NCBI RefSeq assembly: GCF_027359415.1 | Contig: NZ_CP114780.1 | Coordinates: forward strand, 744,001-808,000 | DNA length: 64,000 nucleotides | DNA from: Prochlorococcus marinus str. MIT 0918 | Lineage (GTDB): Bacteria; Cyanobacteriota; Cyanobacteriia; PCC-6307; Cyanobiaceae | Direction of reading: 5' to 3' | Shown: positions 1-64,000 of the stretch, piece after piece | Layout: each line of letters begins with the position of its first letter | Position numbering within the stretch: position 1 is the stretch's first letter | Notes under the pieces: model-generated | What the model was told of the DNA's origin: nothing | Seen by the model: only the letters and a program-made list of their open reading frames with translations | Database searches by the model: none | Position numbers and translations under genes: made by a program

Positions 1-1
1 T

Positions 2-157
2 AGTTCAGGAGAAGCCCCTTTAACAAATGAATCTCAAGGTCAATGTAGATTAAGACTAATTGGATGTGGGAAAGAAATAGACATTCCTTTTTCTGATGCA
101 GATCGTGCTCGTCAATGGATGAATCAACTGATGACTAAGGCACGATGCGACTTATGA
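2..157 (+). CDS. C-terminal end of an unrecognised conserved protein (partial)
   Basis: An open frame enters from the left edge and ends with TGA at 155-157, giving about 51 residues; the 5' part lies outside the window. The tail is polar, with RQWMNQLMTK just before the end. Its stop overlaps the ATG at 154 of the next gene in an ATGA arrangement, so it is probably co-transcribed with ftsQ. In related picocyanobacteria a short hypothetical gene sits between ddl and ftsQ, and this may be it. That identification is from remembered gene order, not from a recognised domain. Confidence 0.6.
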   Translation, partial: SSGEAPLTNESQGQCRLRLIGCGKEIDIPFSDADRARQWMNQLMTKARCDL

Positions 158-915
158 AAAGCTTAAAAAAGAATCAAAAATCAATACCTAAGGAAATCAA
201 ACAAGTCTGGAGTATATTTTGCTACTTTTCAATATCATTATTATTAGCAATATTGCTTGCAAATAAAGGATGGGAACCAATTGCAACCAACCAAATAAAT
301 GTCAAAGGAAATATAAATATTCCCAAAGAGCAAATAATTGAAGCCCTTGGTATAAGGGCCAAGACATCTCTATTAAAAATTAATCCCAAAGAATTAGAAA
401 GCAAAATTCAAAAAAACTTACCAATCCAATCGGTAGCTATTAGTCGAAGGATTTCTCCTTTAGGCATAGATGTTGAAATTCTTGAGAAAAAGCCAATAGG
501 GTTAGCATTCCGCTCAAAGACAAGCGGTAAAGAAGCAGGGATGATAGACAAAGAAGGAGATTGGATACCTATTTTTGAATCTGCAGAATATACAAATGAT
601 TTAAATCAGTTAATAGTTGAAGGGTGGAGCTCTAGAAACAAGCCGTGGATTACTCTGATTCTTAATCATCAAAGAGAATCCCCAAAAAAACTAAAAAAAA
701 TAATCTTTAATAATGACGGCCAAATAAGACTTCAAACCAAAGATTTTTTGCTAGTTGATTTAGGGAGTAAAAAAGCTTTACTGAAAAAGCAATTAGATGC
801 CTTCGATGAATTATCTCGGTCTTTATCATCTGATTTGAAAAATGGTTCAAAAACAATCCTCGATTTAAAAAATCCAGAAAAACCAAAATTATTTTTCCAA
901 AAAAAGGAGATTTAA
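145..915 (+). CDS. ftsQ: Cell division protein FtsQ (POTRA-domain divisome protein)
   Basis: Bitopic inner-membrane divisome protein that links early and late division proteins. A basic N-terminus is followed by one membrane segment at about residues 25-42, then a POTRA-like region (about 48-115, including NIPKEQIIEALGI and ISRRISPLGIDVEILEKKP) and a FtsQ/DivIB C-terminal domain. At 256 residues it is of normal length for cyanobacteria. The start could be ATG 145 or ATG 154; the latter makes an ATGA overlap with the preceding stop and removes only three residues. Position immediately before ftsZ supports the call. Confidence 0.88.
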   Translation: MRLMKSLKKNQKSIPKEIKQVWSIFCYFSISLLLAILLANKGWEPIATNQINVKGNINIPKEQIIEALGIRAKTSLLKINPKELESKIQKNLPIQSVAISRRISPLGIDVEILEKKPIGLAFRSKTSGKEAGMIDKEGDWIPIFESAEYTNDLNQLIVEGWSSRNKPWITLILNHQRESPKKLKKIIFNNDGQIRLQTKDFLLVDLGSKKALLKKQLDAFDELSRSLSSDLKNGSKTILDLKNPEKPKLFFQKKEI

Positions 916-1078
916 CTATCCAAGCTTTGCAAAAAGGGAATTTTCAAAAGAAATTTTATAGAAAAGTCAGTGAATTCTGATTTTATTTCTTAAAGAAAAA
1001 AGAGACTTTCTTGAAAAAGCCAACATAAATCTCTAGCCAGTTCATAATGCACAAAAAAGCATTATTTAAATTTTCAAT

Positions 1079-2206
1079 ATGGTGATGGGTATGGGAAACA
1101 ATTCTGGTTCTGGATATAGAACCGAGGGCATTCAACCAAGTCAGAATGCTCGAATAGAAGTCATTGGGGTAGGGGGTGGCGGCAGCAATGCTGTAAACCG
1201 AATGATAAATAGCGATCTAAAAGGAGTCTCTTACAGAGTCTTAAATACAGATGCACAAGCTTTACTGCAATCATCAGCAGAGAACAGAGTGCAACTAGGC
1301 CAGACATTAACAAGAGGATTAGGAGCTGGAGGGAATCCAAGTATTGGAGAAAAAGCTGCTGAAGAGTCCAGAGCAGAGCTGCAACAAGCCTTAGAAGGTG
1401 CTGACTTGGTTTTTATTGCTGCGGGAATGGGAGGCGGAACAGGAACAGGTGCGGCCCCTGTAGTAGCAGAAGTAGCTAAACAGAGTGGTGCACTTACAGT
1501 TGGTATAGTTACAAAGCCTTTTGGATTTGAAGGGCGTAGAAGAATGCGTCAGGCAGACGAAGGAATATCAAAACTTACTGAAAATGTTGATACTTTAATT
1601 GTTATACCTAATGACCGCCTTAAAGAAGCAATTGTTGGTGCACCTCTTCAAGAAGCCTTTAGAAGTGCAGATGACGTATTAAGAATGGGAGTAAAAGGCA
1701 TAACAGACATAATTACTTGTCCAGGACTTGTGAATGTTGATTTTGCTGATGTTCGTTCAGTCATGACTGAAGCAGGAACCTCATTACTTGGAATAGGCAA
1801 AGGCTCTGGACGTTCCAGAGCAACTGAAGCAGCTCAATCAGCAATTAGCAGTCCTTTATTAGAAGCAGGTCGCATAGATGGTGCAAAAGGCTGTGTAGTG
1901 AACATCACTGGAGGGAAAGACATGACTCTAGAAGATATGACTTCAGCCTCTGAAGTCATATATGAAGTGGTGGATCCAGAAGCAAATATTATTGTTGGTG
2001 CTGTTATTGATGAAGCAATGGAAGGTGAATTACAAGTAACAGTTATTGCAACAGGTTTTACTGGCAATCAACCATATAACAAACAAAGATTAAGCAACAA
2101 AACATCAAATCAATCTCTATATAGACAAGTATCAAATAAAGAAACTGGGGCAAGTATTCCTGAATTTTTAAGGTTGAGACAACTCAGAAGAGAACCTGAT
2201 AATTAA
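1079..2206 (+). CDS. ftsZ: Cell division GTPase FtsZ
   Basis: Tubulin-like GTPase that polymerises into the division ring. The nucleotide-binding [11 protein letters not shown] segment lies at about residues 32-42, the tubulin signature GGGTGTG at about 118-124, and the T7 synergy loop [11 protein letters not shown] at about 219-229. The C-terminal conserved peptide [13 protein letters not shown], which contacts membrane-tethering and divisome partners, is present at about 358-370. Length 375 residues is typical. It is separated from ftsQ by a 163-base gap with no gene that I can see, so it probably has its own promoter. Confidence 0.98.
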
Positions 2207-2220
2207 TTCCTTTAATTAGG

Positions 2221-2316
2221 TGACCCGGAGTCCACGCCAGCTTCAAGCATCCCTTTTGGCTGCTACCTTCCGGTCCTGACCAGTTTTGGGCGTTGAGGCC
2301 GCATAGGTCCGAGTCC
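2221..2316 (-). ncRNA. ffs: Signal recognition particle RNA, small bacterial (4.5S) type
   Basis: Read on the minus strand, the segment contains the universally conserved SRP helix 8 sequence GGTCAGGACCGGAAGGTAGC with its GGAA tetraloop, flanked by complementary arms that close into a long hairpin of about 96 nt. This RNA binds Ffh and targets membrane proteins co-translationally. It lies between the stop of ftsZ and the start of panB and is transcribed against both. The ends are estimated from the outer pairing GACTCGGA... with ...TCCGGGTC and may be off by a few bases. Confidence 0.93.
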
Positions 2317-2360
2317 TCTAAAGTTTAGCAATCTAAATCTCTTAGCAACATAAAAGCTAA

Positions 2361-3167
2361 ATGCTTCCTAAGGAATTAGTTCGATTTAAAGAACTTGGCA
2401 AACCAATCACAATACTCACAGCATGGGACAGTCTGTCATCTGCATTTGTTGAAGCAGCAGGAGCAGACGTTGTTCTTGTGGGAGATTCATTAGCAATGTT
2501 TATTCATGGCCATACAACAACACTTCCTATAACACTTGAACAAATGCTCCATCACACTCAAGCAGTTGAAAGAGGATTTACTAAGTCAATAAGTGAACAA
2601 CCTTTAATAGTTTGTGACCTGCCTTTCCTTAGCTATCAATGTGGAGAAGACAAGGCAGTTTCAGCCGCAGGCTATTTATTAAAAAATTCTTCCGCAGCAG
2701 CAGTTAAACTTGAAGGAGCTGAGCCAGAAGTTTTAGCGGTTATTAACCGCTTTATTAGAATGGGAATTCCAGTAATGGGGCATCTTGGACTCACACCCCA
2801 ATCAGTCCATAATCTTGGATATCAAAAACAAGCTAAAGACAAGTTAAGTCAAGACAAATTAATTCAGCAGGCTATTGAGATTGAGGAATCAGGATGTTTC
2901 GCGGTGGTTATCGAACATGTACCTTCACAAATCACAGGAAAGATTAGAAACCTTTTAAAGATTCCTGTTATCGGAATTGGAGCTGGCGAAGATTGTGACG
3001 GGCAAGTAAGAGTCACTGCTGATTTGTTAGGACTAACATCTAAGCAGCCTCCTTTTGCAAAACCCATAATTGAATCAAGAGAGCTTTTTATAAATGCACT
3101 CAAAGATTGGGTGAATCAGATAAAGAATCCCACCAAAACAACATCTCAACAAGAATTTGATTGCTAA
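2361..3167 (+). CDS. panB: 3-methyl-2-oxobutanoate hydroxymethyltransferase PanB
   Basis: First committed step of pantothenate (coenzyme A) synthesis: transfers a hydroxymethyl group from methylene-tetrahydrofolate to 2-ketoisovalerate. Family segments are all present: [10 protein letters not shown] near residue 38, the HHTQAVERG segment, [10 protein letters not shown] near 94, the VKLEGAEP lysine, [12 protein letters not shown] near 137, and the terminal [15 protein letters not shown] barrel segment. Length 268 is standard. The last 68 bases overlap the convergent hemW gene on the other strand. Confidence 0.95.
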
Positions 3168-4338
3168 GTTCCATACCTTCAGGATCAGTCAATTTAAATC
3201 TGGTACCATTTTGTTTAAGTAAACCCATATCAATAAACTTTTTCCAATATCTTTTTAATGACTTCAAATTTTCATTAACTTGTTTTTTATCCCACCCCCA
3301 TTGACTTAACAATTCTCCAATATTTACTCCTTCTCTTCTTCTTAAACCAACAATAAGTAAATCATCTAAGTTTATTTTTTCTACTTCATTAGATTTTTCA
3401 AAAAAACTCTTAATACCTTGTTTCTCTAATTGTTCTATCCATCTTTTATAACCTTCACGAGTTTTTGGTCGTGAAAATCTCTTTCTATAAAAATAACTTG
3501 TAGCACCTTGGCCAAAGCCCAACCATTCTGCACCACTCCAATAAACTCGATTATGACGAGATGAATGACCTGGCAATGCATAATTAGAAATTTCATAGCG
3601 CGAGAATCCTTCCTTCCTAAGAGTTTCACTAGTCAACATTGACATATCAGCAGCAAGATCTTGACTAGGCAAAGACAATTCACCTCGTTTTTTTCTCCAA
3701 TCAAATACAGTCCCTTTTTCAATAGAAAGGTCATAAATCGATAAATGTGGTGGAGAAAAATTAATTGCCTTCATTAATTGATTTTTCCAATCAATTAATG
3801 TTTGTTCAGGCAAATTCTGAATTAGATCGAGACTCCAACTAAACAAATCTCCCTTCCTAAAACTTTCATTAATCCAATTACAAGATTCAAAAACATTTTT
3901 AGAATTATGCCTTCTGCCTAATTGAGCAAGAACATTATTATCAAAACTTTGTGCACCCAAACTTATTCTATTTACACCAGCATCTAAGAAGCCTATCAAA
4001 GAATTTTGATCAAAACTTGCAGGATCAATCTCAAGTGTAATTTCTGCTCCATATTGTAAACCAAATTTTCTTTTCAAATGATCTAAAAGCTTAAACAGTT
4101 GAGAAGAAGTTAAAAGAGAAGGCGTACCTCCTCCTATATATACAGTTGATAAAGGACTTCCGTTTTGAAATAAATCAATCTCTCTATGCAAAAGTTTTAA
4201 ATATGCCTTTATCGAATTACTGCCAGGTCCCAACTCGCCTCCAGCTCTGTCTCCCAGAGGGACAATAGGAAAATCACAATAGAAACAACGTCTATGGCAA
4301 AAAGGAATATGTAAATAAGCGCTGATAGGGCAATCCAC
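3100..4338 (-). CDS. hemW: Radical SAM HemW-like protein (coproporphyrinogen oxidase-like)
   Basis: The radical SAM cluster motif is near the N-terminus: [14 protein letters not shown], with C-x3-C-x2-C ligating a 4Fe-4S cluster. GGGTPSLL follows, then the radical SAM barrel and a C-terminal HemN_C-like domain ([13 protein letters not shown]). At 412 residues it has the length of HemW/oxygen-independent coproporphyrinogen oxidase-like proteins. HemW is thought to be a heme chaperone rather than a true oxidase, so I favour that name over hemN. Its 3' end overlaps panB tail to tail by 68 bases. Confidence 0.85.
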
Positions 4339-4440
4339 AATTTGACTTATAAATCAATACACAAAGGTATGCAGGTTCGTTTAAAGCAATAGATTTAATA
4401 ATAATAAAAGACCATAGGGAAAATCCTAAGAATCAATCCT

Positions 4441-5529
4441 ATGATGGACTCCCTGATACTAATTGTATTTGCAATAGCTGGAGCAGCTATTGGATGGTTG
4501 GGGATTGACTTATTTTCACCAATAATTGTAGATAAGCTACCTTCCATATTTGACACAAAAACAGTTACATCAGGTTTAACCAGTGTTTCAGGATTATTAA
4601 TAGGACTTTTATTTCAAGGATTAAGAAAAAAGCTAACACAACAAATCAGGACTACCCCTACAGATTTAATTGTAAGTAGATCTGTTGGTTTAATACTTGG
4701 ACTACTTGCAGCCAACCTTATTTTAGCTCCTATTCTACTTCTTCCATTATCTAAAGAATTCTTTTTTATTAAACCTATTGCAGCCGTAATAAGTAATATT
4801 TTCTTCGGTATTCTTGGTTACAATCTTGCAGGGATACATGGTCGAACTTTCCTTAGACTCCTTAATCCTAATAGTACAGAAGCTCTTTTAGTCTCAGAAG
4901 GAATTCTTACTCCTGCAAGAGCTAAGATTATTGATACAAGTATCATCATTGATGGACGAATTAAAGGCCTAATTAATTTCGGCCTAATAGAAGGGAAAAT
5001 TATAATTGCTCAAACAGTTATAGATGAACTTCAACAATTAGCTGATTCAAGTAATAGTGAAAAAAGATCAAAAGGTAGAAGAGGGCTTAAAATTCTAACT
5101 GAACTACGTGAAAACCTTGGAAAAAGACTTGTAATTAACAGAACAAAATACGAAGGAGAAGGAACTGATGACAGGCTGTTACAACTTACAGAAGATACAG
5201 GTGGGATACTAATCACTGCTGATTACAACCTTTGCCAAGTAGCTGAATTGCAGGAACTGAATATTTTAAACCTAAGTGATTTGGTAATAGCCCTTAGACC
5301 AGAAGTGCAACCTGGTGAAAAATTATCTCTAAAAATAGTTCGAGAGGGTAAAGAGGAGAATCAAGGGGTTGGATATCTTGAAGATGGAACAATGGTTGTT
5401 GTTGAAGGTGCTAAAGAATTAATGGGCGAACGATTAGAAGTAATAATTACAGGTACTTTGCAGACTCCTACAGGAAGGCTAGTGTTTGGAAAACTTGAAA
5501 AAAAATCCTCCTCCCAACAAAAGCAATAA
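4441..5529 (+). CDS. Membrane-anchored PIN/TRAM domain protein (YacL-like)
   Basis: The N-terminal half (about residues 1-135) has several hydrophobic segments. A PIN-like nuclease domain runs from about 161 to 275, starting IIDTSIIIDGRIKGL and carrying acidic positions at IDTS, the VIDELQQLAD segment and the TADYNL segment. A TRAM-type RNA-binding domain follows (about 285-355, GEKLSLKIVREGKE...GQGVGYLEDGTMVVVEGA). This architecture is seen in cyanobacterial and Bacillus YacL-type proteins; a role in RNA cleavage is inferred from the domains only. It sits just upstream of clpR. Confidence 0.85.
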   Translation: MMDSLILIVFAIAGAAIGWLGIDLFSPIIVDKLPSIFDTKTVTSGLTSVSGLLIGLLFQGLRKKLTQQIRTTPTDLIVSRSVGLILGLLAANLILAPILLLPLSKEFFFIKPIAAVISNIFFGILGYNLAGIHGRTFLRLLNPNSTEALLVSEGILTPARAKIIDTSIIIDGRIKGLINFGLIEGKIIIAQTVIDELQQLADSSNSEKRSKGRRGLKILTELRENLGKRLVINRTKYEGEGTDDRLLQLTEDTGGILITADYNLCQVAELQELNILNLSDLVIALRPEVQPGEKLSLKIVREGKEENQGVGYLEDGTMVVVEGAKELMGERLEVIITGTLQTPTGRLVFGKLEKKSSSQQKQ

Positions 5530-5588
5530 AAGCTAAGCAACTTATACCTAAATATAGCTAAGCTCAAAACCTAATAAAACTGATTCAT

Positions 5589-6236
5589 ATGACAGTATCT
5601 GCACCCTATTACGGTGATTCAGCAGTAATGCGAACACCTCCACCAGACCTGCCATCATTATTACTTAAAGAAAGGATTGTATATTTAGGGCTTCCTTTGT
5701 TTTCTGATGATGATGCTAAAAGACAACTTGGCATGGATGTAACTGAACTAATAATTGCCCAATTACTATTTCTTGAATTTGACAATCCCGAAAAACCAAT
5801 TTATTTCTATATAAATTCAACTGGAACTAGTTGGCATACTGGAGATGCTATTGGATTTGAGACAGAAGCTTTTGCTATATGCGACACAATTAGTTATATC
5901 AAACCACCTATTCATACTATTTGTATAGGCCAAGCAATGGGAACTGCAGCAGTGATTCTGTCTGCTGGTGCAAAAGGTCAACGTGCAGCATTACCTCATG
6001 CTTCAATTGTGCTCCATCAACCAAGAAGTGGAGCAAGTGGACAAGCTACCGATATTCAAATTAGAGCTAAAGAAGTTATTCATAACAAACAAGCTATGCT
6101 AAAAATTCTTTCCAAGAACACGGGAAGAACTGTGGAGCAATTAACTAAAGATTCAGACAGAATGAGCTACCTAACTCCTAATGAAGCTGTTGAATATGGC
6201 CTAATCGACAAAGTTCTATCGACTCGAAAGATCTAA
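5589..6236 (+). CDS. clpR: ClpR, catalytically inactive Clp protease subunit
   Basis: ClpP-fold subunit that in cyanobacteria assembles with an active ClpP partner into a mixed ClpP/R ring. The nucleophile serine is gone: where ClpP reads GLAASMG this protein reads GQAMGTA (residues 114-120), so glycine 118 stands at the serine position. The histidine motif (LHQP, H143) is kept, but the DxDRD segment reads DSDRM. It also has a short insertion around residues 81-95 (SWHTGDAIGFETEAF). It is 56 bases upstream of the active clpP gene, the classic clpR-clpP order. Confidence 0.93.
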   Translation: MTVSAPYYGDSAVMRTPPPDLPSLLLKERIVYLGLPLFSDDDAKRQLGMDVTELIIAQLLFLEFDNPEKPIYFYINSTGTSWHTGDAIGFETEAFAICDTISYIKPPIHTICIGQAMGTAAVILSAGAKGQRAALPHASIVLHQPRSGASGQATDIQIRAKEVIHNKQAMLKILSKNTGRTVEQLTKDSDRMSYLTPNEAVEYGLIDKVLSTRKI

Positions 6237-6292
6237 ACCAATCTCCAACTTAATTCACAAGTTCTTCTTCCCAAATTTATCTGATTTTTATT

Positions 6293-6895
6293 ATGCCTAT
6301 TGGTACTCCAAGTGTTCCTTATAGACTACCCGGCAGTCAATTCGAACGCTGGGTAGACATTTATACAAGGTTAGGAGCAGAAAGGATTCTTTTTCTGGGG
6401 CAAGAAGTATCAGATGCGGTTGCAAATAGTCTTGTAGCACAAATGCTTTATTTAGATTCTGAAGACAGTACAAAACCTATTTATCTATATATAAATAGTC
6501 CAGGGGGATCTGTAACTGCTGGGCTAGCCATATATGACACGATGAAATATGTCAAAAGTGATGTTGTGACCATTTGTGTTGGACTTGCTGCTTCCATGGG
6601 TGCTTTTCTTTTGTCAGCTGGAACCAAAGGTAAAAGACTTGCGTTGCCACATAGTCGAATTATGATTCACCAGCCACTAGGGGGCACATCGCAAAGGCAA
6701 GCAAGTGACATCGAGATTGAAGCTACAGAAATACTGCGCATAAAAAAAATGCTTAATCTTGCGATGTCTGATATGACTGGACAGCCTTTCGAAAAAATTG
6801 ACAAGGATACTGATAGGGATTACTTCCTAAGCTCTCACGAAGCTAAAGAATATGGATTAATTGATAGAGTTATCTCTCATCCAAATGAAGCTTGA
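6293..6895 (+). CDS. clpP: ATP-dependent Clp protease proteolytic subunit (active ClpP)
   Basis: Serine protease subunit of the Clp complex. The nucleophile motif GLAASMGAF has serine 101, MIHQPLGG has histidine 126, and [13 protein letters not shown] carries the acidic part of the triad. The [13 protein letters not shown] segment that forms the substrate channel and oxyanion region is intact. Length 200 residues is usual. Paired with the preceding clpR gene it corresponds to the clpP3 lineage of cyanobacteria; numbering among paralogues is inference from the pairing. Confidence 0.95.
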
Positions 6896-7012
6896 TTCCC
6901 TAGTAAAACCTAGAAAGAAAATTCTCTTCATTTGATATCAACACAAAAACCAAATAATAAAAAAAAAAGACTTTGTAAAAAAAGGTTCTTACTTATAATT
7001 TAAATCTCTTAA

Positions 7013-7030
7013 GCTTTCTTTCAAGAAAGC
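7013..7030. promoter_or_regulatory. Small inverted repeat in the ilvC leader
   Basis: GCTTTCTT (7013-7020) and AAGAAAGC (7023-7030) are perfectly complementary with a 2-base centre, ending 15 bases before the ilvC ATG. It would form an imperfect hairpin in RNA or an operator-like palindrome in DNA. It could reach into ribosome loading of ilvC. No known regulator motif is recognised. Confidence 0.35.
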
Positions 7031-7036
7031 CTTTAA

Positions 7037-8041
<1,005 letters not shown>

Positions 8042-8055
8042 TTATTTTCATTTCA

Positions 8056-9054
8056 TTGATTATTGGAGCAGTTTTACTAGACCTGCTTATTGGAGATCCT
8101 AGATTTCTAATTCACCCTGTAGAAATAATTGGCATACTAATCAAATATTTAAAGACAAAAGTAGAGGGTTTAGCTCAAGAAAATATATTCCTATTAAGAA
8201 TTGGAGGATTATTACTTACCTTTAGCGTTGTTTTTGCAAGTTTTTTTGGCGGCTGGGTTTTAGAGCAACTACTTCTTACAAAATCTGCTCCTATATTAAA
8301 AAGTTTTATCTATTTTATAGTTCTAATTGCCTTAGCAAGTTCACTTGCATCTAAAAGCCTAAATCAAAGTGTTTCTTTGGTAATAAATGCACTAAATAAC
8401 GATGACAAGGATCTGGGATTAGCCAGAAGGAAGCTAGCTCATATAGTTGGTAGAAATGTTTCAAACCTTCAAAAACAAGAAATACTCCGTGCAGCTGCTG
8501 AATCAGCTAGTGAAAACGCAGTAGACGGAATATTTGCTCCATTGTTTTGGATGATGGCTGGAAGCTTCATATGGAAATTAGCTCCTGGATTACCTGGGCC
8601 TTTAGCATTCGCTTGGTTTTATAAAGCAAGCAGTACAATTGATTCAATGATCGGATATAAAAGTGAAAAATTAAGATGGATAGGAGAATCAGGTGCAAAG
8701 CTAGATGACATTCTCACCTTTATCCCATGCAGATTAGTCTTATTAACACTTCCATTAATTAGTCATAATTGGATAAAAGCACCATCCATAATTAAAAAAG
8801 CTATTAAAGATGGTTCATATGATTCATCTCCAAATTCTGGTTTTTCTGAAGCGATTTTTGCATATTGTGCACAAGTTAGGATGGGAGGAACAAATATTTA
8901 TAAAGACAAGTTAGTATCCAAAAAAATTATTGCTAAAAATTGTCCAAATGCAAATAGAAACAGTATAAAAAGAATACTAAGTCTTACACTCTTACTTGAA
9001 TTATCATGGGTTTTAGGCTTTATATTAATAAATAAGTTTATATTAATACTCTAG
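8056..9054 (+). CDS. cobD: Adenosylcobinamide-phosphate synthase CobD/CbiB
   Basis: Membrane enzyme that attaches the aminopropanol arm to adenosylcobyrate in the cobamide pathway. The diagnostic N-terminus is LLDLLIGDPRFLIHPVEIIG. Later come AAAESASENAVDGIFAPLFW (about 155-174), PLAFAWFYKASSTIDSMIGY and the DDILTFIP segment, with several hydrophobic helices. Length 332 is normal. I use the TTG at 8056 because no ATG lies between it and the ilvC stop and the family N-terminus starts here. The last four bases overlap the convergent sugar transferase gene. Confidence 0.92.
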   Translation: MIIGAVLLDLLIGDPRFLIHPVEIIGILIKYLKTKVEGLAQENIFLLRIGGLLLTFSVVFASFFGGWVLEQLLLTKSAPILKSFIYFIVLIALASSLASKSLNQSVSLVINALNNDDKDLGLARRKLAHIVGRNVSNLQKQEILRAAAESASENAVDGIFAPLFWMMAGSFIWKLAPGLPGPLAFAWFYKASSTIDSMIGYKSEKLRWIGESGAKLDDILTFIPCRLVLLTLPLISHNWIKAPSIIKKAIKDGSYDSSPNSGFSEAIFAYCAQVRMGGTNIYKDKLVSKKIIAKNCPNANRNSIKRILSLTLLLELSWVLGFILINKFILIL

Positions 9055-9749
9055 TATGCACCTCTATCCATTGGAAGAATTAAAACGCCAAAAGTCCTTA
9101 TAAAAATCCTTATATCCATTAAAAAATTTCTTTTTCGAACATACAACAAATCTAGCATTATCCTTCTCTTATAAGTTAAGTTATTACGACCACTAACTTG
9201 CCATAACCCTGTAATCCCAGGCCTAACTGATGCAAATTCACTTATATTAACTCCATATCTTTCAATTTCATTTTCAACTATTGGCCTAGGTCCCACAACA
9301 CTCATATCACCTTTTAAAACATTTATAAATTGCGGGAGTTCATCTAAGCTAGATCTACGAAGAAACTTACCAATTGGTGTAATTCTAGGGTCATTACGTA
9401 GTTTAAAATCTTTTTCAAATTCATCTTTTAATAAAGGGTCTCTTTCAAGTAAATTTTCAAGTAAACTTTCAGCTTCAGGATGCATTGTACGGAATTTAAT
9501 ACATCCAAAAGGAATAAAATCACGACCTACCCTTTCTTGAAAATAAAGAACTGGACCTCTAGAACTTAGTTTAACTAATAAAGCAATTAAAAGAAAAAAA
9601 GGAGACCCAAATATTAATACAATAATAGAAAATATAATATCTCCAGTTCTTTTTAAAGTTCTATCATAACGACATTGTCTTTGAAGGAAGTCCTTAGTAG
9701 ATAATTTCTCAGAAGAGATGGGAGGTTTAGATGCAGAAGAATAATCCAA
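9051..9749 (-). CDS. Exopolysaccharide-type sugar transferase (WbaP/undecaprenyl-phosphate glycosylphosphotransferase)
   Basis: Bacterial sugar transferase that would move a sugar-1-phosphate from a nucleotide sugar to a polyprenyl phosphate, starting a surface polysaccharide. Motifs are complete: a hydrophobic anchor (about residues 38-60), GPVLYFQERVGRDF, CIKFRTM, LRRSSLDELPQFINVLKGDM, VGPRP and PGITGLWQVSGR. Only the C-terminal catalytic domain is present (232 residues), without the long N-terminal membrane domain of full WbaP. The glycosyltransferase gene next upstream (9831-11048) suggests a joint role in surface glycan synthesis. Confidence 0.9.
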   Translation of the reverse strand: MDYSSASKPPISSEKLSTKDFLQRQCRYDRTLKRTGDIIFSIIVLIFGSPFFLLIALLVKLSSRGPVLYFQERVGRDFIPFGCIKFRTMHPEAESLLENLLERDPLLKDEFEKDFKLRNDPRITPIGKFLRRSSLDELPQFINVLKGDMSVVGPRPIVENEIERYGVNISEFASVRPGITGLWQVSGRNNLTYKRRIMLDLLYVRKRNFLMDIRIFIRTFGVLILPMDRGAY

Positions 9750-9830
9750 AGAACTTCTCTAATGCTTAATAAGAAAAATATTTCCTTTAAATAGATTTTA
9801 CTAAAAAATTCGCATTAGCGAAAAACGAAT

Positions 9831-11048
9831 CTAAGAATCAAACTTTTTGAAAGCTACTGGATCGGTTGATGCAAACTCAGATTCTCTTATTTTTTCACTC
9901 CAGGCCTTTTCAAGTAGATTTTGAAATCGTTTGTTAAAACATTCTAAGCTAAAATTCTGCGCCCATTTATTGATCAATTCAGGGTCCATTCTTTTCCAAA
10001 GTTTCTGTTCTTCAAACCAACTCACTGCGTCTACTAAAGATTTCACTTTCTGAGATTTAAAAAGAATTCCAGTAGAGAATTCTAAATTTTGAGTTACACA
10101 TCTAACCGTATCTAATAAACCTCCAATACCTAATGCTATTACAGGTGCTCCAGCTGCCATAGCTTCTACAGGAGCAATCCCAAAGTCCTCAATACCTGCA
10201 TAAACATAGGCCCTACACTTTTGCATCATATCTTCAACATTTTCCTTACTTTGATAACCCATTATTTGAATAGTTGGACCTGCAAGGCTTCTCAAATAGT
10301 TCTTCTCTGGACCATCTCCAACTACCAATAAAGGCAATCGAAGTATATTAAAAGCTTGAATAACTAAATCTACTTTTTTATTAGGAACAAGACGACAAAG
10401 GCACAAATAATAATCATCCCTAGAATTGTTCCAATTAAACCGTTCAACTTCAACTGGTGGATGCAAGACTTCGGAGTTCCGGCCCCAATATTTAGATATT
10501 CTTCTTGCAGTAAAACGAGAGTTTGCCAAAAGACAATCTACTCTCCCAGCACTTAATTGATCCCATTGTCGTAAATGGTGTAACTGCCATCTAACAAAAG
10601 GTCCTAATCCGATTTTTCTTAGAAAAGATCTTTCTAAATAAACATCCATTTGATCCCAAGCATACCTAACAGGCGTATGGACATAACTTAAATGGAGCTG
10701 ATCAGGAGAAGTAAGAACACCTTTAGCTACAAGATGACTACTACTAATAATTAATGGATAATCTCTTAAATCAAATTGTTCAATCGCATATGGTAGTAGA
10801 GGGAGATATTTCTGAACATGGTTTTTACCAAATGGAATCTTTTGAATAAAACTAGTTTTAATATTTCTATTAAATAACCAGCTATCGGCAATATGACTAT
10901 CGCCGTCAACTAATGCAAAAAGATCAGCTGTACTTCCAAGAGAGGAAATTAGGCCATCGAAAGCATGGACTACTTGCTCAGATCCTCCAGAAGAACGTGT
11001 ATTAAACCATTCATGAATAAGGGCTATCTTATTAGGGAAATCCTGCAT
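9831..11048 (-). CDS. Glycosyltransferase, group 1 (GT4-like)
   Basis: GT-B fold glycosyltransferase. The N-terminal half begins IALIHEWFNTRSSGGSEQVVHAF, and the donor-binding C-terminal half includes RLVPNKKVDLVIQAF, VVGDGPEKNYL and the signature EDFGIAPVEAMAAGAPVIALGIGGLLDTV with its E-x7-E acidic pair. Length 405 residues is usual. The acceptor and donor cannot be told from sequence. It lies 82 bases upstream of the sugar transferase on the same strand, consistent with a small polysaccharide unit. Confidence 0.88.
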   Translation of the reverse strand: MQDFPNKIALIHEWFNTRSSGGSEQVVHAFDGLISSLGSTADLFALVDGDSHIADSWLFNRNIKTSFIQKIPFGKNHVQKYLPLLPYAIEQFDLRDYPLIISSSHLVAKGVLTSPDQLHLSYVHTPVRYAWDQMDVYLERSFLRKIGLGPFVRWQLHHLRQWDQLSAGRVDCLLANSRFTARRISKYWGRNSEVLHPPVEVERFNWNNSRDDYYLCLCRLVPNKKVDLVIQAFNILRLPLLVVGDGPEKNYLRSLAGPTIQIMGYQSKENVEDMMQKCRAYVYAGIEDFGIAPVEAMAAGAPVIALGIGGLLDTVRCVTQNLEFSTGILFKSQKVKSLVDAVSWFEEQKLWKRMDPELINKWAQNFSLECFNKRFQNLLEKAWSEKIRESEFASTDPVAFKKFDS

Positions 11049-11131
11049 AATCTATAAAATAAAGGCTGAACAAAAGAATATAAAATAATTAGAATAACTC
11101 ATGAAGCTTTAAGTTAAATGATTTATTCTTT

Positions 11132-11578
11132 TCAGAAATTTGATAAAAACCCATAGCTAAAATCATTACTAAGCACAACTAAAAATAATATACTAGAAAT
11201 AAACCCTAAAGAAATAAAATATCTAACATATCCTTTTTGTCTAGGCAATCTAACATAAGAAAGTATCATAATTAATAAAGAAATTAAACCAATAAAAATT
11301 ATAGATATCTCAGAAGCACTGTCTAATTTCAAGTTAATTAGATAGTGTAAACCAAATAAATTAATAGAAGAGTTAACTACTTCACCATATAAATGCTTGA
11401 AAGATAAAAACATTGCTACTAAAGTTGGCAAAACCACACTATTAACGATTATGAAAGTAACAGGCTTAGAAAGCCTATTTACTGTTCTATTGAAACTAAT
11501 TAAAAGAATTAAAATTAGGCAAGCTGCAAGAAAAGGAGTCGCAGGTATAAAAAAAGCAATTTTTGAAATGGATAGCAT
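11132..11578 (-). pseudogene. Truncated NuoL/NdhF-like (complex I subunit 5 / antiporter family) N-terminal fragment
   Basis: The 148-residue product has four or five hydrophobic segments and resembles only the N-terminal part of proton-pumping NDH-1 subunit 5 proteins: PATPFLAACLILILL at the start, a middle segment with INLKLDSASEISIIFIGLISLL, then LSYVRLPRQKGYVRYF and LFLVVLSNDF, where complete relatives continue into several hundred more residues. Here a stop follows ten residues after NDF and only 83 bases remain before the glycosyltransferase gene, so the rest is missing. It may be a remnant of an ndhF- or dabB-like gene or a retained short protein. The frame itself is uninterrupted. Confidence 0.6.
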
Positions 11579-11836
11579 TAGTTGAACGGGCCATGATCTC
11601 GAAAGCCAAGCTCACAAAAAAATGAGTTTAGCCACAAAATAATTCTAAAACATAAGAAAATATTTTCATCATGCTGATACATTCTTCTTAAACAGCTAAC
11701 CTCTACTGCTTCTTTAGTAAAATTACATGAACAAATATCTATTTAATCATGAGGCTTCTATTCTATTTTTTTAATATGGAATGGAAAACCTATATAAATA
11801 CAATAAATTAAGACAGTTCTTAAGCTCATTTAGAAA

Positions 11837-12004
11837 ATGAAGATCTATTTATTTATTATTATTATAGTTTTCTTGATATCAATAATAGGGTTCAGGCTTT
11901 ATTTATATGAAATCGACTATAGTTTTTTTAGGAATAATAGGATGATCAAGAAAAGAAGAAATAAATTGCCTAAAAGAAAAAAAAGAAATAAAATATTTAG
12001 ATAA
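11837..12004 (+). CDS. Small basic membrane protein, hypothetical
   Basis: A 55-residue frame from ATG 11837 to TAA 12004. It has one N-terminal hydrophobic segment (MKIYLFIIIIVFLISIIGF) and a very basic C-terminus (NRMIKKRRNKLPKRKKRNK). It ends 15 bases before the hli gene, so the two could share a transcript. No family is recognised. The lysine and arginine tail could simply reflect the AT-rich base composition, and expression is not shown. Confidence 0.45.
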   Translation: MKIYLFIIIIVFLISIIGFRLYLYEIDYSFFRNNRMIKKRRNKLPKRKKRNKIFR

Positions 12005-12019
12005 TGCAAGCACCAGTCC

Positions 12020-12280
12020 ATGGCAACTTCTAACGATACTGATAATCAAAAAACAAATCAATCAATTCAAAGCCCTCCAACTAATAATAATTCAGTTGAA
12101 TCATCAGGTGTAAAATGGTTGGACAATGAAAATAAAGAAGTCAAGCAAGTATTTGGCTTTAACCCGAATGCAGAGCTAGTCAACTCAAGAGCGGCTATGA
12201 TTGGTTTCTTAATGTTAATATTAACAGAATTAATTTTCAACGGTAAGCCTGTAACCTTAGCAATATTTGGGATTAATTAA
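12020..12280 (+). CDS. hli: High-light-inducible protein (Hli/Scp, single-helix LHC-like)
   Basis: One-helix chlorophyll-binding stress protein of the thylakoid membrane. The conserved core is FGFNPNAELVNSRAAMIGFLMLILTELIFNGKP (about residues 48-80; quoted here as ELVNSRAAMIGF plus the helix), matching the ExxNxRxAMIGF chlorophyll-binding motif. A long polar, glutamine/asparagine-rich N-terminal arm of about 45 residues precedes it. Length 86 is at the long end for Prochlorococcus Hli proteins. The next gene overlaps or closely follows its stop. Confidence 0.93.
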   Translation: MATSNDTDNQKTNQSIQSPPTNNNSVESSGVKWLDNENKEVKQVFGFNPNAELVNSRAAMIGFLMLILTELIFNGKPVTLAIFGIN

Positions 12281-12347
12281 TAACTTAATATTGATAAAAA
12301 ACAATAGTTCATATAATAGACTATTGAAAGCAAATTTAAATCCTTCC

Positions 12348-12563
12348 ATGACTAAGAAAGACATACTCAGCATTCTTTATGTATCTATTTGGGTAATCAT
12401 TTGGGGTACAGTTGGCTCTTTAATTGATTTTCCTTTATTAAGTAATAATGTATACGAAGCAGGCTCATTAGGTCAGGCAATTACCTTCATAATTACAGCT
12501 TTAATATCACTTATTGCTGGTACTTTTATCTTTAAAAATTTCTCAGATAAATTTTTACATTGA
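12348..12563 (+). CDS. Small two-helix membrane protein downstream of hli
   Basis: From ATG 12348 (MTKKDILSILYV) the product is 71 residues with two hydrophobic segments, SILYVSIWVIIWGTVGSLI and ITFIITALISLIAGTFIF. A longer frame starts at 12267 inside the hli stop region, but its extra 27 residues are polar and the internal ATG gives a cleaner membrane protein. The position directly after hli suggests co-expression and perhaps a role in the thylakoid. No function is known to me. Confidence 0.65.
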   Translation: MTKKDILSILYVSIWVIIWGTVGSLIDFPLLSNNVYEAGSLGQAITFIITALISLIAGTFIFKNFSDKFLH

Positions 12564-12583
12564 CTACGAGTTAGCAATCTATA

Positions 12584-12835
12584 TTAATACCTAAATCTTT
12601 TAAAGACAGTTGCCTTCTCATTATTTTTACCAGCTGAAAAAAGTATCCACTGACGGGTTTCTAGGTCATGGTCACATTCAAGCGTTCCTTCAACTTCAAA
12701 AAGGCTTAGAGCCTCATAATGACATTGCTGATCTGCTTCAAAGGCTGATTTATAATCAGGGAAAAATCTATACACCTCTAAGGTCAAAATAGCCCCCAAT
12801 AAAAACAGAACCGAAAGAATAAGAGTTATTCTCAT
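12584..12835 (-). CDS. Hypothetical protein with N-terminal membrane/signal segment
   Basis: 83 residues: MRITLILSVLFLLGAILTLEVY is a signal-anchor-like helix, followed by a soluble domain with two cysteines (DQQCHYEALSL and TLECDHDLETRQWILF). The two cysteines suggest an exported domain with a disulfide, which is inference. It converges with the preceding plus-strand gene. No family recognised. Confidence 0.6.
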   Translation of the reverse strand: MRITLILSVLFLLGAILTLEVYRFFPDYKSAFEADQQCHYEALSLFEVEGTLECDHDLETRQWILFSAGKNNEKATVFKRFRY

Positions 12836-13179
12836 AATTAAAACTTAATTGATCTTTAATTCTAGTACCTAAACTGAATTAAGTCTCATTCTTAAGCTTA
12901 AAACTAAGACATCGATTAATTTGTGTTTATCTTGAAAAAAAAATACTACCTCGCTTAATGTTAAAAAACTTCCAGAAATATTCCTTAGATGAGACAATAG
13001 AGTTAGACATATTTTCATTAAATTACTTATTTTTTGTAAATAGTTTAAGTATACCTATATAGATGTTTTCACATAAGAATGACTTGAAAAAATTATGCTA
13101 AAAAAATTTCTTAGCAAGATTGCCTCTTAGCAAAATATAAATGTTTTCTTATTCTTAGTGGAATACAAATCCATAAGTT
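12836..13179. other. Intergenic DNA without a recognisable gene
   Basis: AT-rich spacer between the divergent end of the 83-residue gene and the structured element beginning at 13180. The longest start-to-stop frame I noted is about 11 codons (ATG 13095). GCTAA...TTAGC repeats near 13097-13116 could form a weak hairpin. Nothing else stands out. Confidence 0.5.
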
Positions 13180-13355
13180 ACTAAGCCAACTGGCACTGTG
13201 CCAGTTGGCTTAGTTGCCTCTAGAGGCCTTGGAGAAACATAAAAGCTAGTCATAATATATTTGTGAGGAGCAGGTATTTGCTAAGGAGTCGAAACTAGGA
13301 AAGACTTCCAAGGCAGTACCTAATAAAAAGGCCCTACTATGTAGGGTCTTTTTTA
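13180..13355 (+). ncRNA. Candidate structured small RNA ending in a Rho-independent terminator
   Basis: No plausible protein is encoded, yet structure is dense. A perfect 35-base palindrome (13180-13214, 17-base arms around one T) is followed by the 12-base palindrome GCCTCTAGAGGC (13216-13227). GCCTTGGA (13226-13233) pairs exactly with TCCAAGGC (13307-13314), closing a domain of about 80 nt that contains CTAGT/ACTAG and AGTC/GACT complementarity. A terminator (13326-13354) ends it on the plus strand. This is consistent with a free-standing ncRNA of roughly 130-180 nt. It does not match the small RNA families I can recall; the 5' end is unknown. Confidence 0.5.
13326..13354 (+). terminator. 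Rho-independent terminator of the candidate RNA
   Basis: GGCCCTAC (13330-13337) pairs with GTAGGGTC (13341-13348), with one G-U pair and a TAT loop, followed by six T. The preceding AAAA extends the stem. There is no coding gene immediately upstream on the plus strand, so it must end a non-coding transcript. Confidence 0.75.
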
Positions 13356-13461
13356 TGTTCAAAAAATATTTATAAATTTGATGCATATGACAGAATTGAT
13401 GATCAATACAAAGTATAAATTCCATTTCTGTAAGGGATAAGGCAACTTTTAACTATCCATA

Positions 13462-13758
13462 TCAAGTCCTACCTACATTGTAGATAAAGTCTTTAAACCA
13501 AGGGTTATAGAAATAAAGCAATACAGCAATAACAAGAAGAAGGTTTAGACCTATAACAAGCGAAGCAATAAAGATACGGGTTTTTTTTGTTGGGGTTTTA
13601 TATTCAAAGCCTCCTACTTTAATCAAAACTTCTTGTGAAGCAGAGTTAACATTATCCTTAGCTGGTGCAGTGCCCTTTTTAAACTTACTTGATTTTTTTA
13701 GAAAACTCTCTGGTTGAGATTGACTTGCTTCTTCAGAAGAAGGTTTTGCTTTACCCAT
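13462..13758 (-). CDS. Conserved hypothetical single-helix membrane protein
   Basis: 98 residues. The N-terminal half is polar, rich in Ser, Lys and Glu (about 1-60, likely disordered), followed by KVGGFEYKTPTKKTR and a strong transmembrane helix IFIASLVIGLNLLLVIAVLLYFY at about 62-84, ending in a short tail. The layout suggests a tail-anchored or bitopic protein. No function recognised. Confidence 0.65.
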   Translation of the reverse strand: MGKAKPSSEEASQSQPESFLKKSSKFKKGTAPAKDNVNSASQEVLIKVGGFEYKTPTKKTRIFIASLVIGLNLLLVIAVLLYFYNPWFKDFIYNVGRT

Positions 13759-13877
13759 TAGAAAGCCAATGTACTTCTTATCAGAATTAGCAGTAAATCC
13801 TATCCAAAGTCATTTATAAGGGCAAAACTAAATATTTTAAAACCATCTAATAGGATGAGAGCTATTAAAAGTTTTTA

Positions 13878-14213
13878 TTAAAAGCTACAATTCTTTTGAA
13901 GATCCCTAAGCATTCCTAAAGATAATCCCCTCTCTTCTGTCATTTTCATAATTACCATTATCAATTGAGCCTCTAATCCCAACAATCTTGTTTGGCATGA
14001 ATAATTATCTTTCAAATTTTCTAATGATTTGTATAATTGTATTTTATTTAAGGCTTTTTTACAGACCTTCTTATTTCTCTTAGCAAAGCATTCTTTTGAT
14101 AAATACATCATAGGTTCATAATGTTCTGACTGAGACATTATTGGGTAAAAATTAGAAGTTCCAATAATTACAGTAGTCATTACAATGATTTTCTTTACTC
14201 TAATAAACTTCAT
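13878..14213 (-). CDS. Hypothetical exported protein
   Basis: 111 residues with a signal-peptide-like start (basic MKFIRVKK, then IIVMTTVIIGTSNF). The mature part contains four cysteines (KECFAKRNKKVCKKAL, YSCQTRLL, KNCSF), spaced so that disulfides are possible, and is helical and basic. No family recognised. Isolated on the minus strand with gaps on both sides. Confidence 0.6.
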   Translation of the reverse strand: MKFIRVKKIIVMTTVIIGTSNFYPIMSQSEHYEPMMYLSKECFAKRNKKVCKKALNKIQLYKSLENLKDNYSCQTRLLGLEAQLIMVIMKMTEERGLSLGMLRDLQKNCSF

Positions 14214-14568
14214 CTTGTATTGGTTTGTTAGAGAATTATTAAATATTAAATATATAAAATATTAAATCAAATAATTCAATATATTGTTATCAATAATGAC
14301 TTAAAGATATCATATAATCCCAAAATTATACGCCTACATAAATCATTAGAGATTTTAAAACATGAAAATAAAGCATAGATTAAGACATCCTAAGAAAAGA
14401 TATCTTCCATGCTTTAAAAGGATATTTCATGGCCCTGAAGGCGCATAAAAGCCTATGGAATGGCTATAAAAAATGTTTAAGGCCATAGAGGGGTGGCTCT
14501 ATAAGAGCATTAAAGCTCTATGGCCAAAAAAATGAGCTGAAAGCAAAAATAATTTTCGAAAAATCAGA
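14214..14568. other. Intergenic region with a cluster of inverted repeats
   Basis: No gene seen. From about 14424 to 14530 the sequence repeatedly alternates ATGGCC/GGCCAT-type words. The strongest pair is GGCCATAGAG (14482-14491) with CTCTATGGCC (14516-14525), ten perfect base pairs, and inside it GCTCT-ATA-AGAGC forms a second hairpin. A further CTATGG upstream can compete for CCATAG. It lies downstream of the HU gene on the minus strand, where it may act as its terminator, or it may be an independent RNA. Confidence 0.45.
14482..14525 (-). terminator. Possible terminator hairpin after the HU gene
   Basis: The ten-pair stem GGCCATAGAG/CTCTATGGCC lies about 43 bases past the HU stop on the minus strand and encloses a smaller GCTCT/AGAGC hairpin. 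On the minus strand a T-rich stretch (TTAAACATTTTTT) follows. The T-run is not immediately adjacent, so termination is uncertain. Confidence 0.4.
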
Positions 14569-14844
14569 TCAGCCTTGAACTCGATCTTTAAACAATTTAC
14601 CTGCTGTAAATGCGGGAACTCTTTTTGCAGGAATTTTAATTTTTTCGCCAGTTTTTGGGTTTAACCCCTGACGAGCTGAGCGGTCACGAGGCTCAAATGA
14701 CCCAAAACCAAGTATGGAGACTTTTTTGCCTTCCACTACTGAATCAACAATAGTTTCTATGGCAGCATCGACGACAAGTGCCACGTCTGTCTTAGTGAGC
14801 TCAGTACGAGCTGCAACTAAGTTAACCAGATCTGCTTTGTTCAT
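14569..14844 (-). CDS. hup: DNA-binding protein HU
   Basis: Nucleoid-associated HU/IHF-family protein, 91 residues, forming dimers that bend DNA. It begins MNKADLVNLVAARTELTKTDV and carries the family signature GFGSFEPRDRSARQGLNPKTG with the DNA-contacting arm (RQGLNPKTGEKIKIPAKRVPAF). No unusual features. A single HU gene is usual for Prochlorococcus. Confidence 0.97.
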   Translation of the reverse strand: MNKADLVNLVAARTELTKTDVALVVDAAIETIVDSVVEGKKVSILGFGSFEPRDRSARQGLNPKTGEKIKIPAKRVPAFTAGKLFKDRVQG

Positions 14845-15002
14845 TTAAAAAGTGTGTTGTAGCAGAGAGTGAAAAATGAAAACCCAATTAAGAATTAATC
14901 ATCAAACACCCGAACCCGCTAATCGTATGGAGACAAAGCACTTGATGCAATAGAAAAGTATGATGCTGCAAAGCTTTATACCAAGTTTTTTCATTCTGTG
15001 AA

Positions 15003-15656
15003 CTAATTTCTCAGAGTCTGTACAGCTCCCCATGGCAAAATTTTCTCATCTCCGAGCAAATGCACTGATCCTCCAGAAGCTAATAATGGCAATTGATCTG
15101 AACGAATCCATTGGCATAATTTTTTAAAGCTTTTCTTCTGAATACTCCAATGGAAGGTCCTTTTAGACCTAATTAAACCTAATTGATCTGTTGCAACTGG
15201 AATTAACAAACGTCCGCAGAACAGCACATTCCAAGGGGCAGGAGCATAAACAACACAACTGCCAGGTGTCGCGCCAGGCGTCCACAAGAGCTTTAACCCA
15301 GAAGAAGTAATCGCTTCTTCTGAAAAAGTTTCCAATTTCTCTATACCAGGCAACAAATAACTTTCTTGTTCATGAAGAAGAACTTGCCATCCAAATTCCT
15401 TATGCAATTGAGAAACTTTTCCATGAGAGTCTCGATTAGTTAAAATAATCTTTGGCTGAAGTCCAATACTGAGCTTTCTTAAATCACTAATCACTTCGGG
15501 GGAGAGGTCCGGGCAATCAATTAATACAGGCTCAGGTGAGCAATTTAACCACCATGAAGTAAGTGAATTAGAACTGCTTGACGAAGGGAACATCCACAAC
15601 CAATCTCTAACCTTTTGAACAGACTTACTTAGTGGATCTGCAGACAATTTAGACAT
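15003..15656 (-). CDS. Degenerate metallo-beta-lactamase-fold protein lacking metal ligands
   Basis: The 217-residue protein keeps the skeleton of an MBL-fold hydrolase: VLIDCPD (about 44-50), a strand-loop at 70-80, LLWTPGATPGSCVVY (124-137) and NVLFCGRLL (143-151). The ligand positions are replaced. THxHxDH reads TNRDSHG (73-79), TPGH reads TPGA, and the bridging aspartate of GD reads GR. It therefore should not bind the usual two zinc or iron ions. It may be a structural or regulatory pseudo-enzyme. Open frame and normal length argue against simple decay. The next gene upstream (glgX) is divergent. Confidence 0.75.
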   Translation of the reverse strand: MSKLSADPLSKSVQKVRDWLWMFPSSSSSNSLTSWWLNCSPEPVLIDCPDLSPEVISDLRKLSIGLQPKIILTNRDSHGKVSQLHKEFGWQVLLHEQESYLLPGIEKLETFSEEAITSSGLKLLWTPGATPGSCVVYAPAPWNVLFCGRLLIPVATDQLGLIRSKRTFHWSIQKKSFKKLCQWIRSDQLPLLASGGSVHLLGDEKILPWGAVQTLRN

Positions 15657-15723
15657 TGAGTTGCTAAAGATGACTAAAATAGTAATTGGCTTTTAATGCT
15701 TACTGTCTCTTATAAAAAAACCA

Positions 15724-17790
15724 GTGAGCAAAATAAATATTGGCACTGCTTGGCCTTTAGGTAGCACAATAACCAAAGAAGGGGTTAATTTTTCAGTTGC
15801 TGCTCCTGAAGCAGATTTGGTTGAACTTTTATTATTTAACGATTCTAATGATTCTGAACCACAAGAAGTAATTAAATTAAGCAAGCTAAATAGATCAGGA
15901 GATTATTGGCACGTTGAGGTTCATGGAGTAGGTTCTGGATGCCTTTATGCATATAGAATAGTTGATTTAAAAAGAGGAGAAAAACATGATTTCTATTCTA
16001 ATAAAATACTATTAGACCCTTGTGCCAGAGAGATAGCAGGATGGGATTTGTTTCAAAGAAAGTCCACAAAAGAAATATCAAATAAAATAGATATACCACT
16101 AAAGGGAGTTGTTACTGAAAGAGAGAAATTTAATTTTAATAAATATCCCCGTCCTAAACATCCATGGAATAAAACAATTATTTATGAATTACATGTAGGT
16201 GGTTTTACAAAAAACAAATGCTCTGAAGTAACTGACGATCTAAAAGGGACGTTTCTAGGGTTAATGGATAAAATTTCTTATTTAAAAGAAATGGGAATTA
16301 CTTCAATTGAATTACTTCCTGTTTTTTCATTTGATCCATCAGATGCCCCGCATGGGGTAAAAAATTATTGGGGATATAGCCCTATTAATTGGTTTACACC
16401 TCATCATGATTTCATTTCAAAAACAAACTCATTATCACCAAGAGATCAATTTAGAAAATTTGTAGAAAAATGCCACAATAATCAAATAGAAGTTATTCTA
16501 GATGTTGTATATAATCACACATCAGAAGGAAATAAGGACGGTCCTATTATTAGCTGGAAGGGCTTTAGCGAATCACTTTATTATCATAAAAATGAAATCG
16601 GAGATTTCTTAGATGTAACTGGTTGTGGAAATACAATTGCTGCTCACCATCCTCTCGTTAGACAATTAATTATTGAATCAATTAAATGCTGGGCATATGA
16701 ATTAGGGGTTGATGGATTTAGATTTGATTTAGGTATTGCATTAAGTAGAGGGAAACATCTATTACCTCTTGATCAGCCACCAATTTTTGAAGAAATAGAA
16801 TCAGATCCTGTTTTAAGTGAGTTAAAACTTATAAGTGAACCTTGGGATTGTGGAGGATTATATAGGCTATCTGACTTCCCCGCAAAAAGAATAAGCACAT
16901 GGAATGGTCATTTTAGAGATGATCTTAGAAAGTTTTGGAAAGGAGATAAAAATAGTACTTGGCCTCTAAAAGATCGTCTTATTGGCAGTCCATTAATGTA
17001 TAAAAATAAAAAAAATTCGGTAAAGAAATCTATTAATTTTATTACTTCTCATGATGGTTTTACTTTAATTGATCTAGTGAGTTTCAACCAAAAACATAAT
17101 TTTTCTAATGGGGAAAATAATCGTGACGGTGAGAACCACAACAATAGTTGGAATCATGGAATAGAAGGACCTAGCACAAATAATAATTTAAAGAATATAA
17201 GAAGTCGTCAACAGCGTAATTTATTAGCAAGTTTATTATTATCTCCAGGTATTCCAATGATTCTAATGGGTGATGAAGTTGGAAGAAGTCAAGGAGGTAA
17301 TAATAATGCATGGTGTCAAGATACACCTCTTGGTTGGATGATATGGCACCCAGATGATTGTGACTTTGATCTAAAGTTCTTCGTCAATAGACTTATATAT
17401 ATTAGAAAAAACCTATTGCAATTTTTCAGTCCTGAATATACACCAATTACAAAAAAGCCAGAAGATCCAAATGGTTTTTGGGTTCAATGGCATGGCGTAA
17501 AGACCAACTCCCCAGATTGGAGTAGCTGGTCTCACACAATTAGCTACAGCATAAACAAAGGTAATATTGGACCTGTTTTATGGCTTGGCCTAAATGCATA
17601 TGATCAAGCAATGAATTTCGAATTGCCGACCCCCTCATCACCCTGGATAAAATTAATCGATACTGCTTTTACTCATGATGATATGCAACCCAAACAAATC
17701 CAAAACCAAAAAGGAATCAAAATAGAAAGCAGAAGCCTTGTTCTAATTGCTGCATCAGAACATTGCAAACAAGTCAGTGAGCATTCTTGA
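15724..17790 (+). CDS. glgX: Glycogen debranching enzyme / isoamylase (GlgX-like)
   Basis: GH13 family enzyme that hydrolyses alpha-1,6 branches in glycogen. The N-terminal CBM48-like domain (GTAWPLGSTITKEGVNFSVAAP) is followed by the barrel: VILDVVYNHTSEGN (region I), GVDGFRFDLGIAL (region II, nucleophile Asp), LISEPWDCGG (region III, acid Glu) and NFITSHDGFTLIDLVS (region IV). MGDEVGRSQGGNNNAWCQD is typical of isoamylases. Length 688 is normal. The start is GTG at 15724, which places the CBM48 domain directly at the N-terminus. Confidence 0.94.
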   Translation: MSKINIGTAWPLGSTITKEGVNFSVAAPEADLVELLLFNDSNDSEPQEVIKLSKLNRSGDYWHVEVHGVGSGCLYAYRIVDLKRGEKHDFYSNKILLDPCAREIAGWDLFQRKSTKEISNKIDIPLKGVVTEREKFNFNKYPRPKHPWNKTIIYELHVGGFTKNKCSEVTDDLKGTFLGLMDKISYLKEMGITSIELLPVFSFDPSDAPHGVKNYWGYSPINWFTPHHDFISKTNSLSPRDQFRKFVEKCHNNQIEVILDVVYNHTSEGNKDGPIISWKGFSESLYYHKNEIGDFLDVTGCGNTIAAHHPLVRQLIIESIKCWAYELGVDGFRFDLGIALSRGKHLLPLDQPPIFEEIESDPVLSELKLISEPWDCGGLYRLSDFPAKRISTWNGHFRDDLRKFWKGDKNSTWPLKDRLIGSPLMYKNKKNSVKKSINFITSHDGFTLIDLVSFNQKHNFSNGENNRDGENHNNSWNHGIEGPSTNNNLKNIRSRQQRNLLASLLLSPGIPMILMGDEVGRSQGGNNNAWCQDTPLGWMIWHPDDCDFDLKFFVNRLIYIRKNLLQFFSPEYTPITKKPEDPNGFWVQWHGVKTNSPDWSSWSHTISYSINKGNIGPVLWLGLNAYDQAMNFELPTPSSPWIKLIDTAFTHDDMQPKQIQNQKGIKIESRSLVLIAASEHCKQVSEHS

Positions 17791-17798
17791 TTGAAAAA

Positions 17799-17869
<71 letters not shown>

Positions 17870-17942
17870 ACAAAGATGTACTCTAATCAGTCCCAAATAT
17901 AGGATCTGAATACCCATCTTAGTACTTTTCTATTATTACGTT

Positions 17943-19355
17943 GTGGAGTCCCCTTTAACGAGAAAAAGAAAGAGTAAGTCTCTTAATAACCAGTCACGCA
18001 GAAGGTTAATGCTTTCCTATGGAATGGGAGATGCTGGAACAGGTTTAGCAGCTTCTCAATTGGGGTTCTACCTTTTTCCTTTCTTTACTTGCGCTGCAGG
18101 ATTACCTGCTTTCCTCGCTGGCTCTTTACTAATGGTAATAAAGATTTGGGATGCAATAAATGATCCTTTAATTGGATGGCTTAGCGACCATACCAAATCA
18201 AGATGGGGGCCTAGGTTGCCTTGGATGATTGGGGCTGCAGCACCTCTGGGGATCAGCCTTGCTGCTATTTGGTGGATACCAGCAGGAGGTATAACTACAA
18301 AAACGTTTTATTACATATTCATCACAATTCTTCTCATGACTGCTTATACCAGCGTAAACCTTCCATTTGCAGCTCTATCTACAGAAATAACTGAGGAAAC
18401 CTCAATAAGAACCAGACTTAATGCAGCCCGATTTACAGGGTCAATTATAGCTGGATTAAGTGGGTTAATAGTTGCTGCTGGGCTTGTATCTTCAGGGAGT
18501 TCTGGCTACACCTTGATGGGAAAAATTACTGGCTCAATAGCAACTCTAACTACTTTAATTTCATGCTGGGGTTTAGCTCCTTTTGCAAAGAAAGCTAGAA
18601 AACCATCAGGGACTTCAGAGCCTTTAAAGCTTCAAATAAATCGTATACTTAAAAATAAACTTTTTCATAAAATTATTCTGCTTTATTTACTCCTCTGGTG
18701 TGGTCTTCAGTTAATGCAAACAGTTTCGCTTATTTACTTACAACAAGTAATAAAAGTACCTAGTGGGACTTCTGCATGGATTCTTATTCCTTTCCAAATC
18801 AGTGCTCTTTTAGGCCTGCAATTCTGGAGTATTTATTCCAACAAATATGGAAGAATCGCCGCTTTATTTAGAGGAGGTTCTTTATGGATTGGAGCGTGCT
18901 TAATTGCAATATTTTTACCTCCAATATCTTCTGGAATATCTATGGAAAGCTTTTTTATATTTAACAATCTAGAATCTTTAAAGTTTCTTACTTTACTATT
19001 GATAATTCTACTTGTCGGGTTTGGAGCTTCTACTGCTTATTTAATTCCTTGGTCTTTACTACCTGATGCTATTGATGCAGATCCAGAAAAACCTGCTGGC
19101 ATTTATACAGCCTGGATGGTTTTTATTCAAAAAATAGGTATTGGCTTAAGCGTTTGGATGCTTGGTGTTTTACTTACTTTCTCCGGCTATAAATCCTCTG
19201 TTGATTGTTTTTCTTTAGCCAATTCCATTGATCAACCTTCCACTGCTATAACAACTATTCGAATTTGCATGGGGTTGATCCCTTCATTATTAGTCGCGAT
19301 TGGGCTACTAATAATGAAAGACTGGATTAACAAGAAGCCAAGCATTTCTGTCTAA
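17943..19355 (+). CDS. MFS transporter of the glycoside-pentoside-hexuronide (MelB-like) type
   Basis: 470 residues with about twelve hydrophobic segments. The GPH-family signature is clear: KIWDAINDPLIGWLSDHTKSRWGPRLPWM (about residues 70-98), and the early LSYGMGDAGTGLAASQLGFYLFPFF helix. Members are cation-coupled sugar or related solute symporters, but the substrate cannot be assigned here. The GTG start at 17943 is chosen because it precedes a short basic N-terminus and then helix 1. It is followed after 6 bases by an MlaE-like permease gene. Confidence 0.85.
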   Translation: MESPLTRKRKSKSLNNQSRRRLMLSYGMGDAGTGLAASQLGFYLFPFFTCAAGLPAFLAGSLLMVIKIWDAINDPLIGWLSDHTKSRWGPRLPWMIGAAAPLGISLAAIWWIPAGGITTKTFYYIFITILLMTAYTSVNLPFAALSTEITEETSIRTRLNAARFTGSIIAGLSGLIVAAGLVSSGSSGYTLMGKITGSIATLTTLISCWGLAPFAKKARKPSGTSEPLKLQINRILKNKLFHKIILLYLLLWCGLQLMQTVSLIYLQQVIKVPSGTSAWILIPFQISALLGLQFWSIYSNKYGRIAALFRGGSLWIGACLIAIFLPPISSGISMESFFIFNNLESLKFLTLLLIILLVGFGASTAYLIPWSLLPDAIDADPEKPAGIYTAWMVFIQKIGIGLSVWMLGVLLTFSGYKSSVDCFSLANSIDQPSTAITTIRICMGLIPSLLVAIGLLIMKDWINKKPSISV

Positions 19356-19361
19356 TAAAAA

Positions 19362-20108
19362 ATGAAGACACCACGTTGGCTAAATCGACTTGCAAGCAGC
19401 CTGCTCATAGGAGGTCAGGCAATTACTTCTACAGTTAAAGGAAATTTCAATAAATCAGATTTAATAGATCAACTTATGGAAGCAGGTCCCACAAGTTTTC
19501 TAATAATTCTAATCACAGGTATATCAGCAGGAACAGTATTTAATATTCAAGTCGCAGCGGAACTTAGTCGACAAGGTCTTGGCTCTGAAGTAGGTGGGCT
19601 ACTTGCTATTGGACTTGCCAGAGAAATTGCACCTCTACTGACTGCAACACTTCTTACAGGCAAAGTAGCAACAGCTTATGCAGCACAATTAGGAACAATG
19701 AAGGTTACAGAACAGATCGATGCAATAACTATGTTAAAAACTGATCCAGTTGAATATCTCGTAGTACCAAGGTTAATAGCAATGGTTGTAATGGCACCCT
19801 TACAGTGCTTACTGTTTTTTTCAGTAGCACTCTGGAGTGGGCAAATAAGTAGTACTGCCTTTTATAGTATCCCTGGAGATGTTTTTTGGACTTCTGTAAA
19901 GGGATGGCTAGTTTTCAGCGATCTCCCATCCATGCTAATCAAATCTATTGTATTCGGATTGCAAATTGCTGTTATAGCATGTGGATGGGGTTTAACTACT
20001 CGAGGTGGAGCAAAAGAAGTAGGGACTAGTACTACTGGTGCTGTAGTAATGACTCTATTAACTGTTTCTTTGATGGATGTAGTTTTAACCAAAATACTTT
20101 TTGGATGA
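19362..20108 (+). CDS. MlaE-family ABC transporter permease
   Basis: 248 residues with the MlaE/TGD1 permease signature. Hydrophobic helices include FLIILITGISAGTVFNIQVAAELSR; the conserved core is LLAIGLAREIAPLLTATLLTGKVATAYAAQLGTMKVTEQIDAI (about 85-127), followed by VVPRLIAMVVMAPLQCLL. Homologues move phospholipids or other lipids across the envelope (TGD1 in chloroplasts). No MlaF ATPase or MlaD-type lipid-binding gene is adjacent, so partners must be elsewhere. Its stop overlaps the start of the DUF3119 gene by four bases (ATGA). Confidence 0.92.
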   Translation: MKTPRWLNRLASSLLIGGQAITSTVKGNFNKSDLIDQLMEAGPTSFLIILITGISAGTVFNIQVAAELSRQGLGSEVGGLLAIGLAREIAPLLTATLLTGKVATAYAAQLGTMKVTEQIDAITMLKTDPVEYLVVPRLIAMVVMAPLQCLLFFSVALWSGQISSTAFYSIPGDVFWTSVKGWLVFSDLPSMLIKSIVFGLQIAVIACGWGLTTRGGAKEVGTSTTGAVVMTLLTVSLMDVVLTKILFG

Positions 20109-20533
20109 CTCTTATGAACTCTTCATCAGAAAAACACGAATCTAATGAGATTGTATTAGAACCAATGTATAGGCTCCCTGCACTAATAATTCTTACAGGC
20201 GTACCAATATTTTTGACACCATTACCAATATGGATTGGAGTGTTAATAAGTAGTTTTGGCTTTTTCTTATTACTTCAAACCTTTACTCTTAGAATAAAAT
20301 TTACGGACAAAGATCTAATTGTTTTGCAATTAGGAAAAGAAATAAGGCGTTTTCCTTATGAAAATTGGGTTGCTTGGAGAATTTTCTTCCCTCAATTACC
20401 AGGAATTCTTTATTTCCGTGAAACGGCAAGTCCTCATCTCTTACCAATAATATTTGATAAAAAAATGCTTGAACTCCAATTAAAATTACATCTTGGTAAT
20501 TTAGAGATAAATAATAAAAAAGAAATTAATTAA
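20105..20533 (+). CDS. DUF3119-family membrane protein
   Basis: 142 residues. After a short polar start come two hydrophobic helices at about 28-60 (LIILTGVPIFLTPLPIWIGVLISSFGFFLLL), then a soluble PH-like segment with RRFPYENWVAWRIFFPQLPGILYFRE. This is the pattern of the cyanobacteria/plastid DUF3119 family, of unknown function. It overlaps the MlaE-type permease gene by four bases, so translation is probably coupled, hinting at a role near that transporter. That link is inference. Confidence 0.8.
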   Translation: MTLMNSSSEKHESNEIVLEPMYRLPALIILTGVPIFLTPLPIWIGVLISSFGFFLLLQTFTLRIKFTDKDLIVLQLGKEIRRFPYENWVAWRIFFPQLPGILYFRETASPHLLPIIFDKKMLELQLKLHLGNLEINNKKEIN

Positions 20534-20559
20534 ATCATTCCAATTTACTAAATAAATTA

Positions 20560-21627
20560 ATGACACTACCAGAAGACCTCTCTAGAGAAAATGAGATCAA
20601 AGCAGAACAATCTGTTGAGTCAAGCTCTAATGAAACTATAATATCGAAAGAAAAAGATTTAAATGATAAATCTCAAGAGCAGATTAATCAATCTTTAGAC
20701 ATAAAAGGCCCTGAACAGCAATCTTCAAATAAAATATTAAACCAGAATATATTAGAAGGTTTAAATAAAGAGAGTTTCTTCGAATATGCTTTGAAAGAAC
20801 TTAAAGATAAGCGTATTAATCTAGAAAATGAGATTAAAGAATTAGAGATTAGAAAGGTCCAAATTGAGAAAGATTCAAATAATTCATTTGCTGGCAAGTC
20901 AGATTCAATTGCAAGGCAAGTGAAAGGTTTTCAAGATTATCTTACTGGGGCAATGCAAGGTTTGACTAATTCTGTTGAACAATTAGACCTTATTTCACAA
21001 CCATTAGTAGTAGCACCATCCCCACTTGATAAAAATAAAGAGTCAGAAGAAAAAGAAGTGGTACAAAATGTATTGGCAATATCAGATACATTTAAACCAG
21101 ACAAAGAATTGATACTTAAATGCCTAGATCAATATTTAGGTCAACCAGATTATTATGCTGATCCCTGGAAATTTAGAAGGAGTTTAGAGCCAAAAGATGT
21201 AGAGATTCTTGAAGACTGGTTTTTCAACATGGGTGGTAGAGGAGCACAACAAAGCAGGGGAACCCGTTCAAGAAATATATTATTATCAGCAGCTTTAATT
21301 GCTATTTTAGGTGAAATATATGGAGATCGTTTTCAGGCACTTATTCTAGCCAGTCAACCTGAAAGACTTGGCGAATGGAGAAGAGGTCTTCAAGATGCAT
21401 TAGGACTTAATCGAGAAGACTTTGGGCCAAATAGTGGCATAGTGCTTTTTGAACGTTCCGAAGCTTTAGTGGAATGCGCTGACAGATTAGAAGCTAGAGA
21501 GGAAGTACCTTTAATCCTTATTGATGCTGCTGAAAGAAAAGTAGAAATACCTATTCTCCAATTTCCAATATGGCTTGCTTTTGCAGCTAACCCTGAAGAA
21601 CTTTATATTGATGAAGAATTGATTTGA
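20560..21627 (+). CDS. DUF3086-family protein
   Basis: 355 residues. The first 75 are acidic and probably disordered; a coiled-coil follows (about 78-110, KELKDKRINLENEIKELEIRKVQ), and the C-terminal 190 residues form the conserved domain with YLGQPDYYADPWKFRRSLEPKDVEILEDWFFNMGGRGAQ and SQPERLGEWRRGLQDALGL. This matches the cyanobacterial DUF3086 family; function unknown. Its stop overlaps the plsY TTG start (TTGA). Confidence 0.8.
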   Translation: MTLPEDLSRENEIKAEQSVESSSNETIISKEKDLNDKSQEQINQSLDIKGPEQQSSNKILNQNILEGLNKESFFEYALKELKDKRINLENEIKELEIRKVQIEKDSNNSFAGKSDSIARQVKGFQDYLTGAMQGLTNSVEQLDLISQPLVVAPSPLDKNKESEEKEVVQNVLAISDTFKPDKELILKCLDQYLGQPDYYADPWKFRRSLEPKDVEILEDWFFNMGGRGAQQSRGTRSRNILLSAALIAILGEIYGDRFQALILASQPERLGEWRRGLQDALGLNREDFGPNSGIVLFERSEALVECADRLEAREEVPLILIDAAERKVEIPILQFPIWLAFAANPEELYIDEELI

Positions 21628-22250
21628 GGGAGGATTGCACCATTTCTTCTATTGCATTGTTTCTAATATTTATTGGATATTTACTTGGATCTTTTCCCAG
21701 TGGATACCTTGCAGGCAAATGGTTAGCAGGAATAGATCTTAGGCTAATTGGTTCAGGTTCTACAGGGGCAACAAATGTTCTAAGGCATGTAGGCAAGTGG
21801 CCTGCCTTAATTGTTTTTGCTTTAGATGTAAGCAAAGGTGCTGCAGCTGTATTACTTGCCAAATCACTACTTCTAGATGAAAGTTGGCAAGTTTTAGTAG
21901 GGATTTCATCATTAGCTGGTCATATTTGGCCAATTTGGTTAAGAGGGAAAGGGGGAAAGGCTGTTGCTACAGGTCTAGGAGTTTTCCTTGGAATTTCTTG
22001 GAAAGTAGGATTAAGTTCGCTTGGAATTTTTCTTCTAATTTTAAGTTTCTGGCGAATGGTTTCTTTATCAAGTATCTGTGCTGCTATAAGCCTTCCATTA
22101 TTAATGCTCTTAAGTTTCCAATCTAAACTTTCCATTCCTTATTTATTAGTAAGCCTTGTCGCTATGTCATTGGTCTTATGGAGACATAGAAGCAATTTTA
22201 GACGAATAACATCTGGTACAGAACCTAAAATTGGTACCAAGGCTAGCTAG
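21624..22250 (+). CDS. plsY: Glycerol-3-phosphate acyltransferase PlsY
   Basis: Integral membrane enzyme that transfers an acyl group from acyl phosphate to glycerol-3-phosphate, starting phospholipid synthesis. Motifs: IGYLLGSFPSGYLAGKW (motif 1), IGSGSTGATNVLRHVGK (motif 2) and GHIWPIWLRGKGGKAVATGLG (motif 3). Length 208 is typical. The TTG start at 21624 overlaps the DUF3086 stop, suggesting coupling. It converges with pyrF a few bases later. Confidence 0.95.
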   Translation: MREDCTISSIALFLIFIGYLLGSFPSGYLAGKWLAGIDLRLIGSGSTGATNVLRHVGKWPALIVFALDVSKGAAAVLLAKSLLLDESWQVLVGISSLAGHIWPIWLRGKGGKAVATGLGVFLGISWKVGLSSLGIFLLILSFWRMVSLSSICAAISLPLLMLLSFQSKLSIPYLLVSLVAMSLVLWRHRSNFRRITSGTEPKIGTKAS

Positions 22251-22254
22251 CTAG

Positions 22255-22980
22255 TTAATAACTAATCTGCTCACAAATTCTTTTAAAAGCTTTTGAAGGG
22301 TCTTTTGCAAGACTAATTTCTCTACCTATTACTAATTTGGAAGAACCTGCTTTTAATGCTTCTAAAGGTGTCATTACTCTTGCTTGATCATTCCGGTTAA
22401 CACCCTCAGAACGTATGCCTGGAGTAATAATCAAAAAAGGTTCAGGGAAGAATTTTCTTAATTTCTGTGCTTCTATAGGGGAGCAAATACAACCGCTGAT
22501 TCCAGCTTGAAATGCTAAGTCTGATAATAATAATGATCTCTTATTTATAGATTGATTAATATCAAGATCATCGATAAATTCTTGTTCTTCCCAACTAGTT
22601 AAAACAGTTACTGCTAGTAGTCCAGGAGGAGATAGTCCAACATCGATGGCACCCTGAATTGATGATTTCTTACATTCTTTTAAAGCCTTCTTACCCGCAC
22701 ATGAATGTATGGTAATTAAATCTGCTCCTATAGAAGCAGCCTGATAACAAGCCCTTGCCATAGTGTTTGGAATATCATGGAATTTAAGATCAAGAAATAC
22801 TTTTTTTCCTAGTTTTTTTAACTTGAAAACAATTTCAGGCCCTAACAAAGTAAATAATTCTAAGCCAACCTTAACCCAAACTAAATTTGGTAATTTATCT
22901 AGCAACAAAATCACTTCTGATTCATTCATATGATCTAAAGCAAGAATTAATTTTTCTTCAGCCTTAAATGTTGAAGTCAT
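22255..22980 (-). CDS. pyrF: Orotidine 5'-phosphate decarboxylase
   Basis: Last step of UMP synthesis. The 241-residue TIM barrel begins KLILALDHMNESEVILLLDKL; the catalytic segment VFLDLKFHDIPNTMARA holds the D-x-K-x-x-D motif (about residues 61-66). GLLAVTVLTSWEEQE, FLIITPGIRSEG and LVIGREISLAKDP complete the phosphate-binding site. It follows tyrS by 19 bases on the same strand, so co-transcription is likely. Confidence 0.95.
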   Translation of the reverse strand: MTSTFKAEEKLILALDHMNESEVILLLDKLPNLVWVKVGLELFTLLGPEIVFKLKKLGKKVFLDLKFHDIPNTMARACYQAASIGADLITIHSCAGKKALKECKKSSIQGAIDVGLSPPGLLAVTVLTSWEEQEFIDDLDINQSINKRSLLLSDLAFQAGISGCICSPIEAQKLRKFFPEPFLIITPGIRSEGVNRNDQARVMTPLEALKAGSSKLVIGREISLAKDPSKAFKRICEQISY

Positions 22981-22999
22981 AATATAAAAATAATATTTA

Positions 23000-24265
23000 T
23001 TATGAAGACATACGCCTAAAAACTTTCTTCCCTATTTGTAATATTCTTCCACTAAGTTCATCTTTATTACAAAATTCAAAATTAGGATCTAAAATCTTTT
23101 CTCCATCGATCCTTACACTACCACCTTTAATCTGGCGTCTTGCTTCACTGCTACTCGAAAACAAACCTATAGCACTAAGCAAATAGAAAGCCTTTGATGG
23201 AAAGTTAACATCTGAAATAGATACCTCAGGAATATCGTCTAGGCCATCTTGCAATCCAACCATAAGCTTAGAAGCATCTGATTGAGCACTGCTTGCAGTT
23301 GCCAAACCATGGAATTGAGCGGTTACACTTAATGCCATAAATTTCTGAATTTCTCTAGCATCCTCAGGTAATTTATTTAATTCCAAATCAGTTAATAAGG
23401 TTAAATAATTTAAGACCTGATCATCAGGAACCTTCTCAAGCTTTGAATACATTGAAAGAGCATCTTCTGATAAGCCAATAGTGTTGCCAAGGCTTTTACT
23501 CATCTTTTGCGTTCCATCTAAACCTACTAGAATTGGCAAGAGCAATCCAAACTGAGGCTGTTGACCAAAATGACGTTGCATATCTCTTCCCATCGCAACA
23601 TTAAATTTTTGATCAACACCACCAAGCTCAACATCTGCCTTAACGGCTACAGAGTCATACCCTTGAAATAAAGGGTAAAGGAATTCATGCAACGAAATAG
23701 AAGTTCCATTGGAGTAACGCTTAGAAAAATCTTCTTTGGCAAGCATTTGACCAACTGTTGACTTACTAAGAAGATTAATAATTTGTGTCATATCAAAATC
23801 TGCCAACCATTCACTATTTCGTCGAACTTCTATTCGACCTTCCGTCTCAAAATCTAATAAAGAATCGTTTTTAGATTTTCCAAGCCCCAACTGCTCAAGA
23901 TAGGTTTGGGAGTTTTCTTCTACTTCATTACTTGACAACTGAATCCTAGTTTTACTTTTCCCTGTTGGGTCACCAATTCGGGCCGTGAAATCACCAATTA
24001 TCAAAATTGCAGTATGGCCTGCATCTTGAAAAGCTCGAAGCTTTCTAAAAAGAATACTGTGACCTAAATGGATGTCAGCTCCTGTAGGATCTATCCCAAG
24101 CTTTATTCGCAAAGGCTTTTGAGTTGCTTTATATCTTGATAGCTTTAATGAAAATTCTTCAACTTTTTCAGAATTAATCTCGAGAGGGAAAAAATCTACG
24201 ACTCCTCTAGCCGCCCACTCGGGTAAAAATTTGGATAACTCAAGCATAATTATCTTATCTTTCAA
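23000..24265 (-). CDS. tyrS: Tyrosyl-tRNA synthetase
   Basis: Class I synthetase that charges tRNA-Tyr. The HIGH-type motif reads GIDPTGADIHLGHS (about residues 58-71), the KMSKS motif is KMSKSLGNTIGL (about 256-267), and a C-terminal S4 RNA-binding domain (ARRQIKGGSVRIDGEKI) is present. At 421 residues it fits the TyrRZ type. It lies between DUF1825 (28 bases upstream) and pyrF on the minus strand. Confidence 0.96.
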   Translation of the reverse strand: MKDKIIMLELSKFLPEWAARGVVDFFPLEINSEKVEEFSLKLSRYKATQKPLRIKLGIDPTGADIHLGHSILFRKLRAFQDAGHTAILIIGDFTARIGDPTGKSKTRIQLSSNEVEENSQTYLEQLGLGKSKNDSLLDFETEGRIEVRRNSEWLADFDMTQIINLLSKSTVGQMLAKEDFSKRYSNGTSISLHEFLYPLFQGYDSVAVKADVELGGVDQKFNVAMGRDMQRHFGQQPQFGLLLPILVGLDGTQKMSKSLGNTIGLSEDALSMYSKLEKVPDDQVLNYLTLLTDLELNKLPEDAREIQKFMALSVTAQFHGLATASSAQSDASKLMVGLQDGLDDIPEVSISDVNFPSKAFYLLSAIGLFSSSSEARRQIKGGSVRIDGEKILDPNFEFCNKDELSGRILQIGKKVFRRMSS

Positions 24266-24293
24266 TTTAATTTTATACGGATAAGAAACTTAT

Positions 24294-24620
24294 TTAAGAA
24301 ATCGATTCATCCAAATCAGATCTCATACGATCCAAAGTTAGATTCATTTGGTCAAACATCTGATCAGGAGTCATCCCAAACTGACTTAATTGTGTCTTTA
24401 ACTGCTCTACCGTCATTTTCGCTTGAAAATCTTCCGAAAGTTCAAACCTCTTCATAAATACTTTATAGCGATCCATTAAGGATTCCATTTTACTTATAAA
24501 CATTTTTTTCCCCTCCCGATCAAACTTTCCATAATCTCCACCTAACTGCATAAGGTTTTGGTAATCAGAAAAAAGACTTCTTGCTTCTTCCTGAACAATA
24601 TCGGATTCAAAAAAAGCCAT
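24294..24620 (-). CDS. DUF1825-family protein
   Basis: 108 residues, mostly helical and polar, beginning MAFFESDIVQEEARSLFSDYQNLMQLGGDYGKFDREGKK. This is the highly conserved cyanobacterial DUF1825 family, of unknown function. There is no signal or membrane segment, so it is probably cytosolic. It precedes tyrS by 28 bases and may lead that transcript. Confidence 0.85.
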   Translation of the reverse strand: MAFFESDIVQEEARSLFSDYQNLMQLGGDYGKFDREGKKMFISKMESLMDRYKVFMKRFELSEDFQAKMTVEQLKTQLSQFGMTPDQMFDQMNLTLDRMRSDLDESIS

Positions 24621-24992
24621 ATTTTTAGCTCCCTAGCTTACTGTTGTTATAAAAAGTTCTGAGATATGTAATCGACCAAAGGAAAGGTCAATGTATTCAT
24701 AATGGCCTTTGAAGGCTTGTATTAATGAAATCACTGGAATCCTGGCAAGAATATTAGGTGGGGTTTAAAAAGAAGTTTTACATATTCTCTCTGAAAACAA
24801 TGAATTGTATAGGTAGTGAAAACCAATCGAGTCGGTATAAAAGTAATTCTAGCTCCTTCAAATAAAAAGTAATCTAAGGAGCCTGTCACAATCCCTAGTT
24901 TTTTTCAGACCTCAACAAATTAGGTTAAAGCTATTCATTAACACTGCCAAATTCCAACTAAAGTTCTGAAAGAATTCGAAAGTTGATCACTT
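24621..24992. other. Divergent intergenic region upstream of DUF1825 and the cytidylyltransferase
   Basis: No gene seen. It must hold promoters for both flanking genes. Two small inverted repeats are visible: GCCTT-TG-AAGGC near 24704-24715, and GCTCCTT/AAGGAGC near 24851-24882 with a 20-odd-base loop, followed 15 bases later by a run of seven T. Whether either is functional is unknown. Confidence 0.4.
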
Positions 24993-25685
24993 ATGAAAAC
25001 CATTTGTGTGATACCTGCAAGAGGAGGCTCTAAAAGAATACCTAAAAAGAACATCAAAAATTTTCATGGGAAACCATTAATTGCTTGGTCAATAGAATGT
25101 GCTATTGCATCTGGTTTATTTGAAAATGTATATATTTCAACAGATAACCAAGAAATCGCTGAAATATGTTCAAAGTTTGGGGCTTTAATTCCTTTTATGA
25201 GGCCCAATGAAATTTCAAGTGATTTCACTAGTGATAAAGAAGTTATATCTCATTTTTTAAACTGGATGAAAGAATCAAAACTTGAGGCTGATATTCTTTG
25301 CTACTTATATGCTACAGCACCCTTTATTACAACTAAAACACTCATAGGTTGCAATGAGAAGTTACTGAAAACAAACGCTAGTGAGGTGTTCACCGTAACT
25401 TCATTCCCTTACCCAGTTTTTAGAGCTTTAAAAAAAAATCAAGACAATACTTTATCATATATGTGGGATAAATATGCTAATTCAAGAAGCCAAGATTTAC
25501 CAGAGTTATTTCATGATGCTGGGCAATGTTATTTCTTTAATCTAAAGGCAAATGATTTATATAGCAAAAGGGTTGGGTACGAAATAGATAGAATGTCATG
25601 CCAAGACATTGATACTTTAGAGGATTTTAATGCGGCAGAAAAGTTATTTTCGATAATAAATTATAAAAAAATCAAAGGCTTGTAA
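24993..25685 (+). CDS. Nonulosonic (sialic/pseudaminic) acid cytidylyltransferase
   Basis: 230 residues of the CMP-sugar synthetase family (NeuA/PseF type), which activates sialic-like acids with CTP. The N-terminal signature VIPARGGSKRIPKKNIKNFHGKPLIAWSIECA (about residues 6-37) binds CTP; IYISTDNQEIAEI-like and LYATAPF segments follow, then SCQDIDTLEDFNAAEKLF near the end, typical of PseF. No other nonulosonic-acid gene lies in the window, so it is an orphan here. A long inverted repeat follows the stop. Confidence 0.88.
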   Translation: MKTICVIPARGGSKRIPKKNIKNFHGKPLIAWSIECAIASGLFENVYISTDNQEIAEICSKFGALIPFMRPNEISSDFTSDKEVISHFLNWMKESKLEADILCYLYATAPFITTKTLIGCNEKLLKTNASEVFTVTSFPYPVFRALKKNQDNTLSYMWDKYANSRSQDLPELFHDAGQCYFFNLKANDLYSKRVGYEIDRMSCQDIDTLEDFNAAEKLFSIINYKKIKGL

Positions 25686-25688
25686 TAA

Positions 25689-25730
25689 AATGAGCTATAT
25701 TTAAAAAGTTTATTTTAAATATAGCTCATT
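25689..25730. terminator. Long perfect inverted repeat after the cytidylyltransferase gene
   Basis: AATGAGCTATATTTAAAA (25689-25706) is exactly complementary to TTTTAAATATAGCTCATT (25713-25730), 18 base pairs around a 6-base loop, starting 3 bases after the stop codon at 25685. Neither side has a strict T-run on the plus strand, but the minus-strand exit is T-rich. It may end the transcript or stabilise its 3' end. Confidence 0.6.
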
Positions 25731-25758
25731 AAAAAGTTACACTAATAATATTAAATCA

Positions 25759-26349
25759 ATGCAATTACCAAAAGGACAAAAAGAATTATTCAACAATAGA
25801 GAATATTTTAATCAACCAATTAAGCTGAATAAGGAATTATCATTTAACAAAGAAGGACTTTTATCTTGGCAGAAAAGAATATATTCTCATCAAAAAAATC
25901 TTTTTGATGCCAAAGGTAAAGTAATTAGTCAAGAATCTCTTTTTAAAGAATATGAAACGGGCTCAATAAATAACCTTAATCTATTAAATCTAACTCCATT
26001 ATCTTTAACTTTCTGGAAATGGCCCAAGAGCCCTCATCAAGGTCCTGCAATATATCTAGTTATGGATAAGCCAATAAATCTAGATTCTCATATTCTTTTA
26101 TATATAGGAGAAACCATTGCTGCTGATAAAAGATGGAAAGGGGATCATGATTGCAAAGGATATCTCCAATCTTATTCTGAGAGCTTCCAAAAAGTTAACT
26201 TGGGGACCAACCTAAGCATTCGGTTTTGGACTGATGTCCCTACAGATACAAAAGCCAGAAGGAAAATAGAAAAAGAATTAATACATCGCTGGTTAACTCC
26301 TTTCAATAAGGAGACAAGGGGAGTCTGGAATACACCATTCACTAACTAA
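25759..26349 (+). CDS. GIY-YIG nuclease-like protein
   Basis: 196 residues. A polar N-terminal part (1-90) precedes a module that resembles GIY-YIG: AIYLVMD at 97-103 stands for the GIY strand, LLYIGE at 113-118 for the YIG strand, followed by an arginine-rich segment DKRWKGDHD and a helix with EKELIHRWLTPFN (171-183) where the metal-binding glutamate would be. The first motif lacks the glycine. I infer a nuclease-related fold; activity is not certain. It is between an orphan sugar-activating gene and pepA. Confidence 0.6.
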   Translation: MQLPKGQKELFNNREYFNQPIKLNKELSFNKEGLLSWQKRIYSHQKNLFDAKGKVISQESLFKEYETGSINNLNLLNLTPLSLTFWKWPKSPHQGPAIYLVMDKPINLDSHILLYIGETIAADKRWKGDHDCKGYLQSYSESFQKVNLGTNLSIRFWTDVPTDTKARRKIEKELIHRWLTPFNKETRGVWNTPFTN

Positions 26350-26396
26350 AATAAGACAATCAAACCCATTAAAATAAAGATAGATCTAAAAATACA

Positions 26397-27872
26397 ATGC
26401 AAATCTCTATAAATCAGGAGACTCCCCAAGGCTGGTCAGGCTCAACATTAGCCATAGGGCTTCTAGAGGGAGATATAACAGCTCAGCTGGGGATTTTATC
26501 AGGAATATGCAACCCACAACTGATTGAGAAATATCTAAAAGAGAAAGAATTTTCCCCAACCCTTGGTGAAAGTGTCAAGCTAACTCTATTAGAAAAAAAT
26601 ATTCAACAAATTCTCTTAATAGGTTTAGGGAAACCCGAAGAATTCTCAATAAATTCTCTTAGAGAAGCAACTGCTATTGCTTCTAGAGCAAGTATTGGTT
26701 CAGAAGGAAAGATGGCTTTTCACTTCCCTTGTAATAATTTTGACTCTTCTTGTGTTGCAAAAGCAATGGCTGAATCAATAAGGTTATCAATATTCAAAGA
26801 TCTTCGTTTTCAAAGTGACCCCAAATCTCACAAAGTCCCTCAATCCATTGAACTCTTAGGCTTGCCAGAATCAGCGAAATCAATCCTAGATCTAATAGAC
26901 CCCATTTGTTCTGGAGTTGAACTTGCAAGAGAATTAGTTGGAGCTCCCCCAAACGACTTAACTCCCAGTTCCTTAGCAAATGAAGCTTTGAAATTATCAG
27001 AGCAATACAACCTTGAATGCAAAATCCTTAATCGGGCAGAATGCGAAAAAGAAGGTATGGGAGCTTATTTAGCAGTTTCTCAAGGATCTGATCTAGAACC
27101 CAAATTTATTCATCTAACTTACAAACCAAACGGAGAAATAAAAAGAAGAATCGCAATGGTAGGGAAGGGATTAACTTTTGACTCAGGAGGATACAACCTA
27201 AAAGTCGGAGCATCTCAAATAGAAATGATGAAATATGACATGGGAGGGAGCGCTGCTGTTATTGGCGCCGCTAGAGCCTTAGGGGAAATGTGCCCTGCCA
27301 ATACAGAAATACATTTTATAGTTGCCTCATGTGAAAATATGGTTAACGGGTCAGCAGTGCATCCAGGAGATATCGTTAAAGCATCTAATGGAACAACAAT
27401 AGAAATTAACAATACAGATGCAGAAGGAAGATTAACTCTTGCTGATGCATTGGTATACGCATGCAAACTTAATCCAGACTCAATAGTCGATCTTGCAACA
27501 TTAACTGGAGCATGTGTAATTGCTCTTGGAGAAGAAATTGCTGGTCTTTGGTCTAATAATGATCAATTGGCAGATGAATTACAAAAAGCCTCTAGCGATT
27601 GTGGGGAAAATCTCTGGAGAATGCCTCTTCAAAAATCTTATAAAGAGGGCCTCAAATCAATGCTTGCCGACATCAAAAATACAGGTCCTCGGTCAGGGGG
27701 ATCAATTACTGCAGCTCTATTTCTAAATGAATTTATAAATAAAAAAGTCGCATGGGCTCATATAGATATTGCAGGAACATGTTGGGCAGACAAAGATCGT
27801 GGGCTAGATCCTGCTGGTGCAACTGGATATGGAGTAAGGACTCTGATAAATTGGGCAATGAGTCAAGGTTGA
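26397..27872 (+). CDS. pepA: Leucyl aminopeptidase (M17)
   Basis: Cytosolic dizinc exopeptidase removing N-terminal residues. The C-terminal catalytic domain carries VGKGLTFDSGGYNLKVG, MKYDMGGSAAVIGAARAL and the family signature NTDAEGRL (about 340-347), with the metal ligands Lys, Asp, Asp and Glu in place. The N-terminal domain (about 1-160) is the usual regulatory half. Length 491 is typical. Confidence 0.96.
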   Translation: MQISINQETPQGWSGSTLAIGLLEGDITAQLGILSGICNPQLIEKYLKEKEFSPTLGESVKLTLLEKNIQQILLIGLGKPEEFSINSLREATAIASRASIGSEGKMAFHFPCNNFDSSCVAKAMAESIRLSIFKDLRFQSDPKSHKVPQSIELLGLPESAKSILDLIDPICSGVELARELVGAPPNDLTPSSLANEALKLSEQYNLECKILNRAECEKEGMGAYLAVSQGSDLEPKFIHLTYKPNGEIKRRIAMVGKGLTFDSGGYNLKVGASQIEMMKYDMGGSAAVIGAARALGEMCPANTEIHFIVASCENMVNGSAVHPGDIVKASNGTTIEINNTDAEGRLTLADALVYACKLNPDSIVDLATLTGACVIALGEEIAGLWSNNDQLADELQKASSDCGENLWRMPLQKSYKEGLKSMLADIKNTGPRSGGSITAALFLNEFINKKVAWAHIDIAGTCWADKDRGLDPAGATGYGVRTLINWAMSQG

Positions 27873-28228
27873 CTGATATATAGGTAAGGTATTTAACTCT
27901 ATTAAGAAGCTTTAAATAGATAATATTCTTCAATCTAAGTATTATCTAATTAGTCATAGATTTTATAGCAGAATCTTTTAGTTTAAGTATTTACCAATTT
28001 GCTTTTTAAAGATTTTAGTATTACTATGGCAAGATTATTTGATGAATTAGAAGTAGACAGACATGATCCAATATATCATTTTTAAGCTTGATCATTAACA
28101 ATAATTAAATATACTAATTGTGAATTAAGATCTAAAGTTATATATTAAGCCAATAAAACAAATAAAAAATAATAAAAGAAAAGCCCTTGCCTCATAATAT
28201 ATTAATTTCTTCAGTTTTTAATTTTCAA
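27873..28228. other. Intergenic region between pepA and msrA with no convincing gene
   Basis: Very AT-rich convergent spacer. The only neat frame is a 19-codon one (28026-28085, MARLFDELEVDRHDPIYHF) with no ribosome binding site. I see no strong hairpin and no RNA gene. Confidence 0.5.
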
Positions 28229-28873
28229 TTAATTTTCCCAATCAACACCTTTTCTACTATTTGATCCCCATACCTCATCCAATTTTTGATCTCGACCACA
28301 AGCATTTCTATAAAAACTATACTTGAGCTTATTTCGTTTAGCAAAATTTTGATGATAATCTTCTGCGATATAAAATTTTTCTAATTTTTGCAATTTAACT
28401 TTAAGCTTATCAATAGGTACACTTAATTCATCAGAAACATTTTGGAAAGTTTCCTTAGCAATATCTTTTTGCTTTATACTACTAAAATAAATTACTGGTC
28501 TATAAGAGTCACCTCTATCACAAAACTGGCCTCTGTCATCATAAGGATCTATATTCCTCCAATAAATCTTTAATAAGTCTTCGAAACCTAAAATTGTGGA
28601 ATTGTATTTTACTTGAATAGCTTCCTGGTGGCCTTTATGATTCTTATAAGTTGGGCTAGTACTCTTTCCACCAGTATATCCACTATCAACTGAAAGTATT
28701 CCTTTTATATCTTCAAAATCATGTTCTAAGCACCAAAAACACCCTCCCGCAAAAACACCAGACTCTGTTGTAGCAGAAGCATAATTTGGAAATAAAAATA
28801 AGCACAGATATATTATCAATAATGAAAGAATGAATGGAATAAGTTGAAATTTATTTAATCTAAAAAGATTCAT
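28229..28873 (-). CDS. msrA: Peptide methionine-S-sulfoxide reductase MsrA, exported form
   Basis: Repairs methionine-S-sulfoxide in proteins. The active-site motif [11 protein letters not shown] lies at about residues 43-53 and the family segments [12 protein letters not shown]-like, [16 protein letters not shown] and YRPVIYF follow. A hydrophobic N-terminal stretch (about 12-33) ending near ASA looks like a signal peptide, so it should act outside the cytoplasm. Its start overlaps the stop of lpxB by four bases, placing it at the end of the envelope gene cluster. Confidence 0.93.
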
Positions 28874-30045
28874 TTTTTTATTAAATTCAAAATTTCTGCT
28901 GCTGCTCTTTCTGTTACGCCTGGCTCTCCTAAATTTTTCCTTAGTTGCTCATAACCTTCAAACATTTTTAATTTTTTCCTATCATCATCTATTAATGACT
29001 TTGCTAACTCAAAAATAGCTTTTGGAGTAAATTCCTTTTGAATCAATTCAGGTACCAACATCTTATTTAACAACAAGTTAACAGGTGATATAAAATCAAC
29101 ATCAAACCTCAGAAGTTTTTTTGCTATAAATGCTGTAACTCTACTTACTTTATATCCAACAATTTGAGGAACAAAATGTAATGAAAGTTCCATATTAATA
29201 GTACCTGACTTAGCAATAGCCAAATCAGCCACTTCAAAAAAGCTTGGCTTTAAAGAATCAGTTTTTTTTGAGGGCAAGACCTTCCCTTCAACTGCAGAAT
29301 TTTCCAAGCCATCAATTAAAAGTTGTTCAAAGCTCTCTTGAGCAGCAGGTAATAAAACATAAAAAGATGGATAACTTGCTTGGATTAATTCGGCGGCCTT
29401 AAGAAGTATTGGCAATAAATACTTTAGTTCTTGTGTTCTTGATGCAGGAAAGAGCAATAAAAACTTTCGAGAAGGGTCAACTCCAAGATTTTGACATGCT
29501 TCTCTTCGATCAACACTCGCTTTTAAGTTATCAAGCATTGGATGGCCCACCCAAGTAACCTTACCCCCTCTTTTTGAATAGAAGTCGGCTTCTTTCTGAA
29601 AAATCGCCAATATTTTATTAGTAAAACCAATCAAATCTGTTGACCCACCATCCCCTAACCTCCAAGCCCACTCTTGTGGAGCAATGTAATAAATTATGGG
29701 AATAGATGGGAATTTTTTTCTTACTTTTTTCCCTAAGCGAATATTTGGCCCCATATAGTCAATTAAGACCAAAGCATCAGGAGGCTCCCTTACAAATAAA
29801 TCATCAACTACACTTTGAGCTTTTAATGTAGGTATTACATAAGGCAAAGCTTCCCATAAACCAATTGCTCCAATAGAAGCTGTATCTGAAATCAGCTCTG
29901 CACCAGCCTCTTTCATACGAGCACCCCCTAGGGCCATTATTTTCAATTTTAACGAACGTCTTTTTGACTCATTTAACAAAGCTTTGACTAAAAAACTTCC
30001 TTGTAAATCTCCTGATACTTCTCCAGTACTTATAAGTAAGCGCAT
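28870..30045 (-). CDS. lpxB: Lipid-A-disaccharide synthase
   Basis: Condenses UDP-2,3-diacylglucosamine with lipid X to make the lipid A disaccharide. The 391-residue GT-B protein starts [21 protein letters not shown] (family N-terminal motif SxGExSGD) and has [24 protein letters not shown] and [21 protein letters not shown]-terminal [15 protein letters not shown] segment binds the donor. It follows lpxA by one base and overlaps msrA. Confidence 0.95.
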
Positions 30046-30046
30046 A

Positions 30047-30895
30047 TTAATTATTAATAGTTAAAGGCATAGAGCCTCTTCGACCATCACTGGTAGAAGC
30101 ATGAAGAAAATCACAAAGTTTCTTCGCTGGTGGTAAAAGTTTTTTTTGTGTAGCCAATTCCAACCCCTCTTTATAAACATGATTTGACCTATAAATTAAA
30201 TTCCAGACCTCTTGCAATTGTCTATATTCTTCAGGGTTTTTTTTATCAAGATTTCTTCTTCTAATACCTACACGATTCAATCCTCTCATTCTACCTGGGT
30301 GTCCCTCAACCAAGCAATATGGGGGCACATCTCTATCAACTCTTGTCATCCCACCAACCATCGCGAGACAGCCAATATGAACAAATTGATGAATGCCACA
30401 AGATCCTCCTATTACAGCTCTATTCTCAATTACCACTTCACCTGCAACTTGCACACTATTTGAGATAATCACTTCATTACCAACATTACATCCATGAGCT
30501 ATATGTGTATAAGCCATTAGAAGACTTCCATTACCTATTACAGTCCTTTCGCCCTCATTAGTAGCTCTATTAACGGTTACACATTCACGTAAAGTATTAT
30601 TATCGCCAATGATTACTTCAGTAGGTGCACCTTTATATTTTAAGTCCTGAGGTTCCAGTCCCAAGCAGGCTCCAGGAAATATTTTGTTTCCTGAGCCAAT
30701 TATTAATCTTCCATCAAGTACTACATTTGGACCAATAATAGTATTTTCTCCTATCTGAACATTTGGGCCGATAACTGCACCAGCACCAATAACAACACCT
30801 CTACTAAGTTCTGCGTTGGTATTTACATCAGCCAAAGGGTGAATCTCGACTGTGTTGTTAATCATAGATTTTTTAGATTTGTTCTGTTCAATCAT
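30047..30895 (-). CDS. lpxA: UDP-N-acetylglucosamine O-acyltransferase LpxA
   Basis: First step of lipid A synthesis. Most of the 282 residues form hexapeptide repeats of a left-handed beta-helix (for example [26 protein letters not shown]-type units). The active-site histidine region is [12 protein letters not shown] (about residue 135), and [10 protein letters not shown] follows. The alpha-helical C-terminal domain ends the protein. It may start at M1 or at the internal M11 ([14 protein letters not shown]), which resembles the usual N-terminus. Lies between fabZ and lpxB. Confidence 0.95.
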
Positions 30896-30899
30896 TAAT

Positions 30900-31355
30900 T
30901 CAATCCACCAAAGAAAACATTAATTCCCCAGAGCAGACCAATTTCCCATCAACTTTTGCTTCTCCTTTAACCTTCCCAAATCTTTGACGTTTAATGCTTA
31001 GCAATTGACAATTAATAATCAATTGATCACCTGGTACAACTGGCCTGCGAAACCTAACGCCATCAATACCTGCAAAAACAAAAAGTCCTTTAGGCAAATC
31101 AGGCATCTGTGTGACAATCAAGCCTCCTACTTGTGCCATAGCCTCAACAATTAGTACACCTGGCATTAAAGGCCTTTCTGGGAAATGGCCTTGAAATTGA
31201 GGTTCATTGATAGTGATATTTTTAATTCCTGTTGCACTTTTCCCAGGTTCATATTGAACAACTCTATCCACCAAAGCAAACGGATAGCGATGAGGCAAAA
31301 GGCCCATAATTTGCTCATTAGTTAAAGCAAATTTCTCTGAAGAATGATTAGTCAA
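30900..31355 (-). CDS. fabZ: 3-hydroxyacyl-ACP dehydratase FabZ
   Basis: Hot-dog-fold dehydratase in fatty acid elongation, 151 residues. The catalytic histidine is in [21 protein letters not shown] (about residues 55-75), with the glutamate in VEAMAQVGG on the long helix. N-terminal [14 protein letters not shown] is the family signature. It is placed between lpxC and lpxA as in many Gram-negative genomes. Confidence 0.96.
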
Positions 31356-31362
31356 AACAAGA

Positions 31363-32235
31363 TTAAATAGAAGAAGATTTTTGAAAAAGCAAGTTAGCTA
31401 GTTGAGCATGTAGTTCATGGGACCCTCTGTAAACCAAAATTTGAGCTTTAGGCAATCCTACAAAAGCCAAATCACCTATTAAGTCCAAAAGTTTATGCCT
31501 AATAGGTTCATCTTTAAATCTCAATGGGGGGTTAAGCCAAGTGTGACCATCGCATACCAATGCATTATTTAAACTGCCTCCTTTAATAAGACCTGCATTT
31601 ACCAATGATTCTATTTGATCCTTGAAACCAAATGTTCTAGCAGGAGCAATCTGTTTGACAAATGTTTTTGGTGTTAATTCTAAAGAAAGCACCTGACTAC
31701 CTATAGCTGGGTAGGGGAAATCAATTATGCCTATTAAATTACAAGTTTTAGAAGGGGTTACAGTTATTAAACTAGATCCTTTACTTAATACAAAAGGTTC
31801 TTGTATCACCGGACAAGGCAACCGCGAGGTTTTTGCAGAAACTAAACCAACATCCCTAATAGCATTTACCCATTCAATAGCAGAACCATCTAACAAAGGT
31901 ATTTCATTGCCTGAAACAAGAATATGAACATGAGTCAAACCACATCCAACTAATGCTGCAAGAAGGTGCTCTACAGTTAATAGTTTTTTATTTCCTAAAT
32001 GGATTGAAGTACAAAGTTGGCTATTGACCACATGCGAAGGATTAAGAGTAATTGGAGGCTCATCACTATTTATCCACGAAACATGGAAACCTCTTTCCTC
32101 AATAGGCAAAAGAGTTACTTCTGATTCATTTCCACTATGCAAACCAACCCCTCTGCGACAGACATTTCCTCCTAAAGTCCAAGCACCTTCATAATCTTGT
32201 GGTAACCACTCCATTTCACTAGAATTTCCAACCAA
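31363..32235 (-). CDS. lpxC: UDP-3-O-acyl-N-acetylglucosamine deacetylase LpxC
   Basis: Zinc-dependent committed step of lipid A synthesis. Domain I has [16 protein letters not shown] and [19 protein letters not shown] (zinc histidine region), followed by [12 protein letters not shown]; domain II has the [14 protein letters not shown] segment with the conserved histidine-lysine pair. Length 290 is at the cyanobacterial norm. The start overlaps the end of the bamA gene by 17 bases. Confidence 0.95.
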
Positions 32236-34498
32236 ACCCTAAGTTATATCTCCAATCTCCATCAAAGTCCTTACTTGCAGCCTCTATACGAAGGGGGCCA
32301 ATCGGAGTATTAAAAGACAATCCACTACCAACAGAAAACCCCTTTCCTTTTTTGCCAAGAAGCTTTCCTGGATTCCCTGGAACATGTTTTTGCGAATCAA
32401 AATCACTACCAACATCTACAAAAACATTTCCTGAAATCATTCTCCAAAGTGGAACTCTATATTCTGCAGAAGCTTCACCAAAACTTCTCGAAACTGCTAA
32501 ATCACATGAACTCCAACCTCTAATAGATTTAGAGCCACCTAAACAAAATGCTTCATAAGGAGGAAGCTCTCCAATAACGGTTCCTGATTTCACTTGAAAT
32601 GCAAGCGCCTGAGAGCATGAATACTTTTCTCCAGCTTTAGGTCTACATCCTTTATGAATCTTTAACCAGTCAATTGGAATAAAATAAGAATAGCTAGCCT
32701 TTAAACGATTAAACGTAGGTGAATATTTTCCTACAGAAAGATATTGCTCACTACCTAAACTGAAAAAATTACCTGAGGTTGGATTTCTGGGATTATTTAA
32801 ATTATTATAAGTTACTGCACTTCGGACACCTACAAGTAAATTTTCTTTTGCACAGTTAAAGGCAATGCAAATAATATTAGAATTTGGAGTTGCATTTTTT
32901 GAGATTCTATTATTAGGTACACCGTAAGGTCTTTCTTTCGATGAGTAATCTATTGGCTTAACTTTCTGAAAATCCATTCCAAGAAGCACAGCCCATTTGG
33001 ATTTCTTAAAAGGGTTACCACCATTTAATGGTCTTGAAAAAGAAAAGTTACCACCTGTTCTTTGAAGCAGAATTGAATCACCTTCATAGTCAAACCAACT
33101 AGTAGAAGAATGACTTGTTTTTGCTGCTGCAACAGTACTAAATGCAGAGCTATTTAAGCCGGTATGTGCATGATCAATATCATAAACAGTAGAGGAAGAA
33201 GTTGCACCTGGGGCCTCATAATAATCACTTACCCCTAAAATAGTTCCACCACTTTTACTCCTAAATTCTTGAGGTACATCTCTACTAATAAAAACTGATG
33301 TACGGAAAGAAGTACGGTATTTATTACCTTTAATCCAAGGATCAGCCAAAGAAAAACTAACTAATGCTCCATATTCTCCATAAGTAAAGTTTAAATCAGT
33401 AGACCAAGATCTTCCTAGGAAGTTCTTTTCTTGAAGGCCTGCAGAGCCAAAAAATCCTTGTGTTCCACTATAGCCAAGACCCCCTGTTAGAGAACCTGTC
33501 CTCTGTTCAGTAATACCTAATACAATTATTACTTTGCCAGGTTCTCCAGCTATTGGCTTTAAAGTTACTCTGATATCACTAAATAAAGAAAGTCCATACA
33601 GTCTCTTTATATCAGCCTCAAGGTTTTTTCTATTAAAAATGACCCCAGGCTTACTCATCAATTCTCTATCTATAACCCATCTCTTGGTCTTACCTTTAAC
33701 TGGCTTTCCATTATCCTTTAATGAATTTCCTTCTTCATTAAGAAAAACAACCTGAATATCATCAATAGTTCCTTCTTGAACTGTAAGTTGAACCGTTCCA
33801 TTAGATGTGATTCTGTTTGGACCAGAAATTTTTGCTAGCGAATAACCTTTATCTAAATACCAAGACTTTAATTTATTTATTCTTAATTGAATAACATTTA
33901 AGTTCAATGTTTTACCATAATCTTTAGCAAAAATCTTTTGAATTACTTCACTAGATATCAAGGAATCTTCAGGAATAATCTTAATTTCTTTAAATACAGG
34001 GTTAGGTTTAACATTTACTGAAAGCTGTACTCCTAATGGAGTGTCTTTCGGCTGTATTTCTAACCCAGAAAACCAACCAGTAGCATAAATAGCATTTAAC
34101 TCTCTCTTAAGATCAGATTTACTTACTCTACTTCCAGGTCTAATAGTCATTGCATCATAGGCTGCATATTCCAATCTCCCTTTATCAGGATGATCTTCCA
34201 ATCCATTTATTACAACTTCTGAAATTAAAACCAGAGCTTCTTCAGGCTCTTGTTTACCTGAAATGTCTTTATCACTTGAGTCTGCAATCTCAATACTATA
34301 AAAATTCAAGGATGAATTTCTCAGGCTATTATTTTTATCATTTAATTCCGAACTGACTGATCCACCAAATAAAGGCAAGACCAAAGCTAAAAGATATGTC
34401 TTTTTGCGAAATAGTCTCATTGAAATAAAGTCAGCAATTCCATCGGTTGATTTTTCTAGGATAAACCTAACTTTACTAAAGACAAAGCTTATTTTCAT
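32219..34498 (-). CDS. bamA: Outer membrane assembly protein of the BamA/Omp85 family
   Basis: 759 residues. After an N-terminal hydrophobic stretch (about 30-50) comes a linker, then at least three POTRA domains (about 85-325; [40 protein letters not shown] and [14 protein letters not shown] are their starts), and a beta-barrel with the terminal GFGWKF ending in an aromatic residue. [27 protein letters not shown] contains the family's RG(W/Y) lid motif. It inserts outer membrane proteins (Toc75 relative). It heads a lipid A operon, reflecting shared envelope biogenesis, and overlaps purC by four bases. Confidence 0.94.
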
Positions 34499-35262
34499 TC
34501 TCTTCCTTTATAAAATCCCTTTATTCTATTAAGTATTTCACTGTACCCCTCTCTCACTCCTCCCAACTCCTTTCTAAAACGATCTTTATCAAGAATTCGA
34601 TCTTGAGGATCCTTAGCATTTAGATCCCATATCCTGCATGTATCTGGGCTTATTTCATCAGCAATTAATAACTGTCCTTTTTGATTCAGGCCCATCTCTA
34701 ACTTGAAATCTACCAATAAAAGATCTATTTTCTTAAAAAAATCTTTTAACAAGCCATTCACTTCTAAGGCAAGCCTTTTTAATTCAATTCTTTGATCATT
34801 TGAAACTAATCCTAATAAGTCCAATCTCGCTTCAGTAAGCAGGGGATCTCCTAAGGAGTCATCCTTAAAATAAAAATCCACCAAAGGGCAACTAAGAACT
34901 TTATCTGGGGGAATGGGTGTTTGCTTACATAATGACCCTGAGGCAATATTCCTAACTACTACTTCCAATGGAATAATCTCGACTTTTTGAACCAACATCC
35001 AGCAATTTTCTTGATTATCTAAAAAATGTGTCTGTATACCATTTGATTCTAAAAACCTAAACAGCAATGACGAAATTTCACAATTCAAACTTCCCTTACC
35101 CTCAACCTCAGCATGCTTTTTACCATTAAAAGCAGTTGCATCATTCTTAAAAAAAACTAAGCACTCATCTTGATGTTGAGTTGTAAAAATTTTTTTTGCC
35201 TTTCCTTCATAGAGAAGTGAAGAAATAGATTGTTGAATTGGGTTTCCTCTCACATCAAACAA
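34495..35262 (-). CDS. purC: SAICAR synthetase
   Basis: Purine pathway enzyme that joins aspartate to CAIR using [18 protein letters not shown] is the family N-terminal signature, followed by [17 protein letters not shown] and [32 protein letters not shown]. Length 255 is usual. It overlaps the start of bamA by four bases on the minus strand and is divergent from purD across a 75-base gap that must carry both promoters. Confidence 0.96.
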
Positions 35263-35337
35263 AAACTAAGCTCTTATCCAATAAAAATACAAGAATCCTA
35301 GGGTAGCAAGCAAAAATATTTTTCCCGAAGAAGAAAT

Positions 35338-36747
35338 ATGTCTAAAAAAGATTTGGAATACAGGCTAAAACTTATCAATAAGAGTATTGCAATTATGAAC
35401 AGCGAAAAAACTCCTAGGCAACTGTTTTTCCCTCAATCAGCCAAAATCCTTGTAATTGGGAGCGGAGGACGAGAAAATTCTCTCGCCTGGACTATGGCGA
35501 AATCTGAAAAAATCAATCAAGTTTTTGTGGCCCCTGGCAATGGTGGAACTGAAGAGATTAATTCATGTAAACGATTAAATATTGAAGAATCAAATGGACA
35601 AGAATTAATTTCAGCCTGCAAATCTTTAAAGATAGATTTAATTGTCATTGGAGGAGAGAAACCCCTAGCGGCAGGACTTGCAGATGAACTTAGAGCGGCA
35701 GGACTAATAGTTTTTGGCCCATGTGCAAAAGGTGCTCAATTAGAAGCAAGTAAAAACTGGGCAAAGCAATTAATGACTGAAGCTAATATTCCAACAGCTC
35801 AATTTTGGACTGCCAATAATAAGAACGATGCTATAAAAATATTAAAAAAAGTGGGAGAGCCTCTTGTAGTTAAAGCAGATGGTCTCGCAGCAGGAAAAGG
35901 TGTACGTGTCTGTAGTTCTTTAAAAGAAACTGAAACTGCTATTCATGAAATATTCAAAGGCAAATTTGGTAAGGCTGGAGAAAAGGTTGTCTTAGAAGAA
36001 TGTTTAGAAGGACCAGAAATATCGATTTTTGCATTATGTGATGGGGAATCTCTGATAACACTTCCACCAGCGCAAGATCACAAAAGACTTCTTGATGGTG
36101 ACAAGGGACCAAACACTGGTGGAATGGGAGCATACGCACCTGCAAAAATAGTAAGCCAAGAAGAGCTGAATGAAATAAAAGAAACTATCCTTGTCCCAAC
36201 TTTAGAAGCTCTTATAAGAAGAGGAATCAATTATCGTGGAGTAATTTATGCAGGTTTAATGCTTACAAAAGAAGGTCCAAAAGTCATTGAATATAATTGC
36301 CGTTTTGGCGACCCGGAATGTCAAGCTCTAATGCCATTGATGGGACCTGAGTTGGCCGAAGTTCTCTATTCAGCAGCTCTTGGAACTTTAAAAAAAGCCC
36401 CTAAACTTTCTTTCAGCAAACTTATGAGTGCATGTGTTGTAGCAACAACCTCTGGTTATCCTGAAGATCCTAAAATAGGAGATAAAATTTCAATTGATTT
36501 TGATAAAAGCGATAAGAACCGAATTCAAATCTTTCATGCTGGAAGCAAAAAAAATGATTTAGAAGAACTAGTCACTTCAGGTGGGAGAGTTCTTTCAATT
36601 GTAGGACAAGCAGAAAATTACGAAGATGCGTTTAAGAATGTTTATAATGAATTAAAAAATGTTCATTTCGAGGGTATTAATTATCGCCTTGATATTGGCA
36701 ATCAAGTAAGAAGTGATTTTCAACCTATCAATAATACTCCTCAATGA
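35338..36747 (+). CDS. purD: Phosphoribosylamine-glycine ligase
   Basis: ATP-grasp ligase of the purine pathway. AKILVIGSGGRENSLAWTMAKS begins the N-domain only at about residue 35, so the real start may be the internal ATG at 35395 (MNSEKTPRQLFF). VVKADGLAAGKGV, GGMGAYAPAKIV and YNCRFGDPECQALMPLM are the ATP-grasp motifs. Length 469 (450 from the internal start). It overlaps nblS by four bases. Confidence 0.95.
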   Translation: MSKKDLEYRLKLINKSIAIMNSEKTPRQLFFPQSAKILVIGSGGRENSLAWTMAKSEKINQVFVAPGNGGTEEINSCKRLNIEESNGQELISACKSLKIDLIVIGGEKPLAAGLADELRAAGLIVFGPCAKGAQLEASKNWAKQLMTEANIPTAQFWTANNKNDAIKILKKVGEPLVVKADGLAAGKGVRVCSSLKETETAIHEIFKGKFGKAGEKVVLEECLEGPEISIFALCDGESLITLPPAQDHKRLLDGDKGPNTGGMGAYAPAKIVSQEELNEIKETILVPTLEALIRRGINYRGVIYAGLMLTKEGPKVIEYNCRFGDPECQALMPLMGPELAEVLYSAALGTLKKAPKLSFSKLMSACVVATTSGYPEDPKIGDKISIDFDKSDKNRIQIFHAGSKKNDLEELVTSGGRVLSIVGQAENYEDAFKNVYNELKNVHFEGINYRLDIGNQVRSDFQPINNTPQ

Positions 36748-38813
36748 ATAACAATAGTTTTAACCAATCACGAGAAAATCCTCAAATAATAAAACCTGAA
36801 AAAGTTTCAAAGGGTGAGGGTGTATTAGCTTTAATATCTCAATGGTGGAATGAATTTAGTTTAAGAGCAAAGTTACTAGCTATAGCAACCCTTGTAGTTA
36901 GTTTATTAATGACTGGAATTACTTTTTTTGCTTTAAGTAGTATTCAACGAGATGCTGGAATGAATGACACCAGATACGCAAGAGACTTAGGTCTTTTACT
37001 CTCTGGTAACGTCACAGAACTAGTCGCAAATAATCAAAAGAGAGAGCTCTTTAATGTTGCAGAAAAATTTTGGAGATCCAGTAGGAATATTAGATATATT
37101 TTTTTCACTGATACAGATGGCACTGTCCAACTTGGAATTCCCATTAGCGCAAGTCCTGATGCTTCGGAAAGCGAATTTCAATTAAAAAAGAAGCTACAAC
37201 TGCCTCAAGAATTAAAAAAACGTCCTCAATTCCCTTTAATTAGACAACACCTAACTCCACAAGGACAAGTTACAGATGTCTTTGTTGCTTTGCTTTTTAA
37301 AGGAGAATATGTAGGGAATCTAGCCTTAGGAGTAACTCCTAACAAGAAAGCTCTTGCAAGCGCTGCACTAACAAGAGAAATAACAATAGCTGTTTTTATT
37401 TCGATTTGGATTCTTGTAATTATTGGTGCAGTTTTTAATGCTTTAACAATCACTCGTCCAATTAGAGAGCTTGTCAAAGGAGTAAGAGAAATAGCCAAGG
37501 GCAACTTTAAATCTCGTATCACTCTTCCTATGAGTGGAGAACTTGGGGAGCTTCTTAACGGATTCAATACAATGGCATCCCAATTAGAAGATTATGATGA
37601 AGCAAATATAGAAGAACTAAAAGCAGCTCAAGTAAAGCAACAATCATTAATTGCAACTATGGCTGATGGTGCAATTTTACTTGATGAAAAAGGAAGAATT
37701 GTTTTAGCAAATCCAACAGCAAGAAGATTATTCAGATGGGAAGGAAGAAAGCTTGAGAGCAAAGAGTTGCTTGAAGAATTACCAGAATTAATTGCAAATG
37801 ACATACATCCCAACCTCACCTCACTACTAAATAATGTTTTTGATACTGATGAAATTAGATGTAATGTTGGAGAACCTTCTAGAACACTAAGAATCGTTTT
37901 ACAATCAGTTAGAGATTCAAGCGGCTCTAACTTAAAAGGAATCGCAATTACTATCCAAGATTTAACAAGAGAAGTTGAATTAAATGCTGTGCAAAGAAAC
38001 TTCATTAGCAATGTTTCTCATGAACTTAGAACACCTCTTTTTAATATAAAAAGCTATGTGGAAACATTACATGATCTAAATGACAAACTAACTCAACAAG
38101 AAAAAATAGAATTCCTAGAAGTTGCAAATTCCGAGACAGATAGGCTTACAAGGTTAGTTAATGATGTATTAGACCTATCCAAGTTAGAAACTTCAAGAAA
38201 TATTGAATTTGAAGAATTAAATATAGTTCCTGCTATAGAACAAACTCTAAAAAATTATCGCCTAAATGCTGAAGAGAAAAATGTTCAAATAACTAATGAA
38301 TTAGAAAATAATTTAGAATTTATTCTTGGCAATTGGGACATGCTTTTGCAAGTACTAGATAACTTAGTTGGTAACGCTTTAAAGTTCAGCAAATCAGGAG
38401 GGACAATTATCTTACGTGCTTATACATGGCCAGATTCATGTATTGCATCATCTTTGGAGGAAAAAACCAATGCGCCATCATGCGAAGTTATTTCACCATT
38501 GCCAAGAATCAGAATAGAGGTCGGAGATACCGGTTGTGGGATTTCAGAAGAAGGCCAAGCAAGAATTTTTGAAAGGTTCTATAGAGTGGAAAATTCTGTC
38601 CATACAGAAGCTGGTACAGGCCTTGGCCTTTCAATCGCCTCAGAAATAATTGAAAAACATGGAAGTAATATAAGGATGGTTAGCGCCCCTGAAATAGGTA
38701 CAACTTTCTGGTTTGATTTACCACTTGCTAGAAATGACACTAATGAATTAAAAATAGAGTCTCAAAGAAAGAGCCTTGAATGGGATAAGAAATTAGAAGA
38801 AGAGCTAACTTAA
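36744..38813 (+). CDS. nblS: Membrane sensor histidine kinase, NblS/Hik33 type
   Basis: 689 residues. TM1 (about 42-65), a periplasmic sensor part (about 66-210), TM2 (about 212-238), HAMP (PIRELVKGVREIAKGNF, about 240-290), PAS (ATMADGAILLDEKGRIVLANP, about 303-400), HisKA with NVSHELRTPL (phosphorylated His about 426), then HATPase with NLVGNALKFS (N box), VGDTGCGIS (G1) and GTGLGLSI (G2). NblS/Hik33 governs responses to high light, nutrient and redox stress in cyanobacteria. Overlap with purD is the usual arrangement here. It converges with kaiC, ten bases away. Confidence 0.93.
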   Translation: MNNNSFNQSRENPQIIKPEKVSKGEGVLALISQWWNEFSLRAKLLAIATLVVSLLMTGITFFALSSIQRDAGMNDTRYARDLGLLLSGNVTELVANNQKRELFNVAEKFWRSSRNIRYIFFTDTDGTVQLGIPISASPDASESEFQLKKKLQLPQELKKRPQFPLIRQHLTPQGQVTDVFVALLFKGEYVGNLALGVTPNKKALASAALTREITIAVFISIWILVIIGAVFNALTITRPIRELVKGVREIAKGNFKSRITLPMSGELGELLNGFNTMASQLEDYDEANIEELKAAQVKQQSLIATMADGAILLDEKGRIVLANPTARRLFRWEGRKLESKELLEELPELIANDIHPNLTSLLNNVFDTDEIRCNVGEPSRTLRIVLQSVRDSSGSNLKGIAITIQDLTREVELNAVQRNFISNVSHELRTPLFNIKSYVETLHDLNDKLTQQEKIEFLEVANSETDRLTRLVNDVLDLSKLETSRNIEFEELNIVPAIEQTLKNYRLNAEEKNVQITNELENNLEFILGNWDMLLQVLDNLVGNALKFSKSGGTIILRAYTWPDSCIASSLEEKTNAPSCEVISPLPRIRIEVGDTGCGISEEGQARIFERFYRVENSVHTEAGTGLGLSIASEIIEKHGSNIRMVSAPEIGTTFWFDLPLARNDTNELKIESQRKSLEWDKKLEEELT

Positions 38814-38822
38814 AACTTCGCG

Positions 38823-40361
38823 TTATTCTTTTTCTTGTGATTCGAGAGTCTTAAAAACTCCTGGGATCTTATCTTCGCTATTTATACGATGAGGTGCTCC
38901 ACTAAATATCTGTTCAAAATTCGTGAACGAGTCTTTAATTTCTGGGCCTTTGCTAGTAATAATAAACTCTCTAATTCGTTTGTCATGCCATGATCCTCTC
39001 ATCTTAAAGACATTTACTGCGCGTGCCATTTCTCCTCTAATTTCTACATACTGAAGCAGTAGAATTGTATCAGTAATTGTTGATATATGAGAATCAGTAA
39101 TTGAATGACTTCCCATAAACTCTTCTGCTGTATTAGTAAAGAATCCTGCAATTTCCTCTTGCTTTGCATATCCAGTGACTCCTATAACAAACTGCCGAAA
39201 TGCATTTAAACTGACTCCCCTAGCCAATGCAGATAAAGAATCAATTGCCATTCTTGAAGGTTTAAATTCTGTTATTTCCGTTTTAATTATTTGAAGATGA
39301 TCTTCTAAACCAGTTGATTCTGGATATGCGCAAATAATTTTAAGCAAACCATCACTTTCCATCTTTTCAAAATCAATTCCCCAACTTGTGGCATTCCTTA
39401 AAAGCTGAGCTCGAGATTCTTCATAAGCAAAAAGAATCGCTCTTTCTTTATGAGAATATGCATCTTCTATAAATTTGGAAACTAGCATTGTCTTACCAGT
39501 TCCAGTAGCACCAGTTGCAAGAATGATTGAATCTTGAAAATAACCACCTCCACACATTTCATCTAAATCTGGCACCCCAGAACTTATACGAACATTTGAT
39601 GAGCGTTGTGTTAAACGCATTGCCCCTAAAGGGAAAACACTGATACCTTCGGCCCCCATTGTAAAAGGAAACTCACCTTTCATATGAGTAGTTCCTCTCA
39701 ACTTAAGCACTTCTACTGTTCTTCTTCTCTTCTCAGATTCAAGAACATTTCTAAAGATAACTACATTATCCGAGACAAATTCTTCCACTCCATAACGAGC
39801 TATTGGGCCATATTCATCTACTCTTTCAGTTGTCATAACAGTTGTGACTCCTATATCTTTAAGCCTTGCTATTAACCTAAATATTTCTCTTCTAACTACG
39901 TATACAGCATCATACTGTTGAAAAACAGCTGTCATAGAGTCAATGGCAACTCGCTTTGCTTTATATTTTTTGATCGCATAACTAATTCTTTCAATCAATC
40001 CAGATAAATCAAAATTCCCTGCGACATCCTGACCATCAGGATCTGGAGATGCATCAAGGATGAAAAGCTTATCTTGATCTATTAATTCTTGTAGATCCCA
40101 ACCAAAGCTTGAAGCATTACGAATAATATCTAATGGCGATTCTTCAAATGTGACAAAAATTCCTGCCTCATCAAAATGACATATGCCATGGTACAAATAT
40201 TGCAGTGAGAAGACCGTCTTCCCTGTACCAGAGGTACCACTAACCAAAGTGCTTCTTGATGTAGGCAAACCTCCTTGGCAAACATCATCAAAGCCTTCAA
40301 TGCCAGTTGGAAGTTTCTTAACTTGCATTTTTGGGATAAGAGAATCTGTAGAAGAAGGCAT
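38823..40361 (-). CDS. kaiC: Circadian clock ATPase/kinase KaiC
   Basis: 512 residues with two RecA-like domains. CI has SGTSGTGKTVFS (residues 41-52) and CII has ATGATGTGKTMLVS (about 283-296). Glutamate pairs EES occur in both halves. The phosphorylation sites are preserved in HSITDSHISTITDTILLL, equivalent to Ser431/Thr432 of Synechococcus, and T426 lies just before. It follows kaiB by 67 bases on the same strand. kaiA is absent upstream, as expected for Prochlorococcus. Confidence 0.97.
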   Translation of the reverse strand: MPSSTDSLIPKMQVKKLPTGIEGFDDVCQGGLPTSRSTLVSGTSGTGKTVFSLQYLYHGICHFDEAGIFVTFEESPLDIIRNASSFGWDLQELIDQDKLFILDASPDPDGQDVAGNFDLSGLIERISYAIKKYKAKRVAIDSMTAVFQQYDAVYVVRREIFRLIARLKDIGVTTVMTTERVDEYGPIARYGVEEFVSDNVVIFRNVLESEKRRRTVEVLKLRGTTHMKGEFPFTMGAEGISVFPLGAMRLTQRSSNVRISSGVPDLDEMCGGGYFQDSIILATGATGTGKTMLVSKFIEDAYSHKERAILFAYEESRAQLLRNATSWGIDFEKMESDGLLKIICAYPESTGLEDHLQIIKTEITEFKPSRMAIDSLSALARGVSLNAFRQFVIGVTGYAKQEEIAGFFTNTAEEFMGSHSITDSHISTITDTILLLQYVEIRGEMARAVNVFKMRGSWHDKRIREFIITSKGPEIKDSFTNFEQIFSGAPHRINSEDKIPGVFKTLESQEKE

Positions 40362-40428
40362 AAAAGCTCTGTTCAGAATTAAAACCTAGGGGAAAATTGC
40401 ATCTAGGTCACCAGGTCGATAGTCTGAT

Positions 40429-40776
40429 TTAAGGTTTGTCCTGATCTGATGACTCATTAAAAGGTCCAGAAAAGAAATCTTCATCACATAATTCTTCGAA
40501 AAGCAAATCTAAACCAATCAGAACTCTTTCACGATCAGAAAGATCTCCAATAATTCTTCTTACAGGTGGGGGAAGGATTTTTGCCAATGTTGGAGTGGCA
40601 AGAATTTTATCTTCCTCTGCAAGTTGAGGATTCTTTAGGACATCAATAACTTTTAAAGCATAAACACCTTTAAAATCTTTCTTTAAGATCTCTCTAAGCG
40701 TATTTAATGCTCTCATTGAATTGGGGGTATTTCCTGCCACATACAATTTCAGTATGTAGGTTTTACTAGAATTCAT
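40429..40776 (-). CDS. kaiB: Circadian clock protein KaiB
   Basis: 115 residues of thioredoxin-like fold-switching protein that binds KaiC. Family core: [26 protein letters not shown] at the start, [48 protein letters not shown] in the middle. A short acidic C-terminal tail extends it slightly beyond the usual length. It is 182 bases from the divergent rplU start, where kaiA would stand in other cyanobacteria. Confidence 0.97.
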
Positions 40777-40958
40777 TTAACAAACCGCTCCTAGATTAAA
40801 GGTAAAATATTTTCCTTTCTAAATCTTGACGAAATTACCCATTAAGAGTGAGGATGTAATCTTGTCTTTCGATTGTGATTCAGGCTAAATCAGAGATCTG
40901 GGATTTCAAAATTATTTTCCAGTAGCCCTGAGCCTGTTCATGTCCATTGATTAATAGA

Positions 40959-41438
40959 ATGACTACCAAAGAAAACAAAGAAGAAACTTCTTCTCAAACT
41001 TACGCAATTGTTGAAGCCTCAGGAAAGCAATTTTGGCTTGAACCAGAGCGATATTATGATTTTGATCGTATTAACGCAAAAGTTGATGACATAATTATTG
41101 TTGACAAAGTGCTTTTATTAAATGATGAAAAAGGCATGTCAGTTGGCAAACCCTATTTGGAAGGAGCAAGTGTTGAATTAAAAGTAATGGAGCATAGAAG
41201 AGGATCTAAAATAATTGTTTATAAAATGCGTCCAAAAAAGAAAACACGTAAAAAAAATGGTCATAGACAAGAACTGACAAGGGTAATGGTCAAGTCGATT
41301 TCTAAACAAAAAAAAGTTGCCCCTAAAGCAAAAGCCACCACCAAAGAAACTACTTCTACCAAAACAGCTAGTAAATCAAAAGAAACTACAACAACCAAAG
41401 CATCTAGTAAAATAAAAAAGGCAAAGGCCAATGAATAA
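40959..41438 (+). CDS. rplU: Large ribosomal subunit protein bL21 with long basic C-terminal tail
   Basis: The L21 core runs from about residue 13 to 105 (TYAIVEASGKQFWLEPERYYDFDRI; IIVYKMRPKKKTRKKNGHRQELTRV). The remaining 55 or so residues are a low-complexity tail of Lys, Thr, Ala and Ser not needed for the fold. I start at ATG 40959 (MTTKENKEE) rather than the TTG at 40947. It is followed by rpmA after 49 bases; the end of the tail coding region forms a stem with the intergenic sequence. Confidence 0.95.
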   Translation: MTTKENKEETSSQTYAIVEASGKQFWLEPERYYDFDRINAKVDDIIIVDKVLLLNDEKGMSVGKPYLEGASVELKVMEHRRGSKIIVYKMRPKKKTRKKNGHRQELTRVMVKSISKQKKVAPKAKATTKETTSTKTASKSKETTTTKASSKIKKAKANE

Positions 41439-41454
41439 AACTTTTTGCCTTTTT
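41415..41454 (+). terminator. Hairpin/terminator between rplU and rpmA
   Basis: AAAAAGGCAAA (41415-41425, within the last rplU codons) is complementary to TTTGCCTTTTT (41444-41454), 11 pairs, ending in five T. The left arm overlaps coding sequence. It may attenuate rpmA relative to rplU rather than end the operon. Confidence 0.55.
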
Positions 41455-41487
41455 AAAACATTCCATAAACATTCACATAACTAAATC

Positions 41488-41754
41488 ATGGCTCATAAAA
41501 AAGGAACTGGTTCTACTAGAAATGGTAGAGACTCTAATTCTAAAAGGCTTGGTGTTAAGGCGTATGGTGGGGAAAAGGTTTCTGCAGGCTCTATCCTGAT
41601 TCGTCAGCGAGGTACATCTATCTTGCCTGGAATAAATGTTGGCAAAGGAAAAGACGATACTCTATTTGCACTTACTGATGGCATCGTCAATTTTGAAACA
41701 ATCAAACGTAATCTAAAAAATAGAAAGAGAATTAATATCGCCTCAGCAAGTTAA
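41488..41754 (+). CDS. rpmA: Large ribosomal subunit protein bL27
   Basis: 88 residues beginning [28 protein letters not shown], the L27 N-terminal arm that reaches the peptidyl transferase centre, followed by [25 protein letters not shown]. No N-terminal cleavage extension. Standard rplU-rpmA pair. Confidence 0.97.
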
Positions 41755-41793
41755 CTCATTAGTTTGGTTAAAAAAAAGCAATATAAGATTTAA

Positions 41794-42534
41794 CTATTTA
41801 TTGATTAGCGTATAAGCTCTGGTAGTTATTAATAGTGGATGAAAAATCTCCATAAAGTTGCTCTGAAGAGTTATAAAAAATTCCTCTACAATTTCCTTCT
41901 CATCAAAATGGAATGGATACTCTCCATTATTTCCTTTAAAGAAATACCAATTCAATAAGGCAACTGATCCACTGGATAATAAATCTTTAAAGATTAAAAG
42001 CTGTTTTGAAGGGTTAGGTAAATGTTCCAAAACATCTAAGCAAATCAAAGTATCAAATTGCAAGCTATCAATACTATCTAAATCTCTATGAACTGATATC
42101 AAATCACTGATTCCCATTTGTGAAGCTCTTTGTAAAACAAACTCTCTATTAATAGGATTTAGATCTACAAAAAAAACACGCTCGACTGTATCCAAAGCTG
42201 CTGCTGCAAGAGCATGGGTCCCTATACCTCCACCGAAATCTAAAACTTTCCCGCGCGCAAACATTTTTTGAAGGCGAAGTGTATCTGCAATATATGAAGA
42301 ACTACCTAAATGCCATGCTGCAAGGTCAAAAAGATGAGAAGTGCCAACTTGATCTTCATAAAAATGTGTCGCATTTTCTGAGTTGAAAGCACCTGGGTGT
42401 ATAGAAGACATATTATTCAACCCCGAACTCAACTCTCTCTCCAATTCCTGAGGTTCAAGTTTAAGATAATTAGATAAATGCTCTTTTAAATTAAACCCAT
42501 CTTGGAGAAAATCTTCAATACTTAAGTTCTGCAT
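41794..42534 (-). CDS. Class I SAM-dependent methyltransferase
   Basis: 246 residues. Motif I VLDFGGGIGTHALAAAAL lies at about 97-114 with the acidic VFFVDLNPIN following (motif II), then FDTLICLDVLEHLPNPSKQLLIF (motifs post-II/III). The N-terminal 90 residues include a helical region of unclear role. The substrate cannot be inferred. Divergent from truB with a 50-base gap. Confidence 0.82.
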   Translation of the reverse strand: MQNLSIEDFLQDGFNLKEHLSNYLKLEPQELERELSSGLNNMSSIHPGAFNSENATHFYEDQVGTSHLFDLAAWHLGSSSYIADTLRLQKMFARGKVLDFGGGIGTHALAAAALDTVERVFFVDLNPINREFVLQRASQMGISDLISVHRDLDSIDSLQFDTLICLDVLEHLPNPSKQLLIFKDLLSSGSVALLNWYFFKGNNGEYPFHFDEKEIVEEFFITLQSNFMEIFHPLLITTRAYTLINK

Positions 42535-42584
42535 ATCAGTTATGAGTAAAATGTTTTTCTCTGTCTATTAGCAATATGAGTTAA

Positions 42585-43553
42585 ATGGGAAATCATAAAC
42601 AAAGATCTTTAATGGGTATTAATAACTTTGGCTTTTTAATTATAGACAAGCCTAAAGGCCTAACCTCTCATGATTGCGTCAACAGACTAAGAAAAATTTA
42701 CGGTATTAAAAAAATTGGGCATGGAGGTACACTAGATCCAGCTGTTACAGGTGTACTTCCTATTGCCATAGGTAATGCAACTAAGCTCTTAAGGTTCCTT
42801 CCATCATCTAAAAAATATGAAGGGACTATACAACTAGGTACAAAAACAAACACAGACGATCTTGAAGGTAGAATTATTTCAAAAAAAAGGTGGCCTAAGC
42901 TAGAAATAAATGATTTAGATAACTTCCTAAATAAGTTCAGAGGATCAATCAAGCAATATCCTCCTTCTTTCTCAAGCGTTAACATTTCTGGAGAACGTGC
43001 ATATAAAAAAGCAAGACGAGGAGAACTCTTTGATTTACCTGCCAAGCAAATTACTTTCTATAAAATTGAAATTACAAACTGGAATCAAGAGACTGGTCAA
43101 ATTGATTTACAAGTGAATTGCTCAGCAGGTACCTATCTAAGATCTCTAGCTAGAGATATCGGTGAGGGACTTGGTTGTGGTGGTTCATTAGCTACATTGC
43201 GTCGAATAGAAGCTTTAGGTTTTAATGTAAATCAATCCATATCATTACCTGAATTACAAGAAAAAGAGGAAATAGAAAAGCCCAGTTTAATTAACCCTTT
43301 AAACGCATTAGATCATTTACCTTACTTTAGGCTAAGAAGTTATCAAGAAATGGTGCTTTGGTGTACTGGACAAAAATTAATCATCGAAGGCCAAAGAATA
43401 ATGAATTCAAAGAATTACATTAAAAATAATAAGGATTTTTCAGAAAACTTTGTTTTAGTTCTCAATGGTCAAGATTACTTGTTTGGTATTGCAAAATGGT
43501 CTTCTGACCAATCTTTTATTCAGCCAAAAATTGTATTTAATGCAACAAGTTGA
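42585..43553 (+). CDS. truB: tRNA pseudouridine-55 synthase TruB
   Basis: Modifies U55 in the T-loop of tRNAs. The catalytic aspartate is in GHGGTLDPAVTGVLPIAIGNATKLL (about residues 45-69), preceded by IDKPKGLTSHDCVNRLR. Further family segments include PPSFSSVNISGERAYKKARRGE and SAGTYLRSLARDIG. Length 322 at the first ATG; an internal ATG at codon 10 is also possible. The C-terminal part carries a small PUA-like domain (LNGQDYLFGIAKW). Confidence 0.95.
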   Translation: MGNHKQRSLMGINNFGFLIIDKPKGLTSHDCVNRLRKIYGIKKIGHGGTLDPAVTGVLPIAIGNATKLLRFLPSSKKYEGTIQLGTKTNTDDLEGRIISKKRWPKLEINDLDNFLNKFRGSIKQYPPSFSSVNISGERAYKKARRGELFDLPAKQITFYKIEITNWNQETGQIDLQVNCSAGTYLRSLARDIGEGLGCGGSLATLRRIEALGFNVNQSISLPELQEKEEIEKPSLINPLNALDHLPYFRLRSYQEMVLWCTGQKLIIEGQRIMNSKNYIKNNKDFSENFVLVLNGQDYLFGIAKWSSDQSFIQPKIVFNATS

Positions 43554-43578
43554 ACTTGGGCTCAATATATTTAGTTAT

Positions 43579-44844
43579 CTATTCAAATGAAGTAATTGTG
43601 ATGCCTTTATAAAAGTGACTAAGTATTCTTTTGAAGTTAGACCCTTTTTCTGCCATGTTTTTGGCACCCCATTGACTCATCCCTACTCCATGCCCAGAGC
43701 CAGCACCTTTAACAAGTAAGTAATCATTACTGGGAATTGGTATGGATGGAGGATAAGAATAAATGTAAGAAGTTGAAGGGGGTTGAAGTAATAAATAAGC
43801 TTCCTTTTTCTTGATTTCTGGAATATCTTCTTGAAAATATTTTTGTTTATTTTGATGAGAATTTTTCATTGATTTCATTTCAAATTTAATCAATGTACTT
43901 TTTAAATCTAACACCCTACGGATTTGTTTGCCTGTTAATCTAAGGGAACCTTTTGGCCCATAAATCTTTGCTTTTAAAACTCTATTTGTCCTAGTTTTAT
44001 CTACAATACGTATTGCATTTACACCTCCTATTTTAAAAAAAATTTCTTTAAGTTTTTCTGGGGAAAATTTTTTCTCCCATTTATAATGCGGATTATTCTG
44101 ATCATAATCAGGAACACTAATTAAATAAGACCTATGTTTTCCCCATACAGAAACACTTTCTTCAGTTTGACCACCTGAACTACTATGGAAAACAGCATCA
44201 ATCAATTTGCCATTTTTCATTATCACTAATGACCTTGTTGAATCAACAGCTTTTTGAGTACTAAGCGTTTCTGATTCTATCCCTAAATAAACTTGACTTG
44301 AAACTGATGAATCAACGTCATATTCAGGTTTATTTTTTAATTGATTCAATGCATAAGTTCTTGCTGCTACAGCTTGTGCTCTTAAAGCTTCAATAGGCCA
44401 ATCTTTTGGCATTTCACTACCAACAACACTTTTCAAATATTTTTCTATTCCTAAATGATTCACTACTTTTAAAGTTCCTCCTGTATTTAAAAGCCACAAT
44501 TCACCGCTATATCTTCGCTTCCCCAACCAAACTCCTCTAGGGTCTCTAGTCCACAATTTTATATAATTATCATTAAGCGGTTTTGTCCAATTTTCTAAGT
44601 CTCTATTCATAAAAACTTTCAACTTCCCATTTTCCAAAAGAACTCTTAAATATTTAATTTTTTTCTTCCTATGATCAATTCCTCGCACAAGTAAAGGCCT
44701 AATACCATCCGCTCGAAAAGAAAGCTCTTTACCCTCACGAAGCAAAACCCTAATTTTGGGTTCCTGAGCAGCTAATAGCCCATCAGAACTGGCGATAAAG
44801 ATTAAACTTACCGTCGATATAATTTTAAACGAAAGTCTTTGCAA
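43579..44844 (-). CDS. SpoIID/LytB-family amidase enhancer protein, exported
   Basis: 421 residues. An N-terminal signal (IISTVSLIFIASSDGLLAA) precedes the SpoIID domain: LGIEKYLKSVVGSEMPKDWPIEALRAQAVAARTYAL, HSSSGGQTEESVSVWG and, near the end, GSGHGVGMSQWGAKNMAEKG with the conserved FKRILSHFYKG. SpoIID proteins are lytic transglycosylases or activate cell wall amidases; in cyanobacteria the role is in peptidoglycan turnover, by inference. A non-conserved insertion lies at about 325-370. It converges with truB. Confidence 0.88.
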   Translation of the reverse strand: MQRLSFKIISTVSLIFIASSDGLLAAQEPKIRVLLREGKELSFRADGIRPLLVRGIDHRKKKIKYLRVLLENGKLKVFMNRDLENWTKPLNDNYIKLWTRDPRGVWLGKRRYSGELWLLNTGGTLKVVNHLGIEKYLKSVVGSEMPKDWPIEALRAQAVAARTYALNQLKNKPEYDVDSSVSSQVYLGIESETLSTQKAVDSTRSLVIMKNGKLIDAVFHSSSGGQTEESVSVWGKHRSYLISVPDYDQNNPHYKWEKKFSPEKLKEIFFKIGGVNAIRIVDKTRTNRVLKAKIYGPKGSLRLTGKQIRRVLDLKSTLIKFEMKSMKNSHQNKQKYFQEDIPEIKKKEAYLLLQPPSTSYIYSYPPSIPIPSNDYLLVKGAGSGHGVGMSQWGAKNMAEKGSNFKRILSHFYKGITITSFE

Positions 44845-44909
44845 AACACTAACTTGGTATTTGGTAGCTGATTAACAATCTATTTTTACTCCTAGACAAT
44901 TTTGATAAA

Positions 44910-45911
44910 ATGAAAATGAGCAAAATTGTCAATTTTTTTAAAAGCTTTAAAACTTTGTTGATTACATTTTTAGGAACTAGCTCTGGAGTCCCAACAAGAA
45001 GCAGAAATGTTTCTGCAATGGCAGTACGCCTTCCTCAACGCTCAGAATTGTGGTTATTCGATTGCGGAGAAGGTACACAACATCAGTTCCTAAGAAGTGA
45101 TCTTAGGACCTCGCAACTTCGAAGAATATTTATAACTCATATGCATGGAGACCACATATATGGTCTCCCAGGATTACTTTCAACTTTAGGGTTGGCTGGG
45201 AAATCTTTAGGTCTAGACCTTTATGGACCCAATAACTTAAAAGATTTTCTCTTTAGTGTTTTAAACAATAGTGCAAGCAGAATTTCATATCCCATTCAAA
45301 TCAGTTCTATTGAAAAATTGGCTCATGAAAACAAAGTGATTTTTGAAGATAAAGATTTTATTGTTAGATCAACACCTTTAATTCATAGAGTCCCAGCATT
45401 CGCTTATAGAGTTGATCAAAAACCAAAACCAGGAAAATTCGACATAGATAAAGCTATTGCGTTAAATATACCGCCTGGACCAATTTACTCTCAATTACAA
45501 AAAGGCAAAGAAGTGACATTGCCAGATGGTAGATCATTTAAAGGAAAAGAATTTTGTGGTCCTAAACGAGCTGGGTCAAGCTTCGTGTATTGCACAGATA
45601 CCATTTTCTCAGAATCGGTAATAAAGCTTGCAACTGGAACAGACTTGCTAATCCATGAAGCAACGTTCTCCCATGCAGATGCAAATTTGGCTTATCAGAG
45701 GCAACACTCAACATCAACTATGGCTGCCCAAATTGCTTTAGAAGCAAATGTAGGGCAATTAGTACTCACACATCTAAGCCCTAGATATGCGCCTGGGAAC
45801 CAATTTTCTCCCAATGATCTCTTAACGGAAGCAAAGGCAATTTTTCCTAATACCCTGTTAGCAAAGGATTTTCTTCAAATTGATATACAAAAGCCTGCAA
45901 CAGTTTCTTGA
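44910..45911 (+). CDS. rnz: Ribonuclease Z (tRNA 3' processing endonuclease)
   Basis: MBL-fold enzyme cleaving the tRNA 3' trailer. [22 protein letters not shown] is the family start, with [12 protein letters not shown] and the intact metal site [27 protein letters not shown] is the substrate-binding stretch, and LIHEATF and LTHLSPRY provide further ligands. Length 333 is slightly long because of a short N-terminal extension; a start at M3 is possible. The intact ligands contrast with the degenerate MBL protein at 15003-15656. Confidence 0.95.
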
Positions 45912-45986
45912 GACCTAGGCACACAAAACCCACATCATGAAAGAATGTGCTGGTGCGGTTGTTTCCGTAAGTCTTTGGTGTCCTCA

Positions 45987-46544
45987 ATGGCCTCTCTTAT
46001 TTCTTCCCTGAAAAGATCCCTCTCAAAATTACTGATTTTAATACCAGTAATCATCGGCCTCACTGTTAGTCCTTTTGCAGTAGATGCTCTATATCCCAGC
46101 GACCCATCTTCAGTGGATGCGCTAGACACGAGTCTTCACGGCCAAAAGCTGCAGAACACTGAATATGTCAAATATGACTTATCCGGTAGAGACCTCGGTG
46201 ACGCAGATCTAAGCGGCTCATATTTCAGCGTCTCGAATCTTCAGAAAGCAGATCTTCGTGGAGCAAATATGCAAAACGTTATTGCATATGCAACTCGATT
46301 CGATAAAGCTGATCTTTCAAATGCAAACTTCAGTGGTGCAGAACTATTAAAAAGTCGTTTTGATGGAGCAGTTATTGATGGTACTGACTTCACAAATGCT
46401 GTTCTCGACTTACCACAAGTAAAAGCATTATGTGACAGAGCAACAGGTAAAACTGCTGATAGTCTTCAATGCGGAGGTCTTAATCAAAGTTATGTCCCTG
46501 CATCAGGAGAACAAAATAAGTTCAACCCTGGCATAGGCGAATAA
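45987..46544 (+). CDS. Thylakoid-lumen-type pentapeptide repeat protein
   Basis: From ATG 45987 the product is 185 residues. A signal peptide (LSKLLILIPVIIGLTVSPFAVDA) is followed by a lumenal domain with pentapeptide repeats A(D/N)Lxx: DLGDADLSG, LQKADLRGANMQN, KADLSNANFSGAELLKSRFDGA. Such proteins resemble TL17/TL20.3-type lumen proteins in chloroplasts. I reject the upstream ATG at 45945, which adds a cysteine-rich start unlike an exported protein. A strong terminator follows. Confidence 0.85.
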   Translation: MASLISSLKRSLSKLLILIPVIIGLTVSPFAVDALYPSDPSSVDALDTSLHGQKLQNTEYVKYDLSGRDLGDADLSGSYFSVSNLQKADLRGANMQNVIAYATRFDKADLSNANFSGAELLKSRFDGAVIDGTDFTNAVLDLPQVKALCDRATGKTADSLQCGGLNQSYVPASGEQNKFNPGIGE

Positions 46545-46558
46545 CCTAAAAAAACTCA

Positions 46559-46609
46559 AATAGCCATGAATAAAGGGGTCTTGTAAAGGCCCCTTTATTC
46601 ATGGCTATT
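46559..46609 (+). terminator. Strong terminator hairpin after the pentapeptide gene
   Basis: AATAGCCATGAATAAAGGGG (46559-46578) is exactly complementary to 46590-46609, 20 base pairs around an 11-base loop, starting 14 bases after the pentapeptide stop. A T-rich stretch follows. It separates this gene from the convergent small gene at 46659. Confidence 0.75.
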
Positions 46610-46658
46610 CTTATTGCTTTGAAAAAAAGTCCAAAGGGCTCTCTCCAAGCTTTACTAT

Positions 46659-46853
46659 CTATGGAGCAGTTAAATAATAGAAAGCTGCTGCTGCTGCACC
46701 AATAGCGAACATAGGAACTCCCACTAACAGATGCGAGGTGCCGAACCCTAATCCCTTAGAGCGCATAATGTAATAGCCAACACCTGCCGCTCCAGCAGCT
46801 AAAGGGATAGCTGTATGCAAAAGTGCTGCAACTGCGTGATAATCGAAGTTCAT
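46659..46853 (-). CDS. Small two-helix membrane protein, hypothetical
   Basis: 64 residues, rich in Ala and Gly, with two helices: AALLHTAIPLAAGAAGVGYYIM and LLVGVPMFAIGAAAAAFYYL. No cytosolic domain. No family recognised; the composition and position beside lumen and ferredoxin genes fit a thylakoid protein, but this is speculative. Confidence 0.7.
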   Translation of the reverse strand: MNFDYHAVAALLHTAIPLAAGAAGVGYYIMRSKGLGFGTSHLLVGVPMFAIGAAAAAFYYLTAP

Positions 46854-46901
46854 TCTTAAAATTGAGCTTATATGAAGAGTATCTCAGTAAATCGTTGATA
46901 A

Positions 46902-46938
46902 ATGAAGATAAAAACGCCAATGATGCTTTTATCTTCAT
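46902..46938. terminator. Inverted repeat between the 46659 and 47019 genes
   Basis: ATGAAGATAAAA (46902-46913) is complementary to TTTTATCTTCAT (46927-46938), 12 pairs around a 13-base loop. It sits past the stop of the 47019-47399 gene on the minus strand and could end that transcript. Confidence 0.5.
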
Positions 46939-47018
46939 CTATATTCAGAAAACAATTGACAAAAAAATCCTAATTGGATTTCATTGATGGAGAAAACAAC
47001 ACAACGGCTGCAGAAAGA

Positions 47019-47399
47019 TCAACATATAGGATTAATATTGCTAGCAAGCTTTGAACGAGGATGTTTGCTATACCACCATTCTTGCATTACTGAAGAAAAT
47101 CGATTTGAAAAAAAAGTAAGCGTTGTAGAAATAGGCTTAGAGCCTGGCTGAAGAATATCTACGGAATAGGAGGGACAACGCCTAGCAGCTAGATCGGGAA
47201 CAAAGCGGATGCCAATTCTTCTCCAACTTGGCTCTTTACTTCTCCAAGCCAACCTAGAGCAAGGCCAAGGAAGCTCTTCACGATCAAATAATCTGCAACA
47301 AGGACCTATCACACGAAAACTGAAATGGCCACCTTGACTTGAGTGGACAGTGCCATGCTCCATAAGAGCATTAAAGTTTTCCTCTTTAATAGAACTCAC
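47019..47399 (-). CDS. Conserved hypothetical protein
   Basis: 126 residues, soluble, rich in Arg, Cys, Trp and Ser. Segments such as GHFSFRVIGPCCRLFDREELPWPCSRLAWRSKEPSWRRIGIRFVPDL suggest a compact domain with three cysteines, possibly metal-binding or redox-active. I do not recognise the family. It follows petF on the same strand, about 100 bases beyond a terminator, so is probably transcribed separately. Confidence 0.6.
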   Translation of the reverse strand: MSSIKEENFNALMEHGTVHSSQGGHFSFRVIGPCCRLFDREELPWPCSRLAWRSKEPSWRRIGIRFVPDLAARRCPSYSVDILQPGSKPISTTLTFFSNRFSSVMQEWWYSKHPRSKLASNINPIC

Positions 47400-47416
47400 A
47401 AAAAATAAATTGATTC

Positions 47417-47444
47417 AAAAAAAAGCCACCCATTGAGGGTGGCT
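47417..47444 (-). terminator. Rho-independent terminator of petF
   Basis: On the minus strand AGCCACCC pairs with GGGTGGCT (47437-47444 with 47424-47431) around a five-base loop, followed by eight T (47417-47424 as A on the plus strand). It lies 55 bases after the ferredoxin stop. Confidence 0.88.
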
Positions 47445-47499
47445 GATTAAAGCTTAATTAGCAAGTATTTAAATACTTATATGAAGAGAAAACAGAAGC

Positions 47500-47799
47500 T
47501 CAATACAATTCTTCTTCAGCATGAGTAGTGATGCTCACATCAGATGTTGGATAAGCAACACAAGTTAAGACAAATCCAGCTTCAAGTTGATCATCGTCTA
47601 AAAAGCTTTGATCAGACTGGTCTACAGTCCCTGATGTGATTTTCCCTGCACATGTAGAGCATGCACCTGCTCTACATGAATAAGGAAGATCAATGCCCTG
47701 TTCTTCTGCAGCATCAAGGATGTATTGGTCATCTGGGACCTCAATGGTCTGATTCAAACCTTCGCTTTCACTAACGAGGGTGACTTTGTATGAAGCCAT
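47500..47799 (-). CDS. petF: Plant-type [2Fe-2S] ferredoxin
   Basis: 99 residues. Iron-sulfur ligands are Cys in [14 protein letters not shown] (C-x4-C-x2-C, about residues 42-50) and a fourth Cys in LTCVAYP (about 80). The acidic C-terminus (HAEEELY) docks to FNR. This is the photosynthetic electron carrier from PSI to FNR and other partners. It has its own terminator and lies 160 bases downstream of prmA. Confidence 0.96.
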
Positions 47800-47959
47800 G
47801 GGATATCAAAAGAAGGACATTTGGGGTTTGAGGTAAAAAATATTACCTCTTCATGAACCCTTTTTACACTGTCTTGGGTCAAATGTGGCTTAAACATGTT
47901 AAAAATAACAATCAAGCCAATCAAAAGGGTAGCCAACCATAAGCTTGGCTTATCAATGG

Positions 47960-48883
47960 TTAGGCTTCTAATCTGCTTCTAGAGAGATGAATCAAAGCCC
48001 AATTGGTTTGATTGTAACTAGAGACAAATGTCCAACCAAATTTGATTAGGTCACTTGTTATATCTTCAACTTGTTCAACTAACAATCCACTCAAAAAAAG
48101 ATCACTTACAGGCAAAGTTACCTTTGAGAAATAAGGAGTAAGCTCCTTAATAACAGGAGCAAGTGTATTGCAGAGCAATAAATCACCTTTTTCAAAATTT
48201 TTACCTTGATTTAGCAATAAATCAATTGATCCAACAGAAACGCTTAATTTCGTCGCATCTAAACCATTCAGCGATGCGTTTCTAGAAGTTGCTTTAACTG
48301 CTAAGGAGTCAATATCAACAGCACTAACATTCGAAGCCCCTAATTTGAGAGCTGCTATTCCTAAAATCCCACTTCCACATCCAATATCAACCACTTTCAA
48401 CCCTAATGGAGGGTTACGTTCAAGAGCCTCCAAACATAAGCGAGTGGTAGGGTGACTTCCTGTCCCAAAAGCACTACCTGGATCTAATTTAATAACAATT
48501 CTTTTGTTATAGATTTCAGGCAACCCTAACCAAGAAGGCAAAATTAAAATATTGTCACCTATAGGGTCTGGAGACCAAAACTTCTTCCAACTTAAACTCC
48601 AATCTTCATTAATTATTTTGTCCCATTTAATAGAAAAAAACTCTTGATTAAAAACCTTTCCCAATTCCATTAAAGACAATTCCAAATTTTCTCTATCTTC
48701 TTTTGCCCATTCAAAAGAAGGAAGCCAAATATTCAAACTCTTTTTAAAAGTATTTTCAGGAGGATATTCAATTGAGAATCTACTTATTTTAGATTTATTT
48801 AACTGCCAAATCAAACTCTCCTCAAGAACCGAAGGGAAAACTAATACAAGCTTCCACCAAAAAAATTTGCTAGGGTTTTCCAC
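47960..48883 (-). CDS. prmA: Ribosomal protein L11 methyltransferase
   Basis: 307 residues. Methyltransferase motif I is VVDIGCGSGILGIAALKLGA (about 165-184), preceded by the family GSAFGTGSHPTTRLCLEAL and followed by ASNVSAVDIDSLAVKA. N-terminal part is the L11-binding domain. The next gene upstream is serA, 25 bases away on the same strand, and the two may form an operon. Confidence 0.93.
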   Translation of the reverse strand: MENPSKFFWWKLVLVFPSVLEESLIWQLNKSKISRFSIEYPPENTFKKSLNIWLPSFEWAKEDRENLELSLMELGKVFNQEFFSIKWDKIINEDWSLSWKKFWSPDPIGDNILILPSWLGLPEIYNKRIVIKLDPGSAFGTGSHPTTRLCLEALERNPPLGLKVVDIGCGSGILGIAALKLGASNVSAVDIDSLAVKATSRNASLNGLDATKLSVSVGSIDLLLNQGKNFEKGDLLLCNTLAPVIKELTPYFSKVTLPVSDLFLSGLLVEQVEDITSDLIKFGWTFVSSYNQTNWALIHLSRSRLEA

Positions 48884-48908
48884 TTGTATTTTTAAAATTT
48901 ATTCAATC

Positions 48909-50495
48909 TCACAAAGTAACCGGATGAGCTTGATTAATTCCATCTACCGCAACTATAGAACTAAGAAGTTCTGGCGGTATTGGATCATCAATACTTAGAA
49001 CCATTACGGCTTCGCCTCTAACAATTTTTCTACCTACTTGCATTGCAGCAATATTTACATTGTGCATACCTAAAAGTGAGCCAAGTTTTCCTATAATGCC
49101 AGGCATATCACGGTGTCTAGTAAATAACATGTATCTACTTGGGGTAACATTTACTGGGAATTCATCAATATTGGAAATTTTCAACTCTCCATCGGCAAAT
49201 ACTGTTCCTGAAAGGCTATGAGTTCCATTATCTCCAAAAGTAGTTAAATGAAGAGATCCACCTAAAAAATCAGGACTAACTTCATCTTTCACTTCATTAA
49301 CAACTATTCCTCTGGCTTTAGCTTCCAATGAAGCATTTACATAATTGATCCTATCGCCCAAAGCACTTGATAATAATCCCTTCAAAGTAGCAATAATTAA
49401 AGGCTGCGAAGGATGTTTCGAAAATTCTCCTTGTAATCGAACTTCTACTTTTTGAATTTGCCCTCCTGAAACTTGATTAGCCAAAACACCCAGTGTTTCT
49501 GCAAGTTGTAAATGAGGCTTAAGACTATCCATTATTTCAGCAGAAAGACCCGGAATATTTACAGCACTTCTTGCAGGTAAACCCAAGAGAACATCTCTAA
49601 TTTGTTCTGCAACATCAATCGCCACATTCTGCTGAGCCTCAACTGTAGAAGCTCCTAAATGAGGAGTCAAAATTAGATTGTTCTTAACTTGCAAGAGAGA
49701 TGATTCTCCTGGCAATGGTTCATCTGCATATACATCTAAAGCTGCACCAGCAATAACATCAGCATCCAATGCTTTCGCAAGATCAGATTCATTAATAATT
49801 CCTCCTCTTGCGCAATTCACCAATCTTGCATTGGATTTCATTGTGGTTAACAACTTAAAATCAACAAGATTCTCCGTTTCAGGCGTTCGGGGTAAGTGAA
49901 GTGTTACGAAATCAGATTCTTTAAAAAGCTCTTCAATTGAACTAAGCCTCACTTGCATCTGAAGTGCTCTTTCTGCAGATACAAAAGGATCAAAAGCAAT
50001 CACATTCATGCCCATTGCATTAGCAACCTTTGCAACATGAGAGCCAATTTTGCCAAGCCCCACAACCCCTAAAACTTTCTTATAGAGCTCATTGCCGACA
50101 AATTTTTTTCTTTCCCATTCCCCTGATGAAGTACTCAAATGAGCTTGTGGGATATTTCTTGAAAGTGATAACAATAAAGCCAGTGCATGTTCAGCAGCCG
50201 CAATGGTATTTCCACCAGGAGAATTAACTACTATTACACCTCGCTTAGTCGCAGTTTGTACATCGACATTATCAACTCCCACTCCAGCACGACCAATAAT
50301 TCTAAGATTATGAGCTGCCTCAATAACTTCTGCGGTAACCTGAGTGCCTGATCGAATCATTAAAGCTTCATAGTCACCTATGATTGCTTTAAGTTGATCA
50401 GGGGAAAGCCCTGTCAATTGATCAACCTGTGATACCTGACTAAGAATGTCGATACCTAACTGATCGATGGGGTCCGAAACTAGAACTTTTGTCAT
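48909..50495 (-). CDS. serA: D-3-phosphoglycerate dehydrogenase
   Basis: 528 residues. The nucleotide-binding segment GVVGLGKIGSHVAKVANAMG (about 143-162) and catalytic RCARGGIINESDLAKAL-like and HLGASTVEAQQNVA segments are complete; ASB domain (about 320-450) and C-terminal ACT domain (MPGIIGKLGSLLGMHNVNIAAMQVG) give the long, serine-regulated form. First step of phosphorylated serine synthesis. Starts 102 bases from the divergent small gene. Confidence 0.96.
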   Translation of the reverse strand: MTKVLVSDPIDQLGIDILSQVSQVDQLTGLSPDQLKAIIGDYEALMIRSGTQVTAEVIEAAHNLRIIGRAGVGVDNVDVQTATKRGVIVVNSPGGNTIAAAEHALALLLSLSRNIPQAHLSTSSGEWERKKFVGNELYKKVLGVVGLGKIGSHVAKVANAMGMNVIAFDPFVSAERALQMQVRLSSIEELFKESDFVTLHLPRTPETENLVDFKLLTTMKSNARLVNCARGGIINESDLAKALDADVIAGAALDVYADEPLPGESSLLQVKNNLILTPHLGASTVEAQQNVAIDVAEQIRDVLLGLPARSAVNIPGLSAEIMDSLKPHLQLAETLGVLANQVSGGQIQKVEVRLQGEFSKHPSQPLIIATLKGLLSSALGDRINYVNASLEAKARGIVVNEVKDEVSPDFLGGSLHLTTFGDNGTHSLSGTVFADGELKISNIDEFPVNVTPSRYMLFTRHRDMPGIIGKLGSLLGMHNVNIAAMQVGRKIVRGEAVMVLSIDDPIPPELLSSIVAVDGINQAHPVTL

Positions 50496-50596
50496 TTAAG
50501 GCGAAAGTATGCCTAAATAAACTTTAATGAGCAAAATGTCTCTGATCAGTTTTCTATAAGACAGGTCAGAATTTAAACAATTGGAGGGCTATTTTC

Positions 50597-51160
50597 GTGG
50601 CTATTTGCGTGCTTGTACTAAACAACGAAAAAAAAGCATATGAATTTTGGGAAAAATTACAGGGAGGTGCTACACAAATCACTAATTTTCAAGTTATAGC
50701 GCCCAATTCAGAAAAGGAAGAGCAATCATCAGAATTCATAAAAAAACCAAGTACATCTCTTCCTCAAACTGTAAAAATTAAAGATGTGAAATTACTAAAC
50801 CCGCGTCTTTCTCAAAAAGAACGTCAAAAGAAAATGTCCATTTGGCTAATGCCTTTTGGATTCGTCGCTGGGTTAACTTTCGCGAAAATGACTAATCTAA
50901 ATACATTTTCAGATCTTGGTCTTGCTAAATCAAGCGAATCTTTATTCGGGGGGCTGTTAGGAATGGCATCTGGATGGATAGGAAGTTTTTTTGCTTCAAG
51001 AAGTGTTAATACATTCAATGAAGAACTAAAAAGCCTATTAAAAAGAAATGAACAAGGTTTATGGCTAATTCTATTAGAAACTCCATTTGAGATCGAAATG
51101 CCTTGGACTTTAATTAAAGAAATCAACCCTATTGAGATAGTCAATCTAGATCAAATTTGA
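50597..51160 (+). CDS. Conserved hypothetical protein with glycine-zipper-like membrane hairpin
   Basis: 187 residues. The N-terminal 85 residues are soluble; two hydrophobic stretches follow, MSIWLMPFGFVAGLTFAKM (about 75-95) and LFGGLLGMASGWIGSFFA (about 115-132). The GGLLGMASG part is glycine-zipper-like. The start GTG at 50597 begins AICVLVLNN. It overlaps the next gene's TTG start by four bases, so they are coupled. Function unknown. Confidence 0.65.
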   Translation: MAICVLVLNNEKKAYEFWEKLQGGATQITNFQVIAPNSEKEEQSSEFIKKPSTSLPQTVKIKDVKLLNPRLSQKERQKKMSIWLMPFGFVAGLTFAKMTNLNTFSDLGLAKSSESLFGGLLGMASGWIGSFFASRSVNTFNEELKSLLKRNEQGLWLILLETPFEIEMPWTLIKEINPIEIVNLDQI

Positions 51161-51945
51161 AACTCTCTAGAAAAAAACTATTCAAAGGCAGAGCTTATCC
51201 AATTGAGATAGAACACCTTTTATTACAAGCTGAAAAAGCTTTAAAGACCTGGGAGCCAATTTGGACTTTATTTACCCCTGCCCCAATCAGAGAGCAAACT
51301 TTAAAGTTATTAAATGAAGTTGCTGATATTTCATTTATATCAAATGGAGGTTTCCCAAATGCAGAACGGCAAAGAATTCTTTTTCAAAGGAGAGAACAAG
51401 AGGAATTAATCCTTGAACAAGAATTACCAATTAGTGGAATAGAGATACAAGGGAATTTTCTTTTCGATAGAACAAATCCCAATGATTTCCTCAATGCTTT
51501 AAGAGAAACTAAAGTCAAACCTAATGAGATAGGAGATATTTTTTTAACAGGAGATAGAGGCGCTCAAGCAATTTGTACTCCCTCCGTTTCTAAATCACTA
51601 AATAACACCAAAGGAATTATTCGAGATGTAGAAATCGAATACAAGGCATTAAGCCTTGAAGATCTCAGACTCCCCACTCAAAGACTTCCTAAAACAATTA
51701 AAACTGTAGAGGCCTCAAAAAGATTAGATGCCATTGCTTCTGCTGGCTTTGGCTTATCTAGAGCAAAAATCATTAAGCAAATTCAAGCTGGCAAGTTACG
51801 TTTGAACTGGCATCAAGTCAACAATCCAAGTCGGCAACTTCAGTTAGGAGACAAGATTCAACTTGAAGGCAAAGGTTCCATAGAGATACTTCATCTTGAA
51901 CTCACAAAAAGAGAACGATGGAGAGTGGAATTACAACGCCAATAA
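51157..51945 (+). CDS. S4-domain RNA-binding protein, photosystem II-type (YlmH-like)
   Basis: 262 residues. The N-terminal half (QTLKLLNEVADISFISNGGFPNAERQRILF) and middle (FLNALRETKVKPNEIGDIFLTGDRGAQA) match the YlmH-like family, and the C-terminus is an S4 RNA-binding domain KRLDAIASAGFGLSRAKIIKQIQAGKLRLN (about 188-217). Cyanobacterial and plastid members are linked to photosystem II synthesis or repair; YlmH itself acts in ribosome quality control. Starts at TTG overlapping the previous stop. Confidence 0.83.
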   Translation: MKLSRKKLFKGRAYPIEIEHLLLQAEKALKTWEPIWTLFTPAPIREQTLKLLNEVADISFISNGGFPNAERQRILFQRREQEELILEQELPISGIEIQGNFLFDRTNPNDFLNALRETKVKPNEIGDIFLTGDRGAQAICTPSVSKSLNNTKGIIRDVEIEYKALSLEDLRLPTQRLPKTIKTVEASKRLDAIASAGFGLSRAKIIKQIQAGKLRLNWHQVNNPSRQLQLGDKIQLEGKGSIEILHLELTKRERWRVELQRQ

Positions 51946-52020
51946 AATCTAAATTCATGAACTGCTATTTTATTAACAAAGGACCTCTAATTAAAGCCAT
52001 AATATATATGGTTTTTCTTC

Positions 52021-52092
52021 GGGCGATTAGCTCAGAGGTAGAGCACTACCTTGACACGGTAGGAGTCACTGGTTCGATTCCAGTATCGCCCA
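52021..52092 (+). tRNA. tRNA-Val (anticodon GAC)
   Basis: A 72-nt cloverleaf: acceptor GGGCGAT/ATCGCCC, D-arm TAGCTCAGAGGTAGAGCA, anticodon arm CTACC-TTGACAC-GGTAG with GAC, T-arm CTGGTTCGATTCCAG, discriminator A. No encoded CCA. It sits between the S4-domain gene and murD, ending 6 bases before the murD GTG. Confidence 0.96.
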
Positions 52093-52098
52093 TATAAA

Positions 52099-53514
52099 GT
52101 GAACAAAACGGAAAAAGCCAAATCAATAATCATTGTAATTGGGTTAGGGACTTCTGGTATTGCAGCAGCAAAGTATCTCAAAGCAATTGGTAATAATGTC
52201 GTCTTATTTGAAGAGTCTGAATCAAGCTTATTTCAACAATTAGCTAAAAAATTAAATGCAGAAGGTATAAAAGTAAAACTAGGAATGCCTTTGCAATGGT
52301 CGAGTTTTAAATCATATCTAAATCAAATTTCAAAAGTTGTAATTGGCCCTGGAATTCCTTGGGATCAGTCAACTCTGAAGAAATTAAGATCAAAAGGGAT
52401 AACTATTCAGTCTGAAATATCTATAGCCTGGGGAAGCCTAAAACAGATTCCTTGGGTTGGAATAACAGGCACCAATGGCAAAACAACTGTAACCCATATG
52501 CTTCATCATGTATTAAGCAAAAATCTTATCGAATCTGAGATTGGTGGAAATGTAGGTAATGCAGCTAGTGAACTTGCTCTAACTTTAAAAAGAAATCATA
52601 CAAAAAAAACAAAATGGCTAGTAATTGAACTGAGTAGCTATCAAATAGAAAGTGCTCCTGAAATAACTCCACAAATAGGTATCTGGACGACATTAACTCC
52701 TGACCATCTTGAAAGACATGGCACAATTGATAATTACTACAAGATAAAACGTGGATTAATAGAGAACTCATCAATTCGCATATATAACGCTGATGACAAA
52801 TACTTATCCAATCATAGAGAAGAACTGCCTCATGGCTTATGGGTTAGCACTAGAGAAAAAAAAACTGAGTCTCAATCTTTATCTGATCTATGGATATCAT
52901 CTAATGGAAAAATAATAGAAAAAGGAAAAGAATTATTTGACTCTTCAATATTGCAATTACCTGGAGATCACAATCTACAAAATCTTCTTTTAGTAACCGC
53001 TGCTGCTAGAGAGATAGGGCTTTCTAGCAAAGAAATAGCAGATGCTATAATTAGCTTCAAAGGAATACCTCATAGACTAGAAAAAACTTTTGAATTAGAA
53101 GGGATAGAGATTTTTAATGACAGCAAAGCCACAAACTTTGACTCCTCAGAAACTGCACTAAAAGCAACTTTAGGCCCATTAATTCTCATAGCTGGAGGTA
53201 GATTAAAGCAAGGTTACACTAAAAGTTGGATGGAACAAATTGAGATGAAAGCATATGCTATTTTTCTCTTTGGAGAAAGCAGATACAAACTAAAGAATAT
53301 AATTGAAAGTTATAATTTTCAAGGAGAAATTTATTGTTATAATGACTTAAAAGAAACTGTCAAAAAGTCTATTGAAATTGCTTTATCTAAAAACGTAAAG
53401 AGCATTTTATTCTCGCCTGCTTGTGCTAGTTTTGATCTCTATAAGAATTTTGAAGAAAGAGGAGATCATTTTAAAATCCTAGTGAAGAATTTTTTAGAGA
53501 AGCACAATTCATAA
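52099..53514 (+). CDS. murD: UDP-N-acetylmuramoylalanine-D-glutamate ligase
   Basis: Peptidoglycan precursor ligase, 471 residues. The N-terminal Rossmann-like segment is IIVIGLGTSGIAAAKYLKAIG; the Mur ligase ATP loop is GITGTNGKTTVTHML (about residues 130-144). ELSSYQIE, TPDHLERHG and SKATNFDSSETAL are further Mur signatures. The start is GTG at 52099, only 6 bases from the tRNA-Val end. Confidence 0.95.
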   Translation: MNKTEKAKSIIIVIGLGTSGIAAAKYLKAIGNNVVLFEESESSLFQQLAKKLNAEGIKVKLGMPLQWSSFKSYLNQISKVVIGPGIPWDQSTLKKLRSKGITIQSEISIAWGSLKQIPWVGITGTNGKTTVTHMLHHVLSKNLIESEIGGNVGNAASELALTLKRNHTKKTKWLVIELSSYQIESAPEITPQIGIWTTLTPDHLERHGTIDNYYKIKRGLIENSSIRIYNADDKYLSNHREELPHGLWVSTREKKTESQSLSDLWISSNGKIIEKGKELFDSSILQLPGDHNLQNLLLVTAAAREIGLSSKEIADAIISFKGIPHRLEKTFELEGIEIFNDSKATNFDSSETALKATLGPLILIAGGRLKQGYTKSWMEQIEMKAYAIFLFGESRYKLKNIIESYNFQGEIYCYNDLKETVKKSIEIALSKNVKSILFSPACASFDLYKNFEERGDHFKILVKNFLEKHNS

Positions 53515-53555
53515 TTTTTCTTATTTTTAAATTAATCTTTTAGCTGGACTTTCTA

Positions 53556-53616
53556 AGCTTTTAAGGGGCTTAAAAGCTAGGCCGGTGATTACACCAAATT
53601 TTGCCTAGATTAACTT
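53556..53616 (+). promoter_or_regulatory. Compact stem-loop cluster after murD
   Basis: AGCTTTTAAG (53556-53565) pairs with CTTAAAAGCT (53569-53578) around GGG. Immediately after, CTAGGC pairs with GCCTAG about 20 bases on, and within it GGTG-ATTA-CACC forms another hairpin. The region lies between the murD stop and a small plus-strand gene. It could terminate murD, act as a 5' element of the next gene, or be a small RNA; I cannot decide. Confidence 0.45.
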
Positions 53617-53657
53617 TCTTTTAATTGTAAGATATATAAAAAAAATAGGTATTGATT

Positions 53658-53966
53658 GTGAATGAACCCCTCCCAATTCCTGAATCCATAAGCCATAAAA
53701 AGCTTAACAAGTTTCTTTCACATGCCAAGAAAGATACAAATTCAACTTCTAAAGACATCAGTTATAAAATAGATAAGAAAGAAAAACTGAAAGAATCACT
53801 TCAAGAATGGTCAATTTCAAGCAAAAAATTACTTGCTATTCTCAGACAAAATGAAAAATCGTTAACTGAAATAAAAAATTCTAAGTCAATACTTGCACTT
53901 GGAGCTATGGAAGCTCATATCAATATGGCAATGCAAGCATTGAAAGCTTCAGAAGAAGAATCATAA
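53658..53966 (+). CDS. Hypothetical soluble helical protein
   Basis: From GTG 53658, 102 residues (a TTG two codons upstream is also possible). Strongly charged, with a lysine-rich first half and a helical second half (LLAILRQNEKSLTEIKNSKSILALGAMEAHINMAMQALKASEEES). No signal or membrane segment. Function unknown. Confidence 0.6.
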   Translation: MNEPLPIPESISHKKLNKFLSHAKKDTNSTSKDISYKIDKKEKLKESLQEWSISSKKLLAILRQNEKSLTEIKNSKSILALGAMEAHINMAMQALKASEEES

Positions 53967-54018
53967 AAAGTAATCGTATTAGCCAAAGAAATTGTTATAT
54001 ATTTTTAGGTATAACTTC

Positions 54019-54429
54019 CTACAATGCCTGCTTAAGGTTTGCATGTAATTTATCTAATCTTTTTCGGTTAACACCTAGATCACCTAAACCAATTCTAGAT
54101 GCAGATCTGACTTGAATAATGTCTTTAGAGGAAATTCTAAGAATTTCCAGATCATCTGGAAATCTAAAAATCAAACTTCTAATAACCCCATGCCAATAAT
54201 TTTCTGTATTTTCTAATATCGAAACTCTAGGCATAGAGGATGCGATGCTAACTAATTTACTATAAGCCAAGTTATTATCAGGAAAAGTCCACTCTGCTCG
54301 AACACAGTTACTAGAGAGTTGACATTCAGGTAGATTGTCCAAATTTGTTAAAGCCATTGAACTCTTGGCTCCTATTAATAACACTAGAAATAAACAAAAG
54401 TCAAAAAATGGTTTCGACATCATAGCCAA
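54019..54429 (-). CDS. DUF1499-family exported protein
   Basis: 136 residues: an N-terminal hydrophobic signal (FDFCLFLVLLIGAKSSMAL), then LPECQLSSNCVRAEW and a domain with RVSILENTENYWHGVIRSLIFRFPDDLEI and IQVRSASRIGLGDLGVNRKRLDKL, the usual DUF1499 signature. Function unknown. Two cysteines near the mature N-terminus may pair. Confidence 0.8.
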   Translation of the reverse strand: MAMMSKPFFDFCLFLVLLIGAKSSMALTNLDNLPECQLSSNCVRAEWTFPDNNLAYSKLVSIASSMPRVSILENTENYWHGVIRSLIFRFPDDLEILRISSKDIIQVRSASRIGLGDLGVNRKRLDKLHANLKQAL

Positions 54430-54512
54430 AAGAGACGAGCATCTCTTACTATAAACAATTTCATTTATACCAAAAGAGTTGACTTATTGCATAAAATAAA
54501 CTATAAAAAAGT

Positions 54513-54716
54513 ATGATTAATTCCAAGAAAAAACCTAGCAAAAGGTTTGTGAGCTCAGTCAACTTTGAGGAGATGGATCATAGACTCTCCTGTGGGTGGC
54601 ATGTTGAAGTTGAAAGCAGTGGCCAAAGGAAAAGGTATTTAAGGCAAGTAAAAAGCAGTCCTCAAGAAAAGATAGAAAAAAAATTGCTATGTGACAATAA
54701 CCTGCATTCATTATAG
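54513..54716 (+). CDS. Small hypothetical basic protein
   Basis: 67 residues, soluble and basic, containing MDHRLSCGWHVEVESSGQRKRYLRQVKSS. The segment resembles a short beta-sheet followed by a helix, but no family is recognised. Divergent from the DUF1499 gene. Confidence 0.5.
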   Translation: MINSKKKPSKRFVSSVNFEEMDHRLSCGWHVEVESSGQRKRYLRQVKSSPQEKIEKKLLCDNNLHSL

Positions 54717-54852
54717 ATAACTCTAAATTATTAAAAGATACTTACTCATAAACAAATTCATTAGGTTTCGCATTTTTAAAAAGCTATGTCCTTAAATAAA
54801 CTTTCATAAGATTGAAAGGTTTTAATTAATCCGTTTTCTTCAACAAAATCAC

Positions 54853-55026
54853 ATGGACCCATTTGACCCTGCAATTCATTACGGCCCGAATGACGCTGGA
54901 GTTTCCGCTCTTTCTATTACATTAGTAGTAATAGGACTACTTGTTGGTTCATGGGCTTTTGGCGCTCTTTATGGAATACTATCTAATTATCTAAAAGGGA
55001 AGAAAAAAGGTAATAATCAAGATTAA
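54853..55026 (+). CDS. Small single-helix membrane protein
   Basis: 57 residues from ATG 54853 to TAA 55026. The N-terminus MDPFDPAIHYGPNDAGVSAL is polar, followed by a clear membrane helix SITLVVIGLLVGSWAFGALYGIL and a basic tail (KGKKKGNN). It looks like a bitopic small membrane protein of the size of photosystem or cytochrome subunits, but I do not recognise the family. Confidence 0.65.
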   Translation: MDPFDPAIHYGPNDAGVSALSITLVVIGLLVGSWAFGALYGILSNYLKGKKKGNNQD

Positions 55027-55141
55027 AACTTTAAAAGAATTCAATGAAGTTCTATGGATTGAAAAAACCGTTGAAAATAAAACAATTGAATATAAAAAGT
55101 TAAAGTAAATATACTCAATAAATCAGATCAATTCACATTCT

Positions 55142-55288
55142 CTATGTTGTCTTCAGATGAGACTCTAAGCATTGAGTAATACATTCCTGCTCATCCTCAC
55201 CTAGAGTGCAAGCTGTAATACACTCAAAATAGGAATCTATTGCATCATTATGGTCATGAACAGCCTGAAAATCTTGAGAACTAGACAT
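55142..55288 (-). CDS. Twin CX3C microprotein
   Basis: 48 residues on the minus strand (ATG at 55288-55286, TAG at 55144-55142). It is acidic and helical with four cysteines arranged CX3C-X8-CX3C (C23, C27, C36, C40), the second pair in ECITQCLESH. Such twin CX3C patterns can form a helical hairpin with disulfides or bind a metal. The family is not recognised. No ribosome binding site is visible, as is common in this genome. Confidence 0.6.
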   Translation of the reverse strand: MSSSQDFQAVHDHNDAIDSYFECITACTLGEDEQECITQCLESHLKTT

Positions 55289-55495
55289 TAATTCAAACAA
55301 TCTAAGTATCTATTTTTAGCATAAAACTGACCAGGTTATTCCAATAAGTTAACGAAGATAAAGTACCTAAGTATTAATTACTAACAGACTCTCTTCACTT
55401 ATGGTTTAATCGTTTTAATTAAAATTCTCAATATTAATTCTAATTAAAGTAAATTCAATTTAGTAAAATATATTCAAGCTCAGTAAAATAGTAAG

Positions 55496-56014
55496 ATGCT
55501 AAATTCAATACTTAAAGAAACGATAAAAAACTATAATAATTTTCCTAAGAATGGAATTCTTTTTAGAGATATATCTCCAATTCTTATGAGACCTAATCTC
55601 TACAAGGAGTTAATAGAGAAGATGTCTTTATCTCCTATCCTAGAATCAGCCGATGCTATTATTTCTATAGATGCAAGGGGATTTCTGCTTGGTTCAGGCA
55701 TTTCTCTAATAACGTCTAAGCCACATATTCTTGCAAGAAAGCCAGGAAAATTACCAGGTGAATTAATTACTAAATCATATGATTTAGAATATGGAGAAAA
55801 TACTCTCTCTATTCAAAAGGAATCAATTAATAAATTTACTTCTTTTGCTATTGTTGATGATTTATTAGCCACTGGGGGTACTATTTTATGTGTATCAAAA
55901 ATATTATCCTCACAAAAAAAGAGAATTTCTGGTGCTTGTGTAGCTATTGAACTAAGTTCACTTAAAGCAAGAAATAAGTTTAATTTCCCTATTTATTCAG
56001 AAGTTTTACTATAA
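55496..56014 (+). CDS. apt: Adenine phosphoribosyltransferase
   Basis: 172 residues. Salvages adenine to AMP. N-terminal NFPKNGILFRDISPILMRPNLYKELIEKM, then IISIDARGFLLGSGISL, ILARKPGKLPGE and the PRPP-binding motif FAIVDDLLATGGTI (about residues 122-135). Length and motifs are standard. It stands alone between small genes. Confidence 0.92.
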   Translation: MLNSILKETIKNYNNFPKNGILFRDISPILMRPNLYKELIEKMSLSPILESADAIISIDARGFLLGSGISLITSKPHILARKPGKLPGELITKSYDLEYGENTLSIQKESINKFTSFAIVDDLLATGGTILCVSKILSSQKKRISGACVAIELSSLKARNKFNFPIYSEVLL

Positions 56015-56259
56015 ATAAGCTTTGTTTCCCAGTGCAGATAGATTTATAGAAACTTACATACCAAAACAAATTTTTCACATCTCACACTATTATTATTTAT
56101 GAAGTTTATATCAATTTAAACTGTGGGAAGCAAAGTATGATCATATTCATTAAAAGATATTTCAAGAGGCTATAGCTGATAATTATTGAGAATATACGAG
56201 TTATAGAATTATTCTTAATAGATTGAAGAAAAAGTCTTCTCGCAAAAAATTATTCAAAA

Positions 56260-56553
56260 ATGGAACAAATCGACTCTAATGACTTGCTTGGTTTAATTGC
56301 CGGTACATTTACAACCATTGCTTTTGTACCACAACTTTTAAAGGTTTGGAATTCAAAATCTGCAAAAGATATATCATATGTAATGTTTATTATGTTTATA
56401 TTTGGTATAGTTTTATGGGAAATCTATGGGTGGGAGATACACTCTCTTCCTGTAATTTTATTTAATGTAATAACATTTTTACTTGGATCAGCGATATTAA
56501 CTCTTAAATTTATTTTCGAAAGAAATAAATCTACTCTAATTAAAACTGATTAA
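56260..56553 (+). CDS. SemiSWEET-like (MtN3/PQ-loop) transporter
   Basis: 97 residues with three membrane helices. The first contains the PQ-loop motif, TFTTIAFVPQLLKVWNSKSAKDISYVMFI (about residues 17-45), followed by GIVLWEIYGW and LPVILFNVITFLLGSAI. This is the single three-helix unit of SemiSWEETs, which dimerise to move sugars or similar solutes. Substrate unknown. Confidence 0.88.
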   Translation: MEQIDSNDLLGLIAGTFTTIAFVPQLLKVWNSKSAKDISYVMFIMFIFGIVLWEIYGWEIHSLPVILFNVITFLLGSAILTLKFIFERNKSTLIKTD

Positions 56554-56570
56554 GAATAAGATTGTAATTA

Positions 56571-56669
56571 TTACGCAGCATTTTCAAAGTTATTTTGATC
56601 AGAATTTTGTAAAACCATAAGCCATTTAATCTCTTGGGATTCAACCATTCGTAAATCTTCTATAGTCAT
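56571..56669 (-). CDS. 32-residue microprotein with a good ribosome binding site
   Basis: From ATG (56669-56667) to TAA at 56571. AGGAGG stands about 7 bases upstream of this ATG, a rare good Shine-Dalgarno here; a longer start at 56720 would give 49 residues. The peptide (MTIEDLRMVESQEIKWLMV...) is helical and amphipathic. Function unknown. Confidence 0.55.
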   Translation of the reverse strand: MTIEDLRMVESQEIKWLMVLQNSDQNNFENAA

Positions 56670-56842
56670 AGCAGCTCCTCCTAAAAGAGAATCATCATAA
56701 ATTTCTATTTTTTTTTGCATATTGATAAAGTATTATTTACTTAAAAAAGCAAATAAATACAATTTATGCAAGTCTTTCTTTTTAATTCACTAACAAAGCT
56801 AAATCATAATTATTGTATGATTATGATTTAAAAATCAATTCA

Positions 56843-57511
56843 TTAGTTGTTAGATGCTAAAACAGATAAAAAAGGATCTCCACTAATTCCCATTAGATTT
56901 AGGACTCCATTTTTTTTATTAGTTTCAGAAATATACTCTGGCTCAGGCCAGCCTTGTGCCAATAAAACATTTTTAATGTAATTAATCCTATCAATATCTG
57001 ATCCTTCTACCCATACACGAGGAGATTTTATCCAGAAAGCCCTATTAGAAAAAGAAATAATTAATTTCCCGTGAGTTCTAAGTACACGTTTTAATTCCAA
57101 GGCTATTCTTTCTGGGTATTGCATATACTGCCAACCAGCTGCAATTAAACAAAAGTCTATCGAATCGGTTTCTAAAGGTAGTTTCTGGCTATTATTTAAG
57201 TTTTGCACCCAATAAGAATCTAATCTTTTATTACTAGAAAGTTCCACTTCATTAAGACCATGCCCAATAACTCTTTTATATTTAATCTCATTAGGTAGAT
57301 GACTAACCCAACTAGACATTAAATCTAAAACAACAGCATCTTGATATATTTCTTTTCTATATAACTCTGTTAATCTTTTACGAAAACCATCATCCAAATG
57401 ATGAACAAATCTAGGCTGAGTATAAAATAATGAATCATCATTATTATCCTCTTTTGATCTTTGATACTCAGTTAATATAGAGTTTAATTTATTCATAAGA
57501 ACAAAATCCAA
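56843..57511 (-). CDS. SAM-dependent methyltransferase-like protein with atypical motif I
   Basis: 222 residues of the Methyltransf_11-like kind. Motif I reads VLDLMSSWVSHLP instead of the glycine-rich loop, a variant known in a cyanobacterial/plant branch, followed by VIGHGLNEVELSSN, then IDFCLIAAGWQYMQYPERIALELKRVLRTHGKLIISFSNRAF. A start at M6 (57496) is possible. Substrate unknown. Downstream of the 57540 gene on the same strand. Confidence 0.75.
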   Translation of the reverse strand: MDFVLMNKLNSILTEYQRSKEDNNDDSLFYTQPRFVHHLDDGFRKRLTELYRKEIYQDAVVLDLMSSWVSHLPNEIKYKRVIGHGLNEVELSSNKRLDSYWVQNLNNSQKLPLETDSIDFCLIAAGWQYMQYPERIALELKRVLRTHGKLIISFSNRAFWIKSPRVWVEGSDIDRINYIKNVLLAQGWPEPEYISETNKKNGVLNLMGISGDPFLSVLASNN

Positions 57512-57539
57512 TCAAATTAGAACATCATCTAATAATTAT

Positions 57540-58031
57540 TCAAGCTGAAAAGTAACTGTTTTTAACTAAATAATTTCTTAATGCACCTGTCCTTTCATAA
57601 ATATGATTTTTCTTTCTTCTAATTACAATTCCATATGGATTAGTGAAAATAACAAGCAATATTCGTAAGAATCTAAATCTATTTTTTTTATTAGAAGGTT
57701 CGACCATTTCCTTTGTGTTCAATTCCTTTATCACAGACTCATCAAAAAACCCTTCTCTAGAAAAAGCCTTAATTACCTTTTCCCTTTGATCAGATTTAAT
57801 TGTGCTAAGTAATATTTTCATGCCTCGAATTGATTCAAGATCACCATTAATAATTTCTCTAGCGATACTTTGAAATAAATTTTCCCACTTATAGGGCTCT
57901 TTCTCAAACAAATAAGAAGCCTTACTCTCAAGATTAGCTAATAAGAGCCTTTGCTCTTCATTTTCATCAGTCTGTGCTGACAGCCAATAATCATACAAAG
58001 GAGAAATCTTTGCTAATCCCGAGAAATCCAT
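57540..58031 (-). CDS. Unrecognised conserved protein
   Basis: 163 residues. Mostly helical; the second half contains a short hydrophobic stretch (RFLRILLVIFTNPYGIVI) after a polar region, ending basic. I do not recognise a family. The gene precedes the methyltransferase by 28 bases and follows the 58081 small gene, all on the minus strand. Confidence 0.55.
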   Translation of the reverse strand: MDFSGLAKISPLYDYWLSAQTDENEEQRLLLANLESKASYLFEKEPYKWENLFQSIAREIINGDLESIRGMKILLSTIKSDQREKVIKAFSREGFFDESVIKELNTKEMVEPSNKKNRFRFLRILLVIFTNPYGIVIRRKKNHIYERTGALRNYLVKNSYFSA

Positions 58032-58080
58032 TAAAAAGTTTTTGAACCCTACTAAAAATAAATTATTTTTTTAATTTAGC

Positions 58081-58203
58081 TTATGCATTTGACCTTTTCA
58101 TTACTACCGAAGCCTCTTTAAATAACTCTCGTGCTCCTAAGAGGACAAACCAACCTATAGGCAATCCAATGAGAATAGGCACAAATTCCTTTAGATTAGA
58201 CAT
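58081..58203 (-). CDS. 40-residue single-helix membrane microprotein
   Basis: From ATG (58203-58201) to the stop at 58081. CCAGGAGGA lies 8-9 bases upstream of the ATG, which decides against the longer start at 58263. The peptide has one membrane helix (FVPILIGLPIGWFVLLGA) and a basic tail. It resembles small photosystem or antenna proteins in size, but I cannot name it. It lies about 330 bases from pcb. Confidence 0.6.
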   Translation of the reverse strand: MSNLKEFVPILIGLPIGWFVLLGARELFKEASVVMKRSNA

Positions 58204-58450
58204 AAAAGAATCCTCCTGGAGAAATTGAATAAGACTTAAAACCAATGAAAAGAATATTCCCAATAAGTGGAAGGAAATTTTCTTAATTCACTGAAAAAGT
58301 TCTTTTAAGCCTATTTATTTCTAGGCCAATTTGAATTTAATGTCTATAAGGGTAATAACTCAAGCATTTATACATATTTGATTGGGTGCCTATTTTGCAT
58401 GAAATTAAGAAGCTGAAAGCAAGTTTTCAATTTAAAATTCTTTAGGAGCT

Positions 58451-58485
58451 AAAAAAAACCTCGCCAGTTATGGCGAGGTTTTTTT
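58451..58485. terminator. Terminator between pcb and the upstream small genes
   Basis: ACCTCGCC (58458-58465) and GGCGAGGT (58472-58479) pair around a six-base loop; A-runs and T-runs flank both sides (seven or eight bases), so the hairpin can end transcription in both directions. It lies just past the pcb stop on the minus strand. Confidence 0.9.
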
Positions 58486-58529
58486 GAATTAGTTCCTACA
58501 GGCCAAAACAGCCTATAAGTTCAAAGCTG

Positions 58530-59627
58530 TTAATCAGCCAAAGTAATTTTTTGACTATCCAAATTGGCTACAGCATTTGTAACTCTCTTAAAGTCAAAGC
58601 CTAGTGCACGAATTGCATGCCATAGATGACCCTGAATAAAGAAGAATCCTAAGTAATAATGAACATTGCTTAACCAAGCTCTAGAGGTATGACCAGTAAC
58701 AACACCATCCATGTTTCCTGTATCAATCCAATAAGGAGAGATACCAAACTTGAGTGCTAAAGGTTCGCCATACCATGCTTCAGGATAAACAGTGGTATTA
58801 GTAGCGCACCAGAAGGCTGCAATAATTGCCATCCAACCAATACCTGCTAAAGACCAAGAAAGCACTGCTTCAGCTGATAGTACATTCTTACCTTTGAATT
58901 CTGTATATTCCCCAAGAAGTCCAGAACCCATTTTGGTAGCAATGTGATGAGCGCCACCAAGTATCTCAGCAAAAGCCAAGAATGCGTGGCCACCCATAAC
59001 ATCCTCAAGACTATCTATTGAGAGGAAATCAAACTGATGATTCCAAATAGCATTCAAATTCAAGTTGTACTCAACCTGTCGAACAGCACCAAGAGCTGGA
59101 TCGTAAATTCCATGCCACTTGGCCCATTCAACAAACCATATACAAGCAACACCAAAGAAAATTAAATGATGTCCAAGAATAAAGGTTTGGTTGTCTGGAT
59201 TATCCCATTCAAGTTTGTACTTTGCTGCTTGTCTATGCTCAGGACGACCTTCAGCAAAAAGTCCTGAAGAATTCTGAGTGTCTGGGCTAAAGACTCTTGA
59301 ATGCAAAAGGCCAGCAAGTGCATAAACAAATGAGCAAATCAGATGAAAAATACCAATAAAGGCAACATCTTGACCTGTCCAAACACCTGCCTGATCAAAA
59401 CCAATGCCAATAGAAGCTAAGTGAGGAATGCTGACCATTCCCTGATGTCCCATTGGAATTTCTGGGTTGTATCTAGCAAGTTCCCAAAGGGTGTTTGCAC
59501 CAGCTGTAAATGCAATTAATCCTGTATGCGCAACATGCGAGCCTATAAATCGACTTGACTTGTTGGTTACTACAGAGTTACCAACCCACCACCCGTAGGT
59601 GACGTCTGGATTTCCATAGGTTTGCAT
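58530..59627 (-). CDS. pcb: Pcb chlorophyll a/b-binding light-harvesting protein (CP43-like)
   Basis: Main antenna of Prochlorococcus thylakoids, 365 residues with six membrane helices like IsiA and CP43. MQTYGNPDVTYGWWVGNS is the family start; SRFIGSHVAHTGLIAFTAGANTLWELARYNPEIPMG gives helix I and its chlorophyll-histidine; the long loop VFSPDTQNSSGLFAEGRPEH and the helices with LGHHLIFFG and GGAHHIATK follow. The C-terminus ends near helix VI without the large CP43 lumenal loop. Prochlorococcus strains carry one to several pcb paralogues; which one this is cannot be stated. Confidence 0.95.
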   Translation of the reverse strand: MQTYGNPDVTYGWWVGNSVVTNKSSRFIGSHVAHTGLIAFTAGANTLWELARYNPEIPMGHQGMVSIPHLASIGIGFDQAGVWTGQDVAFIGIFHLICSFVYALAGLLHSRVFSPDTQNSSGLFAEGRPEHRQAAKYKLEWDNPDNQTFILGHHLIFFGVACIWFVEWAKWHGIYDPALGAVRQVEYNLNLNAIWNHQFDFLSIDSLEDVMGGHAFLAFAEILGGAHHIATKMGSGLLGEYTEFKGKNVLSAEAVLSWSLAGIGWMAIIAAFWCATNTTVYPEAWYGEPLALKFGISPYWIDTGNMDGVVTGHTSRAWLSNVHYYLGFFFIQGHLWHAIRALGFDFKRVTNAVANLDSQKITLAD

Positions 59628-60148
59628 AAGTTAAAAAAGTATTTTAAAAACTGCACAAAGATTACATTCATTTTGGTATTGAAGGGGGAGTAGTTCAACT
59701 TCCGTAAAAAATGAATAACAACTAAATTCTTGCTGAAGTGCTTTTCCAGAAGGGTGAATTAGTGAAGTTTTAGTCCTAAAATCATTGTGATCAACTTAAA
59801 AGAAGACAGATTGGCAAAGCTCTAAGAGGACAGAAGAATCAAAACTTGTCAAAAATCGAAGAGGCGCAATCAGTCATATATAAAGCCCTCAACTCCAAAA
59901 AATAATTACCTGACATGACAAGTATTAAGTTCTTCGAGATCTTGAGTAAGCATAGAGAGTTTGATTAATAACTATTTTACTGCAACGTTAAAATAAGATC
60001 TAAAAGCGAAAATAAAAAAATCAATCAATTCAATGCATTAAGTACGAATAATTTATATTATAATTTATAAACATATATAGATTAAAAACTATAAAAGATA
60101 TTCCCAATTAATAATCATATTAATTCTATAACTAAAGGATAGAATTAA
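59628..60148. other. Region upstream of pcb with no gene
   Basis: 521 bases, very AT-rich. It must hold the pcb promoter and leader on the minus strand. I see no convincing frame (longest about 17 codons), no strong hairpin and no RNA gene. The low-complexity part at 60000-60148 has no features. Confidence 0.5.
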
Positions 60149-60882
60149 TTATTTTTTAAATCCCAATAAATCAAATAATTTGTTTAAGAATAAAATACGA
60201 GATCTTAATGATTCATCTATATACTTTATTTGTTTTAATAAATGATTACTTCCCTCATGACCTAAAGCGATATTTATAAACTCTTTATCTTCTTTTATCC
60301 ATTTCAAGAAGACATTCTCTTCAACTTCAACATGAAACTGAATCCCATATGAAAAATCATTAATATGGAATAATTGTTCTAAGCAATCTTCGCTACTAGC
60401 CAATAATTCTGCTTTATCAGGCAAAATTATTCTATCTCCATGCCAATGCAAAACCCTCAAATTAGACTTTGCAAAAGCTTGATTTAATGGATTGTCTTTA
60501 TTTAAAAAAAAACATTACCCCAACCAACTTCAGCCTTTTTTTTCATACGGTGTCCTATACTTAATGGCTCAACTTTTCCACCTGCTGCATATGCCAAAAG
60601 CTGTGCCCCTAAACAAATCCCGATGATTTTTATATTATTTTTCAAAGCATTTTTTAAAAGATTAACTTCATCTAAAAGCCAAGGGTACATGTTGTTAGAT
60701 ATATCGCTTACCCCCATAGAGCCACCCATTACTAATAAAAGATCATCTTTATATATGTTAGGGATTGGCTCCCCTAAATATAAGCGGAAAATATTTACAT
60801 TCATCGAACGCTCTAAAGCTATTTTCTCAAATAGTCCAGGCCCTTCTCTTTCTATATGTTGAAGAACTATTAAACGAGCCAT
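60149..60882 (-). pseudogene. Class I glutamine amidotransferase (GMP synthase-like) split by a frameshift
   Basis: Two adjacent frames together make one GATase of about 244 residues. The first (60502-60882) has MARLIVLQHIEREGPGLFEK and the nucleophile GICLGAQ (Cys90); the second (60149-60460) has VLHWHGDRIILP and GIQFHVEVEE, the His and Glu of the triad. They are separated by a run of nine A on the plus strand (60504-60512). One extra A would join them through FLNKDNPLNQAFAKSNLRVLHW. So it is a single-base-loss frameshift, real, slipped, or a sequencing error. Confidence 0.82.
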
Positions 60883-60945
60883 GAATAAGTAAACTTCATT
60901 AAAACCATATAATAAATTAAAAATGCTTCATTTATAAAGTAAAAG

Positions 60946-62274
60946 TTAACTTGACCAATTCTGAAAAAGATCTATAAGGCTAACTATGAAACCACATGCA
61001 ATTATTGGTGGCGAAACCCATCGAAGCATGAATTTCAAATACCTACGAACTCTAAGACTTGAATTCGAATTGGAAAGATCTTCATCAAACTTTCTTGGAA
61101 TGACCCAGCCAAGGAAAATCGATAATAAAAAACCTCCCAAAATTAACAGCAACTGTCCCACAATTTTATCTGTTTTATCTAAAAAGTTAATATCAAAAGC
61201 TGAAGGCAATCCTAATAAAAACAATAAAAATGTTACACCAATTACTGATTTAGTTCTATTCCAACCAAGTCTATCCATAACCGAAGACACTGGTACTTCC
61301 AATAATGAAATAGAAGAAGTGATTGCTGCTATGTATGCAAGCGCAAAGAAAATAACAGCCACGATTCTTCCAGTTATCCCTATTGTTCCTAAACCAGCAG
61401 GGAGTGCAATAAACAAGGCTCCGATAGTACTCTCACTAATTGATTCATTTAATCCAAAACTAAACATGATTGGGAAAATCATAAGGCCTGCCAATAAACC
61501 AACTGCTGTATCAAGAGAGGCAACCGCAATAGCCTCCTTAGGTAATTTGTTTTGACGTCCTAAATAAGATGCATAAGTAATCATGATCCCAATACCTAAA
61601 CTCAAAGAAAAGAAAGCCTGAGCAAACGCATTTCTTACTGTTGAAGGCTTAAAAAATTCAGAGCCATCCCATGAGAGCAAAGCCTTATATCCTTCTAATG
61701 CTCCAGAAAGAGTAGATGCCCAAAAAGCTAATCCTAAAAGCAATATAAATAGTATTGGCATGCACCAACGTGTAAGACGTTCAATACCTCCCCTAACACC
61801 AGCAACAACAACAATTGCAGTAAGAACCAAGCTTATAATCTGCCCTATCAAAACACTCCCGCCACTGCTAATTGATCCAAAAAATGCTGCCGCTTCAGTT
61901 TTATCTGCAGGCAAACCAACGAAAAGAGAATGAAAAAATGTATCTAAAGTCCACCCCATTAATACTGCATAGTAAGAGCCAATACCTAAAGGAGCTATAA
62001 CAAAAAGCCAACCCATGACACCCCATCTAGATCCAGCAGCTTTAGCTGGAGCAACTAGAGAACTCGACCCAGTGCTTCGACCAAGTACCATCTCAGCTAC
62101 CAGTACTGGCAAGCAAACAACTAAGACAATTAATATGTAAAGAAGCAAGAAAGCAGCCCCCCCTCCTTCAGAAGCTCTATAAGCAAAGCCCCAAAGGTTT
62201 CCTAATCCAACTGCACTCCCTGCAGCTGCAAAGACAAAACCCCATCTAGAGCGCCATTGTTCACGTATTGGCAT
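60946..62274 (-). CDS. Sodium-dependent transporter, SNF family
   Basis: 442 residues with about eleven helices. The SNF/LeuT signature is at the start: WGFVFAAAGSAVGLGNLWGFAYRA (unwound first helix with sodium ligands), then GGGAAFLLLYILIVLVVCLPVL. Such transporters import amino acids or related solutes with sodium. Substrate unknown. It is downstream of the frameshifted amidotransferase region, same strand in the opposite order of transcription. Confidence 0.92.
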   Translation of the reverse strand: MPIREQWRSRWGFVFAAAGSAVGLGNLWGFAYRASEGGGAAFLLLYILIVLVVCLPVLVAEMVLGRSTGSSSLVAPAKAAGSRWGVMGWLFVIAPLGIGSYYAVLMGWTLDTFFHSLFVGLPADKTEAAAFFGSISSGGSVLIGQIISLVLTAIVVVAGVRGGIERLTRWCMPILFILLLGLAFWASTLSGALEGYKALLSWDGSEFFKPSTVRNAFAQAFFSLSLGIGIMITYASYLGRQNKLPKEAIAVASLDTAVGLLAGLMIFPIMFSFGLNESISESTIGALFIALPAGLGTIGITGRIVAVIFFALAYIAAITSSISLLEVPVSSVMDRLGWNRTKSVIGVTFLLFLLGLPSAFDINFLDKTDKIVGQLLLILGGFLLSIFLGWVIPRKFDEDLSNSNSSLRVRRYLKFMLRWVSPPIIACGFIVSLIDLFQNWSS

Positions 62275-62398
62275 AAAAATTCTTTGAGAGTGTTTTCATT
62301 TCTAATAATCAATTATGAAAACCTCTATCGTTTTAAACAAAAATATTTAGCTGTTGTAGGAATTTAATTCTAAAAGCTATATAGCAATGAGTTAGATC

Positions 62399-62686
62399 TT
62401 AACCAAAAATTGATAAACTCAAATCAGAAGACAACCTTCGAAGATCAATATATTCCTGAAAAACGCTGGAATCAAAAGCTTTTTGAGCTGCAGCTCTAGA
62501 TTCAAATTCTACAACTACACCTAATTGGCCTCCATCCCATTCATTTAAGTCAGAATTTTGCTTTATATCTTTAGCTATCACTATCCCACCTACTGAAAGC
62601 AGCCAAGGAATAACAGTTTGGATGTATTCAATAAATAAATCCGTACTTTGTATTGTTACTTGCTTGACCCAATAGCCTTTAGCCAC
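62399..62686 (-). CDS. DUF1330-family protein
   Basis: From GTG 62686 (MAKGYWVKQV) 95 residues; a longer ATG start at 62719 adds a short hydrophobic N-terminus. The segments AKGYWVKQVTIQ, LLSVGGIVIAK and QLGVVVEFESRAAAQKAFDSSVFQEYIDLR match DUF1330, a ferredoxin-like fold often around 95 residues. Function unknown. The GTG start matches the family N-terminus and is preferred. Confidence 0.8.
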   Translation of the reverse strand: MAKGYWVKQVTIQSTDLFIEYIQTVIPWLLSVGGIVIAKDIKQNSDLNEWDGGQLGVVVEFESRAAAQKAFDSSVFQEYIDLRRLSSDLSLSIFG

Positions 62687-63061
62687 GAAAGATAAAGAAA
62701 TTTGGAAGAAGTATCGCACAAGATCTGATCTATAGACTCAACAAAAGTCCTTAAAACTTACTAATTCATGAATAGTTATAATTTAATCCGTCTAAAGATA
62801 GTATTTATCAAGCTAGTTCCAAAACTAAGGAAGAGGTAGATGGTTTTTTTTATTTAAAGTTGATCAACACATATAGTCCTGATAGTCTAATTACAATTGT
62901 AATTAAGGAGGTGATCCATTGTTGTATCCAAGATGCAGGCAGGAGTCAACGCTAAAACAAGCATTTAACTGCTAATTGTCTCCTGTCTCTTTCTATAACT
63001 AGAAAATTTTCAAATTTCTTACTTAAAAATCTTATAAAAGTAATAAAGATCTTAAGTTTGA
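62687..63061. other. Intergenic region containing a copy of the 16S rRNA 3' tail
   Basis: No gene seen. AATTACAATTGTAATT (62889-62904) is a perfect 16-base palindrome, immediately followed by AAGGAGGTGATCC (62905-62917), the exact complement of the 16S rRNA 3' end. On the minus strand this reads as the rRNA tail; on the plus strand it is a very long Shine-Dalgarno, placed 7 bases before a TTG-initiated 18-codon frame (62919-62975). CAGGAG (62940-62945) and CTCCTG (62980-62985) may form a stem. Confidence 0.5.
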
Positions 63062-63229
63062 TTATATAGATTCTCTTTTCCTAATCGCCTGAGAAACTTT
63101 TCCTGCAATGAAAGGAACTCTCATTGAATATTTATTGAGCTGGATTCTTTCTTCTAAACTAACTAATCCACCAACAGACAATCGATTGATAATTTCTTCC
63201 AAACGCAAACGTGTTTCAGTTGAAAGCAT
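63062..63229 (-). CDS. Small hypothetical conserved-type protein
   Basis: 55 residues (ATG at 63229-63227, TAA at 63062-63064). Soluble, helical and basic: MLSTETRLRLEEIINRLSVGGLVSLEERIQLNKYSMRVP... Charged helices separated by short loops suggest a small helical bundle. It resembles short picocyanobacterial hypothetical proteins by character; I cannot assign a family. Confidence 0.6.
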   Translation of the reverse strand: MLSTETRLRLEEIINRLSVGGLVSLEERIQLNKYSMRVPFIAGKVSQAIRKRESI

Positions 63230-63665
63230 AAGTCAAAATCAACAATAGCTTGGTTGAATTGATAATACTAGGGTTCCTAAAAATAACCAGTAGAAAGGAT
63301 AAGCAATTTATTAAAACTTTTAAATTCAATATAAAGCAATTAAAAGAGTTTATCCAAGATAAAAATAGCTTACTAAAATTGATCATCATTTTTTTATTGG
63401 TTCAAATCAATAACTAAATCGAGCTAATCTTTGTTATAAGAAAGATATCATTTACCCAGTCATAAAATGTTTAATTTCTTAGGTTCTATTTGAAAGGCGA
63501 CTTTATTATCTGAAAAATATTAGAGAAAGTACCTAAAAATATATTTTATGGAAATCCAGAAAACTGCTTGTATTGTGGTATGAAAAAATAAAATACAAAT
63601 ATCTTGTAAGCCTTCACAAAAAGCGATCACAGCCCTTTAGAATCTCAGTCAGTGATATAAATTCG
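63230..63665. other. Intergenic region with no gene
   Basis: 436 bases, very AT-rich. The longer start for the next gene at 63573 falls within it but gives an unlikely basic 31-residue extension. No RNA gene, repeat or strong hairpin seen. Confidence 0.45.
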
Positions 63666-63800
63666 ATGACTGACAAAAAAGGAAAGGAATTGGCAACAGT
63701 CTCCGTATATCTCAACACAGGCATAGTCGCGGTACTGGTTGGGCTTGGGTTTGTAGGGGCAGCCCTTGTTTTTGGGGTTATAACTTTGGTCATAAGATAA
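63666..63800 (+). CDS. Small single-helix membrane protein
   Basis: 44 residues from ATG 63666 (MTDKKGKELATVSVY) with one strong helix, GIVAVLVGLGFVGAALVFGVITLVI, and a single basic residue at the end. The longer start at 63573 is less likely. Looks like a bitopic photosynthetic-membrane-size protein, but unrecognised. Confidence 0.65.
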   Translation: MTDKKGKELATVSVYLNTGIVAVLVGLGFVGAALVFGVITLVIR

Positions 63801-63895
63801 CTGATGAAACAAGGCTCAAAAAACCTATCCATATAAAAGGCATTCGCGAATTCAAAACTAATCAACTACAATCTCTAAAATTTTTAATTTTAATT

Positions 63896-64000
63896 TTGGA
63901 GTCAGATTTAATAACTATTCTTTTTTCCGCTCTGTTTTCACTAGGTGGCTTTATAGCACTTATCTCAGGATTTGAAAGTGATGATGATGATGACCAAGAT
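63896..64000 (+). CDS. Small membrane protein, 5' part only
   Basis: A frame opens at TTG 63896 and runs off the window end after 35 codons. It has a hydrophobic helix (LITILFSALFSLGGFIALIS) followed by an acidic run (DDDDD). The start is provisional; the gene is incomplete. Confidence 0.45.
   Translation, partial: MESDLITILFSALFSLGGFIALISGFESDDDDDQD

Follow-up and report, generated by a model that had tools for sequence, protein, structure and literature searches.

Yfr2 is a small regulatory RNA of nearly all cyanobacteria. Positions 13180-13355 of the window (the whole 64,000-nt stretch of Prochlorococcus marinus str. MIT 0918 that we analysed, NZ_CP114780.1, 744,001 to 808,000, forward strand) hold a gene for this RNA together with its promoter and a likely DNA-binding site for a regulator, and the locus is a real and ordinary one of its kind. 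The open reading frame list contains no frame of at least 60 aa between 12836 and 13461, in agreement with the first-pass annotation, which had described the stretch as gene-free. The gene order around it is hli-like gene, two small proteins, yfr2, two small proteins and HU. The features of the locus, in window coordinates, are the following:

13180-13214, no strand: perfect 35-nt palindrome with 17-nt arms and a one-base centre
13188-13206, no strand: conserved operator core AACTGGCACTGTGCCAGTT, probably CGRE1 (GntR/PlmA), the regulator being proposed from PMC6778093
13211-13217, plus strand: promoter-proximal element TAGTTGC, overlapping the right arm of the palindrome and conserved in 14 orthologues
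13229-13234, plus strand: putative weak -35-like hexamer TTGGAG, 16 nt before the -10 element, read from the sequence
13251-13256, plus strand: -10 element CATAAT, at -12 to -7 from the predicted start
13263-13355, plus strand: Yfr2 (Cyano-1) sRNA of about 93 nt, with ends predicted from the mapped SS120 and MIT9313 homologues
13263-13270, plus strand: 5' motif GTGAGGAG, left unpaired, the complement of CUCCUCAC in Yfr1/Yfr10
13272-13321, plus strand: stem-loop with the loop GAAACTAGGAAA at 13291-13302 and covariation in the apical helix
13325-13353, plus strand: hairpin of the Rho-independent terminator (arms 13325-13337 and 13341-13353), followed by its T tract

Identification of the small RNA and its predicted ends

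In a covariance search, the Rfam family RF01701 (Cyano-1, the Yfr2 sRNA family) matched positions 13257-13326 of the plus strand over the full length of the model, with a score of 61.5 bits for a curated cut-off of 41 bits. Other Rfam matches, including sar, STnc370 and rli51, were weak and were discarded, as their scores lay far under the cut-off. Cyano-1 matches were present in 141 of the 151 family genomes, often several per genome, and this genome has two. Two of the family genomes, which we take to be SS120 and MIT9313, carry RF01701 matches at 556643-556707 (-) and 1667332-1667396 (-) respectively.

These matches coincide with the yfr2 genes mapped experimentally in the two strains (c556612..556701 in SS120 and c1667304..1667390 in MIT9313; PMC1242208, Table 2), in which the 5' end lies 6 nt past the start of the model and the 3' end 28-31 nt past its end. 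Applying these offsets to the match described here, we placed the RNA at 13263 to about 13354-13357. The predicted length of about 93 nt, with an own terminator, falls within the 87-95 nt typical of the Yfr2 family. The same neighbouring genes flank orthologous Yfr2 genes in SS120 and in many other low-light Prochlorococcus lineages, and SS120 therefore has this Yfr2 gene in addition to the one tabulated in 2005.

An unannotated structured small RNA gene ending at its own terminator, distinct from SRP RNA, tmRNA and 6S RNA, had been proposed from the letters of the stretch alone, and the RF01701 match, the fold and the covariation described below bear this out, with Cyano-1 as the family. The claim that the RNA is novel has to be withdrawn, since RF01701, or Yfr2, is a known family: it was described in 2005, its mapped genes are tabulated in PMC1242208 (Table 2), and the Cyano-1 motif is what characterises it (PMC8400943). 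Elsewhere in the window, positions 2219-2315 (-) match the bacterial small SRP RNA (RF00169, 55.9 bits).

RNA structure and covariation

The predicted fold of the transcript leaves GTGAGGAG unpaired at the 5' end, followed by the stem-loop at 13272-13321 and by the terminator. The latter, already recognised at first pass as a Rho-independent terminator of the plus strand, consists of the hairpin at 13325-13353 and its T's; a simple terminator scan reported this hairpin for the minus strand only. In an alignment of 22 Yfr2 copies, two-sided compensatory changes were found in 6 of the 8 consensus helix pairs, and at the pair that closes the loop 13 sequences, this one among them, have C-G and 9 have G-C.

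The conserved apical helix and the GAAAC-AGG-AA loop by which Yfr2 members are recognised are both present in this 22-sequence alignment. The RNA resembles the Yfr2-Yfr5 family (RF01701) in its full-length covariance match, its 5' GUGAGGAG, its GAAAC-AGG-AA stem-loop, its own terminator and promoter, and its length of about 90 nt. It differs in carrying the loop variant GUCGAAACUAGGAAAGAC, which is also found in SS120, MIT9211-like and other low-light orthologues: whereas the Yfr2 of MED4 is described with a GGAAACA repeat, the loop here reads GUCGAAAC...GAAAGAC, a form common among family members above the cut-off.

The palindrome upstream of yfr2

The perfect 35-base palindrome that had been noted at 13180-13214 is far beyond chance: none of 2000 dinucleotide shuffles of the region held a palindrome longer than 23 nt. 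Counted from the predicted transcription start, it extends from about -83 to -49, upstream of the promoter, and it is a DNA element and no part of the RNA. We found 24 exact sites of its 19-bp core, AACTGnCACnGTGnCAGTT, in the 151 family genomes, 23 of which have a Yfr2 gene immediately after them (in one case cut by a contig end), and a reversed control pattern of the core yielded 0 sites in the same 151 genomes. The sole exact site with no Yfr2 gene after it (G131:C1:1228217-1228235, L106) could have arisen by chance or be another target of the regulator. Of 76 Yfr2 promoters, 33 have a best inverted repeat of this type that scores at least 12/14, as against 8 of 1520 shuffled controls, and about half of the Yfr2 copies have no strong full palindrome.

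All the features listed at first pass exist within 13180-13355, and two of them are at chance level. The 12-base palindrome (GCCTCTAGAGGC, 13216-13227) has its like in 6% of shuffles and is not conserved in orthologues. The long-range pairing of GCCTTGGA (13226-13233) with TCCAAGGC (13307-13314) is exact, but a match of at least 8 nt occurs in 23% of 2000 dinucleotide shuffles and the pairing is not found in orthologues. Of the two, the palindrome falls entirely outside the transcript and the pairing by half.

The palindromes and the long-range pairing had been taken for parts of the RNA. A new structured RNA over all of 13180-13355, in which the long palindrome folds into a 5' hairpin and the long-range pairing forms the closing helix, could draw on the great stability that the hairpin of the 35-nt palindrome would have if transcribed, but we consider it highly improbable: the mapped starts in SS120 and MIT9313 correspond to 13263, the -10 element suits a start at this position, the core of the palindrome keeps both its sequence and a fixed distance, and the remaining pairings are those at chance level. 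On the strength of the Rfam match and the mapped starts in relatives, we rejected a novel 176-nt RNA. That the palindrome has no connection with yfr2 and is a terminator or a mobile repeat, as its perfect symmetry and intergenic place might suggest, we find practically without credence: the genome has no second full copy and only partial matches of 15-20 nt, the palindrome is followed by no T tract on the plus strand, and it keeps a fixed position ahead of Yfr2 in other genomes. With a single full copy genome-wide, a dispersed repeat was ruled out.

Outside the core, symmetry is found only sporadically: the majority of 45 sites have 0-3 contiguous extra pairs, against 5-23 in 6 of the 45, and on this ground we rejected the extended arms as a selected long hairpin. 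In 14 orthologues, the proximal arm keeps TAGTTGC with or without an extended palindrome, and the distal arm resembles the proximal arm mainly where the palindrome is long. Judging from these sequences, long palindromes probably arise when the distal arm is occasionally replaced by a copied proximal arm, through quasipalindrome template switching. TAGTTGC is possibly an extra half-site. At the loci L048, L074 and L096, the orthologous yfr2 operators have been extended to perfect palindromes of about 64, 53 and 43 bp, whose arms are not alike in sequence from one lineage to the next. A simple promoter scan returned nothing useful for yfr2.

The centre of the operator lies at about -64 to -70 in most yfr2 genes and at -27 to -30 in the MIT9313-like and Synechococcus-like ones. 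Loci with the operator near -29 are L025, L031, L032, L035 and L059; loci with the operator near -65, from other Prochlorococcus, include L001 and L046, among others.

Proposed assignment of the regulator

In MED4, the GntR regulator PMM1637 binds the yfr2 promoters via CGRE1, an element that occurs nowhere else in that genome (PMC6778093) and that is presented as part of marine picocyanobacterial yfr2 promoters in Lambrecht (2018), as cited in PMC6778093. The palindrome described here stands in the same place and is likewise almost exclusive to yfr2 promoters, and by this position and linkage, rather than by motif sequence, we consider it most likely to be the CGRE1 operator of a GntR/PlmA regulator. 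A further likeness is the single GntR-family gene of this genome, which encodes 328 aa; the difference from CGRE1 is the extension to a perfect 35-nt palindrome.

It is distinctly unlikely that, with yfr2 correctly named as the gene, the palindrome serves a regulator other than PMM1637/PlmA. Such a regulator would fit a core that is unlike the common GntR form, in which GT and AC stand a few bases apart (PMC4494728), and the CGRE1 identity is itself drawn from position and linkage and not from the published motif; however, the restriction of PMM1637-CGRE1 to yfr2 promoters in MED4 (PMC6778093) parallels the linkage observed here. We are very confident of the joint reading, in which 13263-13355 (+) is a yfr2 copy with its own promoter, the adjoining palindrome is its operator, most likely CGRE1 (PMM1637/PlmA), and the RNA acts by base pairing.

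Proposed mechanism and pairing partners

In MED4, high light and nitrogen starvation increase Yfr2 through the action of PMM1637; the RNA titrates Yfr1/Yfr10 by pairing with them, and it also binds a large number of mRNAs (PMC6778093). By analogy, the GntR-family regulator PMM1637/PlmA would bind the CGRE1 operator, and Yfr2 would be an abundant transcript, raised under the two conditions named. The free 5' end of the RNA, GUGAGGAG, would then pair with and titrate sRNAs of the Yfr1/Yfr10 type (through CUCCUCAC), and the loop and other parts of the RNA would bind mRNA targets. For this strain we infer the identity of the regulator, the induction, the titration and the targets from the MED4 publications; the family match, the covarying structure, the synteny, the linkage and position of the operator, and the one GntR-family gene and the Yfr10-like partners in this genome come from the sequences analysed here.

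Yfr10 and Yfr1 (RF02362 for Yfr10) are predicted pairing partners of this RNA and belong to a different family, their CUCCUCAC being the exact complement of the 5' end of this Yfr2. Three Yfr10-like genes lie elsewhere in the genome; they carry ACTCCTCACA in the loop of a hairpin, with a terminator after it, and one of the three has a Yfr10 Rfam match, below the cut-off.

The second Yfr2 copy of the genome (G000:C1:1286806-1286871 (-), L002/L068) scores 53 bits; its operator is the variant AACTGGCACATGTGACAGTT, and just upstream of it, in the same direction, lies a Yfr10-like gene. Around genome position 1290122 (-) (L069), another Yfr10-like gene is followed by an operator that is half degenerate and by a decayed Yfr2-like copy (GCGAGGAG...GTCGAAACAAAGAAACAC) that escapes Rfam detection. 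Lying about 3 kb from the second copy, this has the look of a duplicated Yfr10-Yfr2 module.

Implications

The analysis removes a false novelty, as the locus belongs to one of the best-known sRNA families of cyanobacteria. As by-products, the RNA is cleanly separated from its operator, and the two spacing classes of the operator allow activation and repression to be tested directly against each other. That one regulator activates from one spacing in one lineage and represses from the other in another seems to us rather unlikely; if true, differing operator spacing might mean opposite regulatory signs, an operator behaviour that is so far unreported.
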